From the NCBI GenBank assembly GCA_944389895.1, contig CALXOA010000128.1, positions 1 through 64,000 of the forward strand: a DNA stretch of 64,000 nt. Direction: 5' to 3'. Numbering within the stretch: the stretch's first letter is position 1; the number at the start of each line of letters is the position of its first letter. The stretch is from an uncultured Victivallis sp. (GTDB lineage: Bacteria; Verrucomicrobiota; Lentisphaeria; Victivallales; Victivallaceae). Of the stretch, positions 1 through 64,000 are shown piece by piece. The translations under genes and the position numbers were made by a program. The notes beneath the pieces are model-generated. The model searched no databases and was not told the origin of the DNA. It saw nothing but the letters and a program-made list of their open reading frames with translations.

Positions 1-17
1 TGCACTACATTTTCCAT
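1..17 (-). CDS. Possible 5' end of a minus-strand gene (cut by window edge)
   Basis: An ATG on the minus strand at 15-17 opens a frame reading Met-Glu-Asn-Val-Val before the window ends. An AAAGGA ribosome-binding sequence lies nine bases upstream (27-32 on the plus strand). Too little is visible to name a product. The next gene on this strand, phosphofructokinase, ends at 181, so this could be a downstream neighbour in the same direction. Confidence 0.25.
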
Positions 18-77
18 GGCCTGTTTTCCTTTCTTTTGATTACGGTTTGGTCACTATAATCAATCAGAAAACAGGCC
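18..77. repeat. 11-bp perfect inverted repeat with long loop
   Basis: GGCCTGTTTTC at 18-28 is the exact reverse complement of GAAAACAGGCC at 67-77, with 38 bases between. On the minus strand the second arm ends directly before the ATG at 17, so it could be a 5' leader hairpin or an operator. Read on the plus strand it is followed by CTTTTT and could act as a terminator. Confidence 0.45.
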
Positions 78-180
78 CTTTTTCAAGTGCCCTCTCTCAA
101 AATGTGCGCAATTTTCCGGACGTTATCTCGGAAGATTCCGCCCCGCCCGCTCCGATGGAGGCAAAGCCGGCGGAGTCAAC

Positions 181-1472
181 TCAGCGATAACACTTCCATG
201 TGACGGACTTCACGCTGTCCCACATGCTTGAATTGATATCGATCTTCTTACGCGAACTGGTCGCGACCGGAATCGGCACATGCGTGAAGCGATCGTTCCA
301 GTGGCCGATCACCACATCGGTGCGCCCGGCCATCGCGGCATGCACGGCATGCTGGGCGAGCATCTCGCAGAACACCGCGTCGGTGCCATGAGCCGGCAGA
401 CTTCGAATCAGATATGACGGATCAAAGTATTTCACACTGAGATCAAGTTTGATCTCCTTGCCCCATTCGGTAATCTTCTGCTGCAGAAATTCGCCGATGT
501 TGTGGTGAAGGATGTTGCCGGATTTGTCGCGCTTGCCGGATTCCTCCTCAAACAGATGCTGCCCCGCGCCTTCCGAAACGATGATCACCGCATGTTTGCG
601 CTCCCGAAGACGCCGTTCGAGGCTCGGAAGCAACGCATGTTCCCCCTCGTAGAGGCTGAAGGGATCCTCCGGCACCAGACAGTAGTTCACATGGGTATTC
701 GCCAGCGTCGCATATGCCGCGATGAAACCGGAATCACGCCCCATCACGTGAATCAACCCGACGCCGTGCGGTGTGCCTTTCGCCTCGTTGTGGGCGGCCG
801 AGATCACGGAATTGGTGGCGTAGACCGCCGTTTCGAAACCGAAGGTCTTGTCGATGAAATTGATGTCGTTGTCGATCGTCTTGGGAATGCCGACAACGCT
901 GATGTTGAGTCCGCGCCGCTCAGCCTCCAGCACGATGTCATGCGCACAGCGCAACGTGCCGTCACCGCCGATGCAGAAAAGAATCTTGATGTTCATACGC
1001 TTGAGCGTTTCAACCATCACTTTCTCATCCTGCCGGCCGCGCGAACTGCCGAGCACGGTGCCGCCGATCTCGTGAATGCTGTCCACAGAGTCCGGGGTCA
1101 ACATCATCGGCTCGTAACCGTAAGAGGGAATCAACCCCTGATACCCGTAACGGATGCCGAAGACGATCGGTACGTTGTACCGCAGCATCAGAGTGCGGGT
1201 CAACCCCTTTATCACGTCGTTGAGGCCCGGGCAGAGACCCCCGCCGTCAGAATCGCCGCATGGGTCCAGGCCGGATCATGGTAGATTTTCGCCCGCGGGC
1301 CGGCCTGTTCAAAAGAGCTGATCCGGCCGCTTTTCTGATATTCGTCGAGGACTTCATGAGAGTCCTTCCCGTAAATGACATTCGCCTCGTCGGGAATGAA
1401 TCCAATCCCCTGCAACGGCGAATCGATGGTGGTTTCACCGAGATGTTTGACGGAAAGATCCGGTATCGTCAT
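181..1472 (-). pseudogene. 6-phosphofructokinase (group III type), interrupted by one frameshift
   Basis: Phosphofructokinase phosphorylates fructose 6-phosphate to the 1,6-bisphosphate in glycolysis. The reading frame starting at 1472 (GGAG about ten bases upstream) covers residues 1-78 and then shifts. The rest continues from 1215 in another frame. One extra G in the five-base run at 1238-1242 restores a continuous protein of about 430 residues and recreates the family motif GGLCPGLND exactly at the junction. Downstream I see GGDGT, PKTIDND and GRDSGF. Gly in GGDGT together with Lys in PKTIDND is the combination of plant/trypanosomatid-type ATP enzymes, but donor choice cannot be settled by eye. 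Everything outside the junction looks intact, so a base-call error or recent mutation is more likely than an old pseudogene. Confidence 0.85.
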
Positions 1473-1541
1473 TTTTCATTCACTCCATAGTCGTGGATCG
1501 GAGAATACGGGACAAAGCATCCTCCGTACGTGTGAATCCAT

Positions 1542-1570
1542 AAAATACCACCGTTTCGGGTGAAATTCAA
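1542..1570 (-). promoter_or_regulatory. Predicted sigma70 promoter for phosphofructokinase
   Basis: On the minus strand TTGAAT (1565-1570) and TATTTT (1542-1547) are 17 bases apart, about 70 bases before the start codon at 1472. It lies back to back with the promoter at 1592-1620. Confidence 0.55.
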
Positions 1571-1591
1571 ACTTCACGTCACAGCTCCGGC

Positions 1592-1620
1592 TTGATTTTC
1601 CCCCTGCCCGGTTTTATATT
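1592..1620 (+). promoter_or_regulatory. Predicted sigma70 promoter for the 1680-4884 operon
   Basis: TTGATT (1592-1597) and TATATT (1615-1620) are separated by 17 bases, 60 bases before the ATG at 1680. Confidence 0.55.
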
Positions 1621-1679
1621 GTATCCACGGGAAACGGTTCCGGTGCCGGCCGGGAAACAAGTGATACGGGAGTTTTCAG

Positions 1680-2216
1680 ATGTTCAGATTCTTGCCCCTC
1701 TGCCTGTGCATGTTCGGCGTGGCGGCCGCCATGCTGCCGCTCCGGGCCGAGACCGTCGCCTTCCGGGGCGGCGATCTTTTTGCCGCCGAACTCTCTACGG
1801 TGAAACCCGACGTGATCCAGGAGAACAAGTACGCCTTCACGGAGAATTTCGACAACAAAATCTATGCCGCGCTGGTTCTCAAGGTCGCGTCCGGACGAGC
1901 GTTGAGCATCTACGATTATTCGATCCAGGCGTTCGGAACGGTCTACCCATGTGTCGCGATCCGGACGGGAAACGGCAAATTCAACGCCGCCGACTGGGAG
2001 ATCCGCAATCCGTCCGGGTCGACGTTCTACACACTGCTCTTCGTCCTCGACGCCAGACAGGTGGGCCTCAAGCAGGTCGAACAGCTGGAACTGCGGAGTA
2101 ATTTTCCCCCTCCCGAGCGTGAGCTTCAGACCATCGCCCTGAAAAACCTCGGCAATCACCCCTTCACTGCGCCCGGGTCGATTCCGGCGACAGGCATCAT
2201 GCAGGCCGCCCGATGA
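1680..2216 (+). CDS. Secreted hypothetical protein
   Basis: A 178-residue protein that I do not recognise. Residues 1-23 form a signal peptide: a hydrophobic core followed by LRA, with likely cleavage before Glu24. It should therefore be exported. The mature part has no cysteine cluster or repeat and looks beta-rich. GGGAG seven bases upstream supports the start. Its TGA overlaps the ATG of the YgiQ gene (ATGA at 2213-2216), so it is the first gene of a three-gene operon. The link with a radical SAM protein and a phosphoesterase does not reveal a role. Confidence 0.75.
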   Translation: MFRFLPLCLCMFGVAAAMLPLRAETVAFRGGDLFAAELSTVKPDVIQENKYAFTENFDNKIYAALVLKVASGRALSIYDYSIQAFGTVYPCVAIRTGNGKFNAADWEIRNPSGSTFYTLLFVLDARQVGLKQVEQLELRSNFPPPERELQTIALKNLGNHPFTAPGSIPATGIMQAAR

Positions 2217-4027
2217 ACACGATCCGCCAGCCGGAATTTCTGCCGACAACCCGCGCGGAGATGGAGCAAGCCGGCTATGAAGAACTCGATATCCTTCTGA
2301 TCACCGGTGATTGTTACGTTGATCACCCTTCATTCGGTGTTTCGATTATCGGACGCTGGTTGACCAGCTTCGGCTGGCGGGTCGGTCTGATCGCCCAGCC
2401 GGACTGGACGAATCCGGATGCGCTGAAAATCATGGGCCGGCCGCGCATCGGTTGCGGCGTCACCAGCGGCAATATGGATTCCATGGTCAACATCTATACC
2501 GTCGGTCGCCGTCGCCGCAGAGATGACTGCTTCAGCGAGAACGGTGAACCCGGTCACCGGCCGCCTCATGCGCTGACGGTTTACGCCCAGCAGGTGCGGC
2601 AGGCGTTTCCGGGACTCAAGGTGATGGTCGGAGGACTTGAAGCGAGTTTCCGCCGGGTCGCCCATTACGATTACTGGCAGGACAAACTCCGCCCCTCCGT
2701 GCTCCTCGATTCCAAGGCGGACATTCTGGTCTACGGCATGGGCGAACGGCCGACACCGGAAGTGTTCCGGCGATTTGAGAACGACCTTCCGCTCGACGGA
2801 ATCCGTGGCACCGCCCGGTTGCTCGGAAAAAAGGCGGCAGAGGAGTTTCAGGCCAGCGACCGCTATCTTGAACTGCCGAGCTATGAGGAAACCCTGCGCA
2901 ACCGCGATGCATTGATGACCATTCAGAAAGAACTTGAAGCCGAAATGAACCCCTTCGGCGGACGCGGCCTGTTGCAACGTTACGGCGACCGGCTGCTGGT
3001 CATCGAACCGCCGCCGGAGCCGCTTGACTCCGCAGAGCTGGATCGAGTTCACGAACTGCCCTACGCGCGCCGACCGCACCCGAAATATCAAGGCAGGATT
3101 CCAGCCTACGAGACAATCAAGGATTCGATTCAGGCGGTACGCGGTTGTCCCGGGGGCTGCGCCTTCTGCGGACTGGTCGCCCATCAGGGGCGGCATGTGA
3201 TGAGTCGCAGTGAGGACTCCATTCTGCGCGAACTTGACACAATTGCCAGGCAGCCCTTCTTCAGGGGGACCATCAGCGACGTCGGCGGCGCCGCGGGCAA
3301 CATCTATCAGAGCCATTACAACTTTGAACGGTGCGCGAAGTGCCGCCGGTCCAGTTGTCTCTTTCCGGTCCCGTGTTCCAATTACGTCTGTACCGGCCTT
3401 GAAATGCTGCACCTGCTGCGGCGGATGCGCATGCATCCCAAAGTCAAACACCTCTACATCAACTCAGGCATCAGGCTCGATCTGGCGTTGCGCCAGCCGG
3501 AATTGCTGCGGGAGATCATCCAGCACCACGTCTCCGGGCACATGAAGGTCGCACCGGAACATCTCGACCCGCATGTGCTCAAATTGATGCGCAAGAGTTC
3601 CGCGGAAGAGTTCTACCGCTTCATGGAGGTCTTTGAAAAGCTCAGCCGAGAGGCAGGTAAGGAGCAGTATCTGATCCCCCTGTTCATCTCGAACTTTCCC
3701 GGCTGCACCGAAAAGGAGATGAAAACGGTCGACGATTTCCTCAACAGGCACAAGTGGAGCCTTCAACAGGTTCAGGATTACATCCCGCTGCCGATGACGA
3801 TGGGGGCGGCGATGTATTACACCGGCAAGGCTCCGGACGGAACCCCGATTCATGTCAACCGCGGTCTCGCCGAACGACGGCCGCAGATCGGCGTGCTGAA
3901 GAAACGCCGCTCCGGAAATGCAAGGGAGTCCGATCCGGCTACCCGCTGCTGGGAAAAGAACTTCCACCGCAGCAACCATCCGCCGCGCCGGGGAGGCAAA
4001 CAGCGTCCTTCCGGAGATGGAGCGTAA
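2213..4027 (+). CDS. ygiQ: YgiQ family radical SAM protein
   Basis: A 604-residue radical SAM protein of the YgiQ/UPF0313 family, whose substrate is unknown. The N-terminal part (about 1-300) is a cobalamin-binding-like domain. The radical SAM cluster is Cys312-x3-Cys316-x2-Cys319 in the motif GCPGGCAFCGL. A second cysteine group follows around residues 375-395 (CAKCRR, then PCSNYVC), as is usual in this family. It overlaps the upstream gene by four bases (ATGA), and the metallophosphoesterase starts five bases after its stop, so the three are probably co-transcribed. Family identity is secure; function is not. Confidence 0.92.
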   Translation: MNTIRQPEFLPTTRAEMEQAGYEELDILLITGDCYVDHPSFGVSIIGRWLTSFGWRVGLIAQPDWTNPDALKIMGRPRIGCGVTSGNMDSMVNIYTVGRRRRRDDCFSENGEPGHRPPHALTVYAQQVRQAFPGLKVMVGGLEASFRRVAHYDYWQDKLRPSVLLDSKADILVYGMGERPTPEVFRRFENDLPLDGIRGTARLLGKKAAEEFQASDRYLELPSYEETLRNRDALMTIQKELEAEMNPFGGRGLLQRYGDRLLVIEPPPEPLDSAELDRVHELPYARRPHPKYQGRIPAYETIKDSIQAVRGCPGGCAFCGLVAHQGRHVMSRSEDSILRELDTIARQPFFRGTISDVGGAAGNIYQSHYNFERCAKCRRSSCLFPVPCSNYVCTGLEMLHLLRRMRMHPKVKHLYINSGIRLDLALRQPELLREIIQHHVSGHMKVAPEHLDPHVLKLMRKSSAEEFYRFMEVFEKLSREAGKEQYLIPLFISNFPGCTEKEMKTVDDFLNRHKWSLQQVQDYIPLPMTMGAAMYYTGKAPDGTPIHVNRGLAERRPQIGVLKKRRSGNARESDPATRCWEKNFHRSNHPPRRGGKQRPSGDGA

Positions 4028-4032
4028 TTGCG

Positions 4033-4884
4033 ATGCCCGGAGCCTCGCCCCGTTTTCTTCTCCTCTCCGGCACATTGGCGCTCCTGCTCACGGTAACTGC
4101 GGGAACCACGCTCTTTCTGAAGATGTTGCGGAATAATTGCGACGTGATCACAGTAAATCACGTCGAACTGCCGGCAGCCCCCGATTACCCGGAACTGCGT
4201 GTCGCGCTGCTCTCGGATCTGCATGTCCGCCCGGAACAACGGGCACTGGAGCGACTGGAGGAGATCGTTCGACGAACCAATGCGGAACACCCCGACCTGA
4301 TTCTGCTGGCCGGGGATTTCGTCGCGGGGCATCTGGAGCGGCACGCCGCTTCGCCCGATGAGATCGCCCGAAGGCTCGGCGCTCTCCGCGCACCGCTCGG
4401 AGTCTACGCGGTCCTCGGCAACCACGACCACTGGCAGCGGCCGGAACGAATCGCCGCCGCATTGGAAAACGCCGGAATCACGATGCTGGAGAATCGCGCG
4501 GCCCTGCTGGTCGACAACCGCACCGGAACCCTCTTCTCCCTGGCGGGTGCGACCGACGGTCACCGCAACCAGAATCCGGACTGGAACGATCTGTTACCCT
4601 ATCCCGGCCTTCCCGTGTTGCTGCTGACCCATACACCGGATATCCTGGCCACCCTGCCGCCGGGAAGGATCATCGCTTTTGCCGGCCATACCCACGGTGG
4701 TCAGATTGTGCTGCCGCTCTTCGGACCGCCGATCCTGCCGTCGAAGTACGGTCGCCGGTACGCCTCCGGCACGGTTCAGGAGAACGGCAATACGATTTTC
4801 ATCACAACCGGACTCGGCACCAGTCTGCTGCCGTTGCGCCTCAACTGTCCCCCGGAAATCGCGCTGCTCGAATTGCGTCGCTGA
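4033..4884 (+). CDS. Membrane-anchored metallophosphoesterase (YkuE/YaeI-like)
   Basis: A calcineurin-like phosphoesterase of 283 residues. Residues 8-30 form an N-terminal membrane anchor, placing the catalytic domain outside the cytoplasmic membrane. Binuclear-metal motifs appear in order: SDLH (Asp62, His64), GDF (Asp95), GNHDHW (Asn130, His131), THTPD and GHTHGG. Relatives include YkuE and YaeI, which act on lipid-linked phosphates, but the substrate here is unknown. I chose the ATG at 4033, five bases after the ygiQ stop with GGAG upstream; the longer upstream frame runs inside ygiQ. Confidence 0.85.
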   Translation: MPGASPRFLLLSGTLALLLTVTAGTTLFLKMLRNNCDVITVNHVELPAAPDYPELRVALLSDLHVRPEQRALERLEEIVRRTNAEHPDLILLAGDFVAGHLERHAASPDEIARRLGALRAPLGVYAVLGNHDHWQRPERIAAALENAGITMLENRAALLVDNRTGTLFSLAGATDGHRNQNPDWNDLLPYPGLPVLLLTHTPDILATLPPGRIIAFAGHTHGGQIVLPLFGPPILPSKYGRRYASGTVQENGNTIFITTGLGTSLLPLRLNCPPEIALLELRR

Positions 4885-4909
4885 AAGCCGCCGGGGACCG
4901 GCGGCTTTC
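4883..4909. terminator. Bidirectional rho-independent terminator
   Basis: A 12-bp perfect stem (GAAAGCCGCCGG paired with CCGGCGGCTTTC) with a GGA loop lies between two convergent genes ending at 4884 and 4921. AAA and TTT at the stem base give both strands a short U-tract. Confidence 0.8.
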
Positions 4910-4920
4910 CTGCCCGGACA

Positions 4921-6303
4921 CTACAGCAACCGGGCGGCGAGTGCGGAAAGTTCGCTGCGTTCGCTGCGGGCCAGCGTGACATGCCCGAAGACATTCTGCC
5001 CCTTCATCCGCTCCACGGTGTAGCTCAGGCCGTTTCCGGAGGCATCAAGGTAGGGATTGTCGATCTGGTGCGGATCGCCGGTCAACACCATTTTGGTGTC
5101 TTCGCCGCAACGGCTGATGATTGTCTTGACTTCGTGCGGCGTCAGATTCTGCGCTTCGTCGACGATCACATACTGACGCGGAATGCTCCGCCCTCGGATA
5201 TAGGTCAATGCCTCCAGCTCCAGCTTATGCGAATTGATCAACCCCTCGGTCGAATAGCGTGACGAACTGCTCTTGGCAGGTTTCGCCGTCTCCCCGCCGA
5301 ACAGGAAATCGAGATTGTCGAAAATCGGCTGCATCCAGCTCGACAACTTCGCGCCCTTGTCTCCGGGCAGATAGCCGATATCCTTGCCCAGCGGAATGAT
5401 CGGCCGCGATACAAGGATCCGGTCGTAACGTTTCTCATTGAGCACCGCCTGCATCGCCGCCGCCAGCGCCAGCAATGTCTTTCCTGTACCGGCGCCGCCG
5501 ACAAGCGTAACGAGCTTGACCTCCGGATCGAGCAGGAGATCCAGCGCCATGCGCTGCTCCTTGTTGCGTGGACTTACATTCCAGACATTGTCTGTGCGGG
5601 AGCGGTCGAGCAATTTGAGCTGCCCGTCGGCGTGACTGCGCACCAGCGCGCTGTGTTTCGCATTCCCTTCGGCCGCCAGTACGCAGAACTCATTCGGCAG
5701 CAGATGCAGCGCCTCCGCCGGGAATGTCCCCTCTCGATAGAGAAGATCCAGTTTCTCCTGAGAAATTTCGCGCTCGCGAAAACCGGTGTAGAGCGTATCA
5801 GACTCCACCTTGCCACGCTCAAAATCCATCACCCGCAACCCGAGCGAATCAGCCTTGAGCCGCAGATTGATGTCCTTGCTGATGAACACCACGTGACGCC
5901 CCTGCGTGTGGAGCCCGTAGGCGACACGAAGAATCCGGTTGTCGGGAGAATCAAGCTGAAGTTCGCCGCCGAACACCCGGTTGACCCCCGCCGCCACCGC
6001 CTCGGATTCCAGCTCGGCAGCAGTCAACACGAAAAGTTTTCCGGTTGCAGCCGGAGAGATATGGGAGAGCGGAACGCCGACCCGAAGCTGACCGGTCTTC
6101 GGCAGCTCCGCCTTGCGGAGCCGGTCGAGATGCCGGATCACCTGCCGGGCGTTGCGGCCGAGTTCGTCAGAGTTCTTCTTGAACTTGTCGAGCTCTTCAA
6201 CCACCGCCATCGGAATCACGACATCGTTGTCCTTGAACGACTCGATGCTCTGCGCACTGTGCAGCAGAACATTGGTATCCAGTACAAAAGCCTTGATTGT
6301 CAT
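4921..6303 (-). CDS. PIN domain-PhoH family ATPase (YlaK type)
   Basis: A 460-residue protein joining an N-terminal PIN nuclease domain (about 1-150; the start VLDTNVLL has acidic Asp9) to a C-terminal PhoH-like P-loop ATPase. Walker A is GGAGTGKT at 269-276 and Walker B is VIVDEAQ near 380. This PhoH2-type arrangement is associated with ATP-dependent RNA unwinding and cleavage in the cytoplasm. I chose the ATG at 6303, which has GGGGGAGG seven bases upstream, rather than a 23-codon longer frame with no ribosome site. It converges on the metallophosphoesterase across the terminator at 4883-4909. Confidence 0.9.
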   Translation of the reverse strand: MTIKAFVLDTNVLLHSAQSIESFKDNDVVIPMAVVEELDKFKKNSDELGRNARQVIRHLDRLRKAELPKTGQLRVGVPLSHISPAATGKLFVLTAAELESEAVAAGVNRVFGGELQLDSPDNRILRVAYGLHTQGRHVVFISKDINLRLKADSLGLRVMDFERGKVESDTLYTGFREREISQEKLDLLYREGTFPAEALHLLPNEFCVLAAEGNAKHSALVRSHADGQLKLLDRSRTDNVWNVSPRNKEQRMALDLLLDPEVKLVTLVGGAGTGKTLLALAAAMQAVLNEKRYDRILVSRPIIPLGKDIGYLPGDKGAKLSSWMQPIFDNLDFLFGGETAKPAKSSSSRYSTEGLINSHKLELEALTYIRGRSIPRQYVIVDEAQNLTPHEVKTIISRCGEDTKMVLTGDPHQIDNPYLDASGNGLSYTVERMKGQNVFGHVTLARSERSELSALAARLL

Positions 6304-6402
6304 ATGCGTACCTCCCCCTTCATTGCGGCTGCGGAACAAATTTCGCCGACCGCAGCCTCTCCCAGTTTGCACACCGATCCAGCCGACAGATGCGCCGCCT
6401 CC

Positions 6403-6831
6403 TCAGAAACCGGCGGGTGTGCTGTTGATCGGGTCGGCCTTCGCCCGGACACCGGTACCGGAGGCCTGCATCGTCCGTTTACTCACAAAAATGGGGAATA
6501 CGGTACTGTCGACGGAATTGACGGTGACGTTGATGACCCGTGTCGCGCCCTGCCGTTTCGCTTCCAGCGTCAACAGACTCATCACATTCTCGACGGTAGG
6601 TGTATCGCGGAAGATCGAGGACTTCCCGTCTCCCATCGCGCTGCCGGCGAAAACCGGTAACCCGAGAAAGTAGTACCCCGGAATCTCAACGAAGGTCTGA
6701 CAGACCGCCTTGTCGTTCGCGGTACCGATGCCGACCGCATTGAACTTCTGAGTGGAATCCACCGTTGTGCAACCGGAGAAAACGAGACCGGCCAGCACCG
6801 CCGCAGGAATTGCAAGAAAAGCTTTTTTCAT
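6403..6831 (-). CDS. Small putative lipoprotein
   Basis: A 142-residue protein with a lipoprotein signal: Lys-Lys, a hydrophobic stretch and the lipobox FSGC, with Cys21 as the lipidated residue. It should be membrane-anchored on the outer face. The mature part is compact and mixed alpha/beta, and mentions no known motif; it resembles small TRL-like or DUF4156-type lipoproteins only loosely. The start at 6831 has AAAGGA eight bases upstream; a start three codons earlier would sit on that site. It begins 13 bases after the purD stop, so it probably shares the purD transcript. Confidence 0.75.
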   Translation of the reverse strand: MKKAFLAIPAAVLAGLVFSGCTTVDSTQKFNAVGIGTANDKAVCQTFVEIPGYYFLGLPVFAGSAMGDGKSSIFRDTPTVENVMSLLTLEAKRQGATRVINVTVNSVDSTVFPIFVSKRTMQASGTGVRAKADPINSTPAGF

Positions 6832-6844
6832 GGGAAACATCCTT

Positions 6845-8137
6845 TCACTGTTGTTCTTTCAAATGTTTAAGCGCCTTTGCGCCGATATCACGACGACAGA
6901 AACCACCATCGAAATGGATCAGATCAACCGCCTCATAGGCTTTGCGGATCGCCTCTTCGATCGACCTGCCGCGCGCCGAAACGCCGAGAACCCGTCCGCC
7001 GGTATTGACAATCTCATTGTCACGAAAACCGGTTCCGGCATGGAACACCACAGCACCGGTCGCAGCCGCCGCTTCAAGCCCGGAAATCGGATGATTCCGA
7101 TCGATCGCGCCTGGATATCCCCCGGAGGCGAGAACCACCGACACCGCCGGCTCTTCAGACCAGGAGAGCTTCGCCTCGGCCAGCCGCCCCTCCGCAACTT
7201 TGCGGAGCACATCAAACCAATCCCCTTCAAAACGGCGCATCACCGGCTGGATTTCAGGATCTCCGAAGCGTACGTTGAACTCAAGAACCTTCGGCATTCC
7301 GTCGGTGATCATGATCCCGACGAAGATCACACCTCTGAAATCAAGCTTTTCCGCCTGGATCCCGGCCAGAAAGGGCTTCAGGATCTCGCGATCGATCCGC
7401 TCCCATACAGCATCGGTAACCACCGGAGCGGGAGAGTACGCGCCCATTCCGCCGGTATTCGGCCCCCGATCATCATCGAAGACACGTTTATGATCCTGCG
7501 ATGACACCAGCGGCACGATCGTCCTTCCGTCGGTGAGCGCAAGGATCGAGGCCTCTTCCCCGACCAGGCACTCCTCGACGACCACCCGGGTTCCCGCCTT
7601 GCCGAAAGCTCCGGCAAAACAGCCGGCCAGAAATTCAAGTGCCGACTTCTCATCCGGAGCAACCAGAACCCCCTTCCCCGCGGCAAGACCGTCGGCCTTG
7701 ATCACAATTCCCCGCGCCCCCGCGGCGAACTCGTCACGGATATACTTCGCCGCCTCCGCCTCGGAAGTAAACGTTGCGGAGCGCGCGGTGGGAATGCCGT
7801 ACTTCACCATGAATTTTTTCGCAAAATCCTTGCTCCCCTCCAGCTGTGCGGCCTGACGATCCGGCCCGAACACCAAAAGGCCATGGCGCCGGAACACATC
7901 TACAATACCATCGCAAAGCGGCGCCTCGGGCCCGACGACCGTAAGATCAACCGCGTTATCGCGGGCGAAAGCGGCAAGTTTCTCCAGTTCGTCGACCTTG
8001 ATCGGAACGCATTCCGCGTCAGCGGCGATTCCGGCGTTACCGGGAGCGCAATAGACTTTTTCAACCTCGGGACTTTGTTTCAACTGCCACACCAGCGCGT
8101 GTTCGCGCCCGCCGGAACCGACGACCAGAACCTTCAT
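6845..8137 (-). CDS. purD: Phosphoribosylamine--glycine ligase
   Basis: GAR synthetase joins glycine to 5-phosphoribosylamine with ATP in purine biosynthesis. The 430-residue length is normal. The N-terminal motif VLVVGSGGREHAL is the PurD signature, followed by the ATP-grasp region (KADGLAAGKGVLV), HKRVFDDDRGPNTGGMGAYSP and the metal-binding stretch with LEFNVRFGDPE. No key motif is missing. A small lipoprotein gene follows at once on the same strand, and the release-factor-like gene is transcribed away from it across 91 bases. No purine-pathway neighbours are present. Confidence 0.97.
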   Translation of the reverse strand: MKVLVVGSGGREHALVWQLKQSPEVEKVYCAPGNAGIAADAECVPIKVDELEKLAAFARDNAVDLTVVGPEAPLCDGIVDVFRRHGLLVFGPDRQAAQLEGSKDFAKKFMVKYGIPTARSATFTSEAEAAKYIRDEFAAGARGIVIKADGLAAGKGVLVAPDEKSALEFLAGCFAGAFGKAGTRVVVEECLVGEEASILALTDGRTIVPLVSSQDHKRVFDDDRGPNTGGMGAYSPAPVVTDAVWERIDREILKPFLAGIQAEKLDFRGVIFVGIMITDGMPKVLEFNVRFGDPEIQPVMRRFEGDWFDVLRKVAEGRLAEAKLSWSEEPAVSVVLASGGYPGAIDRNHPISGLEAAAATGAVVFHAGTGFRDNEIVNTGGRVLGVSARGRSIEEAIRKAYEAVDLIHFDGGFCRRDIGAKALKHLKEQQ

Positions 8138-8228
8138 TCATTTTCTCCATACTGTCAGGCGGCCCGGAAAAAAACGGAAACCGCTTGCATTATTTCCTGT
8201 TCGACATTACTATAACAATAACCCCAAA

Positions 8229-8735
8229 ATGGAAAAGTTAAAGCTGTACCCGATGGAAAATCGCGACGAAATACTGAAATTGGACGATGCGGAGCTTTCC
8301 GCACGTTGTGAACTGGAGTTTTTCAAGGGCACCGGAAACGGCGGCCAGAAACGCAACAAGACCTCCACTGCCGCACGGGTTCGACTGATCGGCACCGATT
8401 TCGTCGCGAGCGACTGTACCGAACGCAGTCAGCATCGCAACCGGGCGCTGGCCCTCGCAAAACTGCGCATGAAGATCGCACTGACGATACGGAAGTTTCC
8501 GGCGGAACCGCCGGAACGCTTCGACTGTGCCCCGGCCCATCCGGACTATCCTTTGACCGTGGCCCGGCTCCTCGATGTACTTGCCGAAGCAGGTTTCGAT
8601 CATCGGCCGGCCGCGGAAAAGCTCGGAGTTTCACCGACGGCGCTGGTGAAGCGACTGGCACGCGATCCGGAGCTCTGGAACGCGGTCAACGAAGAACGGC
8701 GCACCGCCGGTCGACCGCCGTTGCGCCGCCCATGA
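8229..8735 (+). CDS. Peptide chain release factor-like protein (GGQ domain)
   Basis: A 168-residue protein with the class I release factor catalytic domain. GTGNGGQ (GGQ at 38-40) is followed by basic residues KRNKTS, as in peptidyl-tRNA hydrolysing factors. There is no stop-codon recognition domain, so it resembles stand-alone rescue factors. The C-terminal 70 residues differ from the short basic tail of ArfB and look like a helical DNA- or RNA-binding segment. It probably releases peptides from ribosomes, by inference. No strong ribosome-binding site precedes the ATG at 8229. Its stop overlaps a possible upstream ATG of the next gene. Confidence 0.8.
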   Translation: MEKLKLYPMENRDEILKLDDAELSARCELEFFKGTGNGGQKRNKTSTAARVRLIGTDFVASDCTERSQHRNRALALAKLRMKIALTIRKFPAEPPERFDCAPAHPDYPLTVARLLDVLAEAGFDHRPAAEKLGVSPTALVKRLARDPELWNAVNEERRTAGRPPLRRP

Positions 8736-8767
8736 AAAAGGACAACCAACCGGAAAAGAGGAAAGCT

Positions 8768-9535
8768 ATGGAAATACCCGGGATTCATCATGAAAAACTG
8801 CGCGTACGCCACCGGGAGGCGGATCGTAACGGCAATTTAAAACTTTCAAGCTGGTTCGACTTTCTGCAGGAGGCCGCGGCCAATCACGCCGCCAGACTCG
8901 GTGTCGGTCTCGGAGCACTGCAGAAGAGCGGAGAACTCTGGGTGCTTTCGCGCCTGAAACTCGGAATCCGCCGTTATCCCGCCATTGGGGAAGAGCTCAC
9001 GGTTGAAACCTATCCCAGCGGATTCAACCGCCTCTTCGCCAATCGGCAGTTCCGGATTTCCGATGTGAACGGAGAGACGGTTGCGGTTGCCTCCAGCGCA
9101 TGGCTGCTGCTTTCGGCGGAGAAGCTCCGCCCGATCCGTCCCGACACGCTTCCGGTCACCTGGCCGGACAATCGGAGCCTGCCCACATACTACCCGCTTG
9201 CCGACAAGATCCCCCAGCGGGAACTTCCGGAGGATTTCACCGTATCGGTCCGACCGAGCATGGAGGATGTCAACGGCCATCTGAACAACGCTGAATATGC
9301 CGGGCTGGTACAGGATTTCGCGGCCGGCCGCCTCGGAGTCTCCCCGCTGTTCGAGACGGTGGAACTGCATTTCCTGGCGGCCGTGCGCGCTCCCGGGACA
9401 CTGGCCGTGGGCGGAGAAATCAACGGAGGAGAACTGTTTGTCGAGGGACGCACCTCCTCCGGAAACATAAGCTTCGCCGCCCGGGCCCGTTTTCATGTTC
9501 AGGCGACGAACACACCCTGCACCAGCACCATATAA
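8768..9535 (+). CDS. Acyl-ACP thioesterase
   Basis: A 255-residue member of the FatA/FatB-type acyl-ACP thioesterases, which release free fatty acids from acyl carrier protein. It has two hot-dog domains: the first about 1-125, the second from about 150, with the motif EDVNGHLNNAEY supplying the family's Asp-x-Asn-x-His residues. I chose the ATG at 8768 because AGAGGA lies six bases upstream. A start at 8732 overlapping the previous stop (ATGA) is possible and would add 12 charged residues. The 3' end overlaps the 3' end of azlD on the other strand by 37 bases. Confidence 0.88.
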   Translation: MEIPGIHHEKLRVRHREADRNGNLKLSSWFDFLQEAAANHAARLGVGLGALQKSGELWVLSRLKLGIRRYPAIGEELTVETYPSGFNRLFANRQFRISDVNGETVAVASSAWLLLSAEKLRPIRPDTLPVTWPDNRSLPTYYPLADKIPQRELPEDFTVSVRPSMEDVNGHLNNAEYAGLVQDFAAGRLGVSPLFETVELHFLAAVRAPGTLAVGGEINGGELFVEGRTSSGNISFAARARFHVQATNTPCTSTI

Positions 9536-9828
9536 GCCACCGTACCGGCGAAAATGGACAGAAGCGGATTCCGGCGCCAGAGGTGCAGCAGCACCACCAG
9601 AATACCGGCCAGCAACTCCGGCAGACCGTACGGCCAGCCGAGAACATGGACATCCTTGACACAGTAAACCACCAGCATCGCAATTGCCGCCGGAGAAACA
9701 ACCCTGCCGAGATAGAGCACCAGCTCCGGCGGTTGTTTCCCGCGGCCGAAGAGCAGAAACGGGAATGCGCGGATCAGAAACGTGACCAGCGCCATCACCA
9801 AAATCATCTCCAGGCTGTGAGCAACCAT
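9499..9828 (-). CDS. azlD: AzlD family branched-chain amino acid exporter subunit
   Basis: A 109-residue integral membrane protein with about four hydrophobic helices. It contains the family pattern around RAFPFLLFGR and the charged loop preceding ISPAA-like VVSPAAIAML. AzlD pairs with AzlC to export branched-chain amino acids or their analogues. The ATG at 9828 overlaps the azlC stop (ATGA), which fixes the start; the longer frame runs inside azlC. Its 3' end overlaps the convergent thioesterase gene by 37 bases. Confidence 0.88.
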   Translation of the reverse strand: MVAHSLEMILVMALVTFLIRAFPFLLFGRGKQPPELVLYLGRVVSPAAIAMLVVYCVKDVHVLGWPYGLPELLAGILVVLLHLWRRNPLLSIFAGTVAYMVLVQGVFVA

Positions 9829-10538
9829 CACCCCTCCGCTTCCGCTTTTCCGGCGGTTCCGCCATCCAATCGGCGACGCAGCAACAGCAGCAGACCGATG
9901 ATCAGAAACATCGCCGGCAACAACATATTCCGGGCGTCGCAGAGCCACAAGGCCACAAGAGTAGCGGCAGCCCCGATTGCGGCGGGAATGCGGTTCGACT
10001 TCACCATGCACTGTTCCGTCAGAATCACAAGGAAAAGCGCGGTCATCGCGAAATCAATTCCGCGGGTATCAAATTCAAGCAACGTCCCAGCCACGGCTCC
10101 GGCCACGCTGCCGACGATCCAGTAGAGATGGTCGAAGAAACCGATCAGAAACATGAACTCTCCACGTTCCACTTCCGCCGGGCGCTCGTCCTGCACCTGA
10201 AGCGCATAGGTCTCGTCGGTCAGAGTGAAGATCATGTAGAAGCGTTTGAGGCCACACTTGCGGAAAGGTTCAATCAGCGAAAGCCCGTAGACACCGTAAC
10301 GGATGTTGATCAACAGCGACATTACCGCCGTTTCGAGCAAAGGCAGACCGGCCGAAAGCATTCCGACTGCGGCGAACTGCAGACTCCCGGACAGAATCGT
10401 CACGCTCATCAGCAACGCCCACCATGGAGAAAATCCCGCCTTATTCAGCAGAATGCCGAAAGCGGCCCCCATCGCGGTGTAACCCATCAGCACAGGCAGC
10501 GACACCACAAACGCCGCCTTCACTCCTTTACTGGTCAT
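9828..10538 (-). CDS. azlC: AzlC family ABC-independent amino acid permease
   Basis: A 236-residue membrane protein of the AzlC family, the large subunit of the AzlCD exporter. The N-terminal pattern PVLMGYTAMGAAFGIL and the helix with INIRYGVYGLSL are typical, with six to eight transmembrane segments overall. It is translationally coupled to azlD by a four-base overlap. The two genes form a two-gene operon, separated by about 115 bases from the aminotransferase gene that ends at 10655. Confidence 0.9.
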   Translation of the reverse strand: MTSKGVKAAFVVSLPVLMGYTAMGAAFGILLNKAGFSPWWALLMSVTILSGSLQFAAVGMLSAGLPLLETAVMSLLINIRYGVYGLSLIEPFRKCGLKRFYMIFTLTDETYALQVQDERPAEVERGEFMFLIGFFDHLYWIVGSVAGAVAGTLLEFDTRGIDFAMTALFLVILTEQCMVKSNRIPAAIGAAATLVALWLCDARNMLLPAMFLIIGLLLLLRRRLDGGTAGKAEAEG

Positions 10539-10654
10539 TCCGGAATCTTTCCGTCCCTGCGGGATCCACCCGCAACGACATCACCACGCGCGCCCCGAGG
10601 ATCCCATCGGGAAAGCTCCTTCTGGAAGTCGGAAGCGGGAGACTGAAAATGCCA

Positions 10655-11935
10655 TCAAGACCGCTTTTCCGAGAGAAGTTTGTTCACTCCGGCCAGCTTC
10701 ACACAAACGCAGAGCAACTCCATCGCCTTCTGAAGCTCTTCGCAGGTTGGATAGGTCGGGGCGATCCGGATGTTGCGGTCGCGTGGATCTCTGTGATAGG
10801 GGAAAGTTGCACCGGCACCGGTGAGCACCACCCCGGCTCTCTTTGCCAGGGCGACCGTCTCTTTCGCACAATGATCGAGAGTGTCGAGCGACACGAAATA
10901 ACCGCCTTTCGGCTCACTCCAGGAAGCCAGACCGGTACCGCCGAGTTCGCGCCGCAACGTATCGAGCACAATATCGAACTTCGGCCGCAACTCCTCCGCC
11001 ATCAGACGCATATGCGCCTTGACCCCTTCGGCGCTCTTCAGATAGCGCACGGTTCGCAACTGATTGAGCTTATCGTGCCCAATAGTCTGCGCACTCATGT
11101 GCCGCCGAACCTCCTTGAGGTTGTTCACACTGGTCGCGACCAGCGCGATGCCGGCACCGGGGAAAGTGATCTTCGATGTCGAGAAGAAGTAGAATACCCG
11201 ATCCGGATTACCGTGCTCCTCACATGCCCGGAAGATGTCCTTGAGGCGGCACTCCTCGTAGATGTGATGAACACCGTAAGCGTTGTCCCAGAAAATCCGG
11301 AAGTCCGGTGCGGCGGTTTTCATTGCGGCAAGCCGGTCAACGACCCGGTCGCTGTAACAGACTCCCTGCGGATTCGAATAGAGCGGCACACACCAGATCC
11401 CCTTGATCGACTCGTCTTCCGCGACAAGTTTCTCAACCAGATCCATATCGGGCCCTTCTTCGGTCATCGGCACCGTAATCATTTCGATGCCGATGTCCTC
11501 ACAGATCCCGAAGTGACGATCGTAACCGGGACTCGGGCAGAGAAAACGCACTGTTTCAAGTTTCCGCCACGGCGTATGCCCGCCGGTACCGAACACATAG
11601 AGGCGCATTACCGCGTCGTACATCAGATTCAAGCTGGAATTTCCGCCGACGATGATCCGGTCATAGTCAATTCCGAGCAGATCAGAGAAGAGACGGCGTG
11701 CCTCGGGAATCCCGTCAAAACCACCGTAATTGCGGGCATCCATCCCGTCGCTGGTCACATAGGTGTCGAGTTTGTCGAGTACCCCATTGGTCAGATCGAG
11801 TTGCGAACCGGAGGGTTTTCCGCGGGACATGTCCAGTTTCAGGTTCTGTGCCAGATAACCGGCGTATTCACGATCGAGCTGTTCCCTGATCTCCTGCAGT
11901 TCCTCGCTGGAACACTTCGCAATATCGCGTACCAT
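10655..11935 (-). CDS. Aminotransferase class I-like (Aminotran_MocR/DUF type)
   Basis: A 426-residue PLP-dependent aminotransferase of the family often annotated as aspartate aminotransferase-like or MocR-type without a DNA-binding domain. The motif MSRGKPSGSQLDL, the substrate-loop CPSPGYDRHF, NPQGVCYS, WDNAYGVHH and the PLP-lysine segment FFSTSKITFPGAG are visible in order. It probably exchanges amino groups between an amino acid and a 2-oxo acid in the cytoplasm; the substrate is not clear. AGGAG six bases before the ATG supports the start. The predicted promoter lies at 12026-12054. Confidence 0.88.
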   Translation of the reverse strand: MVRDIAKCSSEELQEIREQLDREYAGYLAQNLKLDMSRGKPSGSQLDLTNGVLDKLDTYVTSDGMDARNYGGFDGIPEARRLFSDLLGIDYDRIIVGGNSSLNLMYDAVMRLYVFGTGGHTPWRKLETVRFLCPSPGYDRHFGICEDIGIEMITVPMTEEGPDMDLVEKLVAEDESIKGIWCVPLYSNPQGVCYSDRVVDRLAAMKTAAPDFRIFWDNAYGVHHIYEECRLKDIFRACEEHGNPDRVFYFFSTSKITFPGAGIALVATSVNNLKEVRRHMSAQTIGHDKLNQLRTVRYLKSAEGVKAHMRLMAEELRPKFDIVLDTLRRELGGTGLASWSEPKGGYFVSLDTLDHCAKETVALAKRAGVVLTGAGATFPYHRDPRDRNIRIAPTYPTCEELQKAMELLCVCVKLAGVNKLLSEKRS

Positions 11936-12025
11936 GATGACTCCTAAAAATTATGCGATAACCACTGCCGTCGCCGCTTTGCGTTCCGTTGTTTTACAAC
12001 CCGCGCTTCAAGATAATAAAAGATT

Positions 12026-12054
12026 AATATATCATTTTTCCAATCAGTTTGCAA
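12026..12054 (-). promoter_or_regulatory. Predicted sigma70 promoter for the aminotransferase
   Basis: On the minus strand TTGCAA (12049-12054) and TATATT (12026-12031) are 17 bases apart, about 90 bases upstream of the start at 11935. Confidence 0.5.
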
Positions 12055-12136
12055 CTCATGACAACCGACGCAATACGCTTTTTTCCATTTTTTTCGTTTC
12101 CGCTCCCTTTCCCCACCGGAGTTCAACTTACCGGAT

Positions 12137-12164
12137 TTGCAAATACTGAAAAACGTGCTATTTT
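12137..12164 (+). promoter_or_regulatory. Predicted promoter for the hydG unit
   Basis: TTGCAA (12137-12142) and TATTTT (12159-12164) are separated by 16 bases. The start codon of the first gene lies about 215 bases downstream, leaving a long leader. Confidence 0.45.
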
Positions 12165-12240
12165 AATAAAAATTCTCAAAGTCGAGGGTTTGTCCCGGGA
12201 CGGAGAGTCTATTGAAATATGGATCGTTCTGAGTTGTCGA

Positions 12241-12359
12241 GGGGAAGAAAGATCTGCCCCGGAACCGAAGGCGTGACGAAAAGCCGGATGCGTTTTTTTT
12301 CAGGCTCATCCCCCGGCACGCCCTGCATGAACGGCAAGGAGCGTTCCGGGGTTTTTATT
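12241..12359 (+). promoter_or_regulatory. Attenuator-like leader RNA with terminator/antiterminator pairing
   Basis: A terminator hairpin pairs CCCCGG-CA-CGC (12311-12321) with GCG-TT-CCGGGG (12341-12351) and is followed by TTTTTATTT. The 3' arm GTTCCGGGG (12343-12351) is also the exact complement of CCCCGGAAC at 12257-12265, so the two structures exclude each other. A third helix, GGGG (12241-12244) with CCCC (12257-12260), would free the terminator again. This is the layout of a riboswitch or protein-controlled attenuator. I cannot assign a ligand class. Confidence 0.6.
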
Positions 12360-12378
12360 TGGACGGAGAACGGAGCCT

Positions 12379-12627
12379 ATGGAGAATCGTATCGCACTGG
12401 TCGGCATCATTGTGGAGGACATCGCAGCGGCCGAAGAAATCAATCGGATTCTGCACGGTTATGTCGACTACATTGTCGGACGGATGGGAATCCCCTATCG
12501 GAAACAGAACGTCTGCATCATCAGCGTGGTGGTCGATGCTCCCGCCGACGTGACCAGTTCGCTCACCGGCAAGCTCGGCATGGTTGAAGGAGTCAGCGTA
12601 AAGACCGTATATTCAAAGAAACAGTAA
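12379..12627 (+). CDS. TM1266-like iron-only hydrogenase system regulator
   Basis: An 82-residue ACT-like domain protein of the TM1266 family, which is regularly found beside [FeFe]-hydrogenase maturation genes and is thought to regulate that system. The start RIALVGIIVED and the second half with ISVVVDAPADV match the family's beta-alpha-beta pattern. It lies 68 bases before hydG on the same strand, behind the attenuator-like leader. The regulatory role is inferred from the family and its context; no ligand-binding residue is obvious. Confidence 0.85.
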   Translation: MENRIALVGIIVEDIAAAEEINRILHGYVDYIVGRMGIPYRKQNVCIISVVVDAPADVTSSLTGKLGMVEGVSVKTVYSKKQ

Positions 12628-12695
12628 CGGCAGGACGGCAGGATCAACAGCTCTCCGGCCCGCCCACCGATACAGAAAACCAGGGGAACAGAAAT

Positions 12696-14114
12696 ATGTA
12701 CAATCCGAAATCCTCCATCGCAACGGAATTTATCGACGACGATGAAATCAAGGCCACTCTCGCCTATGCGAAAGAGAACAAATCCAATCGCGAACTTGTC
12801 GATTCGATTCTGGAAAAGGCCCGAAGCTGCAAGGGATTGAGCCATCGTGAAGCGGCGGTGCTGCTGGAATGTGACCTTCCCGATGAAACCGAAAAAATGT
12901 TTGCCCTCGCGCGGGAGATCAAACAGAAATTCTACGGAAACCGGATCGTGATGTTCGCACCGCTTTACCTGTCGAACTACTGTATCAACGGTTGCACTTA
13001 CTGCCCCTACCACCGCAGCAACACCCATATCCGGCGCAAGAAACTCACCCAGGAGGAAATTGCAGCCGAAGTGATCGCTCTGCAGGATATGGGCCACAAA
13101 CGGCTTGCGCTGGAAACCGGCGAAGATCCCAAAAACAATCCGATCGAATATGTGCTCGAAAGCATCAAGACGATCTACGGCATCAAACACCGGAACGGTG
13201 CGATTCGCCGCGTCAACGTGAACATCGCCGCCACCACCGTCGAGAATTACCGTAAGCTCAAGGAAGCAGGCATCGGCACTTACATCCTGTTCCAGGAAAC
13301 CTACAACAAGAAGGCCTACGAGGAGCTGCATCCGACCGGTCCGAAGCATGATTACGCCTACCATACCGAGGCGATGGACCGGGCGATGGAAGGGGGCATT
13401 GATGATGTCGGCTGCGGCGTGCTCTTCGGCTTGAATCTCTATCGGTATGACTTTGTCGGGTTATTGATGCATGCGGAACATCTGGAAGCGGCTCATGGGG
13501 TCGGTCCCCATACGATCAGCGTGCCGCGCATCCGGCCCGCCGACGACATCGACCCGAAAAATTTCTCAAATGCGATTTCCGACGACGTCTTTGAAAAAAT
13601 CGTCGCCATTCTCCGCATCGCGGTGCCGTATACCGGGTTGATCATTTCAACCAGGGAATCGAAGGCGGCGCGCGAACGGGTGCTGAACCTCGGGGTCTCC
13701 CAGATTTCCGGTGCCTCACGAACCAGTGTCGGCGGCTATGCCGTGCCGGAAGCCGAGGAGGAGAACTCCGCACAGTTCGACGTGAACGACAATCGCACGC
13801 TCGATGAAGTGGTCAACTGGCTGCTGGAACTCGGTTACATTCCGAGTTTCTGTACCGCCTGTTATCGCGAGGGAAGAACCGGAGACCGCTTCATGCGGCT
13901 GGTCAAGTCCGGTCAGATCGCCAACTGCTGTCAACCCAACGCCCTGATGACACTCAAGGAGTATCTTGAGGATTACGCTTCACCCGACACCCGCAGAAAG
14001 GGAGAAGCGGTCATCGCCGCAGAGATTCCGCGTATTCCCAATGAGAAGGTGCGGGCCATCGCCACGGAATATCTGCGCGAACTTCATGACGGAAAACGCG
14101 ATTTCAGATTCTGA
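12696..14114 (+). CDS. hydG: [FeFe] hydrogenase H-cluster maturase HydG
   Basis: HydG is a radical SAM tyrosine lyase that cleaves tyrosine to p-cresol, CO and cyanide and builds the Fe(CO)2CN unit of the H-cluster. The protein has 472 residues. The SAM-binding cluster is Cys96-x3-Cys100-x2-Cys103. The C-terminal HydG-specific cluster follows CX2CX22C (CTAC, then the second Cys of NCC). Both are intact, so it should be functional. Neither hydE, hydF nor a hydrogenase gene is present in this window. The upstream neighbour is the TM1266-like regulator and the downstream neighbour a bacteriohemerythrin. Confidence 0.95.
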   Translation: MYNPKSSIATEFIDDDEIKATLAYAKENKSNRELVDSILEKARSCKGLSHREAAVLLECDLPDETEKMFALAREIKQKFYGNRIVMFAPLYLSNYCINGCTYCPYHRSNTHIRRKKLTQEEIAAEVIALQDMGHKRLALETGEDPKNNPIEYVLESIKTIYGIKHRNGAIRRVNVNIAATTVENYRKLKEAGIGTYILFQETYNKKAYEELHPTGPKHDYAYHTEAMDRAMEGGIDDVGCGVLFGLNLYRYDFVGLLMHAEHLEAAHGVGPHTISVPRIRPADDIDPKNFSNAISDDVFEKIVAILRIAVPYTGLIISTRESKAARERVLNLGVSQISGASRTSVGGYAVPEAEEENSAQFDVNDNRTLDEVVNWLLELGYIPSFCTACYREGRTGDRFMRLVKSGQIANCCQPNALMTLKEYLEDYASPDTRRKGEAVIAAEIPRIPNEKVRAIATEYLRELHDGKRDFRF

Positions 14115-14175
14115 ACGACGGAGAATGGGAAGCGGCGGCGGATCACACCGCCCCCTCCCCTTCCCGAGGCTGATT

Positions 14176-14230
14176 TGCGACGGTACTGCGAAGAAGTTCC
14201 GCAACTCCGGAATGGTTCGTGACCGTCGCA
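14176..14230 (+). repeat. Nested inverted repeat upstream of the bacteriohemerythrin gene
   Basis: TGCGACGGT (14176-14184) pairs exactly with ACCGTCGCA (14222-14230). Inside the loop TTCCG (14197-14201) pairs with CGGAA (14208-14212). The structure ends about 40 bases before the start codon, so it could be a leader RNA element, a weak terminator of the hydG transcript or an operator. Confidence 0.45.
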
Positions 14231-14273
14231 GTCAGGGAAACATCATCCCATTTTCACTGGTGGAGGAGATAAC

Positions 14274-14708
14274 ATGGCACCGGCGGAAGGAAAAGCGGAA
14301 ATACTGGTCCCGGCAGTGGTCGGGATCCCCGGTATCGACAGTCAGCACGAAGCGCTCTACGGTTATCTGAATGATTTCATCCGGCTCAATCTGGAAAAGG
14401 CTCCGGAGCGGCAGAAGGTTCGCGAATCTTTCGACCGCCTGGTCAACTACACGCTCTCCCATTTCGATGATGAGGAGTTCTTCATGCGTTCCATCCATTA
14501 TCCCGACTTTGAACGGCACGCGGAACTGCACCGCAATCTGCGCGAGGCGGTGGATGAGTACAGCGGAAGATTCGAAACCGAAACCAATCTGTGCCGGTTC
14601 ACCGGCGAAATTGTCGAGTTTCTGAAATACTGGCTGAAACACCACATTTTCATCGAGGATACCCGAATCGCCCGGTTCTACCGGGGAGAACGCCCCGACG
14701 CCGATTGA
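14274..14708 (+). CDS. Bacteriohemerythrin
   Basis: A 144-residue four-helix protein that binds O2 at a non-heme di-iron centre. The full ligand set is visible: His25, His63, Glu67, His82, His86, His124 and Asp129, in the expected spacing (HFDDE, HAELH, HxxxxD). It has no signal peptide or signalling domain, so it acts as a free cytoplasmic O2-binding protein. GGAGGAG precedes the ATG. Its position after hydG suggests oxygen scavenging or sensing near an O2-sensitive hydrogenase system; that link is inference. Confidence 0.92.
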   Translation: MAPAEGKAEILVPAVVGIPGIDSQHEALYGYLNDFIRLNLEKAPERQKVRESFDRLVNYTLSHFDDEEFFMRSIHYPDFERHAELHRNLREAVDEYSGRFETETNLCRFTGEIVEFLKYWLKHHIFIEDTRIARFYRGERPDAD

Positions 14709-14735
14709 AATTCCGGAATGGTGGGCCGGTGCGCT

Positions 14736-15365
14736 TCAACGTGTCGGCCCCATCAGAGCCAGCCATTCTCCGGTACCGGAAAGAACCATCTGAACCGCCA
14801 CCGCGGCGACGATCAGCCCGGTAATCCGGATCAACGGGCCTGTCAGATGAAGTACGTGAAGCAGCCGGTTCACCGGCATGGAGAACAACATCAGCAGAAA
14901 GTTGACTGCAATCGACATCGTCAGGCCGATCAAAGTGAACAGGATCCCGGATTCCGCGGCCGAGGAGATCGCGATGGTGATGGTTCCCGGTCCGGCGATC
15001 AGCGGTGCGGCCAGCGGCACGATTGAAAGTTCGTTGAAATCCTGGCGCATGTCGTTCTCGCGCTTCTGAAAGAAACGCCCTTCGCGCATTGCCGTCCAGC
15101 CGATGATGAAAAGCACCAGGCCGCCGGTGATCCGCAGCGCGTACAGATCGATGCGGAACACCACCTTCAGGACGAACTGCCCGACCAGAGCGAACACCAC
15201 CAGCATCAACAGTGCCGCAACCGATGATTTCCAGGAAAGTTCAAATATCTGTTTCTGCGTCAACGGAGGTTCATAAGTGGCGAGAAACAACACCTTGCTG
15301 GCCGGATTCAGCAATGCCAGCAGATAGAGCGTATTTTCCAGAATCTTCAACCAGTCGAGCGACAT
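14736..15365 (-). CDS. marC: MarC family membrane protein
   Basis: A 209-residue integral membrane protein of the MarC/UPF0056 family with six predicted helices. Typical segments include LLALLNPASKVLFL near the N-terminus, RITGGLVLFIIGW in the middle and the signature APLIAGPGTITI. Despite its name, MarC has no established role in antibiotic resistance and its substrate is unknown. I chose the ATG at 15365, which has GGAGGAG directly upstream; a TTG four codons earlier is less likely. Upstream lies the thrC remnant on the same strand. Confidence 0.9.
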   Translation of the reverse strand: MSLDWLKILENTLYLLALLNPASKVLFLATYEPPLTQKQIFELSWKSSVAALLMLVVFALVGQFVLKVVFRIDLYALRITGGLVLFIIGWTAMREGRFFQKRENDMRQDFNELSIVPLAAPLIAGPGTITIAISSAAESGILFTLIGLTMSIAVNFLLMLFSMPVNRLLHVLHLTGPLIRITGLIVAAVAVQMVLSGTGEWLALMGPTR

Positions 15366-15461
15366 CTTCTCCTCCAACGGGTGTGGCGTTCTTCTCTTTC
15401 AGAAAATCCCCTCCCCTTTTCGTCGGGGAGAACCGTTCCCACATATGAGGAATGCAGATTT

Positions 15462-15793
15462 TCAGCGTCCCGGTGCCGCTCTGACCGCGTCGACGGTCTG
15501 TGCACCGTAAAACTTCGCGACGGCGGCTCCGCAGGTCGTGCCGCGATCCTTGAAACTGCCGGTCGGGTTCTCACCCTCATGCTTGAGCGGAACATGTTTC
15601 AACACCGTATTTCTCTGCCCGGCAGGAATCCCGGAGCACCGTGGGGTTCCCCCACCCCATCTCCGGAGAGATCGCGGGCAAGCTCGAGAATCCCGCCGCA
15701 GTCGCAATGGTAAGGAATTTCACCGACATCATAGTTTCTGCGACAACGGACGCATTCAAGATGAACATCCGGTCGCTCCATGATCGTTTCCAT
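15462..15793 (-). pseudogene. thrC: Threonine synthase remnant (truncated, frameshifted)
   Basis: Only the first quarter of a threonine synthase is left. The frame from 15793 reads an N-terminal zinc-ribbon-like segment (CVRCRRNYDV, then CDCGG) up to about residue 45. The sequence then slips frame. The frame ending at 15462 gives the PLP-lysine segment ENPTGSFKDRGT followed by about 30 residues and a stop. The glycine-rich GNTP-like stretch sits in a third frame near 15640-15670. At least two frameshifts and loss of the C-terminal three quarters mean it cannot be active. A complete copy is presumably elsewhere in the genome. Confidence 0.8.
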
Positions 15794-16001
15794 TTATTCT
15801 GAATTGAAGTTGCACATTTAATTTACACCCGATCATCTTTTTTGAAAGCATCGCCTCCCGGGAAAATGGTAAAATCAGTGTTTCTGACGCTGTTTTTCCG
15901 GAAAATGTGACAAATTCTCCTGCAGGGGTGTGATAATTTCAAAAAAGGCATTATATTATAAAAGGGAGAAGGAAGAGTAAACATTCTTCCGGTCTTGAAT
16001 T

Positions 16002-16373
16002 ATGCAGAAAATCATGTTGAGCGGCAAGATTCATTGCGCGCGCCTGACCGCGTGCCTGCTCGATTACGAGGGAAGTCTGGAGATTGATCCGGACCTTCTC
16101 GCCGAGGCGGGAATCCTGCCTTATGAGAAAATCCTGGTGGTCAACCGTACCAATGGAGAGCGGCTTGAAACCTATGCGATTCCGGGGCGTCCCGGCAGCA
16201 GGGTGTTCTGCCTGAACGGGCCGGCCGCCCACAAGGGGAAAGTCGGTGATGTCATCACGGTCATGGCCTTTTCCATCTGTTCCGAAGAGGAAGCGGCGAA
16301 AATCGCCCCGACGGTGATCGTCCTCGACGAGAATAACGAAATCATCATGCGCAAGGGCCGGGTCTGCGCGTAG
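16002..16373 (+). CDS. panD: Aspartate 1-decarboxylase precursor
   Basis: PanD decarboxylates L-aspartate to beta-alanine for pantothenate and coenzyme A. The 123-residue proenzyme cleaves itself between Gly24 and Ser25 (motif YEGSLEID) to form the N-terminal pyruvoyl cofactor of the alpha chain. The catalytic lysine region MLSGKIH and the motif LNGPAAHKGKVGD are present. No strong ribosome site lies just before the ATG, but a six-base-stem hairpin (GGAAGA/TCTTCC) ends about 17 bases upstream. No other pantothenate genes are nearby. Confidence 0.97.
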   Translation: MQKIMLSGKIHCARLTACLLDYEGSLEIDPDLLAEAGILPYEKILVVNRTNGERLETYAIPGRPGSRVFCLNGPAAHKGKVGDVITVMAFSICSEEEAAKIAPTVIVLDENNEIIMRKGRVCA

Positions 16374-16410
16374 ACCTCCGGGCCGCTGGAAACACGCCGG
16401 AGACGGTCGG

Positions 16411-16575
16411 GTGAAGGAAAAGAAACAGAGTTGTGCCGCCGGACAGGTCGCGACTGAGTTTGTGATTATGCTGGTGCTGGCAGCAGTGCTCGCAGGAGCG
16501 TTGTTGACACTTTTTGTCGCATTTTCCGCAAACGGGCGTCGCTTGATCGAACTGGTTGGTTTCAATCTGCCGTAG
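16411..16575 (+). CDS. Small pilin-like or TadE-like membrane protein
   Basis: A 54-residue protein starting with GTG at 16411 (GGAG upstream). A short basic N-terminus is followed by Gly-Gln-Val-Ala-Thr-Glu-Phe and a long hydrophobic helix (residues 18-40). This matches the class of pilin-like proteins with a Glu at position five after the processing Gly, as in TadE/Flp proteins. It lies 37 bases after panD and 56 bases before the Flp pilin gene, so the three may share a transcript. Its role as a pseudopilin is inferred. Confidence 0.6.
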   Translation: MKEKKQSCAAGQVATEFVIMLVLAAVLAGALLTLFVAFSANGRRLIELVGFNLP

Positions 16576-16631
16576 TCTGAAAAATCGGGAAAGGTGCCGC
16601 TTTTAAGCTCTTCAACAAGGGAGATCAAAGG

Positions 16632-16868
16632 ATGAAAAAAGTTCAGAAGAGAGTGCGCCGCGGGCAGCGCGGACAGGCGTTGATCGAGTATGTGATCCTG
16701 ATCGCGGTTGTCGCACTGACTTCACTGTTCGTACTCGGCATGTTCAGCGACCGGCTGCGGGAGATGATCACCGGAATCACCGTGACGCTCGGCGGAGAAG
16801 AGGATTCCACCGCCGACAAGAAGAGCATCGACATCATTCAGGAACTCGATCAGACCGGCGTACAGTAA
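16632..16868 (+). CDS. Flp/Fap-type pilin
   Basis: A 78-residue protein with a basic leader (residues 1-13), the motif GQALIEYVILI and one hydrophobic helix (about 17-40). This is the pattern of Flp pilins cut by TadV after Gly, leaving a helix with Glu at position five. The C-terminal half is polar and acidic (GGEEDSTADKK), and longer than in many Flp proteins. No tad secretion or prepilin peptidase genes are in the window. A strong terminator follows at 16893-16926. Confidence 0.85.
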   Translation: MKKVQKRVRRGQRGQALIEYVILIAVVALTSLFVLGMFSDRLREMITGITVTLGGEEDSTADKKSIDIIQELDQTGVQ

Positions 16869-16892
16869 GACTCCGACACAATGTACCCGTGA

Positions 16893-16926
16893 AAAATCCA
16901 CACCTCAGGCCCGGGGTGTGGATTTT
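16893..16926. terminator. Bidirectional rho-independent terminator
   Basis: A 12-bp perfect stem (AAAATCCACACC with GGTGTGGATTTT) and a 10-base loop lie between the pilin gene and the convergent URO-D-like gene. The stem ends in A and T runs on both strands. Confidence 0.85.
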
Positions 16927-17008
16927 CGGTTTCATCAAGACATTCCCGGCGGGCGGACACAAATCCACAGAACCGTGCAAACCGTCTTTTCTCCCTGCAG
17001 TTCATGGA

Positions 17009-18073
17009 TCAATCTGCCTCCGGAACTCCATCGGGATTCAGAAGCGCGTTGATCATGGCGAAATAGTGATCATCCGGCACATACTCCGGCACGCTGTTTC
17101 CGGTGCCAAGCGCATAACCGCCGCGTGTACGGGTTCGTTCCAGCATTGCGACGACACGTTCCTGTATCTCCCGTTCCGTCCTGCGGCATATGAAATCGAC
17201 GTCGATCCCGCCCAGAATTGCAATCCGGCTGTGGTATCGCTCATAAGCCTCCTCCACCGGCAGGATGTTATCTTCCCAGGAGTGTTTCGCATCAAATCGG
17301 CAGACTTCAATGATATCCTCCATCAGCGATTCAAGACGGCCGCAGGAGTGTAGAATCGCCGGTTTCCCGTTCCGGTGAATCGCCTCGACCATCTTCCGGT
17401 GCCATGGAATAATATAGTGCCGCATCGCCGCGGGACTGAGCATCGGCTGCGAATGAAATCCCCAGTCGTCATTCACAATGCACGCCCCCACTGCGGGGTC
17501 GGATGAGGCGATTTCATAATAGCGCAACAGACGCGAACCGATTTTTTCCGCCACCAGCTCCACCCATTCCGGATCATCGGCGAGCGCATAGCAGAGGTTG
17601 TCAAAACCGATCAGCCGGATCATGTTCTCCAACATTCCATCCGGCCCGTAGACAATCAGCTTCATCCCGGGCGCCATGCAGGCGGCGGCCTCCTTCATAT
17701 AGCCGAAGTCATAGACCTCCTCCACCTCCATCCACCGGTACTTCAGCTCCGCGGCACGATCGGCGAAAGCGGGAGCTTCGTTCATGGAGCAGCTCGCAGC
17801 CTGAGTCTGGCGCGGATGAGGAAACAGCCCCGGAGCGGCGAGAATCGTTGCATAATCGTAACCGGCATTCCGGTAGGCCGCAATATGCATCAGATGCTCC
17901 GGGACAACTTCCCCCTCCGTCAATTTGCGATGCAACCGCTGATTCAAGAAAAATTCAAACAGCGTCGGCCGGTCCGGTACCTTGCGCGCCAATACTTTCA
18001 ATAAGTTGTTGAAATCCGGCTCACGTTTTTCCTTCGCCGTTCCCGCACAATTCGTCATACCCCTCATCTCCAT
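17009..18073 (-). CDS. Uroporphyrinogen decarboxylase-like protein (MtaA/CmuA superfamily)
   Basis: A 354-residue TIM-barrel protein of the URO-D superfamily. It is unlikely to be HemE. It carries LHSCGR followed by a Cys about 16 residues later, resembling the zinc-binding His-x-Cys...Cys of cobamide:thiol methyltransferases such as MtaA/MtbA. The ending has GGIDVDFIC and ALGTGNSVPEYVP, also typical of the methyltransferase branch. The likely role is methyl transfer from a corrinoid protein, but no corrinoid partner lies nearby. The first ATG (18073) and one five codons later (18058) are both possible starts. An unusual set of inverted repeats lies upstream at 18115-18205. Confidence 0.8.
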   Translation of the reverse strand: MEMRGMTNCAGTAKEKREPDFNNLLKVLARKVPDRPTLFEFFLNQRLHRKLTEGEVVPEHLMHIAAYRNAGYDYATILAAPGLFPHPRQTQAASCSMNEAPAFADRAAELKYRWMEVEEVYDFGYMKEAAACMAPGMKLIVYGPDGMLENMIRLIGFDNLCYALADDPEWVELVAEKIGSRLLRYYEIASSDPAVGACIVNDDWGFHSQPMLSPAAMRHYIIPWHRKMVEAIHRNGKPAILHSCGRLESLMEDIIEVCRFDAKHSWEDNILPVEEAYERYHSRIAILGGIDVDFICRRTEREIQERVVAMLERTRTRGGYALGTGNSVPEYVPDDHYFAMINALLNPDGVPEAD

Positions 18074-18114
18074 TCAGTCTCATGTAGAACGTCTCCGGCC
18101 TTCTTTCTACCGCA

Positions 18115-18205
18115 TTCTCCCGCAGAGATGGAAAAACGATCGGAATCGCGTCTTTTTTTTCCCCTGCGGGAGAAACGGATACAGACACAATGCCGATCGT
18201 TTTTG
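18115..18205. repeat. Two interleaved inverted repeats upstream of the URO-D-like gene
   Basis: TTCTCCCGCAG (18115-18125) pairs with CTGCGGGAGAA (18164-18174), 11 of 11. AAAAACGATCGG (18132-18143) pairs with CCGATCGTTTTT (18194-18205), 12 of 12. The second pair starts inside the loop of the first and ends outside it, as in a pseudoknot, so both helices could coexist in RNA. Alternatively the CGATCG-centred copies are paired protein-binding sites. They lie 42 bases upstream of the gene starting at 18073. Confidence 0.7.
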
Positions 18206-18319
18206 ATTCCGAACATCAGATTGGTCGGGGGACCACTTCACCTCCATCGCTGACGGCAGCCTCAGGCGAACAACTTCCCCGAAACGCTCCCTCCCCGGCG
18301 GAAGGGAACGTGAGACGGC

Positions 18320-18616
18320 TCAGGACTCCTCATCCTCCTCGAACTCTTCATCCTCGAAGTCGAGATCGTCGAACTCCTCGTCGAGATCGTCGAACTCCTC
18401 ATCGTCGAACTCGGAGTCGTCGAAATCCTCGTCCTCGTCCAGATCTCCGAAGATATCCTGTTCGTTGAGATCGTCGAGATCGTTTTCATCCTCATCCTCA
18501 CCGAGGAAGGAAGAGGTGGCGCTGATGACGGAACCGCACTCGGGGCAGCACCCGTCTTCCGCCTCGATAGCGCTTTCGCTGACTTCTATATTGCAATAAG
18601 GACAAATCGTAGCCAT
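18320..18616 (-). CDS. Zinc-ribbon protein with highly acidic tail
   Basis: A 98-residue protein. Residues 1-37 form a zinc ribbon with Cys5-x2-Cys8 and Cys24-x2-Cys27 (CPYC, CPEC). From about residue 40 almost every residue is Asp or Glu with scattered Phe and Leu, giving a very negative tail. It resembles acidic zinc-ribbon proteins of unknown function that may mimic nucleic acid or bind basic partners. GGGAGG lies seven bases before the ATG and a good promoter lies at 18660-18687, so it is expressed on its own. The tail DNA is a run of GAY/GAR codons with a repetitive look. Confidence 0.8.
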   Translation of the reverse strand: MATICPYCNIEVSESAIEAEDGCCPECGSVISATSSFLGEDEDENDLDDLNEQDIFGDLDEDEDFDDSEFDDEEFDDLDEEFDDLDFEDEEFEEDEES

Positions 18617-18659
18617 GGATACCTCCCGTTCCTGGTTGCGCCGCTTTCAAACAATCGGT

Positions 18660-18687
18660 ACTATATTGATTGTTTGTAAATTGTCAA
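18660..18687 (-). promoter_or_regulatory. Predicted sigma70 promoter for the acidic zinc-ribbon gene
   Basis: On the minus strand a consensus TTGACA (18682-18687) and TATAGT (18660-18665) are 16 bases apart, 43 bases before the start codon. Confidence 0.65.
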
Positions 18688-18793
18688 ATCTTTTTCGGAT
18701 AAAAATATCGAAAATGTCAATTCCCCGGGAGATCTCCGCGGATTCCCGGGGGGAGTTCGATTTCCGGCTGCAATATCCCGGCCACGGCGAACC

Positions 18794-20545
18794 TTATCGA
18801 CCACGCCCGAAAATCTCTGCGAGCATGCCCTCGGGAACCTTCGGAGTCCGATCATAATTGTAGAGACCGTTCTGCTCCTGTTCCACATCGGTCAACTGGG
18901 TGTAGCAGTAACCGGAGAGCTCCGGCATGCTCAGCATCAGATCCACCTGTTCGCGGATCTTCGCACAGAGTTCCTCCGGTGACTTGAGGTCGAGTCCGTG
19001 ATACCCCCAGGTGTTCTCGGCGAATTTCGCCCGCTCCGGCGGAATGTACATGAATCCGCCGAACTCATCATTGATATACGGCTGACCGGCGTATTCACAT
19101 TCGATTTTCGGATCGGCCCGCCAGACACCGCCGTCGGCCGGCGCCAGATCGCGAGCCAGCTCCTCCGCATCTTTCCGGTAGAGATGAACCGTCCAGAGAT
19201 CGGTCTTGACATGGCGATATCCGCTCACATCATTGACCGGGCGGGTCGGGTCGATCTGCCGCGTCAGATCATACACTTCGCGAATGATGCGCCGATAAAA
19301 ATCAGGATCATCCGAAACGTAAGTCTCATTCAGCGGAGTCCACGCGATGATCGACGGGTGATTGGCGTCGCGATCGACGACTTCACGCCACTCATGCAGA
19401 AAATTGAAAACGCCGAGCATCTGACTTGCATCAGCGTGATAACACCAGGTGAGTCCCCAGCTTGCGGATTCGCCCCAGGTCAGGTATCCGAGCCGGTCGG
19501 CATGGTAATGGAACCGCTCCTCAAATACCTTCTGGTGGAGCCGCGCGGCGTTGAATCCGGCCGCCATCGACAACCGGATGTCGCGAACGAGATCCTCATC
19601 GGAAGGAGCTGTCCACACCCCATCCGGATAAAACCCCTGATCGAGCACCATCCGCAGAAACAGCGGTTCATTGTTCAGGAACAATCGTTTCCCCTCGATA
19701 TGAATCTTGCGCAATCCACCGTAGCTCTCCACATGGTCGATCGCGACACCGGCCGGATCGATCACTTCGAAAACAATGTTGTAGAGGAAGGGATCGGCAG
19801 GACTCCAGGCGTGCGGCTCCGGCACAGCAATCCGGCAGGAGACGCCATCGGCGGCAGGAATCGTCGTGCCGGCAACCTCGACCGCACCGTCCAAAATCCG
19901 GATGCGGAGCGAATTGCCGGACCCGACGGAGTAAAATTCCGGCGTGAAGCAGAAACTGCCGCTGTCGAAATCGGGAACGATCCGGCATTTGCGCAATCCG
20001 GCCATGGCGACCGCTTCGAGCCAGACGGTCTGCCAGATCCCGGTGACGCGGGTATAGCTGCAGCCGGCTGAATGGAAACGGCTGCTCTGCTTGCCGCCGG
20101 GCTGCTGCCCGCCGCGAAGCTCATCTCTCACGGAAACCACCAGATTGGCGGACTTTCCGGGAGCGACAAAGTCCGTGATATCAATTTCAAACGAGGAACC
20201 TCCGCCCTCATGGTTCCCGGCAAATCGGCCGTCGATGAAGATCTTTGCCGCGTAGTCGACCGCACCGAAATGGAGAAGAATCCGCCTGCCGGCCCACGCC
20301 GCCGGAATTTCAATTTCCCTCTGATAGAACATACTCTCGATGAAATCAGTATGTCCGACACCGGAAAGGCGGCTCTCGGGGCAGAATGGAACGGTGATTC
20401 TGCCGGAAAAACCGGTTGAGTTCTGCCACCCCTGCTCAAGACCGGAACGGCCGGGATCCAAAGCGAAGCTCCACTCGCCGTTGAGATTGATCCAGTCTGG
20501 ACGGAAAAACTGCATTCTCGGGTGCTCCGGACGCGGAATACTCAT
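18794..20545 (-). CDS. Glycoside hydrolase family 2 protein
   Basis: A 583-residue GH2 enzyme (beta-galactosidase/beta-glucuronidase type). The order is a sugar-binding jelly-roll domain (about 10-180, with LNGEWSFALDPG), an immunoglobulin-like domain (about 185-280) and a TIM barrel (about 285-583). The acid/base is Glu407 (TPLNETY) and the nucleophile Glu494 (INDEFGG). No signal peptide is seen from the chosen start, so it acts on imported oligosaccharides. The ATG at 20545 has AGGAG eight bases upstream; the longer frame to 20620 covers the promoter. Substrate cannot be told. A pair of operator-like repeats flanks its promoter. Confidence 0.9.
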   Translation of the reverse strand: MSIPRPEHPRMQFFRPDWINLNGEWSFALDPGRSGLEQGWQNSTGFSGRITVPFCPESRLSGVGHTDFIESMFYQREIEIPAAWAGRRILLHFGAVDYAAKIFIDGRFAGNHEGGGSSFEIDITDFVAPGKSANLVVSVRDELRGGQQPGGKQSSRFHSAGCSYTRVTGIWQTVWLEAVAMAGLRKCRIVPDFDSGSFCFTPEFYSVGSGNSLRIRILDGAVEVAGTTIPAADGVSCRIAVPEPHAWSPADPFLYNIVFEVIDPAGVAIDHVESYGGLRKIHIEGKRLFLNNEPLFLRMVLDQGFYPDGVWTAPSDEDLVRDIRLSMAAGFNAARLHQKVFEERFHYHADRLGYLTWGESASWGLTWCYHADASQMLGVFNFLHEWREVVDRDANHPSIIAWTPLNETYVSDDPDFYRRIIREVYDLTRQIDPTRPVNDVSGYRHVKTDLWTVHLYRKDAEELARDLAPADGGVWRADPKIECEYAGQPYINDEFGGFMYIPPERAKFAENTWGYHGLDLKSPEELCAKIREQVDLMLSMPELSGYCYTQLTDVEQEQNGLYNYDRTPKVPEGMLAEIFGRGR

Positions 20546-20587
20546 TCCAAAATCTCCTGTAAATCTATTTTGCGTACAACCAGCGAT

Positions 20588-20636
20588 TTGAAACATGGAT
20601 AATCTATCACTTTTTTTCAATCAGCCAATGTTTCAA
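20588..20636 (-). promoter_or_regulatory. GH2 promoter flanked by a 9-bp inverted repeat
   Basis: On the minus strand TTGGCT (20623-20628) and TAGATT (20601-20606) are 16 bases apart. TTGAAACAT at 20588-20596 and its exact reverse complement ATGTTTCAA at 20628-20636 lie on either side, 40 bases centre to centre. This suits repression by a dimeric regulator bound at two sites. Confidence 0.45.
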
Positions 20637-20680
20637 GTGATCAAAAAGATGTGCAATGTTATCATTGCAGCGGTTCCGAC

Positions 20681-20709
20681 TTGATTTCCGTGCCGATATC
20701 CTCTATATT
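20681..20709 (+). promoter_or_regulatory. Predicted sigma70 promoter for the AmmeMemoRadiSam-type gene
   Basis: TTGATT (20681-20686) and TATATT (20704-20709) are 17 bases apart, 36 bases before the ATG at 20746. Confidence 0.55.
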
Positions 20710-20745
20710 TCCGGCTGCAATCCAGAATCAGGAGCCAGGAACATC

Positions 20746-21627
20746 ATGCCCGACACCATCGCACGTTTTCAGGAACCTCTCACCGGCGAAACCGTCCGCT
20801 GTACCCTCTGCCCGCGCAGCTGCGTCATAGCGGAGGGGAAGAGCGGATTCTGCAGAGTGCGCGTCAATCGCGGCGGAGTTCTGTTTGCCGAAACCTGGGG
20901 AAAGCCTGCGGCGCTGCAGGTCGATCCGATCGAAAAGAAGCCCCTCGCATTCTTCCTGCCGGGGAGCCGGACTTTCTCCATCGGGACCTTCGGCTGCAAT
21001 CTCGGCTGCCGATTCTGTCAGAATGATGAACTCTCCCGCAACGGATATGCAACGGCGCAGCAGCATCCGCCGGTAACACCGGAAGAACTGGTCGAACTGG
21101 CCCGGCGATATGATTGCCCTTCAATCGCCTCCACCTATAATGAACCGACGGTGTTTTTCGAATACCTCGCCGACACGGCGAAACTTGCCCGGGTCGCCGG
21201 GTTGAAAACAGTGCTGGTCTCCAACGGCTTCATCGCACCGGAAGCGGCACGCGAACTCTATCGTCTGATCGATGCGGCCAACATCGATGTGAAGGCCTTC
21301 GACGACTCCTTCTACCGGACACTCTGCGACGGAACCCTCGCCCCGGTGCTGACGGCATGTGAAATTTTCCGAAATGAATGCGGCGGCCATCTGGAACTGA
21401 CCAATCTGATCATCCCGGACCGTAACGACGCTCCGGAAAAGATCCATGCGCTTCTCGACTGGGTGGAGGAGAAACTGGGCAGAGACACGCCGATTCACTT
21501 CAGCGCTTATTTTCCGGCCGGAGGCTACCACGAGAGTCCGCCGACCCCGGCCGAAACGCTTTTTCGAATCCGCGAGCAGGCGATCGCGCGGGGCTTCTCC
21601 CGAATCAGACTCGGCAATCTTCGTTGA
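20746..21627 (+). CDS. AmmeMemoRadiSam-type radical SAM protein
   Basis: A 293-residue radical SAM protein related to pyruvate-formate-lyase-activating enzymes. The N-terminal region has the cysteine pattern Cys19-x2-Cys22-x3-Cys26...Cys36, and the radical SAM cluster is Cys84-x3-Cys88-x2-Cys91 (GCNLGCRFC). YNEPTVFFEY and DVKAFDDSFYR are characteristic of the AmmeMemoRadiSam branch, where it usually accompanies MEMO1 and AMMECR1 proteins. Neither partner is next to it here. Substrate unknown. The ATG at 20746 has AGGA upstream. Its 3' end overlaps the convergent AraC gene by 23 bases. Confidence 0.88.
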   Translation: MPDTIARFQEPLTGETVRCTLCPRSCVIAEGKSGFCRVRVNRGGVLFAETWGKPAALQVDPIEKKPLAFFLPGSRTFSIGTFGCNLGCRFCQNDELSRNGYATAQQHPPVTPEELVELARRYDCPSIASTYNEPTVFFEYLADTAKLARVAGLKTVLVSNGFIAPEAARELYRLIDAANIDVKAFDDSFYRTLCDGTLAPVLTACEIFRNECGGHLELTNLIIPDRNDAPEKIHALLDWVEEKLGRDTPIHFSAYFPAGGYHESPPTPAETLFRIREQAIARGFSRIRLGNLR

Positions 21628-22435
21628 TCCGGCCGCGCCCTGCAAATTCTCGGCGATATTCGAGCGGCGACAGGCGGAATCGCGCCTTGAAGAGCCTAGA
21701 GAAATAGAAACAGTTGCAGAATCCCGCGTCTTCCGCAATCCGGCCAACCGGTTCGGAAGTATCCACCAGCCGGGCAGCGGCAAACTGCAGGCGGCACTGG
21801 ATCAGAAACTGCTGCGGAGGCAATCCGGCCACCGTTCTGAAAAGCCTTCGAAAGTGCGCCGTCGTCAAGTTGCGCCGGGCCGCCTCGCAATTGAAATCCC
21901 ATGTTTTTTCGGGATGACGACGCACCTCCTCGACCAGCCGGCGAAAGTAGTTTTCCTGAAACGCGGGAACGGCGGGAACCGAGGCAGGCATCTCATGAAG
22001 CAGCAGCAGCAATTCCTCGTAGAGCAGTACCGCACGCGCCGGAACCACCGGCTCCGTGCACCGCAGCAACGAAATGATCCGCAGCATCGTTTCGAGGAAG
22101 CGCTCCGGGTTGCCAATCCGGATCAGTGGATGCACGTTGTCGATCGGCAGGAGTCCGCTCGAGATATATCGATCGACCCGTTCCCCATAGGAACAGATGA
22201 AGTTGTGATGGCGCGTCTCCCCCGGAAACGAACCGTATTCAAAAAAAGCCCCGGGATTGGTGATGAATGCCCATGGGCCCTCGCATTCGAAACGCTCGCC
22301 GTGATTGACCCGCAACCAGAAACGTCCGGAGTGGTTGTACTGGATCCCGTAATAGATCGGTACATGGTGGGACTCACCGCTGTGCTCCGGAGTGGAAACG
22401 TAATGGCTGAAATAGTGGCCGTCGAAAAAGTTCAT
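21605..22435 (-). CDS. AraC family transcriptional regulator
   Basis: A 276-residue regulator. Residues about 1-150 form the cupin-like sensor domain, with histidines in HHVPIYYG and in RHHNFIC that resemble sugar-sensing members. The C-terminal 100 residues hold the double helix-turn-helix (NLTTAHFRRLFRTVAG and the typical IAEDAGFCNCFYFSRLFKARF). It is transcribed away from the sugar operon starting at 22566 and very probably controls it. The -10 of that operon (22507-22512) lacks a good -35, as expected for an activator-dependent promoter. Confidence 0.93.
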   Translation of the reverse strand: MNFFDGHYFSHYVSTPEHSGESHHVPIYYGIQYNHSGRFWLRVNHGERFECEGPWAFITNPGAFFEYGSFPGETRHHNFICSYGERVDRYISSGLLPIDNVHPLIRIGNPERFLETMLRIISLLRCTEPVVPARAVLLYEELLLLLHEMPASVPAVPAFQENYFRRLVEEVRRHPEKTWDFNCEAARRNLTTAHFRRLFRTVAGLPPQQFLIQCRLQFAAARLVDTSEPVGRIAEDAGFCNCFYFSRLFKARFRLSPLEYRREFAGRGRINEDCRV

Positions 22436-22506
22436 GCCGCGACCCGATTGTTTGTTTTGTATAAAAAGTGGTTCTTTTTCTCTATTTTAAAAACCGATTT
22501 TTCAGG

Positions 22507-22512
22507 TATAAT
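22507..22512 (+). promoter_or_regulatory. -10 element of the sugar operon
   Basis: A consensus TATAAT 54 bases before the ATG at 22566. The position 17 bases upstream reads ATTTTA, a poor -35, consistent with activation by the divergent AraC regulator. Confidence 0.4.
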
Positions 22513-22565
22513 TATAACAATGACAAAAATATTCTCAATCGACAAAAAATCAAGGTCCCAGAACG

Positions 22566-23918
22566 ATGAAAAATCTGAAACTCGGTTATCTTGCGATCTC
22601 CAAGGCCAGCTGGATGACACCGAAGATCGAGGCAATCGCCGCGGAAACATTCGCCAACCTCCAGACACTCGACGCCGAAATCATCTACCACGGAGTCACC
22701 ACCACGGAAGCGGAGGGAATCGAACGTGCCGAAGCAATGAAGGCCGCCGGAGTGGATGCAGTCGTGATGCATTTTGTAACTTTCCCGGTAGGTGCAATCG
22801 TTCCGGCGGTTGCTCAACGGCTCGACGTACCCTTTCTGCTGCTCGCCAATCCGGAAAAGCCCGGCCCTGGCCGGATGTGGGAACAGAACTCCTTCTGCGG
22901 AGCCAACATGGCTGCCCACGGCATGAACCGGTTGCGCAAAAAATACAGTTACACCATGGCGGCGCCAGAAAACACGGCGGCGGCGCTGCGGGTGCCGCTC
23001 GCGGCACTCCGGGCTCTGATTTCCCTTCGTGGGCTGCGGGTCGGTCTGGCAGGCGGCAGGGTTCCCGGATTCTATACTTCAAACTTCGATGAACTTCAAC
23101 TGCGCCGCGAGCTTGGCGTAACCGTCGAAGTGCTGGATCTGCTCGAAGTGGTCGAAACCGCCCGCCGGTTGACTGCCGAGGAACTCGCGGAGGCACGCAG
23201 GGTGGTCGCCGCAAGCGCGGCCGGAGTCAACGCAGTCCCGGAAGCCGAACTTGAACTTGCGGCACAACTTTACGGCGCCTTCCGCCGGATTGCGGAAAAA
23301 TACACGCTTTCAAGTTACGCGGTACGCTGCTGGCCGGAACTCTCCGATTTCTTCGGTATCGCGCCCTGCGCGGTACTCGGCATGCTTTCCAACACCGGAT
23401 TGCCGACCAGTTGCGAAGGCGATGTGACCGGTGCGGTCACCATGAAACTGCTGCACGCTCTCGCCGGGCGCGAAATCCCTTTCTTCGTCGACCTGATCAG
23501 TTACGACTCCGCAACCAATACCGGTGTGGTCTGGCACTGCGGTGCCGCCCCGACCGGACTCTGCCGCAACTACGAAGAGACGGAGTTGAGGCTGCATATG
23601 CGTGTCGACGGCGGAGACAAAAAGGGGATCACCAATGACTTCTCTCTGAAACCGGGGCGGGTCACCGTCGCCAAGCTCGATACGGATGCCGACGGCGGAA
23701 TGCGTATGCTGATTGCGCCCGGAACCGCGCTCGACACGGAACCATTCATCCGCGGCAATCCGTTGAACATTCATTTCGACGGCTCCGTTCCGCTGCTGAT
23801 CGACACGATCATGAAGCGAGGCTTTGAACACCATTACGCAGTCATACATGCCGACGTCAAGGCGGAACTGTTGCAGTTCTGCGAGTGGACCGGAATAGAA
23901 CCGGTGGTTGTCGGTTGA
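22566..23918 (+). CDS. L-fucose/L-arabinose isomerase family protein
   Basis: A 450-residue protein of the FucI/AraA-like superfamily, which interconverts aldoses and ketoses with a Mn2+ centre. The N-terminal Rossmann-like half (LGYLAISKASW, then VDAVVMHFVTFP) and the C-terminal half (SCEGDVTGAVTMKLLHALAG, FFVDLISYD) match distant members of unknown substrate rather than true fucose isomerase, which is about 590 residues. It heads a four-gene operon with a TIM-barrel isomerase, a ThuA protein and a Gfo/Idh oxidoreductase. Thus it probably acts on a sugar released from host or plant glycans. Confidence 0.82.
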   Translation: MKNLKLGYLAISKASWMTPKIEAIAAETFANLQTLDAEIIYHGVTTTEAEGIERAEAMKAAGVDAVVMHFVTFPVGAIVPAVAQRLDVPFLLLANPEKPGPGRMWEQNSFCGANMAAHGMNRLRKKYSYTMAAPENTAAALRVPLAALRALISLRGLRVGLAGGRVPGFYTSNFDELQLRRELGVTVEVLDLLEVVETARRLTAEELAEARRVVAASAAGVNAVPEAELELAAQLYGAFRRIAEKYTLSSYAVRCWPELSDFFGIAPCAVLGMLSNTGLPTSCEGDVTGAVTMKLLHALAGREIPFFVDLISYDSATNTGVVWHCGAAPTGLCRNYEETELRLHMRVDGGDKKGITNDFSLKPGRVTVAKLDTDADGGMRMLIAPGTALDTEPFIRGNPLNIHFDGSVPLLIDTIMKRGFEHHYAVIHADVKAELLQFCEWTGIEPVVVG

Positions 23919-23941
23919 CGGAAAGACGAGAAGGATTCGAA

Positions 23942-24727
23942 ATGCATCATTTTAAAATTGCGGCCCAGCTTTACAGCTTTCGCGACTATATCGGAACCCC
24001 GGCCGGTGTGCGTGACACCTTCCGGCGTCTGAAAGCGATCGGCTATCATGCGGTCCAGCTCTCCGGAGCCATCGCTCCGATGCCGGAACGGGATCTGGTT
24101 GCCATGCTGGAGGATTCGGGACTCGTCGCGCCGACCAGCCATGACAATCAGGCGGCGATCATCAACGACACCCGGCGTGTGATCGACCGGCTGCTGGCGC
24201 TCGGTTGCCGTCACACCGCCTACCCCTATCCGCACCGGATGCCGACCGGCATCGGCGAAACCATCGCGCTCGCCGAGGAACTCAACGCGGCCGCGGAGAA
24301 ATTCCGGGCCGCGGGAATCACCCTCGCCTATCACAACCACTCCGTCGAATTTGCGAAATTCGAAGGCCGCCTGATGCTCGATCTGATCTATGAAAATGCG
24401 CCGTTGCTTGAAGGGGAGATCGACACCTACTGGGTACAGAAGGGAGGCGGCTCTCCGACGGCATGGATCGACCGGCTTTCCGGACGCATGAAGGTGCTGC
24501 ATATCAAAGATTACGGAATGAAACCCGGCGGAGACTGTTCCGCCTCGGTGATGATGCCGGTCGGGAGCGGCAACCTCAACTGGCCGGAAATATTCGCCGC
24601 GGCGGAACGTTCCGGCGTTGAGTGGTGTGTGGTCGAGCATGATGGTGATGTGGTCGGCGACGTCTTCGACTCCTTCGCTTCGAGCCTGCGGTTTCTGAAA
24701 CAGAATTTCCCGGGAGAAGAGCAATGA
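23942..24727 (+). CDS. Sugar phosphate isomerase/epimerase (AP endonuclease 2 fold)
   Basis: A 261-residue TIM-barrel protein of the xylose isomerase-like/AP_endonuc_2 family. Typical features are the start [19 protein letters not shown], a Glu/Asp/His metal set and the ending [20 protein letters not shown]. Members act as epimerases, isomerases or 3-keto-glycoside lyases. The substrate is unknown. The ATG at 23942 lies 23 bases after the previous stop; a longer frame has no support. The stop overlaps the next ATG (ATGA at 24724-24727). Confidence 0.9.
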
Positions 24728-25509
24728 GGAAGATCAACGTCACCATCTGGAACGAATTTATTCACGAAGCGGCTCCCGATGCCGCGGGAGAGTACATCCG
24801 CCGGATCTATCCGGAGGGGATTCACTCTTTTCTCAAGCAGAAGCTCGCGGCCGACGACCTCACAATCCGGACCGCAACTCTCAACCAGCCGGAACAGGGT
24901 CTCCCCGACTCCGTTCTGAAAACTACCGATGTTTTGCTCTGGTGGGGCCACTGCGCCCATGATCGGGTAGACGACGCGCTGGTCGAGCGGATTCATCAGC
25001 GCGTACTCGACGGCATGGGAGTGATCGTACTTCACTCCGGCCATCTGTCGAAGATCTTCCGCCGCCTGATGGGAACCCGCTGCCGCCTGCGCTGGCGGGA
25101 GGTGGGAGAAAAGGAGCGGCTCTGGGTTGTCGCGCCGGGCCATCCGATCGTGGCGGGGGTGCCGGAAACCTTCACGCTTCCCCACTCCGAAATGTACGGA
25201 GAGCGTTTCGATATTCCCGATGACGGGAAAATCATCTTCATGTCCTGGTTCGAGGGAGGAAACGTATTCCGCAGCGGAGTCGCCTTCCGGCGCGACAGCG
25301 GCAAAGTGTTCTATTTCTCCCCGGGGCACGAAACCTATCCGATCTATCACGATCCCAATATATTGCGGATACTCTCCAACGCGATCCGCTGGGCGGCTTC
25401 CGAACTTCAGCCGCCCCGCGTCACACCGACGCCGGAACCGCATGAACCGATCACGACGGAAAATCCGTTGAAAGATCTCGACCCGGAGTTGATTCACGGA
25501 AAACGCTGA
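24724..25509 (+). CDS. ThuA domain protein
   Basis: A 261-residue ThuA-like (class I glutamine amidotransferase fold) protein. Motifs [21 protein letters not shown] and the C-terminal [14 protein letters not shown] are characteristic. ThuA of rhizobia acts with the Gfo/Idh protein ThuB in utilisation of trehalose and related disaccharides through 3-keto sugars. Here it is coupled by a four-base overlap to the TIM-barrel gene, and a Gfo/Idh gene follows 23 bases later, so a similar oxidative route is likely. Confidence 0.92.
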
Positions 25510-25532
25510 CTCTATAAAAAAGGAGCATGAAA

Positions 25533-26612
25533 ATGTCCAGAAAAATCAAAGTCGGAATCCTCGGCCTCGGCCGTGCCGGCCGCAACATGCAGACCCCGGA
25601 AATCGCCTTCTATCCCGACAAATTCGAAATCGTCGCCGCCGCCGATCACGCCGCCGACCGCAGGGAGAACCTGCCGGACGCCCTGCGGAACGCGAAACTT
25701 TACGCTTCCTGCGAAGAGCTGGTCGCCGACCCGGACGTCGAACTGGTCGCCATCGCGCTGCGCCATCAGGACCACACCCCCTGGGCGATTCGCGCTCTGG
25801 AAGCGGGGAAATTCGTCAGCATCGATAAACCGCTCGCAGTCAACTATCAGCAGATTCTGGAACTGAAAGCGGTCGCGGATCGTCATCCCGGACGCCTCTT
25901 TCCCCGCCAGAACCGGCGGTTCGAAGCTCCGTTTCAGAAAGCGCTGCAACTGCTCGAGACCGGTGTACTCGGCAAACTGTCGCTCTTCAAGCTTTACCGC
26001 AGTTGCGGCTACTGCCGCCGCAACGACTGGATGACGATGACCGAATTTGCCGGCGGATTACTGACCAACTGGGGCCCCCACATCATCGACCAGGCGCTGC
26101 GCTACCTCGATGCTCCGGTTATCGACGTATGGGCGGACCTGCGTTCGGTAATCAGCATCGGCGACGGCGACGATCAGATGAAAATCCTGTTGCGCGCCGC
26201 CAACGGCCGCGTAGCCGATATTGAAATCTCCGGTACACAGACCATGCCGGGGCGCGAACTTGAAATCCGCGGGGAACGAGGTACGCTTGTCTACGACCCG
26301 AGCCTCGATCCGGGCCATATCGTGATGCGTTACGTCGACCCGGTACACAAGTTCAACCGGCTCGAACCCCATCGTGAAAACCCGCCGCTGGCTTACGGAA
26401 ACTTCGACGAGACGCTGACCTTCATCGACCAGAAGGTGGAAATTCCGGAAATACCGAGCGCCGTGATCTGGAGCCACATCTACGACAGCATCGTCAATGG
26501 AATCCCCTTCCCGATCAAGCTTGAAGAGAGCATGGAAGTCGTGCGCATTACCGATCTCGTCTTCGAAAAAAGCGGGTTCCGGCCGACTGACAAATTCGCC
26601 GCGCAGGCTTGA
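25533..26612 (+). CDS. Gfo/Idh/MocA family oxidoreductase
   Basis: A 359-residue NAD(P)-dependent sugar dehydrogenase. The Rossmann motif GILGLGRAGRNM is at the N-terminus, and IDKPLAVNYQQ contains the family's catalytic Lys-Pro. The C-terminal domain has NWGPHIIDQALRYLD with the usual Asp-x3-His-type pair. It probably oxidises a sugar hydroxyl, in line with its ThuA partner. The ATG at 25533 has AAGGAG eight bases upstream, better than the one at 25527. It is the last gene of the AraC-linked operon. Confidence 0.93.
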   Translation: MSRKIKVGILGLGRAGRNMQTPEIAFYPDKFEIVAAADHAADRRENLPDALRNAKLYASCEELVADPDVELVAIALRHQDHTPWAIRALEAGKFVSIDKPLAVNYQQILELKAVADRHPGRLFPRQNRRFEAPFQKALQLLETGVLGKLSLFKLYRSCGYCRRNDWMTMTEFAGGLLTNWGPHIIDQALRYLDAPVIDVWADLRSVISIGDGDDQMKILLRAANGRVADIEISGTQTMPGRELEIRGERGTLVYDPSLDPGHIVMRYVDPVHKFNRLEPHRENPPLAYGNFDETLTFIDQKVEIPEIPSAVIWSHIYDSIVNGIPFPIKLEESMEVVRITDLVFEKSGFRPTDKFAAQA

Positions 26613-26635
26613 AACCGCGCCGTGTTTCAAGCGGG

Positions 26636-26678
26636 GGAGCCGTCCCGTCTTTCCCACCGGAACGGCGGAACGGCTTCC
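26636..26678 (+). terminator. Probable terminator of the sugar operon
   Basis: GGAGCCGT (26636-26643) pairs with ACGGCTTCC (26670-26678) with one bulge, followed by a broken T-rich stretch. It lies between the Gfo/Idh gene and the convergent dehydrogenase gene. Confidence 0.35.
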
Positions 26679-26692
26679 TGTGTTTCCCTGTT

Positions 26693-28105
26693 TTACTGCC
26701 CGTCCCGACCGGACACGGAACAGACTTTACCGGGATTCAGAATCCCGGTCGGATCGAATACTTTTTTGATTCCGGCCATCAATTCGATCAGATCCGGGCC
26801 GAGCGATTCGGCAAGGTAAGGCTGCTTGACGAAACCGATGCCGTGTTCCCCGGAAACCTGTCCGCCAAATTCACGCGCCTTATCGTAAAGTTCCTGGAAG
26901 ACGGCACCGAGGGTCCGTTTCCACGCAGCCTCATCGAGCTCGTCGCGCAATACGTAAATGTGCAGATTCCCGTCCCCGGCGTGACCGAAGGAGCGGATGC
27001 GGATCCGGTGTTTCTCCTCCAGCGACGCTGAAAACTTGATGAAGTCCGCAACCCGGCGCCGCGGAACCACCACGTCGCACTCATCCATTTCCGTGGTGGA
27101 ACTTTTGATCGCTTCGAGAAATGCGCCGCGCGCCTTCCAGATCGACTCGTTGCGTTCCGGCGTGTTCGAGATCAGGACGTCGAGTGCGCCGTTGTCGATG
27201 CAGATCCGCGCGACATTGTCGTAGGCCGCTTCAATCTCCCCGGTACTGTTGCCGTCGAAAGTCAGCAGAAGATACGCGTCGGAACTCTTGTCCGGGTAGG
27301 AGCGCCCGAGGAACTCCTCCGCGGCCAGAATCACCGATCGCTCCATGAACTCCACCGCGGTCGGAACGGATTTCGACTTGATGATCAGCGGCACCGTTTC
27401 AATCGCCTGCGCCAGTGTCGGAAACGGGACCAGCAGACTGATCGCCCGCCGCGGCAGCGGAATCAGCCGCAGCGTCGCCCGGGTGACGATTCCAAGGGTT
27501 CCCTCGGAGCCGACAATCAGATTGAGCAGACTGTAGCCGGAACTGTTTTTCACCACTTTTCCGCCGAGCTCGATCACCCGTCCGTCCGCGAGCACCACCT
27601 CGAGCCCGCGCACATAGTCGCGGGTCACACCATACTTGACTGCGCGCATTCCACCGGCATTGGTACTGATGTTGCCGCCGATTGTCGCGGATTTCTCCCC
27701 CGGATCGGGAGGATAGAAGAGCCCTAACGGCTCCACCAGCGCGGCAATCTCCATCAGAAGAACACCGGGCTCAAGGGTCAGCGTCAGGTTCTCCTCATCG
27801 ATTTCGAGCACCCGGTTCATCTTCGAAAGATCGAGCATGATGCCGCCGGCACGGGCGACCGCCCCGCCGACCAGACCGGTTCCCTGCCCGCGCGGAGTGA
27901 CCGGAATATGATGTGTGAAGGCGAATCGCATTACAGCCGATACCTCGGCGGTGGAACGGGCGCGAACCAGCGCCTCGGGACGGCACCGGAGACCGGCAAG
28001 CTCATCATGGCAGAAATCATCATGTATTTCCGCGGCGGGAATCACTTCTGCAGCAAGCCGGCTGAGTTCAGCGGTCAGTTCCGGAGTCAATTTCGTATAT
28101 TCCAT
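26693..28105 (-). CDS. FAD-linked lactate dehydrogenase subunit (GlcD/LctD-like)
   Basis: A 470-residue FAD-binding oxidoreductase. The N-terminal FAD_binding_4 domain holds GQGTGLVGGAV and GEKSATIGGNISTNAGG. The C-terminal cap has FGHAGDGNLHIY with the metal-binding histidines and GEHGIGFVKQPYL. Family members oxidise D-lactate or glycolate. It follows etfA by one base, and the order etfB-etfA-glcD matches the lctBCD genes of the electron-bifurcating lactate dehydrogenase of Acetobacterium woodii. In that complex, lactate oxidation by NAD+ is driven by simultaneous oxidation of reduced ferredoxin. The substrate here is inferred as lactate. Confidence 0.88.
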   Translation of the reverse strand: MEYTKLTPELTAELSRLAAEVIPAAEIHDDFCHDELAGLRCRPEALVRARSTAEVSAVMRFAFTHHIPVTPRGQGTGLVGGAVARAGGIMLDLSKMNRVLEIDEENLTLTLEPGVLLMEIAALVEPLGLFYPPDPGEKSATIGGNISTNAGGMRAVKYGVTRDYVRGLEVVLADGRVIELGGKVVKNSSGYSLLNLIVGSEGTLGIVTRATLRLIPLPRRAISLLVPFPTLAQAIETVPLIIKSKSVPTAVEFMERSVILAAEEFLGRSYPDKSSDAYLLLTFDGNSTGEIEAAYDNVARICIDNGALDVLISNTPERNESIWKARGAFLEAIKSSTTEMDECDVVVPRRRVADFIKFSASLEEKHRIRIRSFGHAGDGNLHIYVLRDELDEAAWKRTLGAVFQELYDKAREFGGQVSGEHGIGFVKQPYLAESLGPDLIELMAGIKKVFDPTGILNPGKVCSVSGRDGQ

Positions 28106-28106
28106 G

Positions 28107-29303
28107 TTACAGGGAACCTCCCTTTTCGATCAGCTTTTCCAGATCGGGAATGATTTCGTAAAGATCTCCGACGATTCCGATATGGGCAAGATTGAAAATC
28201 GGCGCGGCCGGATCGGTATTGATCGCCACGATCCGTTCGGAACCCTTCATGCCGGCCGCGAACTGAACCGATCCGGAAATACCGCAGCAGATAATCAGTT
28301 TCGGTGCAACCGTCCGCCCGGACAACCCGATCTGGCGGCGGTGATCGAGCCAGCCGTTTTCGATCAGGCAGCGAGTTCCTGCGAGCTGGCCGTTCAGCCT
28401 GGAAGCGAGCCGCCGGAACATCTCGAGATCTTCGGCACGGCGGACACCGCGCCCGACCGCGACGATCACCTCGGCTTCCTCGATGCCGACTTCGGGAGAT
28501 TTCGGTTCGACGTCGATCACCCGGATAACACTTTCAAGTTTCTCCGGAGCGATCCGGCATTCGACGATCTCCCCCCGCGGGGAAGCGACAGGCTCCGGCA
28601 GCGCGAAGATCTTGTAACGCACCGTTGCAAACTGCGGCCGGTGGTGTGGCGTATTGATGTGAGCCATGATATTGCCGCCGAAAGCGGGACGGATCTGTTC
28701 GAGATCGGAGTTTTCCTTGATATCCAGCACGGTGCAATCGGCGGTAAGCCCGGTACGGAACCGGGCGGCAAGACGTGGAGCCAGCGTGCGTCCGATCGGT
28801 GTGCCGCCGGCGAGAATCACCGCCGGATGATTGTTGCGGATGAAATCCTCCACCGCCGCCGCGTAGGGTTCAATCCGGAAATTCTCCAGCGCCGGGGCGT
28901 CGTAGACAAATACCCTGTCGGCCCCGAAGGCGATCAACTCCCGGGCCGCCTCGCCGACCCGGTATCCCGGCAGAACCGCCAGCACCTCATGCCCGACCCG
29001 GGCCGCAAGTTCACGCGCCTTGCCGAGCAACTCCAGGGAGACCGGGTGAAGCCGTCCGCCGGAAATCTCGGCGTATACCGCAATGCCGCGCCACTTCGAT
29101 TTGTCTACCGCGGTACGCGGTGTATCCTCAAAGGTAACCGCACCGCCGGTATCGCGTTTCAAACAGAGCCGGCACATCCGGCAACTGCCGTTGATGACGA
29201 TCTTCCCATCCACATACTCCATCGCACCGAAGGGACAGATTTCGACGATCTCCCGCGCCCGCTCCGGGGTCAGATTCGCCATGTTGACAACGATTCGCGC
29301 CAT
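28107..29303 (-). CDS. etfA: Electron transfer flavoprotein alpha subunit with ferredoxin domain
   Basis: A 398-residue EtfA. Residues 1-60 add a ferredoxin-like domain with Cys23, Cys41, Cys44 and Cys47 (four Cys, enough for one [4Fe-4S] cluster), as in LctC. The EtfA core follows, ending with the FAD-binding domain (CGISGSVQFAAGMKGS, then AINTDPAAPIFN and GIVGDL). It should form a heterodimer with EtfB and pass electrons between ferredoxin, NAD and the dehydrogenase. It starts three bases after the etfB stop. Confidence 0.93.
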   Translation of the reverse strand: MARIVVNMANLTPERAREIVEICPFGAMEYVDGKIVINGSCRMCRLCLKRDTGGAVTFEDTPRTAVDKSKWRGIAVYAEISGGRLHPVSLELLGKARELAARVGHEVLAVLPGYRVGEAARELIAFGADRVFVYDAPALENFRIEPYAAAVEDFIRNNHPAVILAGGTPIGRTLAPRLAARFRTGLTADCTVLDIKENSDLEQIRPAFGGNIMAHINTPHHRPQFATVRYKIFALPEPVASPRGEIVECRIAPEKLESVIRVIDVEPKSPEVGIEEAEVIVAVGRGVRRAEDLEMFRRLASRLNGQLAGTRCLIENGWLDHRRQIGLSGRTVAPKLIICCGISGSVQFAAGMKGSERIVAINTDPAAPIFNLAHIGIVGDLYEIIPDLEKLIEKGGSL

Positions 29304-29306
29304 AGC

Positions 29307-30107
29307 TCACCTCGGCTGCTGCAGAAATTTATGGGTGAAGAGGTACTCCCCGAGTCGCCGCGCAATTTCCGCAGCCGGTCCATCCCAGCGCTCCCGCATT
29401 CCATCCGTTTCGGGGGGGAAAATCCGGATCACCTGCGTCGGGGACCCGTTGAGTCCGTAATGCTTTTCATCGGAATCCGGCAGATCGGCCAGCGAAAGCT
29501 TCCTGATCGGCAGTTCCGCCGTCGCCAGCTTGAGCCGGTAGGAGGGAAGCCGGGGTTCGCCGATGCTCTTCTCGACACAGATCAGCGCCGGCAACGGCAG
29601 TGCAACCGTCTGAAGCTCCAGAGGCAGATCGCAGACGAGGGTAAGCTCCGCGCGATTCGCCCTGACCACGCGGACTACATTCGCAACGTGCGGTATTCCC
29701 AGAAATTCCGCCAGTTCCGCCCCGACCTGCGCCGTGTCGCCGTCGGTGGTCTGTCGGCCGCAGATCACGAGGTCGAACGGCCCTGCCGCCCGCAGCGCCT
29801 GGCTGATCGCATAGCTTGTTGCGAGCACATCGGCACCGGCAAACCGGCGGTCGGAAACCAACACTGCGTCATCGGCCCCCATCATGAAGGCTTCACGCAG
29901 AATCGCCTCCGCCTGCGGTGGCCCCATGGTCAGGGCAACCACTTCCGCGCCGAGCTCCTCCTTGAGCCGGAGTGCCGTTTCCAGCGCATAGAGGTCATAT
30001 GGATTGAGCTTGGATTCGACGCCGTCACGCTTGAGCGTACCGGTTTCGGGATCGACTTCCACCTGCGTCGTCCCCGGAACCTGTTTGATGCAGACTGCTA
30101 TTTTCAT
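29307..30107 (-). CDS. etfB: Electron transfer flavoprotein beta subunit
   Basis: A 266-residue EtfB, starting MKIAVCIKQVPGT as usual. The region LTMGPPQAEAILREAFMMGADDAVLVSD and VICGRQTTDGDTAQVG are the conserved nucleotide-binding segments that, in bifurcating ETFs, hold the second FAD. It is the first gene of a three-gene operon with etfA and the lactate-dehydrogenase-like gene, spaced 3 and 1 bases. The start at 30107 is clear from homology; a longer frame to 30191 has no family counterpart. Its promoter is at 30182-30210. Confidence 0.94.
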   Translation of the reverse strand: MKIAVCIKQVPGTTQVEVDPETGTLKRDGVESKLNPYDLYALETALRLKEELGAEVVALTMGPPQAEAILREAFMMGADDAVLVSDRRFAGADVLATSYAISQALRAAGPFDLVICGRQTTDGDTAQVGAELAEFLGIPHVANVVRVVRANRAELTLVCDLPLELQTVALPLPALICVEKSIGEPRLPSYRLKLATAELPIRKLSLADLPDSDEKHYGLNGSPTQVIRIFPPETDGMRERWDGPAAEIARRLGEYLFTHKFLQQPR

Positions 30108-30181
30108 ACCTGGTTCCCTGATCTCTCCCGTTTGCCGGCAGCGGTCCCCCGGGATTCGTCGACCGCTTCCTTTCCCTGAAA

Positions 30182-30210
30182 AAAATATCACCGCTGGCGG
30201 GGAAAAACAA
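30182..30210 (-). promoter_or_regulatory. Predicted sigma70 promoter for the etfBA-lactate dehydrogenase operon
   Basis: On the minus strand TTGTTT (30205-30210) and TATTTT (30182-30187) are 17 bases apart, 75 bases before the ATG at 30107. Confidence 0.5.
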
Positions 30211-30217
30211 CCCCTTC

Positions 30218-30256
30218 ATATGATAATATTCTGATAATAATATGATACGATTCTGA
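30218..30256. repeat. Tandem 17-bp direct repeat between divergent promoters
   Basis: ATATGATAATATTCTGA (30218-30234) and ATATGATACGATTCTGA (30240-30256) match at 15 of 17 positions and are 22 bases (two helical turns) apart. They lie directly upstream of the etfB -35 and about 30 bases upstream of the 30288 promoter, so a regulator bound here could act on either gene. Confidence 0.6.
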
Positions 30257-30287
30257 AAAATGATCAAACCGTCGCCGCCAATCCGGT

Positions 30288-30316
30288 TTGACTTGGATCA
30301 TCTTTCATGATATAAT
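30288..30316 (+). promoter_or_regulatory. Predicted strong sigma70 promoter for the glycerol-1-phosphate dehydrogenase-like gene
   Basis: TTGACT (30288-30293) and TATAAT (30311-30316) are 17 bases apart, 44 bases before the ATG at 30361. Confidence 0.65.
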
Positions 30317-30360
30317 AAAACATGTTTTTCTCAACAGTGCAAGAGCGATTTCAGATCTGA

Positions 30361-31668
30361 ATGGAAAGAATGCGTTTTCTGGCATCTACCCTCGACCGGA
30401 CCATTGAGTGCGGTTGCGGGCTCAGTCATCATGTCGCGACGCGACAGATTTTCGTCGGCGCCGGCGCTCTTGCCCGTCTGCCCAGACTTCTGGCGGATCT
30501 GGGACTCTCCGGGCGCGGCCTGATCATCGGCGACGAAAACACTCTTGCTGCCGCCGGAACACGCCTGGGCACGCTGCTGGCCACTGCGGGGCGCAGCTCG
30601 GAACGGCTCTGCCTGACGCCCGGAGCCGGCAGCAGTCGCATCCGCTGCGACCTGAGAACTCTCCGAAAGACGCAGACCTGTCTGAAAGGGAACTTCCAGT
30701 GGGCGATCGCCGTAGGTTCCGGCTCGATCGGCGACCTGGTCAGAATCTCCGCAACCCGCGTGGGGATTCCCTACATCGCGGTAGTCACCGCGCCATCGAA
30801 CGCTGGAATTCTGTCACCGGAAGCGGAAATGCTCGACCGGGACAACATTCCGCAACAGGTCGCCGGATTGACTCCGGCCGCCGGAGTAATCGCTGATATC
30901 GAACTTTTCCGCGCCGCACCGCCGGAGCTGATCCGGGCCGGAGTCGGCGATGCCATCAGCTGCGCGGTCTCTCCGCTGGAATGGCAACTGAACCGCCTGC
31001 TCTGTGCGGAGCCCTATTGTGAACGGGCCGGCCGCCTGGTCCGAACCGAGTTCAAAAATTTCCTCGAGGCGGCTGCCGTTCCTCAGGATTCCCCGGAGTT
31101 TCTCGGGGCCCTCACCCGGATTCTCCTCACCTCGGGGTGTGCGACACAACTGGTCGGCAGAAACAATCCGGCCACCGGCGGAGAACACGCCTTCGGTCGC
31201 GCCGCCGAAACGATAGCCCACCAGCGCGGGCGGGAACCGCTGCCCCACGGTCTCAACGTGGCGGCCGGAAGCTGGGTGCTCGCGGAATCGTATCGCCGAC
31301 TGTTCCGGCCGCGGAGGCGTCATACAACAGGCACGTACAATCCGGGACGCCTGGAACAACTGGCCTCAGGCTGGAAAAACTTCCATCTGGACGCCGGGCA
31401 GACGCTGCAGGAAAAGGCCGACCGTCTCCGAAACGCGGAGGCTGGTCTGGAGCAGCTCTTCGCTCCGGCGTTCCGCAGGGCAGTCTCCCACCTCGAAGAG
31501 CAATACCAGACGCTCCGGAAACTCTACCGCCGTTTTGAGTTGCCGCACCGACCTGAGGATCTGGGCTTGTCTCCAGAGGACTCGGCGTTCCTGCTGGAAC
31601 ACGCTTCGGCGCTGACCGGTCGGCTGTCACTCCTCGACCTGATTCCGGGGATGATCCGTCCCGCATGA
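30361..31668 (+). CDS. Glycerol-1-phosphate dehydrogenase-like protein (AraM/EgsA family)
   Basis: A 435-residue protein of the iron/zinc alcohol dehydrogenase fold. VGSGSIGDLVR corresponds to the family's NAD-binding GSGTINDL, GVGDAISCAVSPLEW to the metal-binding Asp segment, and TGGEHAFGRAAE and LPHG to the histidine segments. G1P dehydrogenases reduce dihydroxyacetone phosphate to sn-glycerol 1-phosphate, the archaeal lipid backbone, and occur in some bacteria as AraM. Differences: the usual SEHxxSH reads GEHAFGR, losing one His. The C-terminal part (about 320-435) is longer than I expect. Activity and substrate are therefore uncertain. The start could also be the ATG three codons later. 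Confidence 0.75.
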   Translation: MERMRFLASTLDRTIECGCGLSHHVATRQIFVGAGALARLPRLLADLGLSGRGLIIGDENTLAAAGTRLGTLLATAGRSSERLCLTPGAGSSRIRCDLRTLRKTQTCLKGNFQWAIAVGSGSIGDLVRISATRVGIPYIAVVTAPSNAGILSPEAEMLDRDNIPQQVAGLTPAAGVIADIELFRAAPPELIRAGVGDAISCAVSPLEWQLNRLLCAEPYCERAGRLVRTEFKNFLEAAAVPQDSPEFLGALTRILLTSGCATQLVGRNNPATGGEHAFGRAAETIAHQRGREPLPHGLNVAAGSWVLAESYRRLFRPRRRHTTGTYNPGRLEQLASGWKNFHLDAGQTLQEKADRLRNAEAGLEQLFAPAFRRAVSHLEEQYQTLRKLYRRFELPHRPEDLGLSPEDSAFLLEHASALTGRLSLLDLIPGMIRPA

Positions 31669-31752
31669 GCAACGGGCATATCCGGTCGCTGCAAAAAGAG
31701 CTGCCCCCGCCTCCCCGAAGACAACATTGTCGGGAAGAGTATCCATTCCGGG

Positions 31753-31781
31753 TTGCATTCAAGGCGAAACGGCGTTATTTT
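31753..31781 (+). promoter_or_regulatory. Predicted promoter for gltS
   Basis: TTGCAT (31753-31758) and TATTTT (31776-31781) are 17 bases apart, 48 bases before the ATG at 31830. Confidence 0.5.
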
Positions 31782-31829
31782 TACGGAATATCCATCGACT
31801 TCGTATCTTTCAGAAAGGAATATTGATCT

Positions 31830-33188
31830 ATGACCGCCGTCATGTCCTTCTGCGGACTGTGTCTGCTGCTCGTTCTGGGGAAAGCCGTCCGCACTGCCGT
31901 TCCGCTGTTTCAGCGCCTCTATCTGCCCGCCTCGGTCATCGGCGGACTGATCGGACTTGCCTGGATCAACACATTCGGAAAAAACTTCTCCCCCGACTGG
32001 CACGCCTCCTGGAATGCCATTCCCGGATTTCTGATCAACATCGTCTTTGCCGCCCTTTTCATCGGAGCCGCCCTGCCCCGGTTGCGCGACGTCTGGCATC
32101 TTGCGGCACCGCAGCTCTGCTATGGTCAACTGCTCGCCTGGGGGCAGTACGTGGTCGGACTCGCACTGGCCGGACTGGTGCTGATTCCGGTATTCCACGT
32201 CGATCGCGGATTCGGGACTCTGCTGGAAATCGGCTTCGAAGGAGGACACGGTACGGTGGCCGGATTAAGTTCCGTATTCGATAATTTCAACTGGTCGGTC
32301 GGCCGTGACCTGGGCTTCACGATGGCGACGGCGGGAATGGTTCTGGGAATTGTGATCGGCATGGCACTGATCAACCTCGCCGTACGACGCGGCTGGGTCA
32401 GGAACGTCAGACAATTCGCCGACCAGGACCGCTACGAACGCCGCGGGATCTACCCACGCCATGCCCAGCCGCCGGCCGGCAAACAGACCGTGTTCAGCGA
32501 TTCAATCGACTCCCTTGGATTTCATGTCGCGGTGATCGGACTTGCCGTGTTGATCGGTTACGGACTCAAAGAGGTCCTGCTTCTGATCAACCAGATCGTG
32601 CCGGATGGAGTGCGGGATCTTCAGGTGCTCGAGAGCTTTCCTCTCTTTCCGCTCTGTCTGATCGGCGGATTGATCCTTCAGAAATTGCTGACCGCAGTTC
32701 ACCTTGACGCTCTGGTCGATCACGGTCAGATCCAGCGGCTCGGCGGAGCATCCCTCGATTTCCTGGTGGTGGCTGCGGTGGCGTCGATCCGGCTTGACTT
32801 CGTGGCCACCTACTGGTTGCCGTTGTTGTTGCTGGTGATCGCGGGAACCGCCTGGAATGTGTTCGGAGTGCTCTTCATCGCTCCGAGATTGCTGAAAAAC
32901 GCCTGGTTTGAACGCGGAATCGCCGAATTTGGTCAGTCGATGGGAGTCACCGCCACCGGACTGCTGCTTCTGCGAACCGTCGATCCGGAAAACCGGACCG
33001 TCGCGGCGCAGGCATTCGGTTACAAGCAGTTGCTGCACGAACCGATCATGGGCGGCGGGATCTGGACCTCCATGGCGCTGCCTCTGGTGATCACCCAGGG
33101 AAATCTCCCCGTCTGGCTGATCAGCGTCGGAGTCATGGCGGCCTGGCTGCTGTTCTGGTTTTTCGCACTTCGCCACCGGGAGGCGTGA
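31830..33188 (+). CDS. gltS: Sodium/glutamate symporter (GltS family)
   Basis: A 452-residue membrane transporter with two repeated halves of about five helices each. Each half contains a glycine-rich re-entrant signature: GFEGGHGTVAGL in the first and an equivalent near SMGVTATGLLLLRTVDP in the second. GltS takes up glutamate with Na+. Substrate preference is inferred from the family. The gene stands alone, with its own promoter (31753-31781) and terminator (33329-33353). Confidence 0.88.
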   Translation: MTAVMSFCGLCLLLVLGKAVRTAVPLFQRLYLPASVIGGLIGLAWINTFGKNFSPDWHASWNAIPGFLINIVFAALFIGAALPRLRDVWHLAAPQLCYGQLLAWGQYVVGLALAGLVLIPVFHVDRGFGTLLEIGFEGGHGTVAGLSSVFDNFNWSVGRDLGFTMATAGMVLGIVIGMALINLAVRRGWVRNVRQFADQDRYERRGIYPRHAQPPAGKQTVFSDSIDSLGFHVAVIGLAVLIGYGLKEVLLLINQIVPDGVRDLQVLESFPLFPLCLIGGLILQKLLTAVHLDALVDHGQIQRLGGASLDFLVVAAVASIRLDFVATYWLPLLLLVIAGTAWNVFGVLFIAPRLLKNAWFERGIAEFGQSMGVTATGLLLLRTVDPENRTVAAQAFGYKQLLHEPIMGGGIWTSMALPLVITQGNLPVWLISVGVMAAWLLFWFFALRHREA

Positions 33189-33328
33189 TGGGAAGTCGGC
33201 CCGGGGCGTTTCCTCGCCCCTGCTGCCGGCGAGTCCGGTTCCAGGGAAAGCGGAGCCGCCCGGGAGAACCGCCTCCTGCCGCGGAAGGCACACTGCCGCT
33301 CGAACAGAAAACCATCGCCCGGCAGCGC

Positions 33329-33353
33329 GTTACCAACCGGTAACTACTTTTTT
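33329..33353 (+). terminator. Rho-independent terminator of gltS
   Basis: GTTACC (33329-33334) and GGTAAC (33339-33344) form a stem with loop AACC, followed by TAC and six T. It overlaps the stop codon of the convergent helicase gene. Confidence 0.65.
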
Positions 33354-35176
33354 ACCGTCCGACGGGGGCGTTTCTCACTTCTGCGCGCCTTCCGGTCGAT
33401 CTCCTGTTCGAGATTCGCAACCCAGTCGGTGAGTCTGTGCCGCTTTTTTTCCGGAGTCACCATCTGCCGCGGCGAAGGTTCCGAATGACCAGAGTTTTTT
33501 CTCTCCCCGGTCTTCGCACGGGAGGAGCTCTCCGCACTTCCGGTCTCACGAACCGCAACCGCCTGTTGTTCCTTCCCGGGGCGCTCGGTTGCCAGCTGCG
33601 CCCTGAGACCGCCGTGCCGGAATGCCTTCAGAATCGTTTCGGCATCCTCGAAGCCGACGTTGACAAACGAAAAACGGTCGAAACAGTCTATCCTGCCGAC
33701 CCGGTTCCTGCGGATTCGAGCCTTTTCCCAGAGCAACTCCAACATGCGGACCGCCCCGAAACCATCCTGACGCCCCACCCCGATGAAAAGTCTGGTTTTG
33801 CCGTGGTCGTCAGCCTCGCTTTCCCAGGTTTTGCGATCCTGTTTTTTGGGAACGTCGAAATCCTGGTAGTTCTGCGGCAGCAGTTCCCCCTGGAACCGGA
33901 GCTGAAGAACCGCCGCGAGCACCTCGGCAGGATCGCCGCCCGCCGCGATGAGCTCCCGGGCGAATCCGACGTAATCGGCGTGTTTCCCTCCGGCAATCAC
34001 CTCGGTGACCAGTTCGGAAAAGCGCTGTTTCTTCAACTCGACCACATCCTTCCCCTGCGGCAACTCTTCGCGGCGGATCTCGGTGTTGGCCTCGCGCCGG
34101 ATCATCGTCAGCTTGCGATATTCGGCAGGAGTCACAAACGTGATCGCGGTACCGCACTTTCCGGCCCGCCCGGTCCGGCCGATCCGGTGAACATAAGCTT
34201 CGGTTCCCTGCGGCATCGAGTAATTGATCACGTGAGTGAGATCATTCACGTCGATCCCGCGTGCCGCGACATCGGTGGCAACGAGAATCTTGAACTTCCT
34301 GCTCTTGAACTGATTGATCACTCTGATCCGCTGCGCCTGCGCAATGTCTCCGTGCAGCGCTTCAACCCGATACCCGCGCAGTTTGAGTTTTTCCACCAGT
34401 TCATCGACGTCGTTCCGGGTCCGGCAGAATACGAGGGCATAGAGATCTTCCTCCATGTCGATGATGCGCGACAACGCCTCAAACTTATCCTCGCGACGCA
34501 CCTCGAAATAGATCTGGTCGGTCAGATCGGTGCTCAGGCGTTCCGCATCGGTGCGGATCACCTCATATTCCCGCATGAATCCTTCGGCAATCGCCAGTAT
34601 TTCCGGCGGCATGGTGGCCGAAAACATCAGGGTCCGCTTGTTTTTGCCGGTTGCCCCGAGGATCGTCCGGATATCATCGACAAACCCCATATCGAGCATC
34701 TCATCAGCCTCATCAAGGACGGCGAAAGCCAACTCGGAAAAATCAAGTTTGCCGCGATTCATCAGATCCATAATCCGCCCCGGAGTCCCGATCACCACAT
34801 CGACCCCATCCCGGAGACGCTGAAGTTGAACTTCAATTGCCTGACCGCCGTAGAACGGGGCAATGCGCAGTTTCCCACTACCCTTGAGCGAATTAAGCTC
34901 TTCGGCAATCTGGATGGAGAGCTCGCGGGTCGGAGACAGAATCAACGCCTGCGGCTTTTCCCGGCCCGGTTGCGTCAACTCGATGATCGGGATGCCGAAT
35001 GCAGCAGTCTTACCGGTCCCGGTCTGCGCCTGACCGATCAGATCCACCCGCCCCTCAAGCAGTTTCGGGATCGTCAGAACCTGAATCGGCGTGGGTGCCT
35101 CAAATCCTTTGGCGCGCAATGCCTTCAACACCGGCTCGGAAACTCCGAGCGCCCGGAAGTTATCAAGATCGCTCAT
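33344..35176 (-). CDS. deaD: DEAD-box ATP-dependent RNA helicase (DeaD/CsdA-like)
   Basis: A 610-residue RNA helicase. The motifs are complete: AQTGTGKTAA (I), PTREL (Ia), DEAD (II), SAT (III) and HRIGRTGRAG (VI). After the two RecA domains (to about 375) come a dimerisation-like segment and an RNA-binding DbpA-type domain (about 460-530; TRLFIGVGRQDG). A basic tail ends in KRPRRTVKK. Such enzymes unwind RNA in ribosome assembly and cold adaptation. The gene is preceded by about 200 bases without another gene, so a long 5' leader is possible. AAAGG lies before the ATG. Confidence 0.94.
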   Translation of the reverse strand: MSDLDNFRALGVSEPVLKALRAKGFEAPTPIQVLTIPKLLEGRVDLIGQAQTGTGKTAAFGIPIIELTQPGREKPQALILSPTRELSIQIAEELNSLKGSGKLRIAPFYGGQAIEVQLQRLRDGVDVVIGTPGRIMDLMNRGKLDFSELAFAVLDEADEMLDMGFVDDIRTILGATGKNKRTLMFSATMPPEILAIAEGFMREYEVIRTDAERLSTDLTDQIYFEVRREDKFEALSRIIDMEEDLYALVFCRTRNDVDELVEKLKLRGYRVEALHGDIAQAQRIRVINQFKSRKFKILVATDVAARGIDVNDLTHVINYSMPQGTEAYVHRIGRTGRAGKCGTAITFVTPAEYRKLTMIRREANTEIRREELPQGKDVVELKKQRFSELVTEVIAGGKHADYVGFARELIAAGGDPAEVLAAVLQLRFQGELLPQNYQDFDVPKKQDRKTWESEADDHGKTRLFIGVGRQDGFGAVRMLELLWEKARIRRNRVGRIDCFDRFSFVNVGFEDAETILKAFRHGGLRAQLATERPGKEQQAVAVRETGSAESSSRAKTGERKNSGHSEPSPRQMVTPEKKRHRLTDWVANLEQEIDRKARRSEKRPRRTVKK

Positions 35177-35374
35177 AAAAACCTTTCATGCCGTCTGCTG
35201 TTTTTTCTCATACAACGCAACACAGCGACACAGCACTCCCGGTCCGATCCATGCATTACAGTTGTCAATCGCCGATCCGGCAGAGTCGGCAGATGTTTGT
35301 TGCATACCGGATCGTCTCTCTTCTCCGTTCAGAAAAAGATACAGGGCATTCAATATACACCTTCTGTTCCGTTT

Positions 35375-36400
35375 TTAAAGGTGCGTCTCGTATTTAATCC
35401 GTCTTTGTCCCTGAATGTCGGAATATTCGTCACCGCTACCGTAGGCAGGCTGAAGAGCCACCTTGCCGCCTCCCTCCGGCAGATCAATTGCAAACGTGGG
35501 AACCGCCAGCGACGACAGACGCGGACGGAAAGCCCGCAGAACCTCAAGCCCCTTTTCGATACCGGTCGCGAAGTGACGCACCCCGCGTACCGGATCGACA
35601 TGAAACAGATAATGGGGCTTCACCCGGATCCGGATCAACCGGCGAAACAGCTCCTCGAGAACCGCGGAATCGTCGTTGACACCACGCAGCAATACCGTCT
35701 GGTTGATCACCGGAACCCCGGCCCGGATCAATCGGCGACATGCCGCAGCCGCCTGATCCGTCACTTCGCGCGGATGGTTGAAGTGGGTGGCGAACCACAG
35801 CCCGGGGACGCCGCCGAGATATTCGGCCAGTTCGGCAGTGACCCGTTCCGGCCATACCACCGGCATCCGGCTGCCGATCCGCAACACCTCGATCGACGGG
35901 ATTGCGGCCAGCCGGTCGATGATTCCGCGAAGCCGTACAAAGGAGAGCATCAGCGGATCACCACCCGAAACCAGCACCTCACGGACTTCTGGATGTTCCC
36001 TCAGATAAGCAACGGCACGCTCGAGATCGCCATCCGAGAGATCCCCCATCTCCATTCCGTCGGTCCATGCCCGCTTGCGGAAGCAGAAACGGCACCGCAT
36101 CGCACACCGGCCGGTCGCCAGCAGCACCACCCGATCCACATAACGATGAATCAGACGCGGCGTCGGCATCTGCCGCTCTTCAGCGAGCGGGTCGAAGCTG
36201 CTCGAATCATCGGCAAGTTCAGCCGGATCGGGCAACGCCTGCCGCGCGATCGGATCGTGCTCGAAATCAGCCGGATCAATCAGTTTCAGATAGTACTCAT
36301 TCAGATAGACGGGGAAACGCCGTTCCACCTCGTCGAATTGCGCCGGGCATGGCAGACCGAGTTCGCGCATGGCCCCGGCGCCGGATGTGTAGAATTTCAT
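35375..36400 (-). CDS. KamA family radical SAM protein (lysine 2,3-aminomutase-like)
   Basis: A 341-residue radical SAM protein. The cluster is Cys99-x3-Cys103-x2-Cys106 (CAMRCRFC), and the C-terminal EGGGK supplies the PLP-binding lysine as in lysine 2,3-aminomutase. At 341 residues it is shorter than clostridial KamA (about 415) and closer to EpmB, which makes beta-lysine for elongation factor P. No epmA or efp gene is nearby, so the choice is open. No clear ribosome-binding site precedes the ATG. The promoter is at 36438-36466. Confidence 0.88.
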   Translation of the reverse strand: MKFYTSGAGAMRELGLPCPAQFDEVERRFPVYLNEYYLKLIDPADFEHDPIARQALPDPAELADDSSSFDPLAEERQMPTPRLIHRYVDRVVLLATGRCAMRCRFCFRKRAWTDGMEMGDLSDGDLERAVAYLREHPEVREVLVSGGDPLMLSFVRLRGIIDRLAAIPSIEVLRIGSRMPVVWPERVTAELAEYLGGVPGLWFATHFNHPREVTDQAAAACRRLIRAGVPVINQTVLLRGVNDDSAVLEELFRRLIRIRVKPHYLFHVDPVRGVRHFATGIEKGLEVLRAFRPRLSSLAVPTFAIDLPEGGGKVALQPAYGSGDEYSDIQGQRRIKYETHL

Positions 36401-36437
36401 TGCCGCAAGTTGGTGTTGATTGTCATTTCAAACCAAT

Positions 36438-36466
36438 AATATAGCACGTCAGGCGCGGCAACACAA
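36438..36466 (-). promoter_or_regulatory. Predicted promoter for the KamA-type gene
   Basis: On the minus strand TTGTGT (36461-36466) and TATATT (36438-36443) are 17 bases apart, 38 bases before the ATG at 36400. Confidence 0.55.
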
Positions 36467-36479
36467 GATGAAACAGAGT

Positions 36480-37067
36480 CTAGTTGTCGTAGATTCCCAC
36501 CAGCACCCCAGCGGCAAGAATGTGCCCGGAGATCCCTTCGAGAAATTCATGATAGCGGAAGCCATCCCGCAAATTCAACATTTGATCCATCGCATACACG
36601 GTCAACACATAGCGGTGTGGAGAATCCGGTGGCGCCATCCCTCCGTAGCAGGACGCAGCGGCAGGTTCGAAAGCTCCGGCACCAAGAAGCGGCGCTCCCC
36701 AGCTGTTGACGCCCTGCGCAAACTCCCCGCGCAACTCGACAGAGGCATTTTCCGGCAATCCGGGCTGCCGGATATTGGCGGCGAGCCAGTGGATCCAGAG
36801 AAAGCCGACGGCGCCGATCGCGTCGTAATCGAGCAACGTCAGCGCATAACTGGCCGTACCGTCGGGGGCGCCGGAGACGGAGAACGGAAGTGACCGGGTC
36901 GGCATACCGTCGACCACCTCTTCCCCGCGGCGGCCGAAGCGGTCCTGGATGATGCCGCCCCGTATTCCGGCGGAAGTCACGTTCAACGTACCGCTGATCC
37001 CCTCCCTGGTGAAGGATCCCGTGCCGGGCAACACCAGAATTTCATCACTGCAGCAGCAATTCCTCAT
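36480..37067 (-). CDS. YbhB/YbcL family protein (PEBP fold)
   Basis: A 195-residue phosphatidylethanolamine-binding-like (Raf kinase inhibitor-like) protein. The motifs LLDYDAIG (family's DPDAP-like), FLWIHWLAANI and WGAPL...SCYGGMAPPDSPHRYVLTVYAMD match the ligand-pocket pattern. Function in bacteria is unknown. The N-terminus MRNCCCSDE carries three adjacent cysteines, unusual for the family. GGGGAGG seven bases before the ATG at 37067 fixes the start. It lies 63 bases after the DUF6159-like gene on the same strand. Confidence 0.85.
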   Translation of the reverse strand: MRNCCCSDEILVLPGTGSFTREGISGTLNVTSAGIRGGIIQDRFGRRGEEVVDGMPTRSLPFSVSGAPDGTASYALTLLDYDAIGAVGFLWIHWLAANIRQPGLPENASVELRGEFAQGVNSWGAPLLGAGAFEPAAASCYGGMAPPDSPHRYVLTVYAMDQMLNLRDGFRYHEFLEGISGHILAAGVLVGIYDN

Positions 37068-37130
37068 GTGCACCTCCCCGGATTGCAGGCGGAATGGAGA
37101 CCCGGCAGAAACGCCGGAATCCCCGATCAA

Positions 37131-38051
37131 TCACTTCTTCGGCCGGAAAGCCGAAGCAATCTCTTCCTCAGTAAAATCACCGATGACACTCTCTTCATTG
37201 GCATAGAGATAAAGTGCCGCGATGTAGATCTTCTGGGCAACTCCGACCAGATAGCCGAGGACCAGAAGTCCCAGAATCATCAAGGTCACCATCGCCGCGA
37301 GGAAAATCAACACCGGAACGGAAAATCCGACCACGTGCCCCAGCAGGAACAGCAGAACCACACCGACGACAAAGAGCAGAACTCCCGTACCGGTGATGAT
37401 CTGCAGACCGACAAAACCGATCAGCGATTCGCCCCAGGTTTCCCGGATGGTCTGAGCCGAACGTTTCAACGCCTTGAACGGATTGAGCAACTCGACATCG
37501 CAGATGATCGCGGGAATCGCAAATACCGAGGCCACCGCCCACACGACACCGACGAATTTCAGGATCAGTTTGCCGATCAATCCCGCCCGCTCTTCGAGCA
37601 CGCTCAGAACCACACCAACCGTCGAGGCGAGCAGAGACCACAGCAAAATTGCATTGAACCGCTGCAGCGCAAACCGGAATCCACGGCCGATCGAAACAGC
37701 CTCGCCCCTCAGGCCACGCATGATCTCACTGAAAAATGCGACGCTGAAGAAGTTGGTCAGCAACATGGTCACCAGATAGAGCACCGCAAACACCACAAAG
37801 CAGATCACGGTGAAAAGCCCTGATGGCTCGTCTTCCGCCCCGCCTTCCGCGAATGCTCCGGTGGCACTCTCCGCCAATTCCGGATTCTGAAGGAAAAACC
37901 AGACAATGCCCGTGATCCCGGCAATGATCAACAACACCAGCAACAATCCGGCAAGAAACGACAGGATCGGAAAAATCAGCAGCTTACGCTCCTGATTCAT
38001 CAACGCGAGCGATTTGCGAAAGATTCCCCAACTGCGTTCGAGACGTCCCAT
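37131..38051 (-). CDS. DUF6159-like integral membrane protein
   Basis: A 306-residue membrane protein. It has an N-terminal amphipathic region (SWGIFRKSLALMNQERKLLIFPILS) followed by about six hydrophobic helices. A Gly/Pro loop LKRSAQTIRETWGESLIGFVG is conserved in the DUF6159/glycerophosphodiester-phosphodiesterase membrane-domain group. Its role is unknown. GAGGAA precedes the ATG. It is followed on the same strand by the YbhB-like gene. A terminator at 38178-38204 separates it from transketolase upstream. Confidence 0.78.
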   Translation of the reverse strand: MGRLERSWGIFRKSLALMNQERKLLIFPILSFLAGLLLVLLIIAGITGIVWFFLQNPELAESATGAFAEGGAEDEPSGLFTVICFVVFAVLYLVTMLLTNFFSVAFFSEIMRGLRGEAVSIGRGFRFALQRFNAILLWSLLASTVGVVLSVLEERAGLIGKLILKFVGVVWAVASVFAIPAIICDVELLNPFKALKRSAQTIRETWGESLIGFVGLQIITGTGVLLFVVGVVLLFLLGHVVGFSVPVLIFLAAMVTLMILGLLVLGYLVGVAQKIYIAALYLYANEESVIGDFTEEEIASAFRPKK

Positions 38052-38177
38052 TTCCTCTTCCCTTTCGAGATTACCGCAGATTGCCCCCGAACCTTATTCC
38101 CAGGGACAGGAGCGGCAGAATCCACCTTTCCGTGAACTGTCGCAGTTCCTGCCCTTCCAGCTTTCATCGACGACAAA

Positions 38178-38204
38178 GGAACCGGGGATGCGCTCCCCGG
38201 TTCC
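38178..38204 (-). terminator. Terminator downstream of transketolase
   Basis: An 11-bp perfect stem (GGAACCGGGGA with TCCCCGGTTCC) and five-base loop, followed on the minus strand by TTTGT, starts about 10 bases after the transketolase stop. Confidence 0.75.
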
Positions 38205-38214
38205 CGGTTTTACT

Positions 38215-40275
38215 CTACTCCTTGTGCTCACCACAGCAGCAGCAATCGTCGCTTTCGCAGTCACACTCCTCATCCTCATCGGCACAGACGAAATGCTCCT
38301 GAATGCGTTCGAGCACACCTTCCGGCGTGAACCCGAACTCCTCAGCCAGCTTCCTGTAAGGTGCCGACGCTCCGAAATGGTCGAGACCGATCGCCAGACC
38401 GTCAGCACCGATGAACCGATGCCAGCCGTAAGTCGAACCGGCTTCCATCGAGACGTAACACGGACACCAGCTAGGAAGCACCTCCTCGCGGTAATCTTCG
38501 CTCTGACGGAGGAAAAGCTCCTGAGACGGCATCGACACCACCCGGACTCGAACCCCCTTCTCACGCAGCAGCCCGGCCGACTCGAGCGCGAGGGAAACCT
38601 CGGAACCGGTTGCGATCAGGACAATGTCGAAGTCCTCCTCGTCACTGATTACATACGCCCCCTTGCTGACATCGGCTTTCGCCGCGGTCTCGGCATCGTA
38701 AGGCGGCAGATCCTGCCGGGTCAGCAGCAGCACGACCGGCCCCTCGGCCTGGAGCGCCACCGCCCACGCCTGCGCGACTTCATGCGCTTCGGCCGGACGA
38801 ATCACGGTCAGGTTCGGAATGCTCCGCAGCATCGCAATCTGCTCGATCGGCTCATGAGTGGGCCCATCCTCTCCGACATAGAAACTGTCATGGGTGAATA
38901 CGTAGATCTCATGCAGATTCTGCAGCGCGGCAAGGCGAATCGCCGGCTTCATGTAGTCAGAGAAGACAAAGAAGGTCGAAGTGTACGGAATCGCGGTCCC
39001 GAAGAGCGCCATGCCGTTGCCCGCCAGCCCCATCGCGAACTCCCGCACTCCGAAATGCAGATTGCGTCCCGCCGGATTTTCGGCGGTGAAATCGCCGCCG
39101 TCCTTGATATTGGTCTTGGTCGAGGGCGCGAGGTCGGCGGCGCCACCGAACAGCGCCGGAACCAGCTCAGCCGCCTTCTGAAGAACCACGCCGGAGGAGG
39201 CGCGGCTGGCCACCGGCTTATCCACCGGAGCGACGGCGAGCAACTGTTCGCGGATGTCGGCCGGCACGGTACGCCCGGTGTAGGCGGCAATCAGCTTCGC
39301 CCGATCGGCATCCACGTCGAGGAATTTCTGATATTTCGCTTCCCAGTCGGCAGCTTCCTTCTCGAGTTCAACCACGCGGGCATGGCAGAACTCACGCACT
39401 TCCGGCGCGACGAAAAACGGCTCCGCGGGCATACCGAGATTCCTGCGCAACGCTTCGACCTCGTCGACTCCGAGAGGTTCACCGTGAGCGCTGGATTTCC
39501 CCTGCTTGTTCGGCGCGCCGTAGCCGATGCTGGTTTTGCCGATGATCAGGGTCGGACGACCATCGGACTTGACCGCCTCGGCCAGAACGGCGTCACATTT
39601 TGCGATGTCGTTCGCATTGTCGCACTTCAGGACACGCCAGCCGTAAGCGGCGAAGCGGGCGCCGACATCCTCGGTGAAGGCGATGTCGGTTTTGCCCTCG
39701 ATGGTGATCGAGTTGTCATCGTAAAAATAGATCAGTTCATCGAGTTTGAGGTGACCGGCCAGAGATGCGGCCTCGGCAGCGCTGCCTTCCATCATGCAGC
39801 CGTCGCCGGAAATAATGAAGATCCGATTGTCCATGAGGCCGCTTTTGTCGAGGCCGGTTTTCGCTGCGAAATAGCGCTTCGCGATCGCCATGCCGACCGC
39901 GGAAGCAAAACCGCTGCCCAGCGGCCCGGTGGTGACGTCGACACCGGCGGTGTGGCCGAACTCCGGATGGCCCGGAGTCTTGCTGCCCCACTGACGGAAA
40001 TTCTTCAATTCCTCCATCGACAATCCATACTCGAAAAGATGCAGCAGCGAATACTCCAGCATTGAACCATGACCGGCGGAAAGCACGAAACGGTCGCGGC
40101 CGAGCCAGGAGGGGTTCTTCGGATTGTGCCGCATATACTTGTACCAGAGCGTAAACGCGAAATCCGCACAGCCGAGCGGCATGCCGGGATGGCCCGATTT
40201 TGCCTTCTGGATCGCTTCCGCCGAGAGCATCCGGACCGTATTGGCCGCCTTCAACGCCTTGTCGAAATCGTACAT
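38215..40275 (-). CDS. tkt: Transketolase with cysteine-rich C-terminal tail
   Basis: Transketolase moves two-carbon units between sugar phosphates in the pentose phosphate pathway, using thiamine diphosphate. The 686-residue protein has all family parts: KSGHPGMPLGCADF, HGSMLEYSLLHL, the TPP motif SGDGCMMEGS to DDNSI, and the pyrimidine domain with FGVREFAMG and THDSFYVGEDGPTHEP. After the normal end comes an added tail (about 662-686) with seven cysteines among acidic residues: C664, C671, C673 and C678-681. This tail is not part of the family and may bind metal. The ATG at 40275 agrees with homology; the promoter is at 40355-40383. Confidence 0.96.
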   Translation of the reverse strand: MYDFDKALKAANTVRMLSAEAIQKAKSGHPGMPLGCADFAFTLWYKYMRHNPKNPSWLGRDRFVLSAGHGSMLEYSLLHLFEYGLSMEELKNFRQWGSKTPGHPEFGHTAGVDVTTGPLGSGFASAVGMAIAKRYFAAKTGLDKSGLMDNRIFIISGDGCMMEGSAAEAASLAGHLKLDELIYFYDDNSITIEGKTDIAFTEDVGARFAAYGWRVLKCDNANDIAKCDAVLAEAVKSDGRPTLIIGKTSIGYGAPNKQGKSSAHGEPLGVDEVEALRRNLGMPAEPFFVAPEVREFCHARVVELEKEAADWEAKYQKFLDVDADRAKLIAAYTGRTVPADIREQLLAVAPVDKPVASRASSGVVLQKAAELVPALFGGAADLAPSTKTNIKDGGDFTAENPAGRNLHFGVREFAMGLAGNGMALFGTAIPYTSTFFVFSDYMKPAIRLAALQNLHEIYVFTHDSFYVGEDGPTHEPIEQIAMLRSIPNLTVIRPAEAHEVAQAWAVALQAEGPVVLLLTRQDLPPYDAETAAKADVSKGAYVISDEEDFDIVLIATGSEVSLALESAGLLREKGVRVRVVSMPSQELFLRQSEDYREEVLPSWCPCYVSMEAGSTYGWHRFIGADGLAIGLDHFGASAPYRKLAEEFGFTPEGVLERIQEHFVCADEDEECDCESDDCCCCGEHKE

Positions 40276-40354
40276 AATTTCTGGAAATCCTTTCTTTTTT
40301 GCTGTAACGGCTGGCAATTTCACCTGAATTGCGCTATTTTTTCCTGTGGTATTA

Positions 40355-40383
40355 AATCTAACACGGCAAGCACCGAAAAACAA
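40355..40383 (-). promoter_or_regulatory. Predicted promoter for transketolase
   Basis: On the minus strand TTGTTT (40378-40383) and TAGATT (40355-40360) are 17 bases apart, 80 bases before the ATG at 40275. Confidence 0.5.
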
Positions 40384-40400
40384 GTGCTTTTCATGAAAAT

Positions 40401-41426
40401 ATGACTGAGCGTTTCATCACATCCACACTCAACAAGCGCGATCCGGCCCGCGAAATGTCGCTGCGCCCTCCCGCTTTCGCCGACTTTCCGGGGCAGACCC
40501 GGGTCAAGGAACAGCTTGAGCTCTTCGTCCGCGCCGCCAAGGCGCGCGACGAGGCACTCGATCATATTCTGCTCTGCGGGCCGCCGGGCCTGGGCAAAAC
40601 CACACTGGCCTATATCATCGCCAACGAACGGGGAACCAATCTCAAAAGTTCCAGCGGACCGGCGATCGAAAAACCGGGCGATCTCGCAGGGCTTCTGACT
40701 GCGCTGGAACCCGGTGACGTGCTCTTCATCGACGAGATCCACCGCCTCAACACCACGGTGGAGGAGTATCTTTACAGTGCGATGGAGGATTTCTTTATCG
40801 ACATCATGCTCGAACAGGGAGCCGGCGCCCGCTCGGTTCGTCTGACCGTGCCTCACTTCACATTGATCGGGGCAACGACCCGGCAGGGAATGATCTCGGC
40901 GCCGCTGCGCTCGCGTTTCGGGCTCAATATCCGGCTCGACTACTACGACACCGACAGCCTCAGCAAGATTCTGAAGCGTTCCGCGGGAATCCTCGGAATC
41001 GAGATTGACGACGACGGCGCCCGGGAAATCGCGGGGCGTTGCCGCGGGACACCGCGAATCGCCAACAACCTTCTCCGGCGTGCCCGCGATTATGCGCAGG
41101 TACGCGCCGATTCCGTCGTGACCGGCCGGGTAGCGGCCGACGCGCTCGAAATGCTGCAGATCGACCGTGACGGACTCGATGAGATGGACCTCCGGCTGCT
41201 GGAAGTGATCATCTCCAATTTCGGCGGCGGCCCGGTCGGGCTCAAGAACATCGCCGTCTCCGTCGGGGAAGAAGAGGATTCGATCGAAGACGTCTACGAG
41301 CCGTTTCTGATTCAGAAAGGTTACCTTGTGCGGACTCCCAAGGGGCGGGTCGCCACACCGAAAGCATGGGAAAAACTCGGGCTGAGGCCGTTGCGCGGCC
41401 GTGACGATCAGCCGGAACTTTTTTAG
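40401..41426 (+). CDS. ruvB: Holliday junction branch migration helicase RuvB
   Basis: RuvB is the AAA+ motor that, with RuvA, drives branch migration of Holliday junctions. At 341 residues it has normal length. Walker A is [12 protein letters not shown] (about 59-70), Walker B is LFIDEIHRL, sensor I is [10 protein letters not shown], and the C-terminal winged helix ends with [19 protein letters not shown]. No ruvA or ruvC is adjacent. It starts 125 bases from transketolase on the opposite strand, and 51 bases separate it from the next gene. Confidence 0.97.
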
Positions 41427-41477
41427 ACGGGGCCGGAAATTCCCCGAAAGACAAGTAAAAAGAGACTGGAGGTGCCG

Positions 41478-42197
41478 ATGCCGGCAAAATGGGTACAAGC
41501 ACTGTTGGCTCTTCAAGCCATCGACCTGCGGATCCGCGAGCTGGAACAGCGCATGACGCTGCTGCCGGAAGAGATGGGCAAGCTGAAGGCCAGGCGCGAC
41601 GCGATGGTCGCCTCAACCGCCCGCGCAGCAGATGAAGCACGCCGCATCGAGCGGGAAATCAAAAATACCGAATCGGAGATCGCCCGGCTCGGCGAGGAGA
41701 ACCGCAAGCTTCAGCAGCAGTCCGCCATGGTCAAGAAGAACACCGAATACCAGGCGATGCTGAGCAGCATCGCACTCAATGAAAAGAAGATCGGCGATCT
41801 CGAGGGCCGGGTCATCACGCTGCTTGACGATTTCGAGGCGGCCAAGGCGGAATACCGCAGGGTCAAAGTGGAGAACGACGCGGTCATCAAGGATGCCCGC
41901 AGTGAATTTGAAGAGTTGCTCGCATTCGCCGGAGAAGTCAAGCAGGAGATCGCCAGACTTCAGGCGGAACGTCCGGCCGCCCTGCGCGGCATCGACAGTG
42001 CGACTCTGGCACGCTATACGACCCTGTTGAAAAGCAAGAACGGCGGCTCTCCGCTCGTGAAGGTGGAAAACGGGATCTGCGGTCATTGTCATCTGCGCGT
42101 CACCCAGCAGGCGGCAAACGGCATTCTCAAGGGCGCGGTGACCGCCTGCGACAACTGTCAGCACCTGATCTACGACGAGGGAGTGGAAGGTCGGTGA
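41478..42197 (+). CDS. Coiled-coil zinc-ribbon protein (CdsZ/DUF164-like)
   Basis: A 239-residue protein. Residues about 8-175 are almost wholly coiled coil, and the C-terminal 50 hold a zinc ribbon with CGHC and CDNC. This architecture is widespread in bacteria as a C4-type zinc-ribbon protein of uncertain, possibly nucleic-acid-related, function. The ATG at 41478 has GGAGG five bases upstream and is preferred to the GTG at 41472. The AlbA-like gene starts 10 bases after its stop, and dinG follows, so the three may be one transcript. Confidence 0.87.
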   Translation: MPAKWVQALLALQAIDLRIRELEQRMTLLPEEMGKLKARRDAMVASTARAADEARRIEREIKNTESEIARLGEENRKLQQQSAMVKKNTEYQAMLSSIALNEKKIGDLEGRVITLLDDFEAAKAEYRRVKVENDAVIKDARSEFEELLAFAGEVKQEIARLQAERPAALRGIDSATLARYTTLLKSKNGGSPLVKVENGICGHCHLRVTQQAANGILKGAVTACDNCQHLIYDEGVEGR

Positions 42198-42207
42198 ACC
42201 TGTCGGA

Positions 42208-43473
42208 ATGATGGAAAAGCAATCGGAAAAAACTGCCGGCAATCTGCGGGAACTGGTCTATCGCGGAGTCGAATCCGAGGAGCTCGACTACAAGGCGGCT
42301 TTCGGCTGGACCGACCTCTCCCGCGTCGCACGGGCAAAAATCATCCGGCACTGCCTCGCGCTGGCCAACACCAAAGGTGGGTACGTGGTGATCGGCGTCG
42401 GGGAGGATGCCTCCGGTCATCCATCCGATTATCAGGGACTTACCGAACGGCAGGCACACTCCTTTGATCCTTCGACGGTGGGACCTTTCATGAACCGGTA
42501 CGTCGAACCGCCGATCGATTTCACGATTGAGCGCCCGGTGATCGACGGCAGGCGATACGCGATCTTCGTGGTGCGTCCCTTCAAGACGCTGCCGCATGTC
42601 TGTACCAGCAATGTCGACGGGGAACTCCAGACCGGGGTATTCTACATCCGCACCAGTGACGCGTCGAGCCGTCCCGCATTCCGGGCAATCGAGATGCAAT
42701 CTCTGATTCAAAGAGCATTGCGCAATCAGCGCGAGGCGCTCGGCAGGATGTTGCGCGGCATCCTTTATGAGAACCGCTCGACCGTCGGCGGCGACGATAT
42801 GACCGAATTTGCCGACGCCGCGGCACATGCGGCGATTTTCTTCAAGCGGCGTAAAAATCCCCCCTCCGATCGGAGCTGGCTGCTTGCGGAGCTGTCGGTG
42901 GCGCCGCCGGAATATCATCCTGAACACTTCACGCTGAGTGAATTGCGTCGTGCCGCAGCCGAAGCGTGGACATTGCTCGCCTCATCCTGTTTCATCGAAC
43001 CGGGCGAGCTGGAGAAATCCTATCTGACCAACGTGTCGCTGCGTTCTCTGCCCGAAAACCGGCTCAAAATGTGGCAGCTCTTCAAATCGGGCCAGTTCCA
43101 CTACATCGCCTACTGGCCGGCACCGGACCGGAAACTCTCCTTTGACACACTGGTGACAAACCTGGCGGAAGCAACCTGCTTCCTCGGAAAACTCTATTCC
43201 AACCTCGGATTCGCCGAAGAGCTCCTGACCATCAAACTGGAACTCTCCGGAACCGAAAACTTCGAGCTGATCCATCCCGGGGAGAGCTCCGGCAGCCGCT
43301 GCAGGATCCCCGAAATCGAAGTGGAGATCCGCCGCAGCGCCGCCGATCTGGTCAGCGGGTGCGACCAGCATGCCGCACGTCTGATCCGGGAGGTCTCCGA
43401 ACGCTTCAACCTTCCCGACCATGATCTGCGGAATCTGCCGGACCAGATCCGCAGCCACCTTGAAAAACGGTAG
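42208..43473 (+). CDS. AlbA_2 (Schlafen-like) domain protein
   Basis: A 421-residue protein whose N-terminal 150 residues form a divergent-AAA/AlbA_2 domain: ELDYKAAFGW, IIRHCLALANTKGGYVVIGVGED and the ending VFYIRTSDASSRP. The C-terminal 260 residues are unrecognised, without helix-turn-helix signature or membrane segment. AlbA_2 proteins are usually DNA- or RNA-linked regulators or defence components. The gene sits between a zinc-ribbon protein and dinG, with 9-10 base gaps, suggesting nucleic-acid handling. I cannot assign a function. Confidence 0.78.
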   Translation: MMEKQSEKTAGNLRELVYRGVESEELDYKAAFGWTDLSRVARAKIIRHCLALANTKGGYVVIGVGEDASGHPSDYQGLTERQAHSFDPSTVGPFMNRYVEPPIDFTIERPVIDGRRYAIFVVRPFKTLPHVCTSNVDGELQTGVFYIRTSDASSRPAFRAIEMQSLIQRALRNQREALGRMLRGILYENRSTVGGDDMTEFADAAAHAAIFFKRRKNPPSDRSWLLAELSVAPPEYHPEHFTLSELRRAAAEAWTLLASSCFIEPGELEKSYLTNVSLRSLPENRLKMWQLFKSGQFHYIAYWPAPDRKLSFDTLVTNLAEATCFLGKLYSNLGFAEELLTIKLELSGTENFELIHPGESSGSRCRIPEIEVEIRRSAADLVSGCDQHAARLIREVSERFNLPDHDLRNLPDQIRSHLEKR

Positions 43474-43482
43474 CGTCTCCCG

Positions 43483-45606
43483 ATGATCAAACCGATCGAC
43501 ATGCCGTTCGACTCCGAAGCGGTTCCTCCCTTCCCCGATGACTTCAGCCCGACCGACCCCACGGAAGAGGATACGGATACCGATTTCGACCCGTCGGAAT
43601 TTGCCGGGGAAACCGTGGAGGCGGCAGCCGGCTCCGATATCCCGGCGCAGGCGTTGCGTCCCGATTGCGAAGCGTTCTTCTGGCCGGGCGGCCCACTCAG
43701 ACAGGCGGCGTCCCAGGGAGGACGTCCTTACGAATTTCGACCGCAGCAACTGGAAATGGCCGGTGCGATCGCCGATGCTCTGAACAACGGAACCAATCTC
43801 TGTATCGAAGCTCCGACCGGAGTCGGCAAGAGTTTCGCCTATCTGATTCCGCTGATCTACCGGTCGCTTCAGTGCGGTCGTCCGGCGCTGGTCACCACGG
43901 AGACGATCAACCTGCAGGAGCAGTTGATCGAAAAAGACATCCCGCTGCTGCGCAAGTTAACCGGAATCGATTTCAGGGCGGCCCTCGCCAAAGGAAGACA
44001 CAACTATCTCTGCCGCCGCCGCTTCGCTCTGCTGACGGGAGACCGGCGTGACGAACTGCTCCCCGCGCCGGCGCTTGCGCTCGACATCAACCGGCTCGGA
44101 AGATGGATGGAGCGTCCCGTCGACGGAGAGCGCGACTCGATCGACTTCCGGATGGAGCCGGGCACCTGGAACCTGGTCTGCAGCGAGGGGATCAGCTGCC
44201 TCGGCCCCAAATGCGAATTTTTCCGCAACTGCTTCTACTACAAAGCGCGGCAGGCCTGGGAAACCGCGGACATCATCGTCGCGAATCACGCACTTTTCTT
44301 CACCGATCTGGGAATGCGCGCGGCATCCGGCAGTGCCGGAGCACTTCTGCCGAACTACGGTGCGGTCTTGATCGATGAGGCCCATACACTCGAAGACAAC
44401 GCCGCGGAGCACCTCGGCCTGCATCTGTCGCGACTCAGCATTCTCGCGACACTCAACCGGCTCTACAATCATGAAAGTGCCCGCGGCCTTCTGATGCGCG
44501 GGGGAGCTCCTCCCGAGTTGCGCGGGCTGATCACTGAGACGCGAGACGAGGCCTACGGGTTCTTTGCGCCCTTCGAAAACCTGTTGCACGAACGTGCAGA
44601 GAGCGCCTTGATGCTCAGCGATCCGACACGCTTTCCCGATCGTCTCTCTCCGAAACTGGAGGCGCTTTATCATAAAGTCGCTGAATTTATCGAAGATGAG
44701 GAAGATGCCTCCTTCCGGGCCGAAGTGGAGGCCCAGCTGACCCGCTGCCGGGAATTTGTCACCGGGATCGACCAGTTCACCCGCCGCACCATCCCCGACG
44801 CGGTCTACTACATCGAATCCGACCGCAGCTCCGTCACGCTGCAGGCGGCACCGCTCAATGTGGCAGAACTTCTCGGGGAACTTCTGTTTCGTCAGGATTT
44901 TCCGGTGATTCTGTGCAGTGCGACACTGACGGTGCGCCGGAATTTCGACTACTTCACCAGCAGAACCGGATTCTGCAACGGAACGACCCTGCAGCTGGAT
45001 TCCCCCTTCGCTCCGGATCAGGCGCGCATCTACATTCCACGTGACATGCCCGATCCCAAAGCGGAAGAGTATGCCGACGCCCTGCTCCGCGAAATTCCCC
45101 GTTTTGTGGAGATGACCGAAGGCAAGGCCTTCGTACTCTTCACCAGCTACGCGACGATGCGCCGGACCGCCGATGCTCTGCGCAACTACTTCGCCTCGAA
45201 GGGGTGGATGCTTCTGGTACAAGGGGAAGAAATGACCCGTTCCGGCCTGTTGCGGGAATTTAAGGAGGATGTACATTCCGTCCTCTTCGGCACCGACAGT
45301 TTCTGGACCGGCGTCGACGTCCCCGGGGAAGCGCTGAGCAACGTGATCATCACCAAACTGCCCTTCGCGGTCCCGAGCCACCCGCTGATCGCCGCACGCA
45401 TGGCGAAAATCAAGGCCGAAGGACGGAGCGATTTCGCCGAATACAGTCTGCCGGAAGCGGTTCTGAAATTCCGGCAGGGCACCGGCCGGTTGATCCGCAG
45501 CAGCGACGACCGCGGCATCATCGTATTGCTCGACCGCCGGGTCATCTCCAAGAACTACGGACGGCTCTTTCTCGACTCCCTGCCCTATCGCTTCGAAATC
45601 GTCTGA
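43483..45606 (+). CDS. dinG: DinG/XPD-like ATP-dependent DNA helicase
   Basis: A 707-residue superfamily 2 helicase with an iron-sulfur domain. The first 60 residues are acidic and unstructured. Walker A is PTGVGKS at 111-117, the [4Fe-4S] cysteines lie in VCSEGISC, KCEFFRNC, and the DEAH box is IDEAHTLED. The C-terminal helicase half has FGTDSFWTGVDVPG and QGTGRLIRS. DinG unwinds D-loops and R-loops with 5'-3' polarity. No exonuclease domain is fused, as in E. coli. It is the last gene of the 41478-45606 group. Confidence 0.94.
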   Translation: MIKPIDMPFDSEAVPPFPDDFSPTDPTEEDTDTDFDPSEFAGETVEAAAGSDIPAQALRPDCEAFFWPGGPLRQAASQGGRPYEFRPQQLEMAGAIADALNNGTNLCIEAPTGVGKSFAYLIPLIYRSLQCGRPALVTTETINLQEQLIEKDIPLLRKLTGIDFRAALAKGRHNYLCRRRFALLTGDRRDELLPAPALALDINRLGRWMERPVDGERDSIDFRMEPGTWNLVCSEGISCLGPKCEFFRNCFYYKARQAWETADIIVANHALFFTDLGMRAASGSAGALLPNYGAVLIDEAHTLEDNAAEHLGLHLSRLSILATLNRLYNHESARGLLMRGGAPPELRGLITETRDEAYGFFAPFENLLHERAESALMLSDPTRFPDRLSPKLEALYHKVAEFIEDEEDASFRAEVEAQLTRCREFVTGIDQFTRRTIPDAVYYIESDRSSVTLQAAPLNVAELLGELLFRQDFPVILCSATLTVRRNFDYFTSRTGFCNGTTLQLDSPFAPDQARIYIPRDMPDPKAEEYADALLREIPRFVEMTEGKAFVLFTSYATMRRTADALRNYFASKGWMLLVQGEEMTRSGLLREFKEDVHSVLFGTDSFWTGVDVPGEALSNVIITKLPFAVPSHPLIAARMAKIKAEGRSDFAEYSLPEAVLKFRQGTGRLIRSSDDRGIIVLLDRRVISKNYGRLFLDSLPYRFEIV

Positions 45607-45660
45607 GATTCCGGACGGCGACCTGACGCAGAGAACGCCCGCCTCTTCTTCCGGAACGGC

Positions 45661-46584
45661 TCAGAAGAGCAGCAGATCACGCAGCAGGCTTCGCACCCCC
45701 TGTCCGAAACGCCGGTAATCGTGCCAGGAGGCAAGATGTCCGGCACCACGCCGGAGATGATAGGCGGCCAACCCCTCGATCAGTTCACGCCGTTCCGGCG
45801 ACAGATCGACGGCCGCCAGCCGTTCCGCCAGCGCCGCGTAAAGCCGACCCGTCCGCTCCCGTTCCGAACGCCCACGCCGGATCAACTCCCGCAGCCGTGC
45901 GGTGAAACCGCCGCGTTCAACCTGAGTATAGTTCCCGGTATGGCACCGGTATGCGGTCAGCCGTTCCGGAACAACCCGCAACCGCCCCTGCGCCGCAGCC
46001 AGCGAGGCCAGCCAGAAGTCATGACACGCCTCAATCGACGGAAACGGCAATGCAGTCTCCAGCAAAGTACGGCGGAACGCCATGTCGTGCGCATAGCCCA
46101 GCGGCCTGACCAGAAGTTGCTCCTCCAGCTCCCCGGCCGGAATACGGACTATCGCTTCCAGAGTCCGCCCCTGAAGTTCCCAGGCGGAATACCCCAGTTC
46201 CCGCCCGTCGCCATCCACGACGCGGCTGTCGCAGAACACCAGCTCACACTCCGGGTGATCTTCCAGTTCACGGCAGAGCCGGGCCACCTTTCCCCGATCC
46301 CACACATCGTCCTGATCCGCCGGAAAAATGAACTCTCCGGTACAACGGCGAAAAGCCGCCTCAAAGTTCCGGCAGATCCCCAGACGCACAAGGTTGCGAT
46401 GATAATGGATCCGCGAGTCGCGCCGGAGAAACGGTTCAACCGCATTCCCGGTCAGGGAGTCCGGGGAGTCGTCGCAGATCACGATTTCATCGGGGACACG
46501 CTCCTGGGCCAGCAAACTTTCCAGCTGCGCGCCGATCCACTTTTCCCCGCGCCACGCGGCCAACGCTACAGAAACCGTACTCAT
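45661..46584 (-). CDS. Family 2 glycosyltransferase
   Basis: A 307-residue GT2 enzyme. The N-terminal GT-A domain has VALAAWRGEKWI, CDDSPDS and the metal-binding PADQDDVWD. The C-terminal part looks like rhamnosyltransferase-type GT2 proteins. There is no membrane segment. Its ATG overlaps the ABC transporter stop (ATGA at 46581-46584), fixing the start. It is the last gene of the nonulosonic acid operon and probably adds a sugar to the glycan exported by the neighbouring ABC protein. Confidence 0.9.
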   Translation of the reverse strand: MSTVSVALAAWRGEKWIGAQLESLLAQERVPDEIVICDDSPDSLTGNAVEPFLRRDSRIHYHRNLVRLGICRNFEAAFRRCTGEFIFPADQDDVWDRGKVARLCRELEDHPECELVFCDSRVVDGDGRELGYSAWELQGRTLEAIVRIPAGELEEQLLVRPLGYAHDMAFRRTLLETALPFPSIEACHDFWLASLAAAQGRLRVVPERLTAYRCHTGNYTQVERGGFTARLRELIRRGRSERERTGRLYAALAERLAAVDLSPERRELIEGLAAYHLRRGAGHLASWHDYRRFGQGVRSLLRDLLLF

Positions 46585-48275
46585 AGCCGGATCACCCGGT
46601 CGCATTGTTCGATCGTGCTCAGCCGATGAGCGATCATCAGGATCGTCAGGCGCCCTTTCAGCAGATTCAATGCATCGATCAAAGCCTGTTCCGTGTCGAC
46701 ATCCAGCGCACTGGTCGCTTCATCGAGCATCAGCACCTCAGGCCGGCAATAGAGCGCCCGGGCAATACCGATCCGCTGGCGCTGCCCGCCGGAAAGCCGG
46801 ACTCCGAGCTCCCCGACCGGAGTTTCCACCCCCTCGGGAAGGGAGTCGACGAAGCTGCGCAGCTGTGCCATTTCAAGACATTCGGCAATGCGATCCTCAT
46901 CGATTTCCTGCTCCGGTACACCGAATGCGATATTCGAGCGGATGGTTCCGTCGAGCAGATAGATGTTCTGGGGCACATAGCCGATCTGCCGCTGCCAGGA
47001 CGCCGGATTCTCCCGGATATCGCGCCCGTCCACGGTGATCCGCCCCGACTGCGGTTTCAGAAGCCCGAGCAGAATATCCGCCAGCGTCGTCTTGCCGCAC
47101 CCGGTGGCTCCAATGAAGGCGACGCTGGAGAGACACGGAATCTCTGCGGAAAAATTCCGCAGAACAGGCCGCCCCTGCGGCTCGTAGGCGAAAGTGATGT
47201 TTTCGATCCGCAGCATTTCACGGAAACGAATCGGCGGCGCGATGTCCGCCTTCTCCTCCCGCGGCAATCGGGTCAGGTCGTGATAAATCGCATCAAACGA
47301 ACAGAGCGTCTGACGGATCCGCACCAGATTGTACTGCACCCGCGAAACCGCGGGAAGCAGCCGGAACATCGCCATCGCCAGCAGCGACACCGTCAACAGG
47401 ATGGTTCCCGATGCCATTCCGGCGACGGTGAAGAGCGCCAGCAACACCATGGCCAGCACAACCACCAGCGTTTCGAGAGTCAGGCGGGGAAACTGCCCGG
47501 AGAAATAGAGCAGCATTTCGGCCCGGTAGCGCGCTCTCTGATTCCCGGCGTAAAGTGCGCCGAACCGCTCCTCGAGGTTGCGGACCTTGACCTCCTTGAT
47601 TCCGCCGATTCCCTGCATCAAGCTCTGGAAAACGGCCTGAGCCTCCTCCATCTGAACCCGCCCCAACCCGAAGTTGTACCGCTTGAACGGCAGATACAAC
47701 CCGACGGCGAGCAGCAGGAGTACAGCTCCGGCGCCGAGCGTCGTGAACGGCATGAAGCACATCAGCATGCCGACAATCGCCGCGATCACGATACACTCCG
47801 AAATCAGCATCATCAGCGGCAGCAACACGCCGGTGGTGATGTTGCAGAGCAGATTGATGTTGTTCAGGAGTTCCGACGAGTTGTGGTTGAGATGGTAGGA
47901 ATACTCGGTTTTCAGATAGTTTTCATAGAGCCGCACCGACCAGTGATACGCCTTGTCATAGATGAATTTCGACTGCCAGTAGGTCAACAGCAATAGATAG
48001 AGGTTCTTCAGAATGTAGAAGACGATGATGACACCGCACAGCGTCAACAGAAATCCCGACAGGGAAGAGGGATTCGCAAGCTGATAAAACATCGCCAGAA
48101 ACCGGTTCTGCTCAAGAAGTTCCGGCTTGGTCAGCACGGCGACGACCGGCATCAGGATCGAAATACCGATGATTTCGAGCCCGCCGCCGATCACCATCAG
48201 GGCGATCAGCGCCAGCATCACGGCCTTGTCGGCCGGAGTCATCAACACCCGGATTTCACGCAACAGTTTCAGCAT
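46581..48275 (-). CDS. ABC exporter, fused membrane and ATPase domains
   Basis: A 564-residue half-transporter. Residues about 15-320 hold six membrane helices and the ATPase follows, with GATGCGKTTLAD (Walker A), LSGGQRQRIGIARAL (signature) and LMLDEATSALD (Walker B). The MsbA/PglK-like arrangement fits a flippase for lipid-linked oligosaccharides. It lies between an unrecognised probable glycosyltransferase and a GT2 in the nonulosonic acid operon, so export of the modified glycan is the likely role. The substrate is inferred. Confidence 0.93.
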   Translation of the reverse strand: MLKLLREIRVLMTPADKAVMLALIALMVIGGGLEIIGISILMPVVAVLTKPELLEQNRFLAMFYQLANPSSLSGFLLTLCGVIIVFYILKNLYLLLLTYWQSKFIYDKAYHWSVRLYENYLKTEYSYHLNHNSSELLNNINLLCNITTGVLLPLMMLISECIVIAAIVGMLMCFMPFTTLGAGAVLLLLAVGLYLPFKRYNFGLGRVQMEEAQAVFQSLMQGIGGIKEVKVRNLEERFGALYAGNQRARYRAEMLLYFSGQFPRLTLETLVVVLAMVLLALFTVAGMASGTILLTVSLLAMAMFRLLPAVSRVQYNLVRIRQTLCSFDAIYHDLTRLPREEKADIAPPIRFREMLRIENITFAYEPQGRPVLRNFSAEIPCLSSVAFIGATGCGKTTLADILLGLLKPQSGRITVDGRDIRENPASWQRQIGYVPQNIYLLDGTIRSNIAFGVPEQEIDEDRIAECLEMAQLRSFVDSLPEGVETPVGELGVRLSGGQRQRIGIARALYCRPEVLMLDEATSALDVDTEQALIDALNLLKGRLTILMIAHRLSTIEQCDRVIRL

Positions 48276-48284
48276 GGTCGCCTC

Positions 48285-49286
48285 TCAATACCTGATGTAA
48301 CGCCAGATCATCTTCAAATAACGCAACGGATTCACCTGAAACCAGAGATCCAGCAGGGGATTTCCCTGCGCCCGGTACGCCTCCCACAACAAGCGGTGCA
48401 TCTCCTCCGGCGTCACACAGTCATGAATGCCGAGATGATATTCGACAAACGCCTTCTGTTCCGGCGTCACCTGATCGTTCCTCGCCTCAAACAGCCGGCA
48501 CATGGCCTGATATTTCCGATTGTGCTCGATATCGATCGCCCCCGGCGGACAATTCGGATCGGAATGGTTGAACAACTCCGGCGGAGTTCCTGCCAGAAAA
48601 AACGGGATTCCCATCTCCACCGCATAGAACGTATAGGAACCGATACTGTTCGATGTCGCATACCGGAAATGACGCAGGACCTCGTAAAACCGTTCCGCAA
48701 AACGGTAATCCGATGCATTCCCCGCGGTATAAACGGGAAATCCGTTGCGTATGAACTCCTCGTGACGCCCTTTCTGAATATCATGCATATGCATGGAGAT
48801 GCAGATCGGCTTGTACTTCTCCGGCAGCTCCCGCAACATCCGCTGATAGGATTCCATCTCCGTGTCGACCTCGTAGCCGGGCGTACTGTGGGAGTGAAAA
48901 ACCAGCGTGCCCCGCGCGTCCGGCGCCTTTTCCACCCCGCGGGATCTCCGGTAATAGACAAAGGGAGAGAGCATTGTATAGCAGGGGCGGGAGGAAAGTT
49001 TGCGGAACTCCTTCACATTTTCCGGGGAGTGATAAAACTGGCAGTATGCACCTGAATTGAGTTCATTCGGCGGCATGTTGCACCAGTAAGGACCGGCGCC
49101 GTGATCGGAGTAGACGTGAAGCGGCAGATATGCCGGATAGTGCGCATATTCCCGGATATGGCGTCCGAAAGAGTAGACCTCGACCGGCCAGTTCACCCAG
49201 CGCGCCATTCCGCGCCGAACGTGCCCGTAGCTGGACATGCGCCGCAATTTCCGTGACGAATAACCGGTATAATCAAAAAGTGTCAT
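48285..49286 (-). CDS. Unrecognised protein of the nonulosonic acid operon, possibly a glycosyltransferase
   Basis: A 333-residue cytosolic protein that I cannot place firmly. The first half is aromatic-rich (HYPAYLPLHVYSDHGAGPYWC). The second half has STPGYEVDTEME, ISMHMHDIQKG, and TSNSIGSYTFYAVEMGIPFF. That last pattern, Ser/Asn-x-Gly-Ser-x3-Tyr-Ala-x-x-x-Gly, resembles the nucleotide-sugar-binding end of GT-B capsule and sialic-acid-type transferases. Its place between the aminotransferase (15-base gap) and the ABC exporter (9-base gap) fits a transferase that uses the CMP-sugar made upstream. This is inference. ATG 49286 is preferred to a TTG three codons earlier. Confidence 0.7.
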   Translation of the reverse strand: MTLFDYTGYSSRKLRRMSSYGHVRRGMARWVNWPVEVYSFGRHIREYAHYPAYLPLHVYSDHGAGPYWCNMPPNELNSGAYCQFYHSPENVKEFRKLSSRPCYTMLSPFVYYRRSRGVEKAPDARGTLVFHSHSTPGYEVDTEMESYQRMLRELPEKYKPICISMHMHDIQKGRHEEFIRNGFPVYTAGNASDYRFAERFYEVLRHFRYATSNSIGSYTFYAVEMGIPFFLAGTPPELFNHSDPNCPPGAIDIEHNRKYQAMCRLFEARNDQVTPEQKAFVEYHLGIHDCVTPEEMHRLLWEAYRAQGNPLLDLWFQVNPLRYLKMIWRYIRY

Positions 49287-49301
49287 CCCCCTCAATCCTT
49301 T

Positions 49302-50630
49302 TTAGTTGATCCGCTGAAATCCGGAGACCGCGGGTGCCCCCTCCAGCGCGGCAGCAACCCGGTTCCCGCGGATCAACGAAGCAAGTTCCCCCCACACCTC
49401 ATCTACTGCATTCAGATAGGCTTCGACCGCTTCCGGGGTGTGAGCGTACATGGAATAAAACTGCATTCCCGCCAGGAAGCCGCGTTTCAACATTTCCTGC
49501 GTAAAGAAAGCCCGCCGGACATTGTGATCTTCGGCAAACGTGAAGTGCAGCATCGGCAAAATTCCGCCGATCGACAGATCGAGACCGTGTTTTTCGGCCA
49601 GCTTCCGCCAGCCCTCCGCCACCATCCGCCCCGTTTCCTGCAAATGGGACGATACATCGTTGGCGATGAATTTTTCAATCATCGCCAGAGCAGCCGCAGG
49701 ACCGGTCCGTTCAGTCCAGTTGGTGCTGGTAATGAAACTCTTCTGCGCGGCCGCCATGAACTGTTCCCGCCCGATCACGGCGGCGATCGGGAACCCATTG
49801 CCAAGCGCCTTCGAAAAGACCGCGATGTCCGGCTGCCACCCCAGCTTCAGATGCGCCCCTCCCGAACAGAGTCGAAAACCGGCGGAAATCTCATCCATAA
49901 CCAGCGGAATGCGCCGGCGCCGACAGACCTCCTGCACTTCGGCCATGAAATCAGCTTCGGGCATGTAATTGCGGATCGGCTCCATCACCACTGCCGCCAG
50001 ATTATCACCGGCCTGCTCAACGGCCGATTTCAAACTCGGGATGTCGTTGTAATGAAAGGGAAGTGCCGTACCGGCCAGACACCGGGGAACTCCGGTCGGC
50101 AACAACCCGGGAATCAGGTGTTCCCCCAGAGCGTTCTCCGTTCCCAGATTGGCAGCCAGATACCAATCCATCCAGCCATGATAACCGCAAAAAACAATGA
50201 CATCCTTTCCGGTCGCCGCCCGGACAATCCGAACGGCAACCGCCATTGCCTCTCCTCCGGAGCGGGCAAAACGCGCCATCTGCGCCCATGGGTGCAACTC
50301 GATGAGCTTCTCCGCCAATGCGACCTCTTCCGGAGGATTCAACGATGACGCGGACCCATCGGCAATCACCTCCATCACAGCGCGATTGACATCAGGATCG
50401 GCATATCCCAGAACCGTGGCACCAATTCCCCCGATGCTGAAATCAAGATAACGATTGCCATCGAGATCCACAACTTCAATTCCCTGCGCTTTTTTGAAAT
50501 ATGTCGGCCAGACCCCACGGGAAAAAAGATCAGGCCGTTTCGACAGTAACTGTGTCATGCCGGGAATGATCCGTGCGGCCTTCTTCTGAAGTTCCAGGCA
50601 ATTTGCCAGCTTAACTTTTTCTGCGTTCAT
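49302..50630 (-). CDS. Class III aminotransferase (glutamate-1-semialdehyde aminomutase-like)
   Basis: A 442-residue PLP enzyme. It has the family glycine loop SGGEAMAVAVRI, MDEISAGFR and the PLP-lysine motif FSKALGNGFPIAAV. GSA-like aminotransferases outside heme synthesis often aminate sugar-derived aldehydes. It lies in the nonulosonic acid operon beside an aldo-keto reductase and a CMP-sugar synthetase, so it may add an amino group to the nonulosonate or a precursor. The ATG at 50630 has AGGAGG 12 bases upstream and overlaps the end of the preceding gene by 20 bases. Confidence 0.88.
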   Translation of the reverse strand: MNAEKVKLANCLELQKKAARIIPGMTQLLSKRPDLFSRGVWPTYFKKAQGIEVVDLDGNRYLDFSIGGIGATVLGYADPDVNRAVMEVIADGSASSLNPPEEVALAEKLIELHPWAQMARFARSGGEAMAVAVRIVRAATGKDVIVFCGYHGWMDWYLAANLGTENALGEHLIPGLLPTGVPRCLAGTALPFHYNDIPSLKSAVEQAGDNLAAVVMEPIRNYMPEADFMAEVQEVCRRRRIPLVMDEISAGFRLCSGGAHLKLGWQPDIAVFSKALGNGFPIAAVIGREQFMAAAQKSFITSTNWTERTGPAAALAMIEKFIANDVSSHLQETGRMVAEGWRKLAEKHGLDLSIGGILPMLHFTFAEDHNVRRAFFTQEMLKRGFLAGMQFYSMYAHTPEAVEAYLNAVDEVWGELASLIRGNRVAAALEGAPAVSGFQRIN

Positions 50631-51399
50631 AAACGATCTGATCCTCCTGCTGAGATTTCCTATAACCTTCATTTCGCAAAAAACGGCAGTTCAGCCGGTC
50701 GATTTCCGGGTGCCGCTGGAGCAACGCCAGAACCTCCCGCCAGGAAAATGCGGGATTTTCCGGATAAAGAGATTCAAAAATCCGGGAAACCACTTCGAAA
50801 TCAGCGGGTTCATCAACCGTCCACCGCAATTCGGAAAAATCCCCGGTTCCGAAATGATTTCCAATACGAAACTGTTCGGGATGCGAGTAGATATAAGGCG
50901 TCACATGCTCCCGTTCGGAACGCAGCCCGGCATTCCGCCAGGCACTTTCCAGGCACGAAAAACGCATCACTTCACAGTCAAGACCATCGGGGAATGTCGG
51001 TGGATGAACATTGCTGACATAATCAAAATCCCCCTGATCAAAAAGAGCGATCGTATCATCCACCACCCCCGGATCGATCAAAGGACAATCCCCGGTAAAA
51101 CGAACGACGTTTTCCGGTCGGTAATGTCTGGCGGCCATGAAAAAACGCTCCAGTACATCATTCAGACTGCCGCGAAAACAATCCACCTTCAATGTCCGGC
51201 ACAACGCTTCCAGTGGATCATCCTGTTCATCATCGCCTGTGGCGACAATGATCCGATCCAGCCGGTGCGAACGAGCAATCCGTTCCAGTTGCAGCTCCAG
51301 CATGGGTTTTCCGCAGATAGGCCGCAGCACTTTCCCGGGTAACCGCGAAGATGACAACCGCGCCTGGACGATTCCCAGATATTTGATTTGCCGTTCCAT
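50611..51399 (-). CDS. SpsF/PseF-type cytidylyltransferase
   Basis: A 262-residue nucleotidyltransferase. The start IVQARLSSSRLPGKVL contains the CTP-binding motif, followed by FTGDCPLIDP with the metal-binding Asp and TVDEPADFEVV. SpsF-like proteins make CMP-activated nonulosonic acids (CMP-pseudaminate) from the free acid and CTP in the cytosol. In this operon it follows pseI and the aldo-keto reductase. Its C-terminal 25 residues are polar and extend into the overlap with the aminotransferase. Confidence 0.88.
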   Translation of the reverse strand: MERQIKYLGIVQARLSSSRLPGKVLRPICGKPMLELQLERIARSHRLDRIIVATGDDEQDDPLEALCRTLKVDCFRGSLNDVLERFFMAARHYRPENVVRFTGDCPLIDPGVVDDTIALFDQGDFDYVSNVHPPTFPDGLDCEVMRFSCLESAWRNAGLRSEREHVTPYIYSHPEQFRIGNHFGTGDFSELRWTVDEPADFEVVSRIFESLYPENPAFSWREVLALLQRHPEIDRLNCRFLRNEGYRKSQQEDQIVYERRKS

Positions 51400-51409
51400 C
51401 GTATTCCAA

Positions 51410-52315
51410 CTACTTTCCCGCCCGTTTCCAGAGACTCGGCATCACGATATCGGCTTCGAGATCTGTAAATTTCCGCCCGAGCTCTTCGAGAGACTCGATG
51501 TCTACGGGACGCTCGAACAACTGAATATCTTCCTTCAACTGCTCCATGTAATCCACCCCGAACACCAGATGGCTGACCGCCGGAGCCAGACGCCGCACGT
51601 ACCCCAGTGCCACTTCAACCGGAGAGAGATGACGGGCATGACAGAAGCGTTGAATTTCCGTTACCATGGGCCGCGCCCGTTTCAGGAACTCAGGGACTTC
51701 CTCTTCCGTCATCAACAGCAATCCCTGAAGGAAAGCGCTTCTGGTATGGATTCGAGTTCCATGCCGGGCAGCGAGTTCGAAAATTCCGGCACGTTCCATC
51801 CGCTGATCGCAAATGCTGCAGGGCATCTGGAGAAAATCCACCGCCGGATTTAAAATACCGGCCCGTGCTTCCTCCACCTCATAAACGGAAACCCCTGTCG
51901 CCCGGACCAGGCCTTCACGCTTTAAACCGGCCAGAGCATCTAGTTTAGCCGGATCAAAAACATATTCGGCAGTATGAAACAAAAAGACATCCAGATAATC
52001 AGTCCGCATCCGTTCCAGCGTCCGTAACACCCCGGTGCGGATCACGGAAAAATATCGCTCCTCGGGAACATCATCCAGAGAATGCGGGAGAAGTTTCGAT
52101 ATCAGGGTCAGTTTCTCCCGGGGTACAGGACTCTTTTTCAGAAAAGTTCCGACGATCTCCTCCGCGCAACCGTAGGCATCAGCCGTATCGATATTGTCAA
52201 TTCCATGTTCGACAGCGAATTCCAGCATCCGGACCGCTTCAGACTCCTTTGGTCTGCATTGTCCCCTGATCCCGTAGTCCATACCGAACTGCACAGTTCC
52301 CAGAGCCAGTTTCAT
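51410..52315 (-). CDS. Aldo/keto reductase
   Basis: A 301-residue TIM-barrel NADPH oxidoreductase. The catalytic tetrad is visible: Asp43 and Tyr48 (DTADAYG), Lys74 (ISKLL) and His114 (FLFHTAEY). It starts GTVQFGMDYGI, as in sugar-acting members found in surface-glycan loci. It lies 24 bases after pseI and 10 before the CMP-transferase gene, so a step on the nonulosonate or its precursor is likely, perhaps together with the class III aminotransferase. The exact substrate is unknown. Confidence 0.9.
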   Translation of the reverse strand: MKLALGTVQFGMDYGIRGQCRPKESEAVRMLEFAVEHGIDNIDTADAYGCAEEIVGTFLKKSPVPREKLTLISKLLPHSLDDVPEERYFSVIRTGVLRTLERMRTDYLDVFLFHTAEYVFDPAKLDALAGLKREGLVRATGVSVYEVEEARAGILNPAVDFLQMPCSICDQRMERAGIFELAARHGTRIHTRSAFLQGLLLMTEEEVPEFLKRARPMVTEIQRFCHARHLSPVEVALGYVRRLAPAVSHLVFGVDYMEQLKEDIQLFERPVDIESLEELGRKFTDLEADIVMPSLWKRAGK

Positions 52316-52339
52316 GAATACACCTCTTCCCCCGCGGCC

Positions 52340-53389
52340 TCACTTGTCCGATAAAGGCCGGAATCCTTCCACATCCTCCGCAAGAAGAGGTTTTCCTCTT
52401 TCCAGCTTCCGAGATGCACGTTTTCCCAACACCGCCTCATAGTAACGCGGATGCAATCCGTCACCGGGGCGAATGCACCTGATGTTCCGTTCCGTGAAAA
52501 ATCCTCCCGCGGGAATATCCTCGCAGATGTAAACGGAACGGCGGAAAATCAATGATTTTTGCTCCGCCTCGCTCAATGCGTAACTGACCGTACCACGGGC
52601 AGCGGCGACCCGACGTCCTTCCACCACCAGTTGCGCCATCTCCTGCGGTTCCGCGGAAAAGGCACTGTCCACCCCGCCGTCCCGGCGGGAGAGCGTAAAA
52701 TGCTTTTCAATGATCTGCGCGCCAAGGGCAATCGCACCGAGCGCAACCCCGATCCCCTTTGTATGGTCGGAAAGACCGATTCCGCACTGCGGGAAACGTT
52801 TCTGCATGTCCGGGATGGTCAGAAGGTTGCTGGCCTCGGGGGGAGCCGGATAAACACTTGTACATTTCAGCAGGGAAACGGGGCCGCTCCCCTCCCGTTC
52901 CAGCACGGCAACCGCTTCGGCAATCTCTTCCGGACCAATCAACCCGACTGATAGAATCACCGGTTTTCCGGTCGCGGCAACCCGCTTCAACAACGGGATG
53001 TCTCCATTTTCAAACGCGGCGATCTTATAGATCGGAACTCCCAGTTTTTCCAGAAAATCCACAGAGGAGACATCAAACGGCGTGGAAAACCCGATGATCC
53101 CCCGCTCCCGGCAACGTTTCAGAATCGGCTCATGCCACTCCCAGGGCATGGCAGCTTCGCAATACAACTCGTAAAGTGTCCGCCCACACCATAGACTGGA
53201 GGGGTCTTTGATCAGAAAATTACCGGAACGGGTATCCAATGTCATTGTATCTGCGGTATAAGTCTGCAACTTCAAAGCATCGACACCGGCTTCAGCCGCA
53301 GCATCCACAATCCGCAATGCCCGCTCCAGCGAACCATTGTGATTTCCGGACATCTCCGCGACAACGAACACTCCATCATTCCGCATCAT
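52340..53389 (-). CDS. pseI: Pseudaminic acid synthase
   Basis: A 349-residue NeuB-family synthase. It condenses phosphoenolpyruvate with 2,4-diacetamido-trideoxy-altrose (or a relative) to give the nonulosonic acid. The barrel has AEMSGNHNGSLERAL, KLQTYTADTMTL and IGLSDHTKG with the PEP/metal residues, then IIEKHFTL and DSAFS. The C-terminal SAF antifreeze-like domain begins near residue 280 (RRSVYICEDIPAG) and caps the active site. The start at 53389 (or the next codon) overlaps the upstream fusion gene by 14 bases. Confidence 0.92.
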   Translation of the reverse strand: MMRNDGVFVVAEMSGNHNGSLERALRIVDAAAEAGVDALKLQTYTADTMTLDTRSGNFLIKDPSSLWCGRTLYELYCEAAMPWEWHEPILKRCRERGIIGFSTPFDVSSVDFLEKLGVPIYKIAAFENGDIPLLKRVAATGKPVILSVGLIGPEEIAEAVAVLEREGSGPVSLLKCTSVYPAPPEASNLLTIPDMQKRFPQCGIGLSDHTKGIGVALGAIALGAQIIEKHFTLSRRDGGVDSAFSAEPQEMAQLVVEGRRVAAARGTVSYALSEAEQKSLIFRRSVYICEDIPAGGFFTERNIRCIRPGDGLHPRYYEAVLGKRASRKLERGKPLLAEDVEGFRPLSDK

Positions 53390-54596
53390 AATACAACCTG
53401 AAGAAATCACGCTCTTGTGCAACCACCCGAAATCCGGCCCGCTGAAAACAGACCAGCGACGCTGCATTTTCCTTTTTGATCTTCGCCACGATCGACTCAC
53501 CCGGAAATTCCGACCTGAAACGGCGGCAACCGGCAGCCAGAATCACGCTGCCGCAGGACCTGCCGCGAAAAGGCGCACTCAAACTGAAGCTGACGATTGC
53601 CTCATCTGCGGATCTTTCAGGCTGAAACCGTATCTGCCCGACAAATTCACCGACTGTATTTCGAACGATGTAAAAACGCCCCCCCACCTCTCCGAGCCTC
53701 TCGGCATACCAGCGACAATGCGTTTTCCAATCGATCTTCCCGCTCTGAAAAGAATTGGCACGAACCAGTTCATCGTTGGCAAGCTCAAACACAACACGGC
53801 AATCTTCCGGTGACGCCGGATTCAAAACAAACTCAAACCGCCGGAAGAAATTACAATCCTCACGAAAATCCCGGAGTTCTCCCGGGACCGATTTCACGGT
53901 CTCCAGCGTCACGCGGCTGGAATAAGGAAGCCCGGCAATAATCCGTTCGACAGGCAATTCTCCGGCACCGAGGTGAATATGGGAATCCTGAACCGCATGG
54001 ATGGAGTCAAGGTCACTCAGATGAAACATCGCAGGCTCAAACTTCATCAGCTCTTCGACATATTCATAAGGTTCACGGTGCAGGAAGTTCGCCGCGCAGA
54101 CCGCATGCACGAAATCCAGACAGAAACCACATCCAGTGTATTCCATCACCTGGTGTAACTCCTCCGGCGTACTGCCACGACACTCTTTCGCTGCACAAAT
54201 CGAAGGAACCGGAACGCACGGTTTGTTTTCAATCAACGCCCGCGACTCCCGGAAAGAAGCCAGCTGTAGTGCGGTTTCCTCGATCGCCCCGTCACAACCA
54301 CCATGAAAGATAATGTACGGAGTTTGCAGACGATCAGCAAACTGTTTTACCTCACCATACTTTTCGAGGTTGTCTCTCCGCAACTCCCGCAGTGCCAGAT
54401 TGAAACCATGTGCCGAGTGTGGAGCGTGGATCACAAACGGATAGGGTTCCTTCTCCCAGGCGCTCAGAGCCGGCAGCGATCCCGGGACCACATACAACTC
54501 GACATAATCGAAAATTCCCTGACGATAGAGTCTCGTAGCCTCTTCGTGATAACAATCGAAATTCGTCGACCAGAGCTTTAAGCCGATTCGATGCAT
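53376..54596 (-). CDS. Fusion of an AP-endonuclease-like TIM barrel and a PseH-like N-acetyltransferase
   Basis: A 406-residue two-domain protein. Residues about 1-245 form a xylose-isomerase/AP-endonuclease-2 barrel. It keeps what looks like the nine metal ligands of endonuclease IV: His57, His98, Glu123, Asp161, His164, His192, Asp204, His206 and Glu232. Residues about 255-406 are a GNAT domain with NDELVRANSF and DWKTHCRWYAERL, very like the acetyltransferase (PseH/SpsD) of pseudaminic acid synthesis. The gene sits between pseC and pseI, exactly where acetylation and UDP removal (PseH, PseG) are needed. No PseG is present in the window, so the barrel may replace it. That is a hypothesis. 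Confidence 0.85.
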   Translation of the reverse strand: MHRIGLKLWSTNFDCYHEEATRLYRQGIFDYVELYVVPGSLPALSAWEKEPYPFVIHAPHSAHGFNLALRELRRDNLEKYGEVKQFADRLQTPYIIFHGGCDGAIEETALQLASFRESRALIENKPCVPVPSICAAKECRGSTPEELHQVMEYTGCGFCLDFVHAVCAANFLHREPYEYVEELMKFEPAMFHLSDLDSIHAVQDSHIHLGAGELPVERIIAGLPYSSRVTLETVKSVPGELRDFREDCNFFRRFEFVLNPASPEDCRVVFELANDELVRANSFQSGKIDWKTHCRWYAERLGEVGGRFYIVRNTVGEFVGQIRFQPERSADEAIVSFSLSAPFRGRSCGSVILAAGCRRFRSEFPGESIVAKIKKENAASLVCFQRAGFRVVAQERDFFRLYYDAE

Positions 54597-55732
54597 CGCT
54601 TCAATGCTCCACAGATATACTCCAGATCCGCCGCGGTCAGATCCGGATAGAGCGGCAGACTGACTTCCCGCCGGTAGAACTCCTCCGCCACAGGGAAGTC
54701 ACCCGCACTATATCCGAATTTCCGCCGATAGTAAGGCTGGAGATGAACCGGAATGTAATGAACCTGCAGATGAAGGCCGGCACCTTTCAGTCGCTCGAAC
54801 AACTCCGGCTTCGAATAACTCCGCCCGGAAAAATCGACCAGCAGAGGGCAGAGGTGAAAACAGGCCTCTGAAAAAGGCCGTTCACTCAATAAAGAGACGC
54901 CGGACAGGGCCGCCAGCACCTCGCGGTAGAACGCCACGATCTCCCGACGACGGCGCCGGAACTGCCCGATCCGCTTCAGCTGGGAGCGACCGAGCGCTGC
55001 CTGAAGGTCGTTCATTCGATAATTGACCCCCAGATCCTGCATCTCATAATACCATGGCCCGTCATTCCGCTCCAACCGCTCCGGATCTCGGGTCACACCA
55101 TGGGAACGAAGCATCAGCAGTCGTTCATACACTCCCGGATCATTGGTCGTGACAGCCCCCCCCTCCCCGGTGGTGATCGTCTTGACTGGATGAAATGAAA
55201 ACACGGTACAGTCGGAATAACGGCAACTGCCGACTTTTTCTCCGCGGTATTCCGAACCGATCGCATGGGCGGCGTCTTCGACAACTCGTAAGCCATGTTT
55301 CCGGGCGATGCCGGAAACAGCTTCCATATCGCAGGATTGACCGGCGTAATGGACCGGCACAATCACCCGGGTATGCGGAGTGATCGCCGCTTCCAGCTTT
55401 GCCGGATCGAGATTTCCCGTGTCCGGTTCGATATCGACGAAACGGACGGCTGCACCGGTGTAAAGCATGCAGTTCGCCGACGAAAGGAAGGTGTTGGGCG
55501 AAGTGATTCCTTCCTCCCCTGCCCCGACTCCGAGTGCCAGCATGGCAAGATGAAGTCCGGCGGTTGCGGAGGAGACCGCCACACAATATTTCGCACCGGT
55601 ATAACGACACAGCTCCGCCTCGAAAGCGGCGACCTCCGGCCCCTGAGTCAGGAAATCGGATTGCAGAACCCCGCGGACCGCCTCGATGTCCTCCCCGGAA
55701 ATGCTCTGCCGCCCGTAACCATACCGTTTCAT
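54578..55732 (-). CDS. pseC: UDP-4-amino-4,6-dideoxy-N-acetyl-altrosamine transaminase
   Basis: A 384-residue DegT/DnrJ/EryC1 aminotransferase. The PLP lysine is Lys184 (FHPVKTITTGEGG), and GITSPNTFLSSANC and DAAHAIGSEY are typical for PseC. It aminates the 4-keto product of PseB with glutamate. The ATG at 55732 has GGAG eight bases upstream; the GTG two codons earlier overlaps the pseB stop and is less likely. The 3' end overlaps the fusion gene start by 19 bases. Confidence 0.93.
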   Translation of the reverse strand: MKRYGYGRQSISGEDIEAVRGVLQSDFLTQGPEVAAFEAELCRYTGAKYCVAVSSATAGLHLAMLALGVGAGEEGITSPNTFLSSANCMLYTGAAVRFVDIEPDTGNLDPAKLEAAITPHTRVIVPVHYAGQSCDMEAVSGIARKHGLRVVEDAAHAIGSEYRGEKVGSCRYSDCTVFSFHPVKTITTGEGGAVTTNDPGVYERLLMLRSHGVTRDPERLERNDGPWYYEMQDLGVNYRMNDLQAALGRSQLKRIGQFRRRRREIVAFYREVLAALSGVSLLSERPFSEACFHLCPLLVDFSGRSYSKPELFERLKGAGLHLQVHYIPVHLQPYYRRKFGYSAGDFPVAEEFYRREVSLPLYPDLTAADLEYICGALKRCIESA

Positions 55733-55734
55733 CC

Positions 55735-56730
55735 TCACAACTCCTGAATCATGCGGCGCATGTCATCCACAGAGAGCCATTGCGTATTGTTCCCCGAATG
55801 GTACTCGAAATCGTCGGCCACCGCCCGCGCTTCGGAATAACGACTGCGGTCAAAACCGAAAAACTCCATTTCAGGAAGGATGATATAGTATTTTTCCAGT
55901 TCGATCGTGTTCCGGGCATCTTCCTTCGTAATCATCTGTTCGTGAATTTTCTCGCCGGGACGGATGCCGACCTCAACGGTTTTCACGCCGGGAGCCACCG
56001 CTTCCGCCAGATCCCGGATGTACATCGAAGGAATTTTCCGCACGAAAAGTTCACCGCCCTGCATCGTCTGAAGAGCCTCGAGAACCATCTCCACCGCCTG
56101 TTCAAGCCGAAGCCAGAAACGGGTCATCTTGTAATCGGTGATCGGCAACTCCGTCGCGCCTTTTCTGACCAGTTCCCGGAAAAACGGAATCACCGAACCA
56201 CGCGACCCGGCAACGTTCCCGTAGCGCACGACGGCAAAGCGGGTTCCGGTTCCTCCCGCATAGGAATTTCCGGCAATGAACAATTTGTCGGAACACAACT
56301 TGGTTGCGCCGTAGAGATTCAGTGGAGCACACGCCTTGTCGGTACTGAGTGCAACCACCCGCTGGACACCGCGATCAATCGCGGCATCAATCACATTCTG
56401 GGCCCCGAGCACATTGGTTTTCACCGCTTCAAAAGGATTGTATTCACATGCGGGCACCTGTTTCAGCGCCGCAGCATGCACCACGATATCGACCCGGTTG
56501 AAGGCCCGCATCAACCGTTCCCGATCACGCACATCCCCTATGAAAAAACGCAATTTCTCCTCGAATCGCCGGAATTCGGGCAGATTTGCCATCTCAAACT
56601 GTTTAAATTCATCGCGGGAAAAAACAATCACCCGCTCCAGATGGGGATAGTGCTCCAGAATATACCGGATAAATTTTTTCCCGAAGGATCCGGTCCCGCC
56701 GGTGACCAAAACGGTCTTGCCATTCAACAT
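55735..56730 (-). CDS. pseB: UDP-N-acetylglucosamine 4,6-dehydratase (inverting)
   Basis: The first enzyme of pseudaminic acid synthesis, an extended short-chain dehydrogenase of 331 residues. NAD-binding VTGGTGSFGKKF is at the N-terminus, and the catalytic Asp131, Lys132 and Tyr140 lie in STDKACAPLNLYGATK, as in the inverting FlaA1/PseB group. It oxidises, dehydrates and inverts C5 of UDP-GlcNAc. GGAGG ten bases before the ATG supports the start. It heads the ten-gene operon with promoter at 56805-56833. Confidence 0.95.
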   Translation of the reverse strand: MLNGKTVLVTGGTGSFGKKFIRYILEHYPHLERVIVFSRDEFKQFEMANLPEFRRFEEKLRFFIGDVRDRERLMRAFNRVDIVVHAAALKQVPACEYNPFEAVKTNVLGAQNVIDAAIDRGVQRVVALSTDKACAPLNLYGATKLCSDKLFIAGNSYAGGTGTRFAVVRYGNVAGSRGSVIPFFRELVRKGATELPITDYKMTRFWLRLEQAVEMVLEALQTMQGGELFVRKIPSMYIRDLAEAVAPGVKTVEVGIRPGEKIHEQMITKEDARNTIELEKYYIILPEMEFFGFDRSRYSEARAVADDFEYHSGNNTQWLSVDDMRRMIQEL

Positions 56731-56749
56731 GAGAAATCAGCCTCCATGA

Positions 56750-56797
56750 CGATACGATGCGCAAAACAATTTCCTTTCCCTGAGGGATATCGTATCG
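56750..56797 (-). repeat. 9-bp inverted repeat at the pseB transcript start
   Basis: CGATACGAT (56750-56758) pairs exactly with ATCGTATCG (56789-56797). The outer end lies about 8 bases downstream of the predicted -10, so the repeat could be an operator or a 5' hairpin in the leader. Confidence 0.45.
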
Positions 56798-56804
56798 GAA
56801 CAGA

Positions 56805-56833
56805 AAAATAGCATGACTACGATGTTTTGTCAA
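56805..56833 (-). promoter_or_regulatory. Predicted promoter of the nonulosonic acid operon
   Basis: On the minus strand a consensus TTGACA (56828-56833) and TATTTT (56805-56810) are 17 bases apart, 75 bases before the pseB ATG. Confidence 0.65.
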
Positions 56834-56912
56834 ATGATGTCCCCCCGGGAACAAGGCAGTTCTCACCGAACAATTCCAGGAAGATGTAAAACAAAATAAC
56901 ATGCCGGATATC

Positions 56913-56941
56913 TTGTTTTTCAAAATCCACCGAACTATATT
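56913..56941 (+). promoter_or_regulatory. Predicted promoter of the PseA-type gene
   Basis: TTGTTT (56913-56918) and TATATT (56936-56941) are 17 bases apart, 74 bases before the ATG at 57016. Confidence 0.55.
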
Positions 56942-57015
56942 AAGAATGGGAAAGTATGTCAACAGTTCTTTCTGCAACCTTCTCACCAACTGTTGTAAGC
57001 ACGGGATGATAAATT

Positions 57016-58032
57016 ATGGCTTATACGATCGAGAAATGCCGGAGATGCGGTTTTATTCTGAACACCCGTCCCAATCTGAAGAGTGTCGATGGAGTCTGTT
57101 CCGCCTGTCTGAACCACGACAAGAAAAAAAACATTGATTTCCTTTCCAGACAACGCTGGTTGACGGATTACATTGCAACCAATAAAACCAATCCGAGATA
57201 TGATTGCCTCGTTGCCGTTTCCGGCGGTAAAGATTCCACAACCATAGTCCGAAAGCTCTTTGAAGACCACGGAGTGAAAAAAGCCCTGCTGGTCAACGTC
57301 ACGGAAGAGTTCACCCATACCAGAACCGGGATTCACAATCTGAACAACATCGTCCAGCGCTACAACTGTGATCTTCTTACGTACAGAATCAATCCACATG
57401 AACTGGCGGAACATATGGTCAGGGAACTGACTGAATATCTCCATCCACTGAAATGGCTTGAGGAACAGATCTATCAGATCCCGCTAGAGGTCGCCCGTAA
57501 TTACGGAATCAAACTGGTCTTTTACGGCGAAAATGCGGAATTTGAATATGGGTCTGCGGAGTCGCTGGATATTTTTCACCCCGCCTCCGACGATCAGTTG
57601 AAGGTCATTTACATGGGGGCAATCTACCCGTATGCGGCCCAGGAATGGTACAAGATGGCCCAGGAAGTCGGTTTTCTTGATCTGAATTACTTCAATGAAT
57701 GGCAACGGCACGGTCAGATCGAAAATTACTCTCAAGTCGACAGCATCGGTTACAATATGGGAGTATGGACGAAATTCGTAAAATTCGGTTTTCAGCGGGT
57801 CAGCGATATGGCATGCCGCTTCGTCCGAGACGGCGTCATGTCGTATGAACAGGGCCAATCGCTGATTAAACAGTATGATCACGTCTGTGACCCCAGTTCA
57901 AAACGTGACTTCTGCAGAACCATCGGCATCACCGAAGAGTATTTCGACGCCATGGTTGACAAGCACGCGAATCGTGACCTGGTCGTCAAAGACATCAACG
58001 GCGTCTGGCGGCGCAAAGATCTGCTGGACTGA
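57016..58032 (+). CDS. pseA: N-acetyl sugar amidotransferase (PseA/WbpG family)
   Basis: A 338-residue protein. It has an N-terminal zinc finger (Cys8, Cys11, Cys28, Cys31) and an ATP-pyrophosphatase loop SGGKDS at 69-74. PseA and WbpG turn an acetamido group of a nonulosonate or sugar into acetamidino using ammonia. Their presence next to pseB-pseC-pseI suggests that the final sugar is an acetamidino-pseudaminic acid. No HisH/HisF-type partner is nearby, as for Campylobacter PseA. Base composition is visibly more AT-rich than the housekeeping regions. Confidence 0.88.
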   Translation: MAYTIEKCRRCGFILNTRPNLKSVDGVCSACLNHDKKKNIDFLSRQRWLTDYIATNKTNPRYDCLVAVSGGKDSTTIVRKLFEDHGVKKALLVNVTEEFTHTRTGIHNLNNIVQRYNCDLLTYRINPHELAEHMVRELTEYLHPLKWLEEQIYQIPLEVARNYGIKLVFYGENAEFEYGSAESLDIFHPASDDQLKVIYMGAIYPYAAQEWYKMAQEVGFLDLNYFNEWQRHGQIENYSQVDSIGYNMGVWTKFVKFGFQRVSDMACRFVRDGVMSYEQGQSLIKQYDHVCDPSSKRDFCRTIGITEEYFDAMVDKHANRDLVVKDINGVWRRKDLLD

Positions 58033-58089
58033 GCAACTGCCGTTGATGCCGGGATAACGGAAAATTCCCTCTGTTTTACTCTCCCGCTA

Positions 58090-58117
58090 TTGAAAAAAAG
58101 CCGTGGAGATGTAATAT
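58090..58117 (+). promoter_or_regulatory. Weak predicted promoter for the GNAT gene
   Basis: TTGAAA (58090-58095) and TAATAT (58112-58117) are 16 bases apart, but 185 bases before the ATG at 58302. The intervening stretch holds no gene I can support. Confidence 0.3.
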
Positions 58118-58301
58118 TTTCTTACTTGATCTGTTGAAGGGAATGCCGGGAGGCTGATGGTTGCAGTTCGCCGAAGAGAAACTTTTCCCGGGGAGAAGTC
58201 GATTTTTCTACGCAACGTCATACCGTCTGTCTTGAGATCATCGCGGATGGAGCTGAGAAAAAATTCTGTTCCCGGCAGAAAACATATATCGGAGTATCTG
58301 A

Positions 58302-58853
58302 ATGATTCCAACGGATGAATTGCACGGAAAATCGATCTCTCTGCGCCCGTTGCTGGAGAAAGATTGTACCGTTGAATACCTCAATTGGCTCAAAGACCCT
58401 GAAGTGAACCGTTTTCTGGAGAGTCGCTGGGACGAACAGAGTCTGGATACCATAAAAAGTTTTGTAAAATCAGTCTGCGACTCTTCCCACAGTTTTCTGT
58501 TCGCGATCATTGCAGATGACGATCTTCACATCGGCAATCTCAAAATTGGTCCGATTCACCCGATTTACCGTTGTGCCGACATCGGTTACCTGATCGGCAA
58601 AAAGAACTACTGGGGGCGTGGTATCGCCACTGAAGCAGTAGGACTGGCAACCGAATGGGCATTCCGGAAGTTGAAGTTGCATCGACTTCAAGGCGGGGTC
58701 TATGTGGATAACCGGGCAAGCTGCCGGGTATTTGAAAAAAACGGATACTCTCTGGAAGGGATATTACACAAAAAATACCTGCTGTACAGAAACGGTCCCT
58801 ATACAGACTGCCGTCTTTACAGTCTGCTGGCCGGGGATTTCCTTCTCCGTTAG
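58302..58853 (+). CDS. GNAT N-acetyltransferase (RimJ/RimL-like)
   Basis: A 183-residue acetyltransferase. The pattern ISLRPLLEKDC at the start, the acetyl-CoA loop KKNYWGRGIATEAV and NRASCRVFEKNGY are RimJ/RimL-type. Close relatives occur in pseudaminic and legionaminic acid loci, acetylating the amino sugar intermediate. It could therefore be a second PseH-like enzyme beside the fused one, or modify the glycan. CGGAG seven bases before the ATG supports the start. Confidence 0.88.
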   Translation: MIPTDELHGKSISLRPLLEKDCTVEYLNWLKDPEVNRFLESRWDEQSLDTIKSFVKSVCDSSHSFLFAIIADDDLHIGNLKIGPIHPIYRCADIGYLIGKKNYWGRGIATEAVGLATEWAFRKLKLHRLQGGVYVDNRASCRVFEKNGYSLEGILHKKYLLYRNGPYTDCRLYSLLAGDFLLR

Positions 58854-58957
58854 AAAAAGGCGGCATTCCGGCGATGCCGTTCCTGCCGCTCAGGCCGCAG
58901 AAAGCGGAGGAAGGTTCAAGCAACCCGGCCTCATCCTTCAAGGTGGAATAAAACAAA

Positions 58958-59548
58958 ATGAAAAAACCGGAAGTTCCGCTCAATTGTCTGTTTCAGGGGT
59001 GTTACAACCCCGAGTTCGAAGCAGAAATCAGAAAATGCAAGGATCAGTGTTACCGATACAATCAACTCAATCCCAATGATCGGGAAGCGCAGCTCGCCAT
59101 TCTTTCCGATCTGCTGGGCGGAATGGGGGAGAATGTCGTCTTCACTCCCCCTTTCTGGTGCGATTACGGGTACAACATCACGGTCGGCGATTTTTTCTAC
59201 GCCAACCATAACCTGATCATCACCGACGGAGCGAAAGTCTCGTTCGGCAACCACGTGTTCATTGCTCCGAACTGCTGCTTTACTACGGCGGAGCACCCCA
59301 TCGATCCGGAACAACGCCGAGCCGGTCTGGAGATCGCAAAACCGATCAGGATCGGCAACAATGTCTGGATCGGCGCGGGAACCACGGTTCTGGCCGGTGT
59401 CACCATCGGGGATAATTCGGTGATCGGCGCGGGAAGCGTGGTATCCAGATCCATTCCGGAAAACGTTGTTGCCGTCGGAGTCCCCTGCCGGGTGCTGAGA
59501 AGCATCACCGAAGAGGACAAATATCGTTATCCGCTCTACCAGAAATGA
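58958..59548 (+). CDS. Maltose/galactoside O-acetyltransferase-like protein
   Basis: A 196-residue left-handed beta-helix acetyltransferase (LbH_MAT_GAT type). The N-terminal helix region is followed by hexapeptide repeats. The catalytic His is in TTAEHPID and the acetyl-CoA loop is NNVWIGAGTTVLAGVTIG. Family members O-acetylate sugars in the cytosol. The position near the nonulosonic acid genes suggests O-acetylation of the glycan. The next gene starts 16 bases downstream. Confidence 0.92.
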   Translation: MKKPEVPLNCLFQGCYNPEFEAEIRKCKDQCYRYNQLNPNDREAQLAILSDLLGGMGENVVFTPPFWCDYGYNITVGDFFYANHNLIITDGAKVSFGNHVFIAPNCCFTTAEHPIDPEQRRAGLEIAKPIRIGNNVWIGAGTTVLAGVTIGDNSVIGAGSVVSRSIPENVVAVGVPCRVLRSITEEDKYRYPLYQK

Positions 59549-59564
59549 GTCTCCACAACCGCCA

Positions 59565-61097
59565 ATGACTACAATTCAAGAAATATCGCAGGACCGCGAG
59601 GCCAACGTGCGGGAACTTCTGGCCATCTGGGAGGAATCTGTGCGCGTGACACACCTTTTCCTCGATGAATCCAACATCGCCGGGCTGCGCCGGCCGGTCA
59701 CGGCGGCTCTGCAGGAGACACCACACCTCTTCATCATCCGGAACGACGATCGAACCACAGGGTTCATGGGAGTAGAGGGAGACATGCTCGCCATGCTCTT
59801 CCTGCACCCGTCGGTACGAGGAAAGGGCTTCGGCGGCAGAATGCTGCGATACGCCATCGAAAACCTCGGGGTTCGCCGGGTGGATGTCAACGAACAGAAT
59901 CCGGCGGCCCGGGCATTTTATGAGCACTTCGGTTTCACAGTACGGGCACGCTCCGAAATGGATGACCTCGGCAACCCCTGGCCGATTCTGCATCTGACCC
60001 GGCAGGTGCTGGAAACGGAACGACTCAGGTTATGCGAGATGAGCCGGGCGGATTTCCCCGCGATAGCCGCCATGCTTCAGGATCCTGAAGTCATGTATGC
60101 GTGGGAACGGACGTTGAGTACCACCGAGGTCAATGCGTGGATTGAACGAAATCTGGCCCGTTATCGCAGACACGGCTATGGCTACTGGCTGGCATTTGAA
60201 CGGGGAACCGGGGAGCCGATCGGTCAGATCGGCCTGATACCGGAAGAGATCGACGGGATTTTCCACCTCGGTATAGGCTGGATGCTCCGTCGGAATCAAT
60301 GGAAAAAAGGCTATGCCTCAGAAGCGGCGAAAGCCTCTCTCACATACGCGTTCCGGGTACTCCGCGCCGGACGGGTCATCGCAGACATCCGGCCGGGAAA
60401 TACCGCCTCAATCCGGCTTGCGGAGCGTCTCGGCATGATCCATTGCGGCGAATACAACAAAACGGTCGACGGCAAAATCATGCCGCATCGACTTTATTAC
60501 CTGCGTACACCGCTGGTGACCGTGACCGATTACGATCCGCACTGGCCGGAACAATTCGAGCTTCTGCGGAAACATCTCAGACCGCTTCTGGAAAAATTCA
60601 ACTGCCGCCTGGAGCATGTCGGCAGTACCGTGGTTCCCGGCCTCGCGGCGAAACCGGTGATCGACGCCGACTGCATCCTGTCTGACGGCAGTCAGTGGCC
60701 GGCAGTGCGGGGGGCATTGGAACGATTCGGCTTCTTTCACCGCGGCGACGGCGGTCTGAAGGGGCGGGAGATGTTCACAGAGACGCTCGCTCTCCCCTTC
60801 CGCCATAATTTCTATGTCTGCCTGCCGGAGTCGCTTCATCTCGCCAATCATCTGAAGCTGCGGGATTACCTGCGGGAAACCCCGGAGGCCGTACATCACT
60901 ACGGCGCTCTGAAGCGACGCCTGGCGGAACGTTTTCCGGACGATGTCGACTCCTACTGCGCCGGGAAATCCGGACTGCTGGCGGAATTTCTTCAGGCCGC
61001 GGGAATGCCTCTTTCGGCGGTGGAGAAGATCAGCAGACTCAATCGAGCCGCCGGAACGACCGGAACCTCTCTCTCCGGCCCCGTCTCCGACAGCTGA
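59565..61097 (+). CDS. Three-domain fusion: GNAT, GNAT and GrpB (UPF0157)
   Basis: A 510-residue protein. Residues about 1-143 are a GNAT domain like small N-acetyltransferases (LFLHPSVRGKGFGGRML). Residues about 146-315 are a RimJ/RimL-type GNAT (LETERLRL, RRNQWKKGYASEAA). Residues about 317-480 are a GrpB/UPF0157 nucleotidyltransferase-like domain (YDPHWPEQFELL, LEHVGSTVVPGLAAKPVID). The three occur separately in most genomes; the combination is unusual. Functions of GrpB-like proteins are not established. There is no strong ribosome-binding site, and the gap to the previous stop is only 16 bases. Confidence 0.87.
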   Translation: MTTIQEISQDREANVRELLAIWEESVRVTHLFLDESNIAGLRRPVTAALQETPHLFIIRNDDRTTGFMGVEGDMLAMLFLHPSVRGKGFGGRMLRYAIENLGVRRVDVNEQNPAARAFYEHFGFTVRARSEMDDLGNPWPILHLTRQVLETERLRLCEMSRADFPAIAAMLQDPEVMYAWERTLSTTEVNAWIERNLARYRRHGYGYWLAFERGTGEPIGQIGLIPEEIDGIFHLGIGWMLRRNQWKKGYASEAAKASLTYAFRVLRAGRVIADIRPGNTASIRLAERLGMIHCGEYNKTVDGKIMPHRLYYLRTPLVTVTDYDPHWPEQFELLRKHLRPLLEKFNCRLEHVGSTVVPGLAAKPVIDADCILSDGSQWPAVRGALERFGFFHRGDGGLKGREMFTETLALPFRHNFYVCLPESLHLANHLKLRDYLRETPEAVHHYGALKRRLAERFPDDVDSYCAGKSGLLAEFLQAAGMPLSAVEKISRLNRAAGTTGTSLSGPVSDS

Positions 61098-61135
61098 TCC
61101 CCATGGTTTCGCAACAGGCCCCGTATCATCCGGTC

Positions 61136-61157
61136 CCCGGGGGCTCGCCGGGCTTTT
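61136..61157 (+). terminator. Possible terminator between convergent genes
   Basis: CCCGG (61136-61140) pairs with CCGGG (61148-61152), followed by CTTTT, within the 58 bases between two convergent genes. Confidence 0.35.
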
Positions 61158-62028
61158 ATCGGACTTTCCCGCTTTCACCGGAAATGGAATGGATCAGATA
61201 CTCCCCCGTTTTGTGAGCCAGGCGCAGAAAATCCGGCAGAAGCACATCCGGGAACCGTTCATAGACGAACTCCCACGTGAACTCACCGGGATACCCGGCA
61301 TTTTTCAGAATTTCCATGACGCGTTCCCAGTTCAGATTCCCGAAAAACGCAAGTTTATGCTGATCTACTCCATAGGAGTTGTCATGCATGTGTGTGCACG
61401 TGACGTAAGGCGCCAGCTTTTCGAGTTCATCAATGCAATGTTCCCCGTAGGCACACTGCGCGTGGCCGGAATCCCAGCAGCAGCCGATGCCGGAACCGGG
61501 AAAACTTTCAATCACCGCGATCACTTCCTCTGTTTTCGAGGTGAAACGGGAACGCCCTCCGGCCGGCGTTTCGAAGCCATCCTCAAACAGATTTTCGATC
61601 GCCGGGCGGATTCCCGCCTGCGCACACAAATCCACGACCGGCGCGAGATACTCCCGCGTTTTCCGGAGAATCCGTTCAAAATCAAAGGAGTCCGGTTCCC
61701 GGTATTCATCTGCATGGATCACGAAAAATTCCGCCCCCAGGATGGACGCCGCCCTGACGGCACGCGGCGCATACTCGGCGAAAAGCTTCAGTCCCCCCTC
61801 CTTGTACCTGAAAAACGGACAATGAGCCTGATGAACTTCCACTCCACAGGAGTCCATCAACTCCCGCGCGGCCTCTGCCTGCTCACGCCAGTCCTCCTCC
61901 ACGACCGGAGTCAGATAATCCACAATGGAAAACCCGGCATCCCGGCAAAGCGCGACGGCTTCTCCCAGCGAACGATCCGGCGCATTCCGTTTCTTCAGGA
62001 CAAAACCCAGATTGATTCCTTGACGCAT
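61156..62028 (-). CDS. Sugar phosphate isomerase/epimerase (TIM barrel)
   Basis: A 290-residue xylose-isomerase-like TIM barrel. Metal-site motifs in order are FVIHADEY, AIENLFEDG (Glu), CCWDSGHAQ (Asp, His), THMHDN (His) and FTWEFVYE (Glu). It is one of several such proteins in the window. AGGAG lies nine bases before the ATG and a consensus promoter lies at 62072-62100. It is a single-gene unit, converging on the GNAT-GNAT-GrpB gene. Confidence 0.9.
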   Translation of the reverse strand: MRQGINLGFVLKKRNAPDRSLGEAVALCRDAGFSIVDYLTPVVEEDWREQAEAARELMDSCGVEVHQAHCPFFRYKEGGLKLFAEYAPRAVRAASILGAEFFVIHADEYREPDSFDFERILRKTREYLAPVVDLCAQAGIRPAIENLFEDGFETPAGGRSRFTSKTEEVIAVIESFPGSGIGCCWDSGHAQCAYGEHCIDELEKLAPYVTCTHMHDNSYGVDQHKLAFFGNLNWERVMEILKNAGYPGEFTWEFVYERFPDVLLPDFLRLAHKTGEYLIHSISGESGKVR

Positions 62029-62071
62029 ACGACACTGCTCCTGAAATTGATTTCAGTTTCCCGGTCTTTTT

Positions 62072-62100
62072 ACTATATTGTTTCCGGTATACATTGTCAA
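62072..62100 (-). promoter_or_regulatory. Consensus sigma70 promoter of the sugar isomerase
   Basis: On the minus strand TTGACA (62095-62100) and TATAGT (62072-62077) are 17 bases apart, 44 bases before the ATG at 62028. The 12-base element ATTGTCAAGTCC around the -35 recurs exactly at 62269-62280. Confidence 0.7.
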
Positions 62101-62780
62101 GTCCTCCCCGGGACCTGCCGCAGGGGTTTGAAACCGCCCTCCACGGGAAAGATCAATGGGCTGCAATCATCGTCCTTTGCTCCGGCAGAATACGCCGGCA
62201 TCGACAAGGAGGCGCTCCGGAATTGACAGCGTTTCCTGATTCGCTCCCTTATGAACCATTTTTCATGAATTGTCAAGTCCATAATGATTTTTTTTTTATA
62301 AAAAAGATCGTTTTTTCGATTTGCTTTCTTGCCCGACCCACACTAAATTGTGTAGTGTTGCGCGCCAGGCAGAACAGGGCGGGGTTGTTAATAAGTTGTT
62401 AATGAATTTACACGAGGGCGTGTTTTCACGACGTAAATGACGTATTGTTTGCGGAAATACGGAAGTTGCGTCAGAAAATGCTTCGATCCGGCGGGGGTGT
62501 TTCTTTCCGAAAGCCCCCCATCTGAGGGGGAAAATCGTTCAAATCCGGTTGAATCAAGCGGATGTGGTCCCCCTTCGCGGCCTGTCGTTCAGGCCGGGCC
62601 GGAAGAGGGGAATCCTGTGTAAATGCCTGATGTTTCGAGGCAACAGGCCGACTTGTTGATAACTTGCAACAGGGAGCGGGGACGATCCGGAAGTCCCGGA
62701 TCGAAAAACAGCCGTCCGGTTGACGGCAGGGTGATACACATTCCGGTGTGTTTCACCCCAAAGTTCAGGTGATGAGAAGG
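62101..62780. other. Non-coding region upstream of dnaA, candidate replication origin
   Basis: About 680 bases without a convincing gene. It has an AT-rich stretch at 62262-62340 with runs of T and A that could unwind easily. Two 11-base direct repeats (GTTGTTAATAA at 62384-62394 and GTTGTTAATGA at 62395-62405) lie head to tail. TGTTGATAA at 62654-62662 matches the reverse DnaA box TGTGGATAA at eight of nine positions, and TGATACACA at 62732-62740 matches TTATCCACA at seven. Close to dnaA, this suits oriC, but the boxes are imperfect. Confidence 0.45.
62683..62756 (+). repeat. Three consecutive hairpins upstream of dnaA
   Basis: CGATCCGG/CCGGATCG (62683-62703, five-base loop), GCCGTC/GACGGC (62711-62727) and GTGATACAC/GTGTGTTTCAC (62731-62756, imperfect). 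They end 25 bases before the dnaA start and could fold in its leader RNA or extrude in DNA. Confidence 0.5.
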
Positions 62781-64000
62781 ATGAATGGGACAATTTGCAA
62801 CGCGGCGGAGATCTGGCGGATCGCCGCAAGTCGTTTGAAGCAGCAGAATGAGCACCTTTACCGGCAGTGGTTTCAAAAGATCACGCCGTTGACGCTGGAA
62901 GGAACGGAACTGACGCTCGGTGTTTCCGACGACTTTTTCGCAAGCATTGTTCTGGAGCAGTACGATGATCTGATTTCGGCCGCGCTCAGCGACATCGACA
63001 ACATCAGTTACACCTATCGCTTTGAACCGGGGCACGAACCGGCAGCCGAGCCGGTCAGCGTCAACGCCGCACCGACGGTGGAAGGGAAGTCTCCCGTCGT
63101 TTCACCTGCGCCGCAGCGCGGCGGCCGACTTGCACCGCGTCCCGGTCCTCAGAATTGTCTTGCGGAACACACCTTTGAAAATTTTGTCGTCGGCGCGGAA
63201 AACCGCCACGCCTATCTCTCGGCGCGGACCGCGGCTGAGGAGCCCGGTCTTTACAATCCGCTCTACCTCTACGGCACCAGCGGAGTCGGCAAGACACACC
63301 TGCTGCAGGCGGTGACCGCGGCAATCCACCAGAAGTCCCCCCAGATGAAGGTTCGGTACGCCACCTGCGATGAACTGTTGACGGATTTCTACAATCTGCT
63401 TCAGCAGAAACAGAGTCTTGCGGAGTTCCGTTCTTCGGTCCGTGATGTCGATGTATTGCTGGTTGATGATGTGCACAGCCTGGCGAAGAAGAACCAGATG
63501 CAGGAAGAGTTCTTCAACATGTTCAACACGCTTTACAATCAGCGCAAACAGATCATCCTGACCTCCGACCGCCAGCCGTGTGAAATCAACGATCTGGACA
63601 AACGCCTGGTGACGCGTTTCGAATCCGGCATGACTGCGGAAATCGGCATGCCGGAATACGAAGCGCGTCTGACGATTCTGCGGATGTGGCGCAACGACAT
63701 TCTGACCAAAACACCGCTCGGCGACGAATTTCTCGAATTTCTCGCGTCAAACATCTCCTCAAGTGTGCGCCGGTTGAAGGGAGCCTTCATCCGGCTGGCA
63801 AGTTACGCCTCGATCAGCGGGAACGATCGTCTGACAATTGAACAGGCCGAAGATCTGCTTCACAGCCAGCTGGCGCAGGAGTGCGCCGCGAGGGATGTGT
63901 CGATGGAGTCGATTCAGCGCACCGTGGCCGGCCATTTCGGCATTACCCTGACCGACATTCTCGGGGAAAAGCGTACCCGGGGAGTTGCTGAACCGCGGAT
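62781..64000 (+). CDS. dnaA: Chromosomal replication initiator DnaA (3' end beyond window)
   Basis: DnaA binds origin boxes and opens DNA for replication. The visible 406 codons include domain I (about 1-80; IWRIAASRLKQQNEHLYRQW), a variable linker, and the AAA+ domain. Walker A is GTSGVGKTHLLQ (near residue 164), Walker B is LLVDDVHSL (near 226), and sensor II is RRLKGAFIRL. The C-terminal DNA-binding domain begins with MESIQRTVAGHFGI and is cut off shortly after the signature Lys-Arg-Thr-Arg. An in-frame ATG at 62772 is an alternative start; AGGTG precedes the chosen one by about nine bases. Confidence 0.95.
   Translation, partial: MNGTICNAAEIWRIAASRLKQQNEHLYRQWFQKITPLTLEGTELTLGVSDDFFASIVLEQYDDLISAALSDIDNISYTYRFEPGHEPAAEPVSVNAAPTVEGKSPVVSPAPQRGGRLAPRPGPQNCLAEHTFENFVVGAENRHAYLSARTAAEEPGLYNPLYLYGTSGVGKTHLLQAVTAAIHQKSPQMKVRYATCDELLTDFYNLLQQKQSLAEFRSSVRDVDVLLVDDVHSLAKKNQMQEEFFNMFNTLYNQRKQIILTSDRQPCEINDLDKRLVTRFESGMTAEIGMPEYEARLTILRMWRNDILTKTPLGDEFLEFLASNISSSVRRLKGAFIRLASYASISGNDRLTIEQAEDLLHSQLAQECAARDVSMESIQRTVAGHFGITLTDILGEKRTRGVAEPR

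Follow-up and report, generated by a model that had tools for sequence, protein, structure and literature searches.

Results

Operon architecture and the fusion gene

The window, a stretch of 64,000 nt from an uncultured Victivallis sp. whose genome (3.76 Mb, 131 contigs) is 94.4% complete, carries on its reverse strand four consecutive genes of pseudaminic acid synthesis. These are pseB, encoding the inverting UDP-GlcNAc 4,6-dehydratase (55735..56730; TIGR03589, 518.2 bits, cut-off 407.75), pseC, encoding the aminotransferase (54578..55738; TIGR03588, 498.4 bits, cut-off 423.5), an uninterrupted open reading frame of 406 aa (53376..54596) and pseI, encoding pseudaminic acid synthase (52340..53389, with ATG 53389 taken as start; TIGR03586, 438.9 bits, cut-off 340.25). 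Neighbouring genes overlap by 4 nt (pseB/pseC), 19 nt (pseC end and start of the third frame) and 14 nt (its stop and the pseI start), so that the four can be regarded as a single tight unit, and with PseB, PseC and PseI all above their NCBIfam cut-offs the pathway is assigned to pseudaminic acid. Downstream on the same strand follow an aldo/keto reductase (51410..52315; PF00248), an SpsF/KdsB-like cytidylyltransferase (50611..51399; PF02348) and a class-III aminotransferase (49302..50672; PF00202), the first and last of which recur in other loci of the kind described below. Canonical PseF was not found in the source genome by profile search (best score 39.2 bits, cut-off 205.7), and the cytidylyltransferase likely takes over the PseF step. 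The divergent neighbour on the forward strand (57016..58032) is a PseA/WbuX-like N-acetyl sugar amidotransferase, which scores below the cut-off of its family (TIGR03573, 199.8 bits, cut-off 203.2).

The original prediction had read the 406-aa frame as a TIM barrel joined to a GNAT domain between pseC and pseI, and both the Pfam matches and the profiles of the neighbours agree with it. PF01261 (AP_endonuc_2) matches residues 53–253 (33.2 bits, cut-off 31.1) and PF13302 (GNAT) residues 257–390 (39.5 bits, cut-off 25.4). From the Pfam match, the ligand set and the predicted fold, we place the barrel at residues 1–252 (53841..54596, reverse strand) and the PseH-like N-acetyltransferase domain at residues 253–406 plus stop (53376..53840, reverse strand). 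This barrel family occurs in one copy in the source genome. A second, ordinary PF01261 barrel at 61156–62028 (reverse strand, 88 bits) apparently bears no relation to the operon, and a second, distant NeuB/PseI-like gene (131 bits) is found in the genome on contig C38 (47856–48845).

Mutual exclusion of barrel and PseG in the order of the window

It had been noted from the window that no PseG was visible, and this held for the whole source genome at its 94.4% completeness on 131 contigs, where no match to TIGR03590 was found at E ≤ 0.001; the fusion protein itself does not match this model either. Among 137 genomes of the same order, PseI scores above cut-off in 11. Eight of these 11 have a PseG match, six above cut-off and two below (G068 with 83.8 bits, G087 with 77.3 bits), while the three without PseG, namely the source genome (G000), G064 and G071, are the only barrel carriers among them (Fisher p = 0.006, with relatives treated as independent).

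The six genomes with PseG above cut-off (G080, G083, G085, G089, G065 and G073) contain frames of 488–562 aa with PseG at the N-terminus and GNAT at the C-terminus, directly followed by pseI in five of them. The gene order pseB-pseC-...-PseG/GNAT-pseI, as seen at locus L022, thus has its counterpart in the order pseB-pseC-barrel/GNAT-pseI of the window, and the GNAT family of the window fusion is the same one that is fused to PseG in these sister genomes. G064 carries a second barrel-GNAT fusion together with pseI, and G071 carries barrel and GNAT as separate genes within one pse cluster; in view of these two genomes, a chance fusion or a frame artefact in the window was rejected.

Distribution of the barrel across phyla

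Across some 85,000 species scanned, 28 barrel loci from at least eight phyla were found, with taxa including Melainabacteria, Alphaproteobacteria, Desulfovibrionaceae, Elusimicrobia, Verrucomicrobia, Omnitrophica, Lentisphaerae, Kiritimatiellota and Bacillota. The barrel lies inside a pse cluster in 19 of the 28, usually with pseI or a GNAT-pseI fusion as the next gene, and PseG is absent from all of these 19 clusters. When 29 barrel genomes were checked as a whole, PseI was above cut-off in 19 and PseG in none of the 19, a count to be read with regard to the fact that many barrel carriers are gut MAGs and most genomes surveyed are incomplete MAGs, in which PseG could be hidden. Ten weak PseG matches in barrel genomes were checked further: nine reach much higher scores against MurG or diglucosyl-diacylglycerol synthase, and one, in the Pelotomaculum genome G148, is genuine and adjoins a different PseI. 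PseI and barrel reside on separate contigs in G139 and G146.

The same association was observed in a second order, the Gastranaerophilales, where PseI is above cut-off in 11 of 212 genomes. The barrel is present in 9 of these 11 versus 6 of the 201 others (Fisher p = 1e-10, relatives again treated as independent), and PseG was found in none of the 11. Neither PseG nor barrel accompanies PseI in G328, where the contig breaks off within a formyltransferase gene immediately preceding pseI, or in G261, where pseI (locus L117) lies beside PdxA-like and ATP-grasp-like genes and a frame of 1878 aa, an arrangement that possibly represents a third route. The expectation that the domain pair always sits beside pse genes has to be reworded: the barrel marks the pse clusters of PseG-less genomes in two orders and many phyla, but the pair was seen in two fusions only, and a stand-alone barrel gene is the commoner arrangement.

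The base of the barrel tree is poorly resolved, and a single origin of the pse-linked barrels is consequently not claimed. Two clusters (L056, L063) contain two distinct barrels each. An origin from viruses or plasmids was rejected, as nothing was retrieved from plasmids or in either of two viral scans; the one record filed as phage (Bacteriophage sp. MT838706, L096), which holds a barrel relative along with genes read as rhamnose-pathway genes, looks like bacterial DNA. Barrels with all nine putative metal ligands (see below) also occur in four Akkermansia genomes without PseI (L058, L060, L061, L073) and, adjoining an M55 peptidase, in three Lentisphaerae loci (L067, L070, L074). These barrels likely have functions other than in the pseudaminic acid pathway, and owing to such relatives outside pse loci, membership in the barrel family alone is no proof of a PseG-like function.

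The acyl step and companion genes

The GNAT domain had been described as very like PseH. It is PseH-like, but with 29.5 bits against TIGR03585 it stays far from the cut-off of 93.1, so that the stronger wording does not hold. A fold search with the model of the fusion returned GNAT folds for this domain, whose acetyl-CoA loop has the sequence RGRSCG instead of the RGxGxG/A found in most relatives. The GNAT tree has too little support to show whether barrel and PseG were swapped on one GNAT lineage.

In the barrel loci, the acyltransferase is either a GNAT protein, which stands by itself or is joined to pseI or to the barrel, or a formyltransferase (PF00551), the latter replacing GNAT in L052, L056, L125 and L127. 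The barrel is kept across this switch, also in the sparse clusters L052 and L055, the former being a minimal cluster of the order pseB-pseC-barrel-formyltransferase-pseI. Since the barrel stays constant while the acyltransferase varies, it probably performs an acyl-independent core step, as PseG does, and the minimal clusters offer little room for a different hydrolase.

Other components are less constant. PseF may sometimes be replaced by an SpsF-like gene, and the aldo/keto reductase and class-III aminotransferase are variably present. Where these two occur (49302–52315 in the window; L051, L054, L063, L066, L071, L072, L118, L120, L122, L123 and L125), often with an additional GNAT or methyltransferase, they accompany the barrel and PseF/SpsF, which suggests a sugar modification. 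Such tailoring genes near the barrel, together with the existence of relatives outside pse loci, could be taken to mean that the barrel is itself a tailoring enzyme, either a multinuclear iron oxidase similar to MbnB or TglH or a producer of an N-acyl donor, with another, unrecognised hydrolase releasing UDP. MbnB is among the fold matches, and 13 of the 31 members of alignment A4 weakly match the MNIO family (PF05114), the window protein reaching 12.5 bits at a cut-off of 25. We nevertheless consider this reading very unlikely, since the barrel persists when tailoring genes and acyltransferase change, and its presence pattern is matched by no other gene that we annotated.

Predicted fold and putative metal site

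The barrel model is of high confidence (pLDDT 96.5, pTM 0.93) and, with TTHB071, MJ1311, MbnB and endonuclease IV (EndoIV) among the best Foldseek matches, bears out the EndoIV-type fold at the level of the fold; the full-length model comprises one barrel and one GNAT domain. PF01261 is matched by all 31 members of A4, and a profile of the family retrieves EndoIV chains from the PDB down to E 2.5e-13 (5zhz), with the ligand motifs aligned except near E123. The full EndoIV-type ligand set that had been read from the window sequence is indeed complete: H57, H98, E123, D161, H164, H192, D204, H206 and E232 are all present in the window barrel, identical in all 30 full-length relatives of A4 and also invariant in 21 ORF reads from the second order, some of which are overlapping or duplicate fetches of a locus. 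At the level of strand positions, the model agrees with a putative set of nine ligands for three metals. The spacing H..H..E..DxxH..H..DxH..E corresponds to the metal ligands listed for EndoIV from C. pneumoniae (PMC13113976).

PF01261 also includes sugar isomerases and D-tagatose 3-epimerase, and both kinds appear among the Foldseek matches. The barrel could accordingly be a sugar isomerase or epimerase which diverts an intermediate to another nonulosonic acid, while an unlinked enzyme releases UDP; the accessory genes of the barrel loci, suggestive of modified products, would fit such a role, and epimerisation had been considered from the outset. Single-metal epimerases, however, use four of the nine ligands, all of which are invariant here, and the curated families closest to the A4 members are DNase IV (26 of 31) and the CbiR phosphodiesterase (19 of 31), with hardly any epimerase model. 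PseI is moreover above its Pse-specific cut-off in 19 barrel genomes, and an epimerase would account neither for the complementarity of barrel and PseG nor for the release of UDP. The idea is thereby weakened, and it is highly improbable that it describes the barrel correctly.

Discussion

We propose that the barrel is probably a non-homologous replacement of PseG, namely a member of the endonuclease-IV (AP_endonuc_2) superfamily that hydrolyses the UDP-sugar in a metal-dependent manner. This proposal builds on the domain architecture, the conserved slot in the operon, the absence of PseG, the mutual exclusion of the two and the invariance of the nine ligands, complemented by a confidently modelled fold. 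The original prediction had suggested a metal-dependent substitute for PseG, and as far as sequence and model can tell, the genome-wide PseG search, the distribution of the barrel and its predicted fold support it.

In the proposed pathway, PseB followed by PseC would provide the substrate for 4-N-acetylation by the GNAT domain, the barrel would then remove UDP from UDP-2,4-diacetamido-2,4,6-trideoxy-L-altrose, and PseI would join the free sugar with phosphoenolpyruvate. The fusion of barrel and acetyltransferase would mirror the PseG-PseH fusions of the sister genomes, and could serve to hand over the product between consecutive steps. While we regard UDP release as the likely reaction of the barrel, its chemistry is assigned more tentatively. 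A metal-activated water might attack the beta-phosphorus of the UDP-sugar, yielding UDP and the free sugar by P–O cleavage. Full nine-ligand barrels such as EndoIV hydrolyse phosphodiesters, and epimerases keep four ligands; the nine-ligand set and the precedent of CbiR, which acts on a small-molecule phosphodiester, favour attack at the beta-phosphorus. Cleavage of the C–O bond instead of P–O may also take place.

Attack at the alpha-phosphorus would instead yield UMP and sugar 1-phosphate, from which a separate phosphatase would have to free the sugar for PseI. Known metal-dependent UDP-sugar pyrophosphatases such as UshA and LpxH attack at the alpha-phosphorus, and the phosphodiester hydrolysis by EndoIV and CbiR (PMC7733943) is in line with it as well. 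A conserved phosphatase, however, was not seen in the barrel clusters, the minimal ones included, although a housekeeping phosphatase could serve, and we rate this variant as unlikely. Release of UDP by the barrel remains our preferred reading.

Pathway annotation recognises nonulosonic acid synthesis by six known enzymes. If our proposal is true, many gut-associated genomes which look incomplete by this measure can make pseudaminic acid, the pathway possesses a second fold and mechanism for UDP-sugar hydrolysis, and proteins labelled 'sugar isomerase/epimerase' gain a concrete, testable reaction. One step in the synthesis of the surface sugar pseudaminic acid seems to have evolved twice. Beyond this, the barrel could perhaps constitute a new class of UDP-sugar hydrolases, combining the EndoIV fold with a trinuclear metal site and P–O cleavage, which replaced PseG in many phyla.

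Comparison with known systems

PseG, which releases UDP in the described pathways, has a GT-B fold, is a relative of MurG and cuts the C1–O bond. In Caulobacter crescentus lacking flmD, RkpO restores both motility and the glycosylation of flagellin, and the same study used a synthetic flm operon in E. coli K-12 (PMC7591256). In sequence and fold, PseG is unrelated to the barrel, which is a TIM barrel and probably metal-dependent. In the open-access literature that we searched, we found no prior description of such a barrel in the PseG slot. The acinetaminic acid genes were considered as a precedent and rejected, as they are additions to a legionaminic pathway.

With endonuclease IV (Nfo, DNase IV), which gives the best PDB profile matches, the window barrel shares the fold and the nine-ligand pattern, but it stays far below the DNase IV cut-off (best 12.7 bits versus 244) and lies in a sugar operon rather than in a repair context. 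The MNIO family (MbnB/TglH/ChrH), retrieved by the fold search, is a related multinuclear metal barrel, which however acts on peptides with partner proteins, and for which the window protein is below the Pfam cut-off. CbiR, a cobamide-remodelling, small-molecule phosphodiesterase, belongs to the AP_endonuc_2 superfamily as well (NF041277; PMC7733943); its profile weakly matches 19 of the 31 barrel relatives and, at E ≤ 0.01, not the window barrel, and its genes stand in a cobamide context in contrast to the pse context described here. In its place in the operon, in its PseH-like GNAT partner and in the pathway step at issue, the window fusion resembles the PseG-PseH fusions.
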